Both the position numbers and the translations under genes were made by a program. From the NCBI GenBank assembly GCA_021805985.1, contig JAJZDN010000045.1, positions 1 to 34,078 of the forward strand: a DNA stretch of 34,078 bases, written 5' to 3'. Origin of the DNA: Planctomycetota bacterium. GTDB lineage: Bacteria > Planctomycetota > Phycisphaerae > WQYP01. Below, one piece after another: positions 1 through 34,078 of this stretch (positions are counted from its first letter, which is position 1; each line of letters opens with the position of its first letter). Below the pieces are notes generated by a model that was not told the DNA's origin, searched no databases, and saw only the letters and a list, made by a program, of their open reading frames with translations.

Positions 1-2
1 TC

Positions 3-77
3 AATGGAGCCGAACAGATTAAGGATATTATCGTCGGGATTATTTACGAAGACGGGATCAAGAAATCAGCCGCCTGA
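3..77 (+). CDS. C-terminal end of an upstream gene (unidentified)
   Basis: An open frame enters from the left edge and stops at TGA 75-77, giving 24 residues that end in IYEDGIKKSAA. It lies 20 bases before the pseudopilin gene on the same strand. Too little is visible to name a family. A regulator or an enzyme of the same locus would be plausible but is not shown by the sequence. Confidence 0.4.
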   Translation, partial: NGAEQIKDIIVGIIYEDGIKKSAA

Positions 78-97
78 AAATCTCCCGTCCACAACAT

Positions 98-1108
98 TTG
101 ACAGTAACTCAGTTGAAAAATAGCAAATTGCCGCAGGCGAATCGGAACGGGATCACCGCACCGCGGGGTTTTACACTTATTGAGTTGCTGGTGGTTATTT
201 CCATTATCGCCTTGTTGATCGCCTTGCTGTTGCCTGCCCTGGCTCAAGCCAAAGCGCGAGCGGAAGCGGTGGCATGTGAATCCAATGAATCAGAAATTGG
301 CCTTGCCATGCAGGAATATCTGCAAACATGGAAGGGGTTTTATCCGGGCAATGAAGTGCTCAACGGCCCGGGAATTGCCAATAATTTCTGCGTGTGGGTG
401 CCACGGCTCATGACCATGATGGGCAGTGGTTCGGGCAAGCTCTTTTATTGCCCGGCACGTCCTATTGATATGGAATATCAGGGTTATCTGTGGCCGACAG
501 GAACCGTGCCACCCCCAGGCTACTCCAAGGGAACTGTGGAATTGGGGTTCGGCTACACCAAGGGACAGCAGTTGCTGTATCTCGGCGGGCAGTGGGTCGC
601 AGAGACGGACTCAATGGGACGCCAGATCGCCCTGCCGGCATTTTCGTATGGCTATAACGATTGGGGCACGTTGGGAAACGCCCCCAACGCGGGCGAGTTG
701 CCGTACGGTCAGGGCCTCGGAGGCGATATTGACGCAACGGGGGGCCAGCGTTACCCGCAGGTTCCACAATCGGCTGTGCAGAATCCCACGCAAATGATTG
801 CCATAACTGATCGCATTGATGATGCAGCGCATGGCGACGCGAATTATACGTTCATTTATAATTCTGACCCGACACGCACCAGTCTGGCGTTGCCGGAGAC
901 GAGTATTCCCGGTGCGGTGCAATGGGCGGAATGGCCAAGTTCCATCCACGAAGGCAATTCCAATGTATTGTTCGCTGATGGCCATGCTGCACCCTATTCG
1001 CAAAAAGATTTAACGCAAATTAATCCGCGCTACGGCGGATCGCGCATGAATATGATGTGGAATAATGACCACGCGGTTCACGCGCCTAACGGAAGCGGCT
1101 TGTATTGA
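98..1108 (+). CDS. Pseudopilin-like protein with prepilin N-terminal signal and H-X9-DG motif
   Basis: This 336-residue protein starts with TTG at 98. Residues 24-29 (GFTLIE) form a type IV prepilin/type II secretion pseudopilin cleavage site: cut after G24, with the usual Glu at mature position 5 (E29). A hydrophobic helix follows to about residue 48. Near the C terminus H284 is followed nine residues later by D294-G295, the H-X9-DG motif typical of large planctomycete and PVC pseudopilin families. The protein is probably inserted in the inner membrane with a long periplasmic or exposed domain; its partner system is unknown. Such genes often sit beside polysaccharide-degradation genes in this phylum (established association), so a role in cell-surface uptake or secretion is inference. 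No other secretion gene is nearby. TTG 113 is an alternative start in the same frame. Confidence 0.85.
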   Translation: MTVTQLKNSKLPQANRNGITAPRGFTLIELLVVISIIALLIALLLPALAQAKARAEAVACESNESEIGLAMQEYLQTWKGFYPGNEVLNGPGIANNFCVWVPRLMTMMGSGSGKLFYCPARPIDMEYQGYLWPTGTVPPPGYSKGTVELGFGYTKGQQLLYLGGQWVAETDSMGRQIALPAFSYGYNDWGTLGNAPNAGELPYGQGLGGDIDATGGQRYPQVPQSAVQNPTQMIAITDRIDDAAHGDANYTFIYNSDPTRTSLALPETSIPGAVQWAEWPSSIHEGNSNVLFADGHAAPYSQKDLTQINPRYGGSRMNMMWNNDHAVHAPNGSGLY

Positions 1109-1125
1109 TATTCAATAATCGCGGC

Positions 1126-1192
1126 TTCGCCCTGCCGGGCGAAACGTATATCGGGTGGAATTTTAGAAAGGCCGTATGTCGGCCTTCCCACC
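1126..1192 (+). terminator. Pair of short hairpins between pseudopilin and PEP-CTERM gene A
   Basis: Two perfect 7-bp hairpins lie in the 121-base gap. TTCGCCC (1126-1132) pairs with GGGCGAA (1137-1143). AAGGCCG (1168-1174) pairs with CGGCCTT (1180-1186), and GGTGG/CCACC (1154-1158/1188-1192) can extend the second. Neither is followed by a T run, so factor-independent termination is uncertain. They could be mRNA-processing or weak stop signals. Confidence 0.4.
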
Positions 1193-1229
1193 GGATGACA
1201 AATAGTTCCTTTTTAAGGGAGGTTTTCCT

Positions 1230-2903
1230 ATGAATTCCAATATTCTTTCAACACGGCAGCTGGCGCTTCTGTCAGCCGGGGTATCGCTCTTCGGAGCGGC
1301 CACGGCCTTCGGCGTAGGCGGCCCGATCACCATTTCCAGCTCACCGGCCCTTTCGCTGGGTTCCAGCGGCTTGACACAAGGCCTGGTCGGGACCGTCTGG
1401 CATGTACCGCTTAGCGGTGGATCTGGCTCTGGTCAGTACGGCCTGCCCGTCGCCTTTGGCCCCGCTCCAAGCCTTGCAGACGTGAAAACTATGGAGGGCT
1501 ACATCAACAGTGGTTCATCATACAATACCACATCTGCAACCACGTACACGCTTCCTGGGCCATCGGAGACGTTCCTCAACACAACGGATTCATTCAAATA
1601 CAATGGTGGCTTCGCGCCTACCTTCGCATATTTGGGGACGGACGCCTCCGGAGCCGCAAAATACGATGGTAATCCATGGGTCAGCTCGATTGTCGACCAG
1701 ATGGGTTACATCAAGATCGCCTCTGCAGGCACGTATAACTTCACAATGACGCAGGCGGATGACGCTGGGGCGGTATTCGTCGGTGGTACCGGTATCACTC
1801 CATCCGGAAATGCCGGCTCAGGTACGCAGGTTGTCACACTAGGCTACGACAGCGGTTTTGCAACACCGACCATCCCACCGGCGGACGGTACAGCGAGCGT
1901 TTCGTTCAGTAGCGCTGGTTACTACCCGATTGAAATTATGAATTATCAGCAAGGCGGCGGGGCGAACCTTGGGTTCTCCGCTAAGTCGGCGTCCACCGGC
2001 AACGCCGTGAGCTACTACACCACCACGGCCATGGCCAATAGCGTTACCTCTATTCCAGTGCCAACGGTGGCCACGCCACCAACCCCGACTGATGAATGGA
2101 ATTTTGGTAAGTCCACAATCAGCGGCAATACCGTCTCCGATATCGGAACGGCGGCGTCAGCGGCTACCGCTGGCACCATTGTTGGTACCGGAAACAGCGT
2201 CGCGGGCGGGGCCTTAATCACCACCAGCACGGCTTCCGGCAACGGAATGTCGGTGCCGGGCTCTACCTTTGCCAATTACACCGGCAGTTTCACGCTCGCT
2301 GTTACATTTAACCGCTCGGCTAATGACCCTACCAACTTGTGGGGTAGCGTGATGACATTTGGCACGCATGGGGCTAAAGGCAGCGCGAGCTATATTGTCG
2401 CGCAACCGCAACGCCAGGATGGCTCAAATCATTCATCCGTTGCAATTAATTCCAGCGGCCAGAGCGGCCCCATACTTTTCGCATCAAATGGCAAGCCCGC
2501 AGCTACTGGCCAACTCACGCAGGATGTGCTCGTGTATGATGCCAGCACGCATGTCGCGTCGCTTTACGTCAACGGCGTGCTCCAGATGTTCGGAACCCCG
2601 GCCATGACACCGGTAATTAACAGTGCGGGAAAAACCACGGGCTACACCCCGTTTAGCTTTGCGGCATTGGCCGATCCGTCGGGTGCCGCTGCCGCCGACG
2701 GCCTTGGCGGTTTAGATCCGTTTAGTGATCCGACAACGTTGGCGAAGTACTACGATCTGTCGACATGGAATCAGGCCCTTACGGCCAACCAAGTTGACGG
2801 CCTGTTCAGCGGATCAGCCGTACCAGAACCCGCTGCAATTGCTCTTCTGGGCATCGGTGCCATGGGGATGCTATTGCTTCGCCGCCGTAAGGTTAATGCT
2901 TAA
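1230..2903 (+). CDS. PEP-CTERM surface protein A with PA14-like and LamG-like modules
   Basis: A 557-residue exported protein. Start ATG 1230 is fixed by AAGGGAGG at 1215-1222, seven bases upstream. Residues 1-28 are a signal peptide. Residues about 50-255 resemble a PA14-type carbohydrate-associated beta-sandwich (GLVGTVWH at the start, later GYIKIASAGTYNF and the ADDAGAVFVGG stretch). Residues about 285-525 resemble a LamG/concanavalin-like fold beginning DEWNF. The C terminus is a textbook PEP-CTERM sorting signal: VPEP at 531-534, a hydrophobic helix, then RRRK. Exosortase would cut here and attach the protein to the envelope. Composition is Gly/Ser/Thr/Ala rich with few charges. It is a clear paralogue of the protein at 8648-10279. 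A glycan-binding role beside the hydrolases is inference. Confidence 0.85.
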   Translation: MNSNILSTRQLALLSAGVSLFGAATAFGVGGPITISSSPALSLGSSGLTQGLVGTVWHVPLSGGSGSGQYGLPVAFGPAPSLADVKTMEGYINSGSSYNTTSATTYTLPGPSETFLNTTDSFKYNGGFAPTFAYLGTDASGAAKYDGNPWVSSIVDQMGYIKIASAGTYNFTMTQADDAGAVFVGGTGITPSGNAGSGTQVVTLGYDSGFATPTIPPADGTASVSFSSAGYYPIEIMNYQQGGGANLGFSAKSASTGNAVSYYTTTAMANSVTSIPVPTVATPPTPTDEWNFGKSTISGNTVSDIGTAASAATAGTIVGTGNSVAGGALITTSTASGNGMSVPGSTFANYTGSFTLAVTFNRSANDPTNLWGSVMTFGTHGAKGSASYIVAQPQRQDGSNHSSVAINSSGQSGPILFASNGKPAATGQLTQDVLVYDASTHVASLYVNGVLQMFGTPAMTPVINSAGKTTGYTPFSFAALADPSGAAAADGLGGLDPFSDPTTLAKYYDLSTWNQALTANQVDGLFSGSAVPEPAAIALLGIGAMGMLLLRRRKVNA

Positions 2904-2962
2904 GAGGCTTGTTTATCATCAGGCATTCTGATTTGTCTGATGGCATAACTTCTCCGAATCCA

Positions 2963-3009
2963 CCTCCTCCGGGAGCTTTTTACTCCTTCTGCTCCCGGAG
3001 GAGGTTTTT
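2963..3009 (+). terminator. Strong intrinsic terminator after PEP-CTERM gene A
   Basis: CCTCCTCCGGGAGC (2963-2976) and its perfect complement at 2991-3004 form a 14-bp stem around a 14-base loop, followed at once by TTTTT (3005-3009). This is a classical factor-independent terminator. It should separate PEP-CTERM gene A from the GH127 gene, so GH127 needs its own promoter in 3010-3327. A smaller CATCAG/CTGATG hairpin (2917-2922/2937-2942) precedes it. Confidence 0.9.
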
Positions 3010-3170
3010 GCGTGCCAGAAACGCCCATTATTTTTCGGCCCGCTGAAAAGCTTGAGATCCTGTCCGAGTAATGGCCGGGATTGCGATGGCGTGGTTTTTG
3101 TTCCGCCCCTCTGCGGCGCGGATCCTCGGAGTACCATCCCTGTCAGGTACGCCATCGTTGCGGTTGCTTG

Positions 3171-3246
3171 TAGAGCACCGGATGATTAATCCGGTGGTTG
3201 ATCCAGTGCCGCGAACCAACCACCGGGTTATCACCACGGTGCTCTA
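3171..3246. repeat. Nested inverted repeat upstream of GH127
   Basis: TAGAGCACCG (3171-3180) and CGGTGCTCTA (3237-3246) are a perfect 10-bp outer inverted repeat. Inside it CCGGTGGTTG (3191-3200) and CAACCACCGG (3217-3226) are a second perfect 10-bp repeat. The two arms can fold into one long, slightly bulged hairpin of 76 bases in DNA or RNA. It lies 82 bases before the GH127 start with no T run after it. It could be a 5'-UTR regulatory structure, a protein-binding cruciform or the remnant of a small mobile repeat. The rest of the 2904-3327 gap shows only the terminator. Confidence 0.7.
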
Positions 3247-3327
3247 TGACGCGATGCTCCGCCGCCGCAAGCCGGTGATTACCCGGATAGGCTCCTTGAG
3301 TAGCCTGCACCATGCGAGGATAATGAC

Positions 3328-5847
3328 ATGATTTGGCGAAATCGCAACGATCGGAAAAGCATTCTCGCGGCTCTGCCCGTGCTTTTTATACTGCTTGCCA
3401 TGCTGCCAACGGCATCCGCCACAGTCCGTGATCTACTACGCCTGCCCGCGAAATCCCGTAACAGCTTTTATGCGTGTAACCGCGCCCCGCTATTACCCGA
3501 AGCAGTGTTGCGTTTGCCGTATGGTGCGGTAGACGTGCATGGCTGGGTACATAACATGTTGGCCATTGAATCCCACGGTATGGAAGGCCGAATGGATGAT
3601 GTACAAAATGGCCGGGATGTCGTCGATGGCCCGGCTGATTGGTGTAATTACAACAAAACCGCTTGGACGCATCGCGGTTCCATGAGCGCCAACGGCTGGG
3701 AGGAACTGCCATATTGGTTGCGCGGATACGTCCCAATGGCGTATCTGCTGAAAAACAAACGCATGATGGCCGATGCGACACATTGGATCCATGGCATCAT
3801 GGCTACGCAGTTGCCCGATGGCTATTTTGGACCGCTGCGATTAAAAACCGCCCATCATGGGTTGCCGTCGCTGTGGCCCAATCAGATTATGCTGGAAGTA
3901 CTTCAGGAATATTACACCGATACCGGCGATAAACGGGTATTAACAGTAGAAACGCGTTATTTTCATTATCTTTCCAAACTACCGCCGAAGGTATTTGGCC
4001 TGGGCTGGGGTGCCGTGCGCTGGAGTGAAGGCATTCACGATATTTATTGGCTTTACAATCGCACAGGTGACAAATCCCTGCTAAAACTTGTCAAGACCAT
4101 CAACGCCCATAGCGCAAACTGGGACGGCGGCGTGTCTTCCTATCACGGTGTAAATTTTGCAGAGGGCTTCCGGGAACCCGCGGAATATTATGAACTGTCG
4201 CATAACAAACGCGATCTGCAAGATACGCGTAATGACTGGAAAACGATGTTCGGCCTGTATGGACAGGTAGCCGGCGGCGGCTACGGTGCCGATGAAAATG
4301 CCCGCTTTGGATACTTTGGCCCGCGACAGGGAATCGAAACCTGCGCCATTGTTGAAAACATGCTCAGTGATGAAATTCTCACCCGTATTTCCGGCAATCC
4401 ATTCTGGGCGGATCGTTGCGACCGCCTGGCCATGAACATGCTGCCCTCGGCTGCCACAGCCAATATGAAGGCATTGCATTATTTGACCGCACCGAATCAG
4501 ATCCAGCTTGATCCGGGCAATAAGCATCCGGATATCGATGACAGCGGCACCATGTTTTCCTACAGCGCGGGTCCGGTGTACCGCTGCTGTGAACACAACT
4601 TCAGCCAGGGGTGGCCGTATTACAATGAATCGGTATGGCTGGCCACCAGCGATAACGGCCTGCTGGCTAACTTTTACAGCAATTCCACGTTGCAAGCCAA
4701 AGTCGGTCAAGGGAAGCGTGTCGAGGTGCAGGAAACCACGCGCTACCCCTTCGGTCAGAGCGTCCGCTTCACGATCCTGGCATCGGGATCTGTCAAATTC
4801 CCTCTCTATGTGCGTGTGCCGGACTGGTGTCAGGGGGCAACGGTCAAGATTAACGGCAAGCCGGTGGCGGTAAAAGCGGTTCCCTGTTCCTACATCCGCA
4901 TGAACCGCACGTGGCATCATGGCGATGTCGTCAAACTCACATTACCCATGCACGTTACGGTGCACCGTTGGACCAGCAATCCGCAGGCCCGTAACGCGGC
5001 ATCCATCAGCTATGGCCCCCTGGCTTTTTCCCTGAAGATCAGGGAAAAGTGGAAAATGTACCCCGGTGTTTCATTGTGGCCGCATTGGGCGGTCTATCCC
5101 GCTTCGGCGTGGAATTACGGCTTGATGCTGGATTCCCGAAACCCGGCAAGTCTCTTTAAGGTCATTCGGAAATCCGGTCCGGTCCCCTTACAGCCCTGGA
5201 CTCAGAAAACCGTGCCACTGGAATTACGCATCAAAGCCAGACAAATACCCGCATGGAAGATCAACACCTATGGCATGATCGGAAAACTTCATGAAAGCCC
5301 GGTGATATCCCATCAGCCAACGCAAACCGTGACGTTAATACCCATGGGCGCAGCCCGGTTACGCGTGTCCATGTTCCCGGTCATTGGCTCGGGGCCTGAA
5401 GCGCATCATTGGAGAGCGCATCGCAAGGTGACGGCGTCGGCATCGTGGTGCAATCCGGGGGATTCAATACCCGCAATGGTTGACGGCCTTACGCCCACGT
5501 CCTCGGCAGATGTTGAAAATGTTCCGCGATTTACCTGGTGGCCGCATGAAGGAACGCGGGAATGGGCGCAACAGACGTTTGCCAAAATTCGCAGCGTAGC
5601 ACAATGCCGGGTGTACTGGTTTGATGATCAAAGCGTCCAGGGCAGTTGCCGCACTCCCGAAACCTGGAAGCTTTATTACCGTCGCCACGGCCAATGGCTG
5701 CCGGTAAATAATCCCAGCCGCTACGGTGATGCGATCAATCAATACAACGTCGTGCATTTTACGCCCGTGGCAACCCGGGCCTTGCGAATGGTGGTGCAGC
5801 TTAAGCCGCACTATTCCGGCGGCATTATGCAATGGAAGGTCAATTGA
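3328..5847 (+). CDS. GH127 beta-L-arabinofuranosidase (DUF1680 family), secreted
   Basis: This 839-residue exported enzyme probably removes terminal beta-L-arabinofuranose, the sugar of hydroxyproline-rich plant glycoproteins and some pectin side chains. Start ATG 3328 has GAGG at 3316-3319. A Sec signal ends near ASA, residue 30-31. The (alpha/alpha)6 catalytic domain spans about 45-500. The GH127 zinc-thiolate site is intact by comparison with the studied Bifidobacterium enzyme: E337-x-C339 and C420-C421, with C420 as expected nucleophile, and E323 at the acid/base position. A beta-sandwich region follows. Residues about 695-839 look like a discoidin (F5/8 type C)-like domain ending near IMQWKVN, a probable glycan-binding appendage. 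The protein is rich in Lys, Arg and His. It lies 59 bases before the first DUF4965 gene, probably co-transcribed. GH146, a related family, is the main alternative. Confidence 0.9.
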   Translation: MIWRNRNDRKSILAALPVLFILLAMLPTASATVRDLLRLPAKSRNSFYACNRAPLLPEAVLRLPYGAVDVHGWVHNMLAIESHGMEGRMDDVQNGRDVVDGPADWCNYNKTAWTHRGSMSANGWEELPYWLRGYVPMAYLLKNKRMMADATHWIHGIMATQLPDGYFGPLRLKTAHHGLPSLWPNQIMLEVLQEYYTDTGDKRVLTVETRYFHYLSKLPPKVFGLGWGAVRWSEGIHDIYWLYNRTGDKSLLKLVKTINAHSANWDGGVSSYHGVNFAEGFREPAEYYELSHNKRDLQDTRNDWKTMFGLYGQVAGGGYGADENARFGYFGPRQGIETCAIVENMLSDEILTRISGNPFWADRCDRLAMNMLPSAATANMKALHYLTAPNQIQLDPGNKHPDIDDSGTMFSYSAGPVYRCCEHNFSQGWPYYNESVWLATSDNGLLANFYSNSTLQAKVGQGKRVEVQETTRYPFGQSVRFTILASGSVKFPLYVRVPDWCQGATVKINGKPVAVKAVPCSYIRMNRTWHHGDVVKLTLPMHVTVHRWTSNPQARNAASISYGPLAFSLKIREKWKMYPGVSLWPHWAVYPASAWNYGLMLDSRNPASLFKVIRKSGPVPLQPWTQKTVPLELRIKARQIPAWKINTYGMIGKLHESPVISHQPTQTVTLIPMGAARLRVSMFPVIGSGPEAHHWRAHRKVTASASWCNPGDSIPAMVDGLTPTSSADVENVPRFTWWPHEGTREWAQQTFAKIRSVAQCRVYWFDDQSVQGSCRTPETWKLYYRRHGQWLPVNNPSRYGDAINQYNVVHFTPVATRALRMVVQLKPHYSGGIMQWKVN

Positions 5848-5906
5848 TATGGCCGGGCGAAAGAGACCGGATCGTTTTTTAATCCGGCGTAACTGGAAGC
5901 TTCGTT

Positions 5907-8525
5907 ATGGTGCGTGAAATCAAGATTGTTTTAATGGTGGGCATTCTGGCACTCTTTCCCTGGGCGATGTTGGCACCCCTGCGCGCGGCTGCCGCTCCGG
6001 TGTTTCGTCCGCCTGCAGTACCGCTGGTTACATTTGATCCCTATATGAGCATCTGGTCGGAAGCCAATAACCTTACCGATGATACCACACGCTATTGGGA
6101 CGGTAATGCGCAGAGTCTGGTGAGCCTGATCCAGATTGACGGCACAACGTACCGGCTGATGGGTAACGATCCGAGAACCGTGCCGGCTTTGCCGCAGCTA
6201 AGCGTTAAGGTATTGCCGGTGCAAACCATTTATACGTTCGGTAATTCTCAGATCAATGTCGTGTTGACCTTTACCACGCCGCGCTTGCCTTCGAACCTGA
6301 AAGCCATGACCCTGCCAGTGACATACATATCCTGGACGGTGCAATCAGCGGATGGGAAGTCACACAATGTTCAAATTTATTACAGCACCAGTGCTGCCGT
6401 TGCGGTTAATACGACGGATCAGCAGGTGCAATGGAGCCGGCAGGCCTTTGGTTCTTTGACGGCATTGCAATGCGGCACGCCCACGCAGAATTATTTTGAT
6501 GTTTCGGGTGATCCAGTCGGAATTGACTGGGGTTATATATATACTGCCGCACCGGCCACCCTGAGCACCGCCACCGTGGACTCGGACAGCAATTGCATCA
6601 ACAGCTTCATGTCCGGGGGGAGTGTTTCTTCAACCGTTTCCAGTGCCATGCCCGTAGCGGTCAATGTGGGCAATCCGGTGGAGGCGGTGAGTTTTAATCT
6701 CGGGGCGGTGGGGCAGGCCACAGTAAGCCGTCATGTGCTGGTGGCGTATGATGAAGTTTATGCCATCAATTATTTTAATGTAAATGAACCCCCTTATTGG
6801 CGGCAGGAATTCACGGATGCTTCCAGCATGTTGCAGTGGGCGGATGCCAATTATGCGTCGCTGGTCACGCAATGCCAGACGTTTGATTCCGCCGTTCTGG
6901 CGGACGCCAATAAAATCGGCGGTTATCAATATGCCACGCTGGTGTCCCTGGCGTACCGACAATCTTTGGCGGCCATGGGAATTGCCGCGGATCGTAACGG
7001 CCTGCCGATGGTCTACACCAAGGAGGAAACCAGCAATGGTGATATTGCGACGGTGGATGTCATTGCTCCGGCATCGCCGTTGCTGCTGACGTTTTGTCCG
7101 CAATTGGAAGCGGCATCCCTCGTGCCGGTGCTGAATTCCGCCAACACGCCGCTCTGGACATTTCCCTGGGCTCCCCATGATCTGGGCACCTATCCCATAT
7201 GTGTCGGTCATTACAATACCGGCGGGGAAAATATGCCCATCGAAGAGAGCGGCAACATGATTATCATGGCGGCCGCCATTGCCAAGGCGGAAGGCAATGC
7301 TGATTTCGCCGCCAAGTATTGGAATTTGTTCAGCAGTTGGGCGCTGTATTTAAAACAATCCGGTTATGATCCGGGTTTGCAGTTAAGCACCAATGATTTC
7401 CTGGGCTTCATGGCGCACAATGCCAATTTATCCGTCAAAGCGATTGTCGCCATGGGGGCGTATGCCATGCTCTGCCGCATGCGCAGCCAGGAGGAATTGT
7501 CCGGCGGCAACCAGGCCGCCGCAACGGCCTTGCTGACGGAGGCCAATGAATATCAGGCCACAGCCAAGGAATGGGTGAAAAGTTGGATGGCGGTGGATAA
7601 TGACGGCACGCATTACCGCATGGCCTTTGATAAGCCGGGTACTTGGAGCATGTTGTATAACCTGCAGTGGGATCAAACTTTGGGGCTGGGGCTGTTTCCA
7701 ATTTCCGTGCGCAAGGAAGAATCCGCATTTTACGCCACGCAGCTAAATCAATGGGGCCTGCCGGATCGCAGTTCGGTAACACAGACCAAGACTGATTTTG
7801 AAATCTGGACTGCCACCATGTGTTCCACCCCGGTATTTAATGCCATCATCGATGACATTTATAATTTCATGGATCAGTCTTCCGGGCGCGTGCCAATGAC
7901 CGATCAATATGACACCATCGCGGGTTGGAGTGGTATGCACGCCAGACCGGTGGTCGGTGCCACGTTCATGCCCATGCTCAACAATATGGCCATCTGGAAG
8001 AAATGGGCTTCGCAGGGGGCAATGTTTTCCGATAACTGGGCACCCCTGCCGCCGGCCCCGGTGGTGAATCAAGTTGTGCCCACCGCACAGGACAGCACAA
8101 CGCCGATTATCTGGAGCTACACCACGACTCAGCCGGCCGCTAACTGGTTTGCCACCGCCTTTGACGACAGCAGTTGGGGCACCGGACCGGCCGGCTTTGG
8201 CACCGTGGATCCTAACGTGACGCCCAACACCAGTTGGACCACATCGGATATCTGGCTGCGCCGGACCTTCACCATGCCCACGGGAAATTATCCCAACCTG
8301 GAGGTCTACTGTTATCACGATGAAGATATTGAAGTATATATTAATGGCGTACTGGCGGCCTCAGCCCCGGGATATTCGACCAACTATGTGGCACTGCCCA
8401 TCACGCCTGCGGGACTGGCCGCGCTGCACGCGGGACAAAATGTTATGGCCGTGCATGTGCATCAGACCGTGGGAGGGCAGTTTGTGGATGTTGGTTTAGC
8501 GCAATGGTACGTACCAACCAATTAA
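5907..8525 (+). CDS. Glutaminase A-like (DUF4964/DUF5127/DUF4965/DUF1793) secreted protein A
   Basis: An 872-residue exported protein; start ATG 5907 with GGAAG just upstream, signal peptide to about residue 30. APVFRPPAVPLVTFDPYMSIW opens a DUF4964-like segment. DUF5127-like beta-sandwich covers about 95-330 and a DUF4965/DUF1793 helical barrel about 340-700 (signatures ETSNGDIATVDV, PVEESGN-type IEESGNM, LSTNDFLGFMAHNANLS). Residues about 745-872 form a galactose-binding-like jelly roll ending in GLAQWY. Fungal relatives are called glutaminase A, but bacterial activity is not established; a glycoside hydrolase role is a real alternative given the neighbours. It is about 60% or more similar by eye to the protein at 10391-12967. 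A small CCGGAT/ATCCGG hairpin (5867-5887) sits in the gap before it. Asn/Ser/Thr rich, unlike its basic paralogue. Confidence 0.85.
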   Translation: MVREIKIVLMVGILALFPWAMLAPLRAAAAPVFRPPAVPLVTFDPYMSIWSEANNLTDDTTRYWDGNAQSLVSLIQIDGTTYRLMGNDPRTVPALPQLSVKVLPVQTIYTFGNSQINVVLTFTTPRLPSNLKAMTLPVTYISWTVQSADGKSHNVQIYYSTSAAVAVNTTDQQVQWSRQAFGSLTALQCGTPTQNYFDVSGDPVGIDWGYIYTAAPATLSTATVDSDSNCINSFMSGGSVSSTVSSAMPVAVNVGNPVEAVSFNLGAVGQATVSRHVLVAYDEVYAINYFNVNEPPYWRQEFTDASSMLQWADANYASLVTQCQTFDSAVLADANKIGGYQYATLVSLAYRQSLAAMGIAADRNGLPMVYTKEETSNGDIATVDVIAPASPLLLTFCPQLEAASLVPVLNSANTPLWTFPWAPHDLGTYPICVGHYNTGGENMPIEESGNMIIMAAAIAKAEGNADFAAKYWNLFSSWALYLKQSGYDPGLQLSTNDFLGFMAHNANLSVKAIVAMGAYAMLCRMRSQEELSGGNQAAATALLTEANEYQATAKEWVKSWMAVDNDGTHYRMAFDKPGTWSMLYNLQWDQTLGLGLFPISVRKEESAFYATQLNQWGLPDRSSVTQTKTDFEIWTATMCSTPVFNAIIDDIYNFMDQSSGRVPMTDQYDTIAGWSGMHARPVVGATFMPMLNNMAIWKKWASQGAMFSDNWAPLPPAPVVNQVVPTAQDSTTPIIWSYTTTQPAANWFATAFDDSSWGTGPAGFGTVDPNVTPNTSWTTSDIWLRRTFTMPTGNYPNLEVYCYHDEDIEVYINGVLAASAPGYSTNYVALPITPAGLAALHAGQNVMAVHVHQTVGGQFVDVGLAQWYVPTN

Positions 8526-8551
8526 GGCTGCCGCCAGGACGAAAAATGGCT

Positions 8552-8614
8552 GGCCGCCCCGGATGCGGCCGTCGCAGTAATTTTGGAAAGTTCACATAAT
8601 CCCGGCGTTGCCGG
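8552..8614 (+). other. Two short hairpins between DUF4965 gene A and PEP-CTERM gene B
   Basis: GGCCGC (8552-8557) pairs with GCGGCC (8565-8570), and CCGGC (8602-8606) pairs with GCCGG (8610-8614). There is no T run after either. CATAAT at 8595-8600 could be a -10 element but no matching -35 is clear. These may be weak processing or pause sites inside one long transcript. Confidence 0.35.
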
Positions 8615-8647
8615 AGGGAAAGATTAAAAATAAAGGCGGTATACATC

Positions 8648-10279
8648 ATGAAGGATTTATTTAGTAGAACGTCAAATCGGCGGGCAAGTCTGATCAGTGC
8701 ATGCGCTGTGCTGGCCGGTGCCACGGTCGCTTTTGGACAGGGCGGAAATATCAGCATTACCACCAGTCCGGACAATGTCACTGGACTGACCGCGGGTCTG
8801 GTGGCCACGGTATGGCACGTCGGCGCGGCACAGTTGCCGTCTGATCCTGTTCCGACCACGGCGGATATCAATAATGTCGAATCGTATATTGCCACCGGTT
8901 CGGCAAGTTACGGCGGATTTACCTACAACCTGCCCGCCCCGGCCTACAGCTTTCTCAACACTGCCGACACGTTTAACTATCCCGGTAACGGCGCTGGTGG
9001 AACGGCCGGCAATGGGGGGTATGCGGCAACCTATTATTATCTCGGCAAAGATGCTGCCGGAGCTGCTACGGTAGATGGCAATCCCTGGGCGCAGTCGATT
9101 ATTGACCAGTTGGGGTATATCAAAATTCCCCAGGCCGGAACCTACAATTTTCAGATCAACTCGGCGGATGATGCCGCTAATGTGATGGTGGGTGGTACGA
9201 TTGGCGTGCCCGGTACCGGTACGGATGTCTCCGCCGCCGGTTATAATTCAACCCAGATTCCGGCCATGGAAAACTCGGCGCAAGTGGCGTTCAGCAGTGC
9301 GGGATATTACCCCATTGAAATTATGAACTATCAGCAGGTTGGCTCGGCCAATATGCAGTTTTCTGTTACCAGCCCGGTTGGTGCCGCCCAGGTTGGCTAT
9401 TATTCCACGCCTGCCGCAGTTGCCGGGGTAACGCCGTTTAGCCCAGCACCTGTAGCGCCCTCGGCCAGTCCCACCCCCTTGCACGAATGGAATTTTATTG
9501 CTTCAAATGTAAGCGGGAATACGGTATATGATATCGGCTCGGCGAATGCCGGGGCCAATCCCACCTCTGGCCTTCTTACCGGCGGCGCCACAGTGGCGAA
9601 TGGTGTGTTGGTCACCACCAACTCTGGCGTACAGGGAATGGCGATTCCCTATGCCGCCTTAAGCAATATATCCGGTAGTTTCAGCGTTGAGGATGTGTTT
9701 ACCCGCAGTGCTGCGGACACGGGATATAGTACGGTGTTTTCTTTTGGGCAAAGCACGTCGGAATATCTGCTCTCTCATCCGTCGCGGGTGGATAATCAGA
9801 CGATGACTGGAGAGGTATACAATGGCACCATGCAAAGCGGCGGCACCGGGCAGATTGCGCTGAACTGGAAAGGCGGTGCCGCGATTCCGGGGCAACCAAC
9901 GGTGGAAGTCATGGCCTATGATTCCACGAACGACACGCTAAGTTACTACGTCAACGGCGTATTGCAGGGCACCGCGTTCGTTACGGGCGGCCTGAATCTT
10001 TCGCAATTGGCGGGCACAGGGCCGCAAAATAACGGTATTGGCGGCTTCGATGCCTTTGGGGATCCCGCCTTTGCCGGCACCACCACAGATTTCCGAATTT
10101 ATGGCTCGGCTTTAACCGCGGGTCAAGTCTTGTCTGATTACCAGACATTTGTGCCCACAGCAGTGCCTGATGCTGCATCCGTCTTATTGATGAGTACGGG
10201 TTTGATTGGGCTGGTGCTGGTACGCAGACGCCGGTCCCCCGAGGTATTGCGTTTTTTGAGAATGGATCAGAAGCAATAA
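8648..10279 (+). CDS. PEP-CTERM-like surface protein B (VPDA variant)
   Basis: This 543-residue exported protein is a paralogue of PEP-CTERM protein A. They share GLVxTVWH, DGNPWxxSIxDQ, GYIKIxxAGTYNF, SSAGYYPIEIMNYQQ and a second domain opening EWNF...GNTVxDIG. Signal peptide is residues 1-about 30 (ends AFGQGG). PA14-like module about 45-260; LamG-like module about 280-495. The C terminus has the sorting-signal layout, but with VPDAA at 506-510 in place of VPEP, a hydrophobic stretch 511-525, RRRR at 526-529, and then an unusual 14-residue tail. VPD-type C-terminal signals are known (VPDSG-CTERM), so envelope sorting is still likely. Start ATG 8648 has only a weak AAGGCGG upstream. It lies between the two DUF4965 genes, supporting a shared transcript and function. 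Confidence 0.8.
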   Translation: MKDLFSRTSNRRASLISACAVLAGATVAFGQGGNISITTSPDNVTGLTAGLVATVWHVGAAQLPSDPVPTTADINNVESYIATGSASYGGFTYNLPAPAYSFLNTADTFNYPGNGAGGTAGNGGYAATYYYLGKDAAGAATVDGNPWAQSIIDQLGYIKIPQAGTYNFQINSADDAANVMVGGTIGVPGTGTDVSAAGYNSTQIPAMENSAQVAFSSAGYYPIEIMNYQQVGSANMQFSVTSPVGAAQVGYYSTPAAVAGVTPFSPAPVAPSASPTPLHEWNFIASNVSGNTVYDIGSANAGANPTSGLLTGGATVANGVLVTTNSGVQGMAIPYAALSNISGSFSVEDVFTRSAADTGYSTVFSFGQSTSEYLLSHPSRVDNQTMTGEVYNGTMQSGGTGQIALNWKGGAAIPGQPTVEVMAYDSTNDTLSYYVNGVLQGTAFVTGGLNLSQLAGTGPQNNGIGGFDAFGDPAFAGTTTDFRIYGSALTAGQVLSDYQTFVPTAVPDAASVLLMSTGLIGLVLVRRRRSPEVLRFLRMDQKQ

Positions 10280-10390
10280 TAGGATGATGAGTTCTGGTAT
10301 CGGCAGTCTTTGCCAGGTTGACGGTTGCTTTAGAAAACCAGTAAATGCTGGGTGCTTTGGCAAGGTTGTTTTCTCTTTTGGAGTCGTTCA

Positions 10391-12967
10391 ATGCGTGTAT
10401 GGACAAAAAGTGTCTTTCTTTCATCAATTGCAGCGCTTCTCATGCTGGGGCAATTTGGCGGTACCTCAGGGGTCTCTGCCGCGCCGGCATTTCGGCCGCC
10501 GGCGGTGCCGCTGGTAACCTTTGATCCGTACATGAGTATCTGGTCGGAGAATAATCATCTGGCGGATCATCGCACCCGCTACTGGGATGGTCGCATCCAG
10601 AGTCTGGTAAGTCTGGTGCGTGTTGATGGCACAACCTATCGGCTTATGGGCAATCAGCCCAGTACCGCACCGGCCATGCATCAGGTCAGCGTGACCGTGC
10701 GGCCGACAACGACGATTTATCAGTTCTCCAACCGTAACATTGACCTCACGCTGACTTTCATGACGCCGCGTTTGCCGGCGAGCCTCAAGACCATGACCCT
10801 GCCGGTAACCTACATAACCTGGAGCGTAAAATCCGCGGATGGCCAAAGCCATCAGGTGCAGGTGTATGACAGTACCAGTTCAGCCATCGCAGTTAATCAT
10901 GACCAGCAGAAAGTTACTTGGAGCCGCAAAACCTTCGGACCTTTGACGGCATTGAAAATAGGTTCAACCACGCAGAGTTATTTTGATATTTCCGGCGATC
11001 CCGTGGGCTTGGACTGGGGTTATATTTACACCGCCGCCTCCAGCAAAAAAAGCACCTCGTGCCTGGCCTCCAATGGCCGATGCATCAATGATTTTGTGCT
11101 ACACGGGCGGTTGCCCCAAACCGATTCCACCAACATGCCCCGGGCGGTAAGTGCCGGCGAGCCGGTGGAAGCGTTTGCGTTTAACTTGGGCAAAGTCACC
11201 GATACCGCGGTCACCCGGCATGTGATGGTGGCTTATGATGAAGTCTATGCCATTGATTACTTTGGACAATATCAGAGACCCTATTGGCGGCACATTTTTA
11301 AGACACCCTCCAGGATGTTCCAATGGGCAGCCGGCCACTATAAATCTCTGATGAAGAAAAGCGTCGCCTTTGATTCCTCGGTGATTACCGATGCTAAGCG
11401 CATCGGCCGCTATCAATATGCCACCATTGTTTCCATGGCATATCGCCAGGCGCTGGCGGCCATGGGCATGTCCGCTGATGCCCATGGTATGCCTATGGTC
11501 TATACCAAGGAAGAGACCAGCAACGGGGATATTGCGACCGTGGATGTATTTTTCCCGGCCTCTCCACTGCTGTTAACGTTCTGCCCGCAGTTGGAAGCTG
11601 CCTCGATGGTACCGGTACTGAATTCCGCCAATACGCCGCGCTGGAAGTTCGCCTGGTCCCCGCATGATTTAGGCACATATCCAATATGCACGGGCCATTA
11701 CAATTCCGGTGGAGAGAACATGATGGTGGAAGAAAGCGGCAACATGATTATCCTTGCCGCGGCCATTGCCAAGGCAGAAGGGAATGCTGACTTTGCCACC
11801 AAGTATTGGCCACTCCTGACCAAGTGGGTCAGATACTTGAGAAAGAGCGGCTTTGATCCGGGAAAGCAGTTAAGCACCAATGACTTCCTGGGCTTCATGG
11901 CCCACAACGCCAATTTATCGGTGAAAGCCATTGTCGCCATGGGCGCTTATGGCATGTTATGCCGCATGCGCGGTATGACCGCCCAGGCCAATGACTATCA
12001 GTCGCTGGCCCGGCGCTGGGCGCACAAATGGATGAAAGTGGATAACGATGGCAACCATTACCGCATGGCGTTTAATCAGCCGGGAACGTGGAGCATGGTT
12101 TACAACATGGTCTGGGATCAGGCCTTGGGATTGCATATATTTCCTATGTCGGTACGGCGGAAGGAAATGGCCTTCTATATGACCAAGCTCAATAAATATG
12201 GCTTGCCAGATCGCAGCACGGTAACGCAGACTAAAACGGATTTTGAAATCTGGACAGCGACACTGGCCACGGAGCATTCGCAGTTCCAGAGCATCATCAA
12301 TCGCATCTATAAATTCCTGAATCAAAGTCCAAAGCGGGTGCCCTTTGCTGATCAGTATGGCACGCGCAAAGCTTGGGCTGGCATGCACGCGCGTCCGGTG
12401 ATGGGGGCAGCCTTTATGCCCATCATGAATCAAACACAGATATGGCTGAAATGGGCGGGCCGCGGGGCCAAATTCCCGGACAACTGGGCACCCTTGCCAC
12501 CACCGCCGGTCATCAAACAAATTGTGCCCACCGCCCGGAACATGCCAATTATGTGGCATTACACCATCCACAAGCCGTCCGCCGGCTGGAATAAACCGGG
12601 ATTCGATGACAACAACTGGCAAAGAGGCCCCGCGGGCTTTGGAACACTGGATCCGGGTGTCTCGCCGCGGACACGCTGGACCACGGATAATATCTGGCTG
12701 CGGCACCACTTTATCATGCCAGCAGGCCACTATCCTCATTTGGTGGTGTATTGTTATCACGATGAAGATGTGCAAATTTACATCAACGGTGTATTAGCCG
12801 CATCCGCACCGGGATTCAGCACCACTTATGTGCCGTTGCGCTTAACGGCCGCTGGCAAAAAGTCGCTGCATCCGGGCCGCAATCTTATGGCGGTGCATGT
12901 CCTGCAAACCACCGGCGGCCAGTTCTTTGATGCCGGCCTGGCCCAGTGGTATATTCCAAAGAATTAA
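10391..12967 (+). CDS. Glutaminase A-like (DUF4964/DUF5127/DUF4965/DUF1793) secreted protein B
   Basis: An 858-residue paralogue of the protein at 5907-8525, similar over its whole length including the C-terminal jelly roll (about 732-858, ending GLAQWYIPKN). I chose ATG 10391 because GGAG lies 8 bases upstream and it gives a clean signal peptide (MRVWTKSVFLSS...VSAAPAF); a longer in-frame start at 10352 would add 13 residues and spoil it. Helical-barrel signatures ETSNGDIATVDV, VEESGNMIIL and LSTNDFLGFMAHNANLS are kept. Surface positions are strongly shifted to Lys, Arg and His compared with copy A, for example KLNKYGL against QLNQWGL and INRIYKF against IDDIYNF. The stop is 11 bases from the GxGYxYP gene, so the two are almost certainly co-transcribed. 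Substrate unknown. Confidence 0.85.
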   Translation: MRVWTKSVFLSSIAALLMLGQFGGTSGVSAAPAFRPPAVPLVTFDPYMSIWSENNHLADHRTRYWDGRIQSLVSLVRVDGTTYRLMGNQPSTAPAMHQVSVTVRPTTTIYQFSNRNIDLTLTFMTPRLPASLKTMTLPVTYITWSVKSADGQSHQVQVYDSTSSAIAVNHDQQKVTWSRKTFGPLTALKIGSTTQSYFDISGDPVGLDWGYIYTAASSKKSTSCLASNGRCINDFVLHGRLPQTDSTNMPRAVSAGEPVEAFAFNLGKVTDTAVTRHVMVAYDEVYAIDYFGQYQRPYWRHIFKTPSRMFQWAAGHYKSLMKKSVAFDSSVITDAKRIGRYQYATIVSMAYRQALAAMGMSADAHGMPMVYTKEETSNGDIATVDVFFPASPLLLTFCPQLEAASMVPVLNSANTPRWKFAWSPHDLGTYPICTGHYNSGGENMMVEESGNMIILAAAIAKAEGNADFATKYWPLLTKWVRYLRKSGFDPGKQLSTNDFLGFMAHNANLSVKAIVAMGAYGMLCRMRGMTAQANDYQSLARRWAHKWMKVDNDGNHYRMAFNQPGTWSMVYNMVWDQALGLHIFPMSVRRKEMAFYMTKLNKYGLPDRSTVTQTKTDFEIWTATLATEHSQFQSIINRIYKFLNQSPKRVPFADQYGTRKAWAGMHARPVMGAAFMPIMNQTQIWLKWAGRGAKFPDNWAPLPPPPVIKQIVPTARNMPIMWHYTIHKPSAGWNKPGFDDNNWQRGPAGFGTLDPGVSPRTRWTTDNIWLRHHFIMPAGHYPHLVVYCYHDEDVQIYINGVLAASAPGFSTTYVPLRLTAAGKKSLHPGRNLMAVHVLQTTGGQFFDAGLAQWYIPKN

Positions 12968-12978
12968 TGGAGTGATTC

Positions 12979-14751
12979 ATGACGCTACTCAATCCAATGA
13001 CCTCTCGCCTGCATCGCGCACTTTGTCGCGGTGTGAAGGTGCTCTCTCCACTCGATAGCCTCCCGCGAACGCGTGGCCATTGGTGCAACGTTATAAGGGC
13101 CGCGGCGCTGGCAGGCTTTCTGGTTTCGACGCTGGTCCAGCGCGTCCAGGCCGCAACCATACGCCACGTACAACTTCCTGTCATCGCGCGGCGATATCCG
13201 ACACTTCAACCGAAGATGCCCACTCCGGCGCGACATCTGTTTGTTGCGAACATGGCGGGACTTTCCAAAGCCCAGCGCGTGCTGCTGACAAGTTTGCAGG
13301 GGCTGGTGAACCGCAATAAACCGCGCATTTTTCTAATCTGGGGAAAAGATGATTCCTTTTGGCTCAAGCAAATGCAAAAACAGGGGGCAACGGGAACCAC
13401 CATCCCGGTGCGGCATCCGCTTTCGTTGGTGCGGCGTTTTCGGTCACTGATTCGTGGGGCCGTTGTGCCTGACCCGAAAGTCTATGATTCCCCGGATATT
13501 GCCGCCGACATAGCCGCGGTGGATAACCTGGTAATCGCCACACCGCGGTTGGCACATCGGCTAAATCTGCCCATCCGTGCCGATTTGCGCGGCAAGTTCA
13601 AATCCGATGCCCAGGCCCTGCGATATTTGCGTCTGCATCTGGCACGGCAAATGAACCCATTTTTATTTCTGTGTCTTGATCCGAAGCTGCTGGCCGGCGG
13701 CGGGGAGGATCAGGTCATCGCGGCCAAAGGCATGACCTTCTGGGTTACCGGTCGCAATGCCGGTCATGAGCCGGGGGCGAATATGGCTGCGGAAAAAATG
13801 CAGTTGGAGCGGCTGTTTGCCCAAACGCCGCTAGACGGCGTCGTGCGTGGCTATTGGTGGTGCGGCAACGGGATGGGCCTCGATGAAGGACCGGGCGTGG
13901 CGCTGGGGTCTAAGTATGGGAAAATCACGGTAGTCAGTGACTATCTGCAAAATATGTCCGTATTCAGCGGCGTGAAACTATCGCATATCACCCAGCATTT
14001 TTCGCCTCCTCCGGCCTTGAATCGATCCAAAGTATATCTGTCGCTGGCGATCTCTGATGGCGATAATCTGTGCATGTGGTATCACTATTTTCGGCATTGG
14101 TTTGTCAATCCTGCACATGGCAAACTGGCCATCGGGTGGGGCATGGGGCCGACACTCATTGATGAAGCCCCAACGCTGGCCCGCTGGTTCTACCAACATG
14201 CCGGAAGCAAGGACGAATTTTTCTGTGATGTCTCGGGCGCTGGTTATATTTATCCGCCGGACTGGGGGAAAAGATTGCTCCATCGACGCAGGGCGGTCAA
14301 ACATTTTTATCGTTGGACATGGAAATATATGCAACGCATGGACATGAAAACGCTGCGTATCATGCCATTGGCCAATACTTCCGGCAGGCAGGACCGAGCT
14401 TCCATTGCCGAAGTTGCCGGGGCGTTACCCCACGTGAAATTCCTGCTGCCGGATTACAGTTATCAAGGCGAAAAACGCTATGCGCATCTAACCTATACGC
14501 TGCCGTCCGGGCAGGCGGTATTTCGCGCTGCGGTCAATGGCGGGGGGGTAAAGAACCTGGCGCGACAGATACGGCAGCGCGTGGGAAGCATCCGCCCGGC
14601 ATTTCTTAATGTGTTTATATCTCCCTGGGACAACAACAATCTGCCGGAATTAAATCGACTTATGAAAAAGCTGGGCCCCGGATTTGTGGATGTGACGCCC
14701 TCGCAGCTTGATGCGCTTTACCGCGAAGCATCAACGCGTGCCGGGCATTAG
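12979..14751 (+). CDS. GxGYxYP family putative glycoside hydrolase
   Basis: A 590-residue protein whose family motif G-x-G-Y-x-Y-P is seen exactly at residues 420-426 (GAGYIYP). The family (GxGYxYP_N and GxGYxYP_C domains) is predicted to be a glycoside hydrolase from genome context in Bacteroidetes and other gut and soil bacteria, but its activity is not established. The length fits the two-domain family. Start ATG 12979 is preceded by GGAG in ATGGAGTGATTC. The N terminus has a long basic region before a hydrophobic stretch at about 42-60 (AAALAGFLVSTL...VQA), so either the signal peptide is unusually long or translation starts internally. SDGDN near residue 359 and DVSGAGY are acidic clusters that could be catalytic. 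The gene follows DUF4965 protein B by 11 bases. Confidence 0.85.
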   Translation: MTLLNPMTSRLHRALCRGVKVLSPLDSLPRTRGHWCNVIRAAALAGFLVSTLVQRVQAATIRHVQLPVIARRYPTLQPKMPTPARHLFVANMAGLSKAQRVLLTSLQGLVNRNKPRIFLIWGKDDSFWLKQMQKQGATGTTIPVRHPLSLVRRFRSLIRGAVVPDPKVYDSPDIAADIAAVDNLVIATPRLAHRLNLPIRADLRGKFKSDAQALRYLRLHLARQMNPFLFLCLDPKLLAGGGEDQVIAAKGMTFWVTGRNAGHEPGANMAAEKMQLERLFAQTPLDGVVRGYWWCGNGMGLDEGPGVALGSKYGKITVVSDYLQNMSVFSGVKLSHITQHFSPPPALNRSKVYLSLAISDGDNLCMWYHYFRHWFVNPAHGKLAIGWGMGPTLIDEAPTLARWFYQHAGSKDEFFCDVSGAGYIYPPDWGKRLLHRRRAVKHFYRWTWKYMQRMDMKTLRIMPLANTSGRQDRASIAEVAGALPHVKFLLPDYSYQGEKRYAHLTYTLPSGQAVFRAAVNGGGVKNLARQIRQRVGSIRPAFLNVFISPWDNNNLPELNRLMKKLGPGFVDVTPSQLDALYREASTRAGH

Positions 14752-14772
14752 GGGTAAAATAGCGGCGTGGAC

Positions 14773-14786
14773 CGGCTAAAAAGCCG
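14773..14786 (+). other. Small hairpin before GH92 gene
   Basis: CGGCT (14773-14777), loop AAAA, AGCCG (14782-14786) in the 79-base gap between the GxGYxYP and GH92 genes. No T run follows. It may do nothing or act as a processing site. Confidence 0.3.
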
Positions 14787-14830
14787 AAATCCAAAATAGC
14801 CAAATTGGAAAGTTGAAAGTTGAGGTTTCT

Positions 14831-17302
14831 ATGAAACGTGTAATACATCATGCGATGGATCGCCGCACTTTATTAAAAGTCATTGCCGCAGCAGGTGTAT
14901 TGGGTACTATTTCTACCCGCGCATCTGCGGCGTTGGGATTTAATGCCGCTTCCGCTCCCGATAGTTTCGACCCCAGTACCGCACCCTGTTCCGGGTTAAC
15001 TTGTGCCGCACGGCCCATCATTGGAACAGGTTGGCACGGCCACACCTTCCCCGGAGCAACCGCGCCATTTGGCTTAGTGCAATTAAGCCCGGATACCGCC
15101 GGCCCACCCGAGCCGAAGTGGAACACGACGTGGGATATTTATAATTGGGATCACTGTCCGGGCTATCATTACCCCGACGATGTGGTCAAGGGTTTCAGCC
15201 ACACGCATCTTTCCGGCACCGGAGCCAAAGACCTTGGCGATGTCTTGCTTATGCCGGTGGTGGAAGGGCGCAACTGGGGTTGGGAAGCATTGGCTCCCGG
15301 TAAGCAACATGCCGATCAAATCGCAGCCTTAGGCCCCAATTCCGGATGGGTATCCCGCGGCAAAGCTAAAGGCTACAGTTCCAGCTTTTCCCATCAGCAG
15401 GAAACCGCTCGTGCCGGGTATTACAGCGTGTATCTGCAAACGCCGCGTGTGAAGGCGGAATTAACCGCTACCACACGCTGCGGCATGCACCGCTATACCT
15501 ATCCATCTTTGCCGCAAGCAACACGCCGGGGTGTGATATTGGATTTGGTACATGGCCTGGGTTGCACGGTCTACCATGCCCAATTGAATATTGAAAATGC
15601 CACAACCATCAGCGGTAAACGCTACACCCATGGCTGGGCAGCCGATAAGCAAGTCTACTTTGTCATGGAATTCTCCCATCCCATTGCCCAGGCACAGGTT
15701 CAGGTAGATGGCCACACCCGCACCGCAACCGCCCCCGACCGCTTCTCGGGCACGCATATTAAAGCAATCTTCAGTCATGCCCATAGCGCTAAGCCCCTGC
15801 TGGTGCGCGTGGGGCTATCTTGTACCGGTATAGAAGGTGCACGTAAAAATCTGGCCGCGGAAATGCCGGTATTTGATTTTGATGCGGTGCATCAGCAGGC
15901 TGAAAGAGTATGGAATAAAGCCCTTTCTGCCATTCAGGCACAATTTCCCAATAAGGAACTTACCGAAACGTTCTATACCGCCGCCTATCACGGCATGGTG
16001 GCCCCAGCAACATTTAATGATGCAGATGGCACTTATCGTGGGGAAGATCGTAAAAACCATGCCAATCCAGGCTTTACCAATTACACCACGATGTCGATAT
16101 GGGATATATATCGTGGTGAGTTTCCCCTGATGATGCTCATGCAGCCACACCGTACCAATGATGTCATTAAAACACTTTTAGCCGATTACAAACAGCTAAA
16201 CCAGCATTCCCTGCCAGTCTGGCCGTTGTGGGGCAATGAAACCTGGTGCATGACGGGGTTCCATGTGGTGGGCATGATCGCTGGTGCCTATGTGCGGGGA
16301 TTCCGGGATTATGATGTGGAAGCGGTGTATGCAGCGATGCGTGATACCGCGCTGGTGGGGGCCACCGCAAATAACAACAAGGCGTTGCAACATCAGTTCC
16401 GTACCCTGGGCTATGTAGCATCCGCCCCCGGGGCACAGAGCGTTTCACGAACCATGGATTTTGCCTATGACTATTGGTGCGTAGGAGCGATGGCTGAACT
16501 CCTGGGCAAACATGCAGATGCCAAAATGTTTTATAAGCTGGGACAAAACTATAAGAATCTTTTTGATCCCAAGGTAGGTTTCATGCGCGGCAAACTTGAA
16601 GACGGCTCCTGGCGCACGCCCTTCAGGCCTGATCAGGAATACTGGCATGATTACACGGAATCCGACGCGTGGGAAGCCACGTTTAACGTCATGCAGGATG
16701 TACCGGGACTCATTGATCTTTTAGGTGGTGATCAGGCATTTATCGCCAAACTCGATACCTTGTTTACAGCTCCATCCAAAATCTATGCTTCTCCGCCGGA
16801 TATCAGCGGCATGGTGGGGCAGGACGCCCAGGGCAATGAACCCAGCAATCACATTCCATATCTGTACCCCTTTGCCGGTGCAGCCTGGAAAACACAATAT
16901 TGGATTCGCAAAGTGCTGGCCCTTTACAACAACACTCCCAACGGTGTTCCCGGCAATGATGATTGCGGACAAACCTCCAGTTGCTTCGCCTTGGGGGCAT
17001 TGGGCTTTTATCCGGTCAATGCGGTTACCGGTGTTTACATCATCGGCAGCCCGCTGATTCACCGCGCCAGGATTCATAACCCGGCCAAAGGCACCACCTT
17101 CACGATCATTGCCGACAACAATTCGCATGAAAATATGTACATACAAAGTGCCAAACTCAACGGCCGGGAATTAACCCGCGCATGGTTTACCAATGCCGAT
17201 ATCCTCGCCGGCGGTGAATTGTATTTCCACATGGGCCGTAAGCCCAATAAAGACTGGGCCAGTGCCAAGGCAGATCGGCCGCCATCGGGGCTGGTGGCAT
17301 GA
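14831..17302 (+). CDS. GH92 family exo-alpha-mannosidase, Tat-exported
   Basis: An 823-residue calcium-dependent exo-alpha-mannosidase family member. I chose ATG 14831 because GAGG lies about seven bases upstream; TTG 14813 is a weaker option. Residues 9-30 form a twin-arginine signal (DRRTLLK, R11-R12). The N-terminal beta-sandwich has the family signatures GTGWHGHTFPGATAPFG and GFSHTHLSGTGAKDLGD. The (alpha/alpha)6 barrel has GNEPSNHIPYLY with E670 as the expected general acid, and GNDDCGQ with D710-D711 at the calcium/general-base site. GH92 enzymes cut alpha-1,2, -1,3, -1,4 or -1,6 mannosides or mannose phosphodiester links; which one applies cannot be told here. It is separated from GH116 by a promoter, so it probably ends the long upstream transcript. 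Confidence 0.93.
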   Translation: MKRVIHHAMDRRTLLKVIAAAGVLGTISTRASAALGFNAASAPDSFDPSTAPCSGLTCAARPIIGTGWHGHTFPGATAPFGLVQLSPDTAGPPEPKWNTTWDIYNWDHCPGYHYPDDVVKGFSHTHLSGTGAKDLGDVLLMPVVEGRNWGWEALAPGKQHADQIAALGPNSGWVSRGKAKGYSSSFSHQQETARAGYYSVYLQTPRVKAELTATTRCGMHRYTYPSLPQATRRGVILDLVHGLGCTVYHAQLNIENATTISGKRYTHGWAADKQVYFVMEFSHPIAQAQVQVDGHTRTATAPDRFSGTHIKAIFSHAHSAKPLLVRVGLSCTGIEGARKNLAAEMPVFDFDAVHQQAERVWNKALSAIQAQFPNKELTETFYTAAYHGMVAPATFNDADGTYRGEDRKNHANPGFTNYTTMSIWDIYRGEFPLMMLMQPHRTNDVIKTLLADYKQLNQHSLPVWPLWGNETWCMTGFHVVGMIAGAYVRGFRDYDVEAVYAAMRDTALVGATANNNKALQHQFRTLGYVASAPGAQSVSRTMDFAYDYWCVGAMAELLGKHADAKMFYKLGQNYKNLFDPKVGFMRGKLEDGSWRTPFRPDQEYWHDYTESDAWEATFNVMQDVPGLIDLLGGDQAFIAKLDTLFTAPSKIYASPPDISGMVGQDAQGNEPSNHIPYLYPFAGAAWKTQYWIRKVLALYNNTPNGVPGNDDCGQTSSCFALGALGFYPVNAVTGVYIIGSPLIHRARIHNPAKGTTFTIIADNNSHENMYIQSAKLNGRELTRAWFTNADILAGGELYFHMGRKPNKDWASAKADRPPSGLVA

Positions 17303-17467
17303 TGAGCAATGGCCAAAGGTAAATTAAATCCGCGACACCCTCTTGCGCAACTGGCTCATTCCGCAGCCCCCGTGGCGGCGCGATTCCCGAATTATGAGCC
17401 GAAAACCATCCTGTTAATGCCGCACAAGCGTTCTGTGACCATGACCCTGGGTCCACTCCGCGCGGAG

Positions 17468-17495
17468 TTGACATTTTTCAGTACCACAATATAAC
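17468..17495 (+). promoter_or_regulatory. Sigma70-like promoter for GH116
   Basis: TTGACA (17468-17473, a perfect -35) is followed after 16 bases by TATAAC (17490-17495, a near-consensus -10). Transcription would start near 17502, about 65 bases before the GH116 start. This makes GH116 an independent unit from GH92 and the upstream operon. Confidence 0.65.
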
Positions 17496-17528
17496 TACGC
17501 CGATAAACGCAGATGGAGGTCGCACGCG

Positions 17529-17549
17529 ATGATCTCCACGCGGTCATAG
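17529..17549 (+). CDS. Possible six-codon leader ORF before GH116
   Basis: ATG 17529 opens MISTRS and stops at TAG 17547-17549. It has the best Shine-Dalgarno of the region, GGAGG at 17515-17519 with nine bases of spacing, better than that of GH116 itself. The stop is 17 bases before the GH116 ATG. It might be translated for coupling or regulation of GH116, or be chance. Confidence 0.25.
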   Translation: MISTRS

Positions 17550-17566
17550 AAAGGCGCACCAGTAAG

Positions 17567-20500
17567 ATGACAGATTTCAACGCTAGCCCTAAACCCAACG
17601 AAGTTTCACGCCGCAATTTTCTTAAAGTGCTCGGGGCGGCCTCGACCGCTATGGTTATCGCGCCGCCGCTTTCCGCTACCGCCAAAGCCTACGCGGAAGA
17701 AATTGGCGTCCCATTGCGCGGGCCAGATGGCAAGATTATCGTTTTTCATCCACCCATGGCGTCCGGCATTCCCTTGGGGGGCATGGGGGCGGGCACATTC
17801 GAGATTCGCGCGGATGGTGGCATGTACGAATGGCAGATTTTTAATAACTGGGCACAGCGGCTGGTTTTGCCGGATACATTTTTTGCAATTCGGGCCCAGG
17901 AACAGGGGAAAGCTGCCGTAGTGCGCCGACTTGAAACAATTCGGCAGTCCTCTAATCCGGGCCAACCCGTTAAGAATATCACGTATGAGGGCCGTGCGCC
18001 CATCGCGCGACTGCGTTATGAGGAACCTGCCCTTCCGGTCGCGGTATCACTGACGGCATGGTCTCCGTTTATTCCACACCAACCACGCGATTCGGGGCTG
18101 CCCGGCGCTATATTTACTTTCGAGCTTACCAATCATGGGCACACTCCGGTGCATACGACACTGCTTAGCAGTATCCGCAATGGCGTCGCACTCAACAATG
18201 GCTGGATTGGCACGCAAAATCGCCTGGAGCGGGGGCCGGAGATGACCGCCATTCACATGGCTGGCCGTATCGACGGACGGCCATCGGTGATGAGTAAACA
18301 GGTTCGAGTATTGGTATTGTTGGAGTCTTTGCCGTCTCGCGTGAGCGAAGTGCTCTCCAGTGCAAAAAACTTAACCATGGATACCAGCGTGGCTGTCAAG
18401 AATGGTAAAATCACGCTGCCGTATTCCACTGCCGATGAACTGGTCAAGCATTATGATGTTATCTGGATTGGTGAAATCCCCCACACCCGCACCACTCTCG
18501 GCCATGAAAATATGGCCATGATTCGTGACGCAGTGCATAAAGGCGTGGGCTTGCTGGTAACCGGCGGGTGGGACGCCTTCTACGGTGATAGCAGCACACG
18601 CTGGGGGCATCTCAACGGCACGCCCATTGAACAGGCACTGCCTGTCAAATTTTGTGACTCGGTGGATGCTGTCAACCAATCAACATCCATAGTCGTCGCC
18701 GAAAAGGCTGATTTTGTTTTAGGTGACCCGCAACTCGAAACCATCGGTGGTTATAATCGCCTGGCAGCGGTCAAACCCGATGGGAAAGTACTGCTGAAGA
18801 CCGATACTGGCGCACCTCTGTTGATTACGGGAAATTATGGCGCAGGCCGTACTGCGGTCCTGGCCACTTCGGTCAGTGGAGGTTGGCCTCCGGCGCGGTG
18901 GACGCAAATGCCATTCTTTTACGGCGGATTGTTGGCCCACATCGCCCACGCCACCTTCACACCGGGATACGGTGTGGATTCCTTTGACTCCTCCAGCGGC
19001 GATATGACCCTGGCCGCCCTTTCCGGTGATGCACACGCCGCCGTGCAGTGGCGCGATGTAGACAAGTTCTGGTCTAATTTTGAAAATCATGGCACCTTGT
19101 TGGAGCAGGAGGTGGGCCCCGAAAATGCGCGCAACACTGCCTTAGCCTTCGCCATCGACTTGAAACCCGGTGAAACAAAAAAAGCGACATTTATTCTGGC
19201 GTGGTATTTCCCCAACCAATATGACTATTCCAGCAACGCCAATTTTCTCGGGCACATCTACAACCGCTGGTTTCGCAACTCCCTGGAGGTGGTCCGGGAA
19301 GTGGCTCACCGCCATGAAGACCTATTTAACCGAACCCTGACCTTTCAAAACGCGCTGTATAACAGCAGTATGCCGCCCAAGGTCAAGGATGCGATCAACG
19401 CCCAGCTTACCACGCTAAGCAAGGAAACTTGGTGGGTAAAAGATGGCACGTATGCGGTCTGGGAAGGTATGGGCTGTTGTGGCTTGCAGACGATGGATGT
19501 GGCGTTTTATGCTTCCCACCCCATTTCACTTCTTTTTCCCCATCAGCAAAAGTCTTCCATGCGGCTTACCGCCCGCCATCAAAAACCCGATGGTGAGATA
19601 CCGCACTTTTTCCCCGGTACATTTGAGCACCCGGATGCCTGGTTCAAAATTGACCTTATGCCCGCATTTGCCCTGATGGTCTATCGCGATTATCTCTGGT
19701 CGGGTGACCATGGATACCTGCGTGAAATGTGGCCCGTAATTACCAAGGCCATGGCCTATGACCAACGCACTGATAAAGATAAAGATTTTCTTCCCGACGA
19801 TCATGGCTTGGACAGTACATTCGACGGCTGGCCCATGAGCGGAACAACTTCTTATGTTTCAAGCATCTGGTTAGCCGGGCTGGCGGCGGGCATTCGCATG
19901 GCGCGGATATTGGGCGACACCACAACCGAAGCCAACTACACTCTCTGGCTGGAAAAAGGCCAAAAGAGCTTTGAACGTGAATTGTGGAATGGCCACTATT
20001 ATCAGATGGCCCGCGATATGCAGACCGGCACCGAGAATACCGGAATTTTATTAGCGGGAACGGTCGGACAGTGGTTTGCAGATACCTGCGACTTGGGCGA
20101 TATTCTGCCGCGTGACCATGTTAAACTCCACAATGAAGCAGCTTTTCACTATTGCCGCCAAAAGACCCGCCCGGGCATGCCGTATGTCGACCCTGATGAC
20201 GGAATCGCCTACATCAACGGATTCTGGCCCCACGGCGGAACGCCGGGAGGTGAAGGGCAGTGGAGCGGGCCATGGACCGGAATTGAATATATGTTTTCCT
20301 CATCCTTGGCTTTTCTGGGGCGGACGGATCTTGCAGTTACTGTAACAACTGACGTTTATGATCGGTATGTGCATCAGCGGGCTCCGTGGGATCATGTGGA
20401 ATGTGGCGAACACTATTTCCGCCCGTTAAGCGTCTGGACCGTACTGCTGGCCCTGCAGGGCTTCCGTTGGGATGCCGTGCGGCGGTCGTTGGGATTTACG

Positions 20501-20824
20501 CCGCGGATTTCCGAAAAAGATCATCGGTCGCTGTTTTGCACCGCCGCCGGGTGGGGTGAGTATTTTGCCATGAATTCTGGAACACGGCGCGTCCATCGAA
20601 TCGTGCATCAGGCCGGGAAATTGGCGCTATCTGAATTTACAATTGGCCTCACACCGGTGGAGGGCACTGATCCAACGAAAGGTCTGCGGTGTATCTGTGG
20701 CGGCGTCGCGGTTCAAGCTGCTGGGAAAGTGGTTGATGGTCGCATGGTTATCGGCTTTCAAAGCCCCCTGCGTCTAAAACCGGGGGCAACGCTGGAAATT
20801 TCCTGGGATCGCGCGGATTCATAA
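17567..20824 (+). CDS. GH116 beta-glycosidase with inserted GATase1-like domain, Tat-exported
   Basis: A 1085-residue protein of the GH116 (GBA2-like glucosylceramidase/beta-glucosidase) family. Start ATG 17567 gives a twin-arginine signal SRRNFLK (R15-R16). The N-terminal domain begins GIPLGGMGAGTFEIR near residues 65-80. Residues about 244-468 do not belong to GH116: they match the layout of a class I glutamine-amidotransferase-like (DUF1355-type) domain, with RVLVLLESLP, YDVIWIGEI (about 296), GLLVTGGWDAFYG (about 328), RWGHLNGTPIEQALPV and GNYGAGRTAVLATS, and no nucleophile Cys at the elbow. The GH116 beta-sandwich then resumes and the (alpha/alpha)6 barrel covers about 600-1060. By family comparison, E633 (VWEG) is the nucleophile and D753 (TFDGW) the acid/base. 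It likely releases beta-linked glucose or xylose. It has its own promoter. Confidence 0.9.
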   Translation: MTDFNASPKPNEVSRRNFLKVLGAASTAMVIAPPLSATAKAYAEEIGVPLRGPDGKIIVFHPPMASGIPLGGMGAGTFEIRADGGMYEWQIFNNWAQRLVLPDTFFAIRAQEQGKAAVVRRLETIRQSSNPGQPVKNITYEGRAPIARLRYEEPALPVAVSLTAWSPFIPHQPRDSGLPGAIFTFELTNHGHTPVHTTLLSSIRNGVALNNGWIGTQNRLERGPEMTAIHMAGRIDGRPSVMSKQVRVLVLLESLPSRVSEVLSSAKNLTMDTSVAVKNGKITLPYSTADELVKHYDVIWIGEIPHTRTTLGHENMAMIRDAVHKGVGLLVTGGWDAFYGDSSTRWGHLNGTPIEQALPVKFCDSVDAVNQSTSIVVAEKADFVLGDPQLETIGGYNRLAAVKPDGKVLLKTDTGAPLLITGNYGAGRTAVLATSVSGGWPPARWTQMPFFYGGLLAHIAHATFTPGYGVDSFDSSSGDMTLAALSGDAHAAVQWRDVDKFWSNFENHGTLLEQEVGPENARNTALAFAIDLKPGETKKATFILAWYFPNQYDYSSNANFLGHIYNRWFRNSLEVVREVAHRHEDLFNRTLTFQNALYNSSMPPKVKDAINAQLTTLSKETWWVKDGTYAVWEGMGCCGLQTMDVAFYASHPISLLFPHQQKSSMRLTARHQKPDGEIPHFFPGTFEHPDAWFKIDLMPAFALMVYRDYLWSGDHGYLREMWPVITKAMAYDQRTDKDKDFLPDDHGLDSTFDGWPMSGTTSYVSSIWLAGLAAGIRMARILGDTTTEANYTLWLEKGQKSFERELWNGHYYQMARDMQTGTENTGILLAGTVGQWFADTCDLGDILPRDHVKLHNEAAFHYCRQKTRPGMPYVDPDDGIAYINGFWPHGGTPGGEGQWSGPWTGIEYMFSSSLAFLGRTDLAVTVTTDVYDRYVHQRAPWDHVECGEHYFRPLSVWTVLLALQGFRWDAVRRSLGFTPRISEKDHRSLFCTAAGWGEYFAMNSGTRRVHRIVHQAGKLALSEFTIGLTPVEGTDPTKGLRCICGGVAVQAAGKVVDGRMVIGFQSPLRLKPGATLEISWDRADS

Positions 20825-21000
20825 CCGCACGGATGTTCAGCGTGATGCACGTCAAGCGCGATAATGCGTCATCTTAATCTTCGCGGGCGGGGGCGCTCGC
20901 GGTTCACGAGGCTTTCTGGTAAAACTATCAGCCCGCGGCCTATGCGCTCAATGTGCATGCGCAGGGCCACCGGATGTTGCCCCTGGAGAATGACGATACC
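20825..21000 (+). other. GH116-epimerase intergenic region
   Basis: A 176-base gap, GC rich, with no clear terminator or promoter. GGAG near 20986 serves the epimerase start, with a long 12-base spacing. A GTG at 20953 is in frame with the epimerase but would add 16 residues before the Rossmann fold. Confidence 0.4.
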
Positions 21001-21969
21001 ATGAATTTTTCAGCCTATAAAAACCGATCAGTACTGGTGACGGGGGGTGCCGGATTTATTGGCTCGCATCTGGTTCGGGGCTTATTGGCCGCCGGTGCGC
21101 AGGTGCGGGTATTGGATAATCTCAATGGCGGCTCCGAGGCGAATTTGGCCCAGGTCGCACCGCAGATAGATTTTATGCTCGGTGACATTACCGATTTGCA
21201 GCAGTGCCGTAAGGCCGCCGCGGGCGTTGAAATTCTGTTTCACCTGGCGGCGCTGGGAAGTGTTCCTGGTTCGGTGGCTGATCCGATCCGTTATAATACC
21301 GTCAACATCGGGGGAACCCTTAATGTGCTGGAGGCCGCAAGACTGGAAAAAGTTGGCCGTGTTGTTTATTCCGCCAGCAGCAGTGCGTATGGCGAAAGTC
21401 CCACACTGCCCAAGCATGAAGGAATGAAGGCCGCACCAAAAAGTCCGTATGCGGTGGGAAAATATGCCGGCGAATTATACGCGGGCATGTATGCCCAGGT
21501 ATATGGTCTGGCGACAATTTGTCTGCGTTATTTTAATGTGTTCGGTCCCCGGCAAAATCCGCGTAGCGCCTACGCCGCGGTCATCCCGGCCTTTATCACG
21601 GCGGTGCTGGAAAATCGCCGGCCTCAAATTTACGGTGACGGCGGACAAACGCGGGATTTTTGCCACGTTTCAAATGTTGTTCATGCCAATATGCTGGCGG
21701 GAATTTGTGCCAAGCCACCATTCGGCGAGGTTATCAATATTGCCTGCGGACAAAATATCAGCCTGAACAGTCTTCTTGAAAAGATCGTCAAGCAACTTGG
21801 CAAATCGGTTCATGCAGAATATCTTACTCCCCGCCCCGGCGATGTCCGGGACTCGTTGGCGGATATTACCCTGGCCCAAAAGGTCATTGGTTATGATCCG
21901 GTGTTATTTTTTGATGAGGGCCTTGCGCAAACAGTGCAATGGTATGCAAATGCTTACAAAGCTGTTTAG
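21001..21969 (+). CDS. NAD-dependent sugar-nucleotide epimerase/dehydratase (extended SDR)
   Basis: A 322-residue cytosolic enzyme of the extended short-chain dehydrogenase/reductase group. The Rossmann motif is G15-x2-G18-x2-G21 (TGGAGFIG) and the catalytic Tyr/Lys pair is Y150-x3-K154, with SSSAYG upstream as the Ser/Thr element. HLAALGSVPGSVADP and the following segment resemble the UDP-GlcNAc/UDP-GalNAc C4-epimerases of the WbpP/TviC/Gne type and UDP-glucose 4-epimerases; which UDP-sugar is used cannot be settled here. I chose ATG 21001, which places the fold right at the N terminus. It feeds surface polysaccharide synthesis rather than degradation. The lipoprotein gene follows 52 bases on. 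Confidence 0.9.
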   Translation: MNFSAYKNRSVLVTGGAGFIGSHLVRGLLAAGAQVRVLDNLNGGSEANLAQVAPQIDFMLGDITDLQQCRKAAAGVEILFHLAALGSVPGSVADPIRYNTVNIGGTLNVLEAARLEKVGRVVYSASSSAYGESPTLPKHEGMKAAPKSPYAVGKYAGELYAGMYAQVYGLATICLRYFNVFGPRQNPRSAYAAVIPAFITAVLENRRPQIYGDGGQTRDFCHVSNVVHANMLAGICAKPPFGEVINIACGQNISLNSLLEKIVKQLGKSVHAEYLTPRPGDVRDSLADITLAQKVIGYDPVLFFDEGLAQTVQWYANAYKAV

Positions 21970-22021
21970 GTTCAACACTTCCATAAGAAATTCTTCCCGA
22001 ACCCGATCTGGGCCTTTGCAG

Positions 22022-22813
22022 ATGAAATTGCGCATGCAAGTTCATCTGAATCCCATGTTCAGGCAGCGACTCCGGGCCATGGCGTTTTTTATTTTAGCCG
22101 CGGCATTGATGTCGCCCCTGGCGGGGTGTGTGGATCTCACCGGGTTGCCGGCGGATCCGTTGGCGGCGCATGGGGCTTTGCGTGTGACCGTCTCTGACCG
22201 ATATCCGGGACATGTGTATTGCATGCGCGGATTTTTAGGGATCTTCTCAACCGGCATGGACACGTTCTCTCAGACGTTGAATCGGCGGCACATCATCAGC
22301 GCCGCGGCTTTGGCGGATGAAGCGCGCATGCAGTTTGAGCATCATTTGCTGTCCGCGGAAAAACAACGCCTGCTTCATGGCCCGCTTATTCTCATCGGTC
22401 ACTCGTATGGCGCAGATGACCAGATTCGCGTGGCCCGATATCTGGGGCACCACGGCTATAAAGTCATGCTTCTGGTTTTGCTGGATCCGGTGACGCCGCC
22501 GCGCATTCCCAGCAACGTCCGGCAGTGCTTTGTCATTTATAAAAGCCATCCACTGACCGATTGGTTGCCGTTTCTTCGCGGCGTGCCCGCCAAGGCGGCC
22601 AATCCGCGTATGACGCACGTAACCAACGTGAATGTCCGCGATATGCCCGTGCCGTTTCATCAAGCGGGCATAAATCACATCAACATCAGTGCCGACCATG
22701 GCGTGCAAACTTTGATGCTCAGCGTGGTTTTACGTGCCTTGCGGGATTGGAAACTCAGGCACAACTTCCCTGTAAAAGCCACGACATTACGCAACAATCC
22801 CCGTTTTCCATGA
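22022..22813 (+). CDS. Lipoprotein with alpha/beta-hydrolase (thioesterase-like) fold
   Basis: A 263-residue protein anchored by a lipid if the lipobox is used: after a basic N terminus and the helix MAFFILAAALMSPL, LAG-C36 is a good signal peptidase II site. The hydrolase elbow G-H-S128-Y-G (126-130) is clear, an Asp is in LLDPVTPP, and a His in ADHGVQ near the C terminus could complete the triad. Substrate is unknown; a lipid or ester hydrolase is likely from the neighbours. The frame stays open upstream to 21776 inside the epimerase gene, but that stretch reads as epimerase shadow. ATG 22022 has only a weak ribosome site, so 22079 (MAFFIL) is another possible start. Confidence 0.65.
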   Translation: MKLRMQVHLNPMFRQRLRAMAFFILAAALMSPLAGCVDLTGLPADPLAAHGALRVTVSDRYPGHVYCMRGFLGIFSTGMDTFSQTLNRRHIISAAALADEARMQFEHHLLSAEKQRLLHGPLILIGHSYGADDQIRVARYLGHHGYKVMLLVLLDPVTPPRIPSNVRQCFVIYKSHPLTDWLPFLRGVPAKAANPRMTHVTNVNVRDMPVPFHQAGINHINISADHGVQTLMLSVVLRALRDWKLRHNFPVKATTLRNNPRFP

Positions 22814-22847
22814 ACTTCGTTATGATGGGGGCTACGGAGGTTAACGG

Positions 22848-23498
22848 ATGTTGATGCTGCCAAGACTCTCAGCCGCTGCTTCAGGGTTATGGGTAATTAT
22901 TTACTGGGGAACGGTGATCATAAAAGCCGTTCGCCTTAGCCGTAAAATCGGCAAGGATCCCAATGTATTGCCGCGCGAAAAAACCGGTCGCAGCCTGCGA
23001 TTGCTTTGGACACCAGCCATTATCGCCTGGTGCATTCTTCCCTGGGTTTCGGCTTTACGTGGCTTTTCCCCCGTTTGGTATCTGCGGGCGCTTTGGCCGA
23101 TGACAAGGCAAACCCAGTGGATTGGCGTCGGGGCAACGTTGTTGGGCTTACTGGCGTTGGTTCTGACATTTATTTGTTGGCGGCAGATGGGCCGATCATG
23201 GCGCATCGGTATTGACCCCGGCGAAAAAACAGAACTTATTATTCTCGGTGCCTATCGGATCGTCCGGCATCCCATTTACGCACTTTCCATTATCCTCATG
23301 CTGTGTACGTTTTTAACCGTACCGACACTTTTAATGCTGGCAGCCGCCCTGATTCATATCACGCTTATTACCCTGGAAGCCCTGCGCGAGGAACAGTATC
23401 TGCGCCAGATTCATGGCGCACCATACGCTGCCTACTGTGTTCGCACGGGGCGGTTTATACCACGCGTACTGCGCGCACCATTACGAGATTTGGCATAG
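22848..23498 (+). CDS. Isoprenylcysteine/phospholipid methyltransferase-like membrane protein
   Basis: A 216-residue integral membrane protein, start ATG 22848 with GGAGG at 22836-22840. About four to five membrane helices are visible. The C-terminal half has the signature of the ICMT/PEMT superfamily: GAYRIVRHPIYALSI, then EALREEQYLRQIHG-A-Y-Y and RFIP, which form the SAM-binding pocket. Bacterial members methylate unknown isoprenoid, lipid or small-molecule carboxylates. It lies between a lipoprotein hydrolase and an acyltransferase-like gene with gaps of 34 and 9 bases, so a joint role in lipid or envelope modification is a fair inference. Confidence 0.85.
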   Translation: MLMLPRLSAAASGLWVIIYWGTVIIKAVRLSRKIGKDPNVLPREKTGRSLRLLWTPAIIAWCILPWVSALRGFSPVWYLRALWPMTRQTQWIGVGATLLGLLALVLTFICWRQMGRSWRIGIDPGEKTELIILGAYRIVRHPIYALSIILMLCTFLTVPTLLMLAAALIHITLITLEALREEQYLRQIHGAPYAAYCVRTGRFIPRVLRAPLRDLA

Positions 23499-23507
23499 AC
23501 GTGTGGC

Positions 23508-24857
23508 ATGAATAACACATCATCATCTCCCGATTCCCTTCCCGGTGATTCGCCGGGCAACATTCGCACCATGCGCCTGAATATCTTTCAGCAGCTTATG
23601 CGAAGTTGGACCACGCTGGGACCTTACAATGCGGCGCAGGCCATGCAGTTAGGCGGCACCTGCGATACTCCACGCTGGCAGGCCGCGATTGATGATGTCG
23701 TCCACGCCATTGGCCTGGGATCGCCGCAGTTTCAAGGTCAATGCGCCGTATTTAGCAATCGCAAAACCGTTGCGCTGCAAGTGTGTCACGAATCCCTGTC
23801 CACGCTGTCCGCCCGCGAACTCAACACGCCGTTCGCCCCAACCGACGTTCCGTTGCGCGTGTGTATGGTTCCCGAAGGGAAGGGATATTGGCTGCTGACA
23901 ACTTACGATCATTGGATTGCCGACAGTTGGAGCATCCGTGAGTTTATGCGATTGATTCTCAAAGTTTATGATGGCACGCCCGTGGAGCGTCTGTCGGTAT
24001 TGCGTATCAGTGATCAAACCTTTGATAAAGTATTTCAACTCCGCAGCGCACTGGCAAAGCCCGCAAAAACACTCCATGCCGCGCGCCGCTATTTCACGCA
24101 TCGTCGATCGTGGCGGTTTGATCTTACTGATCCGATGGATTTCTCCGCCGGTTGCTCCATGCACGCCCTGCCCGAGCGAACCGTCAACAATCTTCTTGCC
24201 TGCGCCAAAGTTCATCAGTGTCGGATCAACGATATTTTCCTGGCCGCCATGGCCATGGTGATCGGGCAGCTTACCGCCCAGAACCGCTATAAACTGCGCC
24301 GCCGCTGGTGGGCCGGCGGACGCACTGCAGTGAGCCTCGGATCCATTGTCGATATTCGTGCTTTGGCCGATGAGCCTTTGGATCAAACGTTTGGCTTATT
24401 TTTAAGTTCCTGCATTACGACCTTTCGAAAACCTGAAACTTACACGCCGACCGACTTAATCCGCCGCGCCGCCCGACAAACCGCCGCTTTTAAAAAGCGA
24501 TCGGGTGCTATTGCGGCATTTGGTGAATTAGCGGTCGTTAAATATTTCTCTGAACTTTACGGTCAGCCCCGCCATAAAGCGCTTTTCTTTCAGAAAAATT
24601 GCCCCCTCCTGGCCGGCGTATCGAATGTCAATCTGACCGGGGCATGGATGGACCAACGCACGGGCACCGGAACCGCGGTACAAAATTACATCCGCATTTC
24701 CCCCGTCGGGCCTTTGCTGCCCGTTGTCTTCGCCCTGACAACATTTCATTCCCGCTTGAGTTTATGCCTGACTTGGCGGAAAGCCGCGCTCACGGAGGCA
24801 CAAGCGGCTCACTTAGTAGACGGGTTCATGAAGTTCCTTGAGGACGTAAAGCCATGA
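23508..24857 (+). CDS. Condensation-domain/acyltransferase-like protein
   Basis: A 449-residue cytosolic protein with the layout of the CoA-dependent acyltransferase superfamily (NRPS condensation domain, WS/DGAT, BAHD). The key HxxxD motif is H135-WIA-D139 in TTYDHWIADSWS, in the right place about a third of the way in. Later GSIVDIRALADEPL resembles the conserved V-N-x-R-type segment of these enzymes. It has no carrier or adenylation domain, so it probably moves an acyl group onto a lipid or sugar. Start ATG 23508 is 9 bases after the methyltransferase stop, and its stop overlaps the next ATG by four bases (ATGA), so translation is coupled to ComF. Confidence 0.7.
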   Translation: MNNTSSSPDSLPGDSPGNIRTMRLNIFQQLMRSWTTLGPYNAAQAMQLGGTCDTPRWQAAIDDVVHAIGLGSPQFQGQCAVFSNRKTVALQVCHESLSTLSARELNTPFAPTDVPLRVCMVPEGKGYWLLTTYDHWIADSWSIREFMRLILKVYDGTPVERLSVLRISDQTFDKVFQLRSALAKPAKTLHAARRYFTHRRSWRFDLTDPMDFSAGCSMHALPERTVNNLLACAKVHQCRINDIFLAAMAMVIGQLTAQNRYKLRRRWWAGGRTAVSLGSIVDIRALADEPLDQTFGLFLSSCITTFRKPETYTPTDLIRRAARQTAAFKKRSGAIAAFGELAVVKYFSELYGQPRHKALFFQKNCPLLAGVSNVNLTGAWMDQRTGTGTAVQNYIRISPVGPLLPVVFALTTFHSRLSLCLTWRKAALTEAQAAHLVDGFMKFLEDVKP

Positions 24858-25630
24858 ACCATGCGCATTTCAATTTAGCCAACGTCATACGCCGCCCGCA
24901 GCCCCTGGCTGCGATTTTTCCACCCACCTGCTGGGTCACCGGCCAAAGTATTGCGCCCGCTGATAACGGGCTGTGTCCGGACATTCAACACCAGATTCGC
25001 CAGCAGTTGCTTTGGCCCTATTGCCAGTCCTGCGGCAGTACGCTTGGGCCATTTGCCGCGCGGGGAAGTTGTCGGAATTGCCTGCATCGTAAACTGGGGC
25101 TGGATCGCATCATTCGCGTGGGTACGCTTAACGGGCCGCTAAGCCGTTTGATTCACAATATGAAATTTGCCCGGCATTGGGCCTTGGCACCCATTCTGGC
25201 ACCGTGGATGGCCGAGGCCCTGCAACATGCGGCGCCCGGCCCGATTGACCAATTTATTCCCGTGCCCCTGCATTGGTTCCGGCAGTGGCGGCGTGGTTTT
25301 AATCAGGCCTTTGAACTGGCCTGGGAGTTATCCGGAATTCTTAATAAACCCTGTGATGATCTGCTGCGGCGAAAACATGCCACCACTGCCCAAACCGCCA
25401 TGCAAAGCGCCACGGCTCGACGCGATAACGTGCGTGGCGCATTTCTGCTATTGAAGAATGTGGACGTTTCCGGATTGCATATCTGGCTCGTGGATGACGT
25501 ATGCACCACCGGCGCTACACTTCATGCCGCCGCTACGGCATTTCGCAAACTTCCTGCTGCCCTGCAGCCCGCGTCCATCAGTGCCGTCGTCCTGGCGGTC
25601 GCCGACGCCACTCCCATACCGGATGCCTGA
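24854..25630 (+). CDS. comF: ComF family phosphoribosyltransferase-like protein
   Basis: A 258-residue cytosolic protein. The N-terminal part has a zinc-type knot, C57-x2-C60 and C73-x2-C76, as in ComF. The type I phosphoribosyltransferase domain follows: PVPLHWFRQWRRGFNQAFELA is the ComF signature, and VDDVCTTGAT (213-222) is the PRPP-binding loop. ComF proteins are needed for DNA uptake in some bacteria and are widespread as a conserved protein of unclear chemistry in others. Its first four bases overlap the acyltransferase stop. It ends 10 bases from the convergent GH51 stop, with no visible terminator between them. Confidence 0.9.
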   Translation: MNHAHFNLANVIRRPQPLAAIFPPTCWVTGQSIAPADNGLCPDIQHQIRQQLLWPYCQSCGSTLGPFAARGSCRNCLHRKLGLDRIIRVGTLNGPLSRLIHNMKFARHWALAPILAPWMAEALQHAAPGPIDQFIPVPLHWFRQWRRGFNQAFELAWELSGILNKPCDDLLRRKHATTAQTAMQSATARRDNVRGAFLLLKNVDVSGLHIWLVDDVCTTGATLHAAATAFRKLPAALQPASISAVVLAVADATPIPDA

Positions 25631-25640
25631 CATCGCCCCT

Positions 25641-28103
25641 TCACTGCTCCGGAATTCTCAGAATCACAAACGACCGAGCCGGGAAGGTGTACTGCAACTT
25701 TGTGCCTGTAACATTCAGCGGCACCGAATGCGGCACAACATGGTGCGGATCGCTAAGCGAATTCACCGCCGAGCCGCTTGCCGCGGTCAGTGTAATAGCT
25801 GTTCCCTTATTCGCCAAAGCCGGTGCCCCTTGCAGGTGAATCGTTGCAGAAATAGCGCTATGCGTGCCGTTAATGACTTTTACAATCACGGTCTTTTGCG
25901 GCACATTGATTCCGGCAATGGCGCTAAAACGCACACCCGAGTGCATCAGGCTTTCCGATTGAATTTGTTTGCCATTGATGTAACCAGTGTAACGATCCCC
26001 ATGGACTACCAGACGAATCGTATACCATCGCCCTGGAGCCACCTTGAACCCACTGCGCCATCCCAAACCCGAGCGTTGCGTACCGTGGGTGTGTTCAAAG
26101 GCAGTAGCCGTATCACCCCAGCCACCAATATTCCACCAAACATAACGATGCAGCCCCTGCACATTAAACACGATCAAAAATCCTTCCGCTCCACCAAGTT
26201 TTCTCGCTTGAACATTCAACGTGTAATTGGCGGGGAACTGATGATCCTGCAAGACGGTCATCAGATCCGTACCATTGCCGGTCTGCTGATAGACGCCATT
26301 GCGCACGGACCATTGACCTGCAATTGGCTTCCAGCCAACGCTGCCGTTCGTAAAGTTGGATCGGTAAAGTGTTTTCCCGCCGGCGGTAACTGAAATATTC
26401 CGGAATTCCGACTGCGTATTCCAGGCACCCAAACCGATTGCCACCCCGCCCGTTGGCGCTTTGACCCCATTGACCGGCCGCTGCGTTACCTGCATGGGCA
26501 GCATGCGCGTAGGGCGATTATCCGAATACATTTGTTGCACGTAATAAGATACCGTTCCGCACGCCCGCGAGCTATCAAAGCGGATCATATCCGGATGCCA
26601 TTGGCTGCCCTGCACATTAACAAACAGCGGCGCATAAGACGCGATCCGGACGATATCCGAATTGCGTTCCAAGCCCCCCATGAACGCGGCTTCCGCCAAT
26701 GCCGCCCGCAAGTTGCCGGTGCCGCAATTATGCGTTACGGCATATTCGCCCACAAATACTTTCGCTCCGGTTCGACTGCGATGATCATATAAATGACGGT
26801 TCGCCCAGAACCACCTCGGCGAATGGTAGTAATGATCATCCACCATATAAATCGGTGCTTTGCTCAAAGGGGCGCGGCCCGTGTAAATGGTTTTGAGGTG
26901 AGGGAAGTGCGCTAAAAGACCTTCATATATAACCTTGTAGCGGGAGGGGTAATAGTTAGTGAGATTCCACCAATCCTCATTTCCGATTTCAATACGGTTT
27001 AAATGAAAAGGTGCCGGATGGCCGTACTTGGCGCGCAATGCACCCCATTTCGTATCCGCCGGTGCATCGGCAAATTTAATTGAATCAATGGCGCTTTTTA
27101 CCCATGGCTCCATTTGAGCCATGGGTACAACATCAGTGGCTCCCAGCGAAATGCCGCAGTTAAAACCAAACAGTGGTTTGGCGTGCATCTCCTGGCACAT
27201 TTCCAGAAATTCCAAGTAACCCAGTCCATCGGTCACCCAATATCCCCACGGATTCCAATGCCCGGGTCTATCCGCCAGCGGGCCGATTGTCTTCTGCCAG
27301 AGGAACCCCTCTGCCAGAGAATTTCCTTCAATGTAATTACCTCCGGGAAACCGCACAAAGGACGGATGCAGGGCGGCCAGCATGCGGGCCAATTGCGGCC
27401 GCAACGGTAATCCACGCCATGTTTTCGCCGGAAATAAATTGACAATATTCAAATACAGCGAACCGTGTCCGCTGGGCACAAACGCCAGCTTGCCTTCAGG
27501 ATTACTCCCATCGCATTTCAATACGGCATGAAAATTAGTCCATTTACCCGATATGCCGTTGATGACCTTACTTCCCAAAACCGCTCCATTGGCCCCCAAC
27601 AGTTCCGCGGTAACCCTCCCGCCCATGCCCGCGCTTTTCCGCGCGTAAAAGCTTAACTTATAGGATCGCCCTTTTTTAAAGTTCATCCCCCAGTACCCGC
27701 TGTTGACCAGTTTAACGGCTCCAACCGGCGTGGTGTAATACACCGTTACGCGCGCCGCCAGCGGATTTATCTTATTAAGGGCATGATTGGAATCCACCCA
27801 CAAACTCGCCTGTCCCCGGCCCTTCGTTGCCAACGTCCAGCCCGCCGGATGATTTTGACTGTCAATCCATTTAAATGTGCCGTTCTTCACCAACTGCGCA
27901 TACAGTCCGCCCTGACCGGCGTAATTAATTTCTTCAAAAAATATCCCCCATAAATTGGGCGATACATGAATGCCCGGTTTGCCCACGTTGATGGTCATGT
28001 TCGTCGTCGCGGCAAACAACGGCTTTCCCGCCGTAAGCATCATCGCAACCAGCGACAGCATCACGCCCGTCCATCCGATTCGTTTAAGCAGGGAATTACG
28101 CAT
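25641..28103 (-). CDS. GH51 alpha-L-arabinofuranosidase with CBM4/9-like and ConA-like modules
   Basis: An 820-residue secreted arabinofuranosidase of the plant/actinobacterial type of GH51. ATG at 28103 is set by GAGGAG at 28111-28116 and a signal peptide ending near FAA; a longer open frame to 28340 is not needed. IHVSPNLWGIFFEEINYAGQGG opens the catalytic region. A CBM4/9-like module follows (about 60-210). The barrel holds the acid/base E376 in IGNED and the nucleophile E453 in VFVGEYAV. After VSYYVQQM the protein carries an inserted concanavalin-like domain (roughly 560-740), and the GH51 C-terminal beta-sandwich closes it. It should release terminal alpha-L-arabinofuranose from arabinan or arabinoxylan, matching GH127 across the window. 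Confidence 0.92.
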   Translation of the reverse strand: MRNSLLKRIGWTGVMLSLVAMMLTAGKPLFAATTNMTINVGKPGIHVSPNLWGIFFEEINYAGQGGLYAQLVKNGTFKWIDSQNHPAGWTLATKGRGQASLWVDSNHALNKINPLAARVTVYYTTPVGAVKLVNSGYWGMNFKKGRSYKLSFYARKSAGMGGRVTAELLGANGAVLGSKVINGISGKWTNFHAVLKCDGSNPEGKLAFVPSGHGSLYLNIVNLFPAKTWRGLPLRPQLARMLAALHPSFVRFPGGNYIEGNSLAEGFLWQKTIGPLADRPGHWNPWGYWVTDGLGYLEFLEMCQEMHAKPLFGFNCGISLGATDVVPMAQMEPWVKSAIDSIKFADAPADTKWGALRAKYGHPAPFHLNRIEIGNEDWWNLTNYYPSRYKVIYEGLLAHFPHLKTIYTGRAPLSKAPIYMVDDHYYHSPRWFWANRHLYDHRSRTGAKVFVGEYAVTHNCGTGNLRAALAEAAFMGGLERNSDIVRIASYAPLFVNVQGSQWHPDMIRFDSSRACGTVSYYVQQMYSDNRPTRMLPMQVTQRPVNGVKAPTGGVAIGLGAWNTQSEFRNISVTAGGKTLYRSNFTNGSVGWKPIAGQWSVRNGVYQQTGNGTDLMTVLQDHQFPANYTLNVQARKLGGAEGFLIVFNVQGLHRYVWWNIGGWGDTATAFEHTHGTQRSGLGWRSGFKVAPGRWYTIRLVVHGDRYTGYINGKQIQSESLMHSGVRFSAIAGINVPQKTVIVKVINGTHSAISATIHLQGAPALANKGTAITLTAASGSAVNSLSDPHHVVPHSVPLNVTGTKLQYTFPARSFVILRIPEQ

Positions 28104-28444
28104 AATAAAACTCCTCACGCACATGATCCGCATACTGGTTGCCAGGCTAATTTTAATCGATCTTGTTTGGGCCGAAAAATCCAACCGGATTCTTGCAACC
28201 CGAGCCTGAATTGGAAAGTACCATAACCGATATTTTTGAATATGAATATCACCTGTCATCGCCCCCGGCCCACTAATTATCAATTTGTCCTTGTTTCCTT
28301 TACTTTTTGTCTGATACGGGTAAAAGACGTTCCAATCCACTTTGTTCCGCCACGATTACCCGGTAGAATCTTATACATACTGGTTTGTATACGTTTTGCT
28401 TTTGTTGCAGCGTATCGGGCCATTGTGGCTGGAGTTTTCTCGGT
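28104..28444. promoter_or_regulatory. Divergent control region between GH51 and TPR/YggX genes
   Basis: A 341-base gap between start codons on opposite strands. It holds the GH51 ribosome site (28111-28116), AT-rich patches such as the near-palindrome GATAT...ATATC (28229-28250), and the operator candidate listed separately. The 10-mer CATACTGGTT occurs at 28131-28140, inside the GH51 leader, and at 28376-28385, inside the operator candidate. I cannot place -35/-10 boxes with confidence. Confidence 0.5.
28372..28391. promoter_or_regulatory. Operator-like near-palindrome
   Basis: TATACATACTGGTTTGTATA is a 20-base near-perfect inverted repeat: TATACATAC against GTTTGTATA, 8 of 9 positions paired. 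Its size and AT-rich ends fit sites for LacI- or GntR-type sugar regulators, including AraR-like ones. It lies 53 bases before the TPR/YggX gene and 269 bases upstream of GH51, so either gene could be the target. Confidence 0.4.
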
Positions 28445-29047
28445 ATGGTGGATCAAGCACGCATAGACCGCTTCAAGAGTATGACTGAAGCTGACCCGCA
28501 AAATGAACTGGGCTTTATGTCGCTGGGCCGGGCGTATGTGGAAGGGCAGTTGTATAAACAGGCCATCCCTGCGCTCATGCGGGCCTTGCAACTCAAGGCG
28601 GAATTATCGCCGGTGTATGTCCTTCTGGCCCAGGCCCAGTGCGGCGTTGGGGACCCGGAAGGAGCGGTAAACACCTTGACCCGCGGATACCGGGTTGCCG
28701 ATGAACATGGTGATTTGATGCCCAGGAATCAGATGGCCGATATGCTCAAGGAACTCGGATCACCCATTCCCGAAACCAGGCAGGAAGCTCTGACGCCGGA
28801 ATTGGCATCCGCCGGCAATATCCAGTGTCGCCGGTGTGGCCGCATCGGCCCGAAAATGAAAGAGCGTCCCTTTAGCGGGGCCTTGGGGGAGCAGATTCAC
28901 ATGAGTATCTGCGGGCCATGTTTTCAACTCTGGATTCGCGAGGGTACAAAAGTCATCAATGAACTGCGCCTGAACCTGACCGATTCTGCCGCACAGGATA
29001 TTTACGATCAACACATGATGACGTTTCTTGGTTTGAACTCAATGTAA
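28445..29047 (+). CDS. TPR protein with C-terminal Fe(II)-trafficking (YggX)-like domain
   Basis: A 200-residue cytosolic protein made of two parts. Residues about 10-95 are tetratricopeptide-type helices (NELGFMSLGRAYVEGQLYKQAI..., then SPVYVLLAQAQCGVGDPEGAV). Residues about 125-200 resemble YggX: a Cys near the start, PFSGALGEQIHMSICGPCFQLWIREGTKVINELRLNL-type layout and a closing DQHMMTFLGL. YggX protects Fe-S clusters and handles Fe(II) in proteobacteria. Here C128-x2-C131 and C156-x2-C159 make a possible zinc ribbon not found in classical YggX. Start ATG 28445 follows GTTTTCTCGGT with no strong ribosome site; a longer frame to 28385 reads as leader. It lies before greA by 72 bases. Confidence 0.75.
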   Translation: MVDQARIDRFKSMTEADPQNELGFMSLGRAYVEGQLYKQAIPALMRALQLKAELSPVYVLLAQAQCGVGDPEGAVNTLTRGYRVADEHGDLMPRNQMADMLKELGSPIPETRQEALTPELASAGNIQCRRCGRIGPKMKERPFSGALGEQIHMSICGPCFQLWIREGTKVINELRLNLTDSAAQDIYDQHMMTFLGLNSM

Positions 29048-29119
29048 TATAGTGGCAGAAGGCTGTGCGGCAGCAAGCCCGCGTAGTGGATGTTTTAATT
29101 AGTGCAAGCGAGGTAACGC

Positions 29120-29599
29120 ATGGAAATGCAATTATTAACCAAGGAAGAAAAGCAGAAGCTTGAAGCCCAGCTTAAGCACATGATTGACCAGCGCCCGCTT
29201 ATTTCGGCGCGTATCGCCGAGGCCCGTGAGAAGGGCGATCTCAAGGAAAATGCCGACTACCACGCCGCCCGTGAAGAATTGGCATTACTGGAAGCGCGGA
29301 TTAAAGATATGGAAGGCCGCCTGCGCGCCGCATCGGTTGTGAATCCTGATGATATTCCCTCCGATATGGTGTTTTTAGGCAGTACAGTGAAGGTGCGGGA
29401 TCAGAAAAACGGCGACGAAGAAACATTTCGGCTCGTCGGAGAATTAAATACCGAAGCCTTTAACTCCGATGCCGAGATCATGGAAGTTTCCGCTAAAAGC
29501 CCGCTGGGTGAAGCACTGATGCGCGCCCGTATCGGGCAGCTCGTCCGCGTTTCAGTGCCCCGTGGTGAAATTCATTACAAGGTGCTTTCTGTAAGTTAA
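29120..29599 (+). CDS. greA: Transcription elongation factor GreA
   Basis: A 159-residue protein that rescues backtracked RNA polymerase by stimulating transcript cleavage. Start ATG 29120 has GAGG about eight bases upstream. The N-terminal coiled coil carries the acidic tip GDLKENADYH, with D40 and E43 matching the D41/E44 pair that holds the catalytic metal in E. coli. The C-terminal FKBP-like domain ends SPLGEALMRARIGQLVRV, a conserved GreA segment. Length is normal. Confidence 0.96.
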   Translation: MEMQLLTKEEKQKLEAQLKHMIDQRPLISARIAEAREKGDLKENADYHAAREELALLEARIKDMEGRLRAASVVNPDDIPSDMVFLGSTVKVRDQKNGDEETFRLVGELNTEAFNSDAEIMEVSAKSPLGEALMRARIGQLVRVSVPRGEIHYKVLSVS

Positions 29600-29662
29600 T
29601 AGCAGCCCCGCGGGCTGGCCGGAAAGCTTTTATGGACTTTGCAGCCTGTGCCGTGTGACATC

Positions 29663-30826
29663 ATGAGTGATACTCCGGTTGATTTCCTGGCCCGCATTCA
29701 AGACAATGCCCCAGCTCCTGTGGAAAATAATGATGCTGCTTCACCCGACCATCAGCTTGTTCCAGAATATGCCGCCTCATCGCCGCAGTCGGACCCGGCA
29801 ATCGCTTTTACGATTGCCGCAGAATATCACGATGATCTCCCTCCACCGCCTGAGCTTGTTGCTCTGATTACGCCTCATGCGTTATTACCCGAAGAAGCTG
29901 CCGAACTGGCTTGGCTGGCAGAAACCCGGCGCTTTATTATTCTCCGGCTTAAAGAATGGGTGATTCCCGTCTCCGCCTTAATTTGCGTTTTGCTGGCCGT
30001 GCTCCTTGAGGCTGGTCTTGTGGCCATCGTCTGGTGGCTTGTGATGTGGCACCCCATGGGCGGCGGCGGCGGTCGGGGCCAAGACGCAGGAGCCGCTACG
30101 GCCATCGGGGGGATTATTCAATCCACAGGATTAAATTCAATGCCATCAAATCCCGCAACTCGCTGGCGACCCGGCCCGCTGCCCGCACCGCCTGATTTGC
30201 CGGACAAGCCATTTTTTACGCCCCACACGCAGGCTTTAGCTCTTTTGGATAGCACCAACCCCTTGCATGCAGCGCTCCCCATCATCGGCATTCACAGTGG
30301 TCGCAATACGTGGGCCGCGCCAGCGCATCAACTGGCTCCCAAAACCCTGCGAATTAAAATCACGCGGCGCCATACGCCGGGCCAACGGACCCGCGGCCGC
30401 GGCCCGCAGGTTGCTTCCCGCGGTGCCCAGCCCGATGCCGCCGGCGGCGGGGGAGGCAACGGCCTGATTCAACTATTCAAGCCCGGATCGCGCACTGGTC
30501 TGGGTGCTGCGACCGGCTCTGGACCGGGGCGCGGTCGTGGGGCCGGCGTCGGCGGGGGTGGCAGCATCGTTATCCCGCCGCCCAATCCGATCTTGCCGCT
30601 CAAATATGAGTTTGCGTTGCCGGCTCATCTGATCAACCCGAAATTTCAACTGACCGTTCGCCGCAACGGCACTGTGGCCGCTGTAAAAGTGATGATATCT
30701 TCCGGCCACCCCGGTATTGACCAGGCCATAATCAACGCCTTGATGCAGGCACGCTTTTTGCCCAACATCATCTCCGGCAAGCCCGTGCAAAGTAAATTTA
30801 TCATCCGCTACCAATTGACATCCTGA
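29663..30826 (+). CDS. TonB family protein
   Basis: A 387-residue inner-membrane protein. An acidic, proline-rich cytoplasmic part (1-about 95) precedes one membrane helix (VIPVSALICVLLAVLLEAGLVAIVWWLVMW, about 100-130), then a long periplasmic linker rich in Gly, Arg and Pro, and a C-terminal TonB domain (about 305-387, with FQLTVRRNGTVAAVKV and GIDQAIINALMQARFLP). TonB proteins pass proton-motive energy to outer-membrane receptors; no ExbB/ExbD or receptor gene is visible here. I chose ATG 29663; a nine-codon ORF (29632-29658, MDFAACAV) ends five bases before it and might couple translation. The membrane helix comes unusually late for TonB. Confidence 0.8.
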   Translation: MSDTPVDFLARIQDNAPAPVENNDAASPDHQLVPEYAASSPQSDPAIAFTIAAEYHDDLPPPPELVALITPHALLPEEAAELAWLAETRRFIILRLKEWVIPVSALICVLLAVLLEAGLVAIVWWLVMWHPMGGGGGRGQDAGAATAIGGIIQSTGLNSMPSNPATRWRPGPLPAPPDLPDKPFFTPHTQALALLDSTNPLHAALPIIGIHSGRNTWAAPAHQLAPKTLRIKITRRHTPGQRTRGRGPQVASRGAQPDAAGGGGGNGLIQLFKPGSRTGLGAATGSGPGRGRGAGVGGGGSIVIPPPNPILPLKYEFALPAHLINPKFQLTVRRNGTVAAVKVMISSGHPGIDQAIINALMQARFLPNIISGKPVQSKFIIRYQLTS

Positions 30827-30848
30827 CCGTTACACCCCGCATGGTGCC

Positions 30849-30900
30849 GCAGGCTTCCAGCCTGCCCAGCGGGCAGTTGTGGTGCAGGCTTCCAGCCTGC
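30849..30900. repeat. Direct repeat of a 17-bp palindrome
   Basis: GCAGGCTTCCAGCCTGC occurs at 30849-30865 and again at 30884-30900. Each copy is itself a hairpin, GCAGGCT-TCC-AGCCTGC. Between them CTGCCC (30862-30867) pairs with GGGCAG (30871-30876), overlapping the first copy, so alternative folds are possible. Elements of this RGGCTTCCAGCCTG kind are seen scattered in planctomycete genomes (from memory). It lies in the 148-base gap after the TonB gene and may act as a terminator or repetitive extragenic element. Confidence 0.8.
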
Positions 30901-30974
30901 TCGACCAGACCTCCCTGAACGGGTACGATTCGACCAACCGTTATATTAAAACGGTAAAATTTCCGGAACTGCCC

Positions 30975-31934
30975 ATGGCCCGAAAAAAACGCAATACGCC
31001 CCAGTTTGACGTTGAAAAGTCACTGCAGAACCGCCCATTTGAAAAAATGATCTTCCATCATGGCTCCCTGGCCGCGGTCATTAAATCCATCGGCTTTTAT
31101 AGCCTGTCCACCCTAATCTGGCCGCGCTTTATTGCACCAAAACGCTGGCAGCTCACGCGCTTTAATGTCGCTATGCCCAATCTGCCCCGCGATTTCGATG
31201 GTTACAAAATTGCCCAGCTCTCGGATTTACACACCGGTAGCACCAATCAGCAATATCTCCACCGCGTGCTCGAAACAGTGGTAGCCGAAAAGCCGGACAT
31301 CATCGTTATCACCGGTGATCTGATCGAATATCGCGCCGGCTCCCTGCAAAAACTCGAATCCCTTCTGCCCCTGCTGCACGCCACCGACGGCGTGCTGGCC
31401 ATTTTCGGCAATCATGATTATCACGAGTACTCTTGGCGACATGTCGGGCCGCGCTCCGCCCATCGCACCATTCATAAACGCCTGCGAACCCTTCTGGCCA
31501 AACACCAGATAACTTTGCTGCGGAACACCCAGCACCGCGTCACACGTGAAAACTCAGCACTCTACTTTGTGGGAATGGATGAACTCTGGACCGGCAACGC
31601 CGACGGCCCCGCCGCCTTTGCCGGCATTCCCGCCTCCGCCCCCTGCGTATGCCTGCAACACAATCCCGACGGCTTTGAAATTCTCCGCCATTTCCCCTGG
31701 CAACTGATGCTGTGCGGCCACACCCACGGCGGACAGGTGCGCCTGCCCCTCATCGGTTCGCTTTTTGTCCCCATGAAACACCGCCAATATATCCGCGGCT
31801 GGTACACCCTCACCCCCGACGCACCCGCCAAAGAAAAACGCATGTACGTCAGCACCGGCTTAGGCCAAAGCCTCCCCATCCGCCTCCGCGTCCCCCCCGA
31901 AGCCACCATTTTCACCCTGCATTCAAACCTATAA
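30975..31934 (+). CDS. Calcineurin-like metallophosphoesterase (YkuE/YaeI type)
   Basis: A 319-residue two-metal phosphoesterase. All family motifs are seen: D84-x-H86 (SDLHTG), G114-D115 (TGDLIEY), G145-N-H147-D148 (GNHDYH) and G248-H249-x-H251 (GHTHGG). The order and the short N-terminal hydrophobic part (FYSLSTLIW at about 37-46) match membrane-associated YkuE/YaeI-type enzymes that hydrolyse lipid-linked phosphates such as UDP-diacylglucosamine; the real substrate is unknown. I chose ATG 30975 (MARKKRN); the frame is open upstream to 30879 but that part overlaps the palindromic repeat. No clear ribosome site. Codon use becomes very C-rich at the 3' end. Confidence 0.88.
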   Translation: MARKKRNTPQFDVEKSLQNRPFEKMIFHHGSLAAVIKSIGFYSLSTLIWPRFIAPKRWQLTRFNVAMPNLPRDFDGYKIAQLSDLHTGSTNQQYLHRVLETVVAEKPDIIVITGDLIEYRAGSLQKLESLLPLLHATDGVLAIFGNHDYHEYSWRHVGPRSAHRTIHKRLRTLLAKHQITLLRNTQHRVTRENSALYFVGMDELWTGNADGPAAFAGIPASAPCVCLQHNPDGFEILRHFPWQLMLCGHTHGGQVRLPLIGSLFVPMKHRQYIRGWYTLTPDAPAKEKRMYVSTGLGQSLPIRLRVPPEATIFTLHSNL

Positions 31935-31991
31935 ACCAAATTTCTGATCCGTGTTCCATGCTCATTGATCTCTGAAGATTTTAAACATCCA

Positions 31992-32018
31992 CAGATTTCC
32001 CAGATTGCACAGATTTTC
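31992..32018. repeat. 9-bp tandem repeat, CAGATT family
   Basis: CAGATT starts at 31992, 32001 and 32010, exactly nine bases apart (CAGATTTCC, CAGATTGCA, CAGATTTTC). It is a three-unit degenerate tandem repeat directly after the metallophosphoesterase gene. Confidence 0.7.
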
Positions 32019-32370
32019 CCCTCTAGCTCCCCAACGCCTGGCTTTTATTCATTACTCATTAAATCGCCTCCCCATAACCTGCGTCTAGCATTTCGCACTT
32101 AGCAGCGCAGCGCTTCCAAAGCATTCTAACTCCCAACTCCTGAATGCTCGTCTACTACCGAACCTTTGTAACCTGTAATCTATAACCTGGGACTTGGCAC
32201 CTGGCATTTAGCATCTGGCATCCCGGCGTGTGGTAAAGATGTACGGCGAACTTTGGGACGCCATTTGTTAAAACGGATGAAATATCCCCGTTAGATGCTG
32301 AGAAACGCAATATTGCGGTATTTTTACTCAACGCACAAACTCGTTTTTCATTGTGTAGATAGCAACGGGG

Positions 32371-32486
32371 GCCAAGGTGTCCAAGATGTCCAAGTTGCGG
32401 GGCAAGGTGTCCAAGTTGGACATGTGGACGAAGTGGTTGATTTTGGCGGGTTTGGTTGAAGGTGGCCAAGATGTCCAAGATGTTTT
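32371..32486. repeat. 9-bp tandem repeat, AAGxTGTCC family
   Basis: Units AAGGTGTCC, AAGATGTCC and AAGTTGCGG start at 32374, 32383 and 32392. AAGGTGTCC and AAGTTGGAC start at 32404 and 32413. AAGATGTCC and AAGATGTTT start at 32468 and 32477. If read on the + strand from 32377 the array encodes SKMSKL-type repeats, but I see no ribosome site and do not call a gene. Confidence 0.8.
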
Positions 32487-32675
32487 GAGTTTTACCGAGA
32501 ATTCGCAATTACGGCGATTACGCCGGGCATGGCAATTTTTCCGGGCGGGGCCGAAATATCGCTAAATCAGGGGCCGATCGCAGCTTTCGGTCCTGGCACG
32601 CCAAGGCCTGTCAGAGATTCTGTTATCGTGTGTTCCACCACCGGCATAGCCGGCGGCTATAGGAGGTTTCTGCGT

Positions 32676-32759
32676 ATGGCCGTGTGGCTCGGAAGGCTTG
32701 ACAGAGCACTGGGTGCATTATTTACTTTTCAAGCAGCGGGGCGATTCAATGATCAATGA
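32676..32759 (+). CDS. 27-codon ORF behind a strong Shine-Dalgarno
   Basis: ATG 32676 follows AGGAGG (32661-32666) with nine bases of spacing, one of the best ribosome sites in the window. The peptide MAVWLGRLDRALGALFTFQA... ends at TGA 32757-32759. A CCGGC-ATA-GCCGG hairpin (32641-32653) sits just before the ribosome site. It could be a leader or small protein, or the preserved 5' end of a gene lost to deletion. No family is recognised. The stop lies within the GATCAATGA repeat. Confidence 0.35.
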   Translation: MAVWLGRLDRALGALFTFQAAGRFNDQ

Positions 32760-32773
32760 GCAAGGATCAATGA
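32751..32773. repeat. GATCAATGA direct repeat
   Basis: GATCAATGA at 32751-32759 and 32765-32773, within a run of gatcaatg words (32748-32780). It is one of several short degenerate arrays in this gap. Confidence 0.6.
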
Positions 32774-32834
32774 TCAAAGGGGCGGTATTGGGGAAGCAAT
32801 AGGGCGCGGAGGTTAGCGAAAAGCGGGTATGGGG

Positions 32835-32877
32835 CAGTAAATTCAGTATTGGGCAGTGATTGCAGTATTGATCAGTT
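32835..32877. repeat. CAGT-phased repeat
   Basis: CAGT starts at 32835, 32844, 32854, 32863 and 32873, alternating 9 and 10 bases, and CAGTATTG is exact at 32844-32851 and 32863-32870. The spacing is close to one DNA turn. Confidence 0.6.
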
Positions 32878-32939
32878 GATTTGGGGTTGGGGGTGGGGTG
32901 GGATTTTTGGGAGCGGTTCGCGGGGTGTTCATTTAGGTC

Positions 32940-33067
32940 GCCACGTGTCGTGGCCGTGTCCCGGTTGCAGGGGGGCGATGGCTCGTGGATAATCCCACGC
33001 GTCGGCGAAAGGTAAGCGAGTCCCACAACGGCTTTCAATCCAGCTAAGACCTGGCGGACCGCGTGGG
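32940..33067. other. Region with inverted repeats before the PLD-helicase gene
   Basis: GCCACG (32940-32945), TGT, CGTGGC (32949-32954) is a perfect hairpin. CCCACGCG (32994-33001) and CGCGTGGG (33060-33067) are an 8-bp inverted repeat enclosing 58 bases, inside which CCAG/CTGG can pair. This might be a structured leader or a non-coding RNA. Nothing in it matches an RNA family I know. Confidence 0.35.
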
Positions 33068-33138
33068 TGATCCGCGACGCGCCCGGTGTAGCACGACGGG
33101 GCGTTGCGGGAAGGCTGCCATATTCGGAGCATTTTTCC

Positions 33139-34078
33139 ATGGATCAAGAAATGCCATTCCCGGGTACCCAAAGCGCGTCGGCTGGCGCTACCACCACTGA
33201 CGGGCGTGCTCGAGCTGTTGCCCCGGCAGCGCCGTCCGACATGACGTTCATAAGCAACGAGGCCGGTAGGACACTGCGGGAAAGGTTCTCGGCCCTGCTG
33301 AATACCGATACGCGGCAATTCGATTGCCTGGTTGGATACTTTTTCATCAGCGGGTTTCACAAACTTTATCCCAGTTTGGAAAACATTGAAAAAATCCGAA
33401 TTCTCGTGGGACTTCGTACCGACACTCCCGTCTGGAATCTTTTGCAGGACTCAGGCCAGTCCAACGCAGCGCCCGAAACTTTGCCCTTCCAGCATTTCGC
33501 GTCTCACGCTGAAGTAGAAAAAGAAATGCCCCGCAGCCTGCTCAAGGAACTTGCCGATGCTCCCTACACCGCCGAGGTGGAAGCCGGAGTCCACAAATTC
33601 GTGCAATGGATTGCATCCGGCAAGTTGGAGATAAAAGCACACCCGTCGCAGGATCTGCACGCCAAAGTCTATATCATGACCTTCCATGCGGGAGATCGGG
33701 ATGCCGGACGGGTTATCACTGGCTCCAGCAATCTCACGCAATCCGGCCTGCAGGATAACCTCGAATTCAACGTGGAGTTGAAGAACCGCGCCGATTACGA
33801 GTTTGCCGCCGCCAAATTTAACGAACTCTGGGCGGCCGCGGTTGATGTGTCCAAGCCGTGTGAATCGGCCATTCTCGATCAATCCCCGTATGCACTGTTT
33901 AGCCCCTACGAGCTTTACCTGAAATTTCTCTATGAATATTTTCGCGGGGAACTGAACCGGGCGACCGAACTTGACGCAGCCTCGGTGCCCAGGGGATTTA
34001 AAAAGCTCAAGTACCAGGAAGAAGCGGTACTGACGGCAAAGAAAATTCTGGAAGAATACGGCGGTATTTTCCTTTCCG
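33139..34078 (+). CDS. Phospholipase D-like/helicase protein, N-terminal part (runs off window)
   Basis: The frame is open from ATG 33139 to the window end, giving 313 residues. GGAG at 33126-33129 supports the start; ATG 33241 would drop a low-complexity Ala/Thr-rich lead of 34 residues. Residues about 35-250 are a PLD-type domain: H174-x-K176 (LHAKVYIM) and GSSN (195-198, then LTQSGL...NLEFNVEL), the single-HKD nuclease pattern. YALFSPYELYLKFLYEYF links to the beginning of a helicase domain, with a Q-motif-like LKYQEEAV (Y292-Q293) and EEYGGIFL just before where Walker A should follow. Proteins of this design are SNF2-like helicases seen with DNA methyltransferases in restriction or defence loci (family knowledge). 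The rest, and the partners, are beyond the window. Confidence 0.85.
   Translation, partial: MDQEMPFPGTQSASAGATTTDGRARAVAPAAPSDMTFISNEAGRTLRERFSALLNTDTRQFDCLVGYFFISGFHKLYPSLENIEKIRILVGLRTDTPVWNLLQDSGQSNAAPETLPFQHFASHAEVEKEMPRSLLKELADAPYTAEVEAGVHKFVQWIASGKLEIKAHPSQDLHAKVYIMTFHAGDRDAGRVITGSSNLTQSGLQDNLEFNVELKNRADYEFAAAKFNELWAAAVDVSKPCESAILDQSPYALFSPYELYLKFLYEYFRGELNRATELDAASVPRGFKKLKYQEEAVLTAKKILEEYGGIFLS

Follow-up and report, generated by a model that had tools for sequence, protein, structure and literature searches.

One planctomycete contig raises the question of whether an exported glycosidase of family GH116 can carry a whole class I glutamine amidotransferase-like (GATase1_like) domain inside its N-terminal domain, and which role such a domain would have there. 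Family GH116 counts human GBA2 among its members, together with enzymes that act on beta-glucosides and D-arabinan, and nested domains are common in glycosidases. The window, that is, the whole stretch of 34,078 nucleotides analysed here, holds the gene on its forward strand (Table 1). The original prediction was right about the gene and counted from the second ATG (17567, giving 1085 residues), whereas the first ATG lies at 17513. In addition, the twin-arginine (TAT) signal was recognised by its NCBIfam model with 20.6 bits (cut-off 16.7), and the Pfam TAT_signal model scored under its cut-off on the same ORF.

Judged from its sequence, the product is a GH116 glycosidase and a predicted retaining beta-glycosidase with a TxGH116-type active site. 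The Pfam family Glyco_hydr_116N matched in two stretches with 163 bits (cut-off 30.2), of which the better covers residues 85-251 and profile positions 1-169, and DUF608 matched with 203 bits (cut-off 26.3). The best matches among solved structures were TxGH116 (5bvu) and ExoMA2 (8ic6), the latter with the top score overall. Both enzymes share with the window protein the N-terminal beta-sandwich, the (alpha/alpha)6 domain, a nucleophile Glu and an acid/base Asp, and the window protein differs from them by about 225 extra residues in a hairpin of the N-domain. D662 aligns with D452 of TxGH116, and because of its 11-residue spacing to D662, E651 is assigned as the nucleophile; the Gly at this position of the aligned chain 7dkw is explained by its being the E441G mutant. 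E651 and D771, which are invariant in the alignment of relatives, are the E633 and D753 of the original prediction counted from the first ATG, and the alignment to TxGH116 bears out this catalytic pair.

Table 1. Positions of the GH116 gene and its parts in the window
Feature	Position	Strand	Basis or remark
GH116-family glycosidase ORF	17513..20824	+	1103 aa from first ATG
Twin-arginine (TAT) signal SRRNFLKVL..., residues 31-57	17603..17683	+	NCBIfam TIGR01409
GH116 N-terminal beta-sandwich, part 1, residues 85-249, last strand MTAIHM	17765..18259	+	Pfam Glyco_hydr_116N; alignment with insert-free GH116
Inserted GATase1_like domain (PF07090), about residues 262-489	18296..18979	+	Pfam, phmmer, hhalign and PDB profile matches
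GH116 N-terminal beta-sandwich, part 2, first strand GDMTLAALS	18998..19249	+	Alignment; second Glyco_hydr_116N stretch
GH116 catalytic (alpha/alpha)6 region, DUF608, residues 645-976	19445..20440	+	Pfam
Predicted catalytic nucleophile E651 (TxGH116 E441)	19463..19465	+	11 residues before D662
Predicted catalytic acid/base D771 (TxGH116 D593)	19823..19825	+	Alignment to TxGH116

A previous study named H446 of ExoMA2 as a key difference from TxGH116 (PMC10509167). The subsite -1 residues H446 and R483 of ExoMA2 are both absent from the window protein. At the H446 position it has an Asp (D662), as in TxGH116, although by score it is closest to ExoMA2; the R483 position falls in PHFF, a weakly aligned stretch with no Arg. 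Because of this Asp, an exo-beta-D-arabinofuranosidase of the ExoMA2 type (GH116 subfamily 4) was set aside, and a beta-glucosidase- or xylosidase-like specificity appears more likely than a beta-D-arabinofuranosidase.

The insert itself was identified by several comparisons. PF07090 (GATase1_like, which we take to be the former DUF1355) matched the whole protein with 50.1 bits (E 3.5e-13) and the insert alone with 53.8 bits (cut-off 27). The Pfam match proper covers 18503-18910 (residues 331-466), and the N-terminal third of the insert is too divergent to be matched. Meanwhile, the body of the domain extends from about 18302 (VRVLVL) to about 18979, nearly matching the predicted bounds of 18296-18970. 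Its motifs include YDVIWIGEIP at 18452, GLLVTGGWDAFYG at 18548, TPIEQALPV at 18620 and GNYGAGRTAV... at 18830. In a phmmer search against solved structures, the insert alone found 2gk3 (1.3e-9), 3soz (1.1e-8) and 3rht (2.5e-6), and a profile of eight aligned inserts found 2gk3 (7.2e-14) and 3soz (1.4e-13). Furthermore, hhalign of the eight inserts against eight free-standing planctomycete members gave a probability of 99.3% (E 2.9e-20). Thus, the GATase1_like insertion is confirmed far beyond chance. The predicted homology to DUF1355/GATase1-like proteins holds, as does the predicted layout, with GH116 sequence flanking the insert within the GH116 N-domain. The insert is homologous to 3rht, 2gk3 and 3soz over much of the family profile, and this homology implies a flavodoxin-like core. 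However, it differs from other PF07090 members in being embedded in a glycosidase, because the others are free-standing or fused to vWA or HEAT regions.

Structure prediction was of little help here. AlphaFold gave poor models both for the isolated insert, run without an alignment (pLDDT 43), and for the whole protein with a shallow alignment of eight close homologues (pLDDT 38, pTM 0.30), and both were too poor for placing the insert relative to the active site. Foldseek returned no match at E 0.001 for the poor insert-only model; for the poor whole-protein model, GH116 structures came top with TM of about 0.16-0.27.

The alignment with insert-free paralogues showed that the insert of about 225 residues fills a single hairpin of the GH116 N-domain. 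MTAIHM (ending at residue 249, window position 18257) and GDMTLAALS (from residue 496, 18998) are adjacent strands, and in insert-free GH116 paralogues a short turn links them ('LQGLYMYSDGLEKTASQWGSLALAT' in G007, for instance). In addition, a paralogue of the same genome (C41, L008) and another GH116 of the same bacterial family (L028) carry at the same hairpin a module unrelated to the insert of the window. This module spans about residues 250-500 with the pattern FESG.Y..W...G.AFG, and matched no Pfam family and no PDB chain; its appearance in sequence suggests a jelly roll. In a third GH116 group (C193, which is L007; L024; L071), the additional residues lie in a later loop. Judged from the alignment, the N-domain hairpin appears to have received insertions repeatedly.

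The full architecture was also found in seven other contigs of metagenome-assembled genomes from Planctomycetota/Phycisphaerae (L060-L066), in further genomes, and in a paralogue of the same genome that is 73% identical. An assembly artefact or chimaera is ruled out by the same architecture in many independent genomes and by this paralogue. Insert-bearing GH116s occurred in 12 of the 28 genomes of the window's family (and order) within Phycisphaerae, belonging to 3 of 11 genera; two further matches in this search were other, non-GH116 ORFs of genomes already counted. Sampling 392 genomes of the phylum and 397 genomes of the class revealed none outside that family. The other GATase1_like matches in these samples had 30-44% identity and were mostly free-standing ORFs of 250-400 aa. 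Among the larger GATase1_like ORFs checked in phylum and class, none had a GH116 catalytic match, and the partners were vWA, HEAT and unassigned regions. For instance, one ORF of 2877 aa from the same class (L079) is a vWA/TPR giant with a GATase1_like stretch just below the Pfam cut-off, and GH116 is thus not the only fusion partner of this domain. No relatives were found in viral contigs. In plasmids, there was no sign of the fusion, because no GH116 match covered more than 65% of the query, and the matches to the GATase-like part were separate from these. Phyla other than Planctomycetota were covered through plasmid records only, and thus the fusion may exist elsewhere.

Phylogenetic analysis of the catalytic domains grouped all 13 insert-bearing sequences in a single clade (support 98/99, recovered in 99% of bootstraps); the rows adjoining it carried a long-branch warning. 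It had been asked whether the insert defines a clade, and in this tree it does. The nearest insert-free sequences by identity were G304 (41%) and G058/G120 (35-37%). In pairs with the window copy, dN/dS was 0.07-0.16 for the insert and 0.03-0.09 for the catalytic domain, the distant pairs being near synonymous saturation, and the identities in the same pairs were 70-83% and 85-95%, respectively. The insert is retained under purifying selection, and the pattern fits a single origin followed by duplication, which yielded the window and C134 paralogues. In the C134 paralogue (L005), the GATase-like insert itself contains about 35 additional residues (433-468), which are also present in G024 (L022). 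Elsewhere in the same genome (C2:2785-2964, L011), a frame of 72 aa is 50% identical to GH116 residues 15-74 and adjoins a long glycosidase-looking ORF; it is perhaps a fragment of another GH116 copy.

In the window, the GH116 gene ends a run of carbohydrate-active genes (GH127, two of GtaA type, GxGYxYP and GH92), and a GH51 gene lies nearby on the opposite strand. The order GH92-GH116-epimerase is conserved in L060 and L061, and GH116-epimerase-...-GH51 occurs also in L067. However, within the DNA examined, most of the more distant GH116 orthologues have other neighbours, so the GH116 gene is independent of this cluster. The two GtaA-type proteins (DUF4964/DUF5127/six-hairpin, about 870 aa) are encoded at 5907-8525 and 10352-12967 on the forward strand, and between them lies a GLEYA/LamG protein that matches PEP-CTERM weakly. 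Meanwhile, the GH51-type alpha-L-arabinofuranosidase (25641-28340, reverse strand) contains a second nested domain in the window: its C-terminal domain match covers residues 531-890 with a profile only 165 long, and is broken at about 668-800 by a LamG/3-keto-disaccharide-hydrolase-like stretch.

Eight aligned free-standing planctomycete members share the invariant residues S67 D68, D125-D126-R127, H142, D214 and P217-H218-W219. In the hhalign comparison, the insert replaces SD, DDR, H, D and PHW by GE, SVD/VDA, F, S and SGGW; the lost set comprises invariants of free-standing members and is no formal criterion of the PF07090 family. On the other hand, the insert keeps the structural motifs GGW..F.G, TP....LPV, G.NR, PLL..G and GRTA. 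GEIPH is invariant across the eight aligned inserts, whereas free-standing members have SDYP. The original prediction of no Cys at the nucleophile elbow agrees with the alignments: the sole Cys of the insert, C381, lies away from the elbow and is R or P in relatives. The absence of this Cys seems to belong to PF07090 generally, the putative elbow position being the G in GGWESF. Since the polar invariants are replaced and the single Cys is unconserved, catalysis by the insert is unlikely, and the insert is probably not an enzyme. The loss of these residues is compatible with the original suggestion of a binding or structural module. To our knowledge, no function has been assigned to PF07090, or to its conserved polar residues in free-standing members, despite the solved structures.

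What could such a domain do in a glycosidase? Our tentative proposal, which we put at somewhat less than an even chance, is a non-enzymatic structural module. A complete GATase1_like domain would have opened up one hairpin of the N-terminal beta-sandwich of an exported GH116, and would now mediate oligomer contacts and/or shape the approach to the active-site cleft. The discontinuous protein would be folded before it is exported through the TAT route. Domain B of GH42 beta-galactosidases (PF08532), which is no amidotransferase and has a trimerising role, may serve as the precedent, and the step from homology to a structural role is inferred from it. In support, the insert keeps its structural motifs, has lost the polar invariants, forms one clade and is under purifying selection. 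However, its sequence diverges more rapidly than that of the catalytic domain, which is what one would expect of a module under weaker constraint. A GH42 beta-galactosidase modelled as a trimer holds a type 1 GATase-like domain (PMC9323360). What the two cases have in common is fold class and context, both glycosidases containing a domain like the class I GATases. GH42 domain B comes after the TIM barrel, whereas the insert of the window is nested in a beta-sandwich hairpin, and PF08532 gave no match to the window protein at E 1 or better in Pfam.

A possible but rather doubtful alternative is a module that binds a ligand or carbohydrate, for targeting or allosteric control: the altered GATase1_like pocket of the insert would hold a polymer or a small molecule and thereby aid catalysis. 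The invariance of GEIPH, unlike the SD motif of free-standing members, the different and possibly jelly-roll-like module of L008 and L028 at the same hairpin, and the surrounding carbohydrate-degrading genes would all be in keeping with it. However, the insert matched no carbohydrate-binding family in Pfam or NCBIfam, and we know of no GATase1_like member that binds sugars. It is unlikely that the insert has been repurposed with a new role, such as a ligand-gated or oligomer-forming lid of the active site, with the hairpin being a general docking point filled by different modules in different lineages. We also regard a neutral passenger as quite improbable, that is, a domain with little functional effect that entered a tolerant loop on one occasion and has persisted since it folds well. 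The hairpin does tolerate unrelated modules, the insert does change faster than the catalytic domain, and the C134 paralogue has put up with its additional residues inside the insert. Nevertheless, the dN/dS values speak against a passenger, and so does the retention of the insert in every clade copy that covers the region, including both paralogues of this genome. A bifunctional protein, in which the insert works as an amidotransferase, an amidase or another hydrolase, is very improbable: the class I glutamine amidotransferase fold class includes enzymes, but the insert has no conserved Cys and no longer carries the D, R and H that never vary among its free-standing homologues. Finally, there is practically no chance that the segment simply extends the GH116 beta-sandwich in the ordinary way and has no GATase-like core, given the highly significant profile matches to PF07090 and three solved GATase1-like structures and the short turn with which insert-free GH116s (G007, G058, G120) close the same hairpin.

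We found no report of GH116 together with GATase1, or of PF07090 at all, in the open-access literature searched, and nothing relevant there on insertions in the GH116 N-domain. The combination of GH116 with GATase1_like is apparently undescribed, as had been suspected for an exported glycosidase with such an insert. It is genuine, joins two known parts and has been conserved within a single small bacterial family. The insertion, natural and present throughout its clade, identifies the loop at which the GH116 N-domain can accept a whole domain. In addition, a fused and conserved copy of PF07090 in a testable enzyme offers one handle on the function of this family. If the structural proposal is true, the GATase-like fold would be a module in a second glycosidase context besides that of the GH42 type, which would suggest a reusable structural part.
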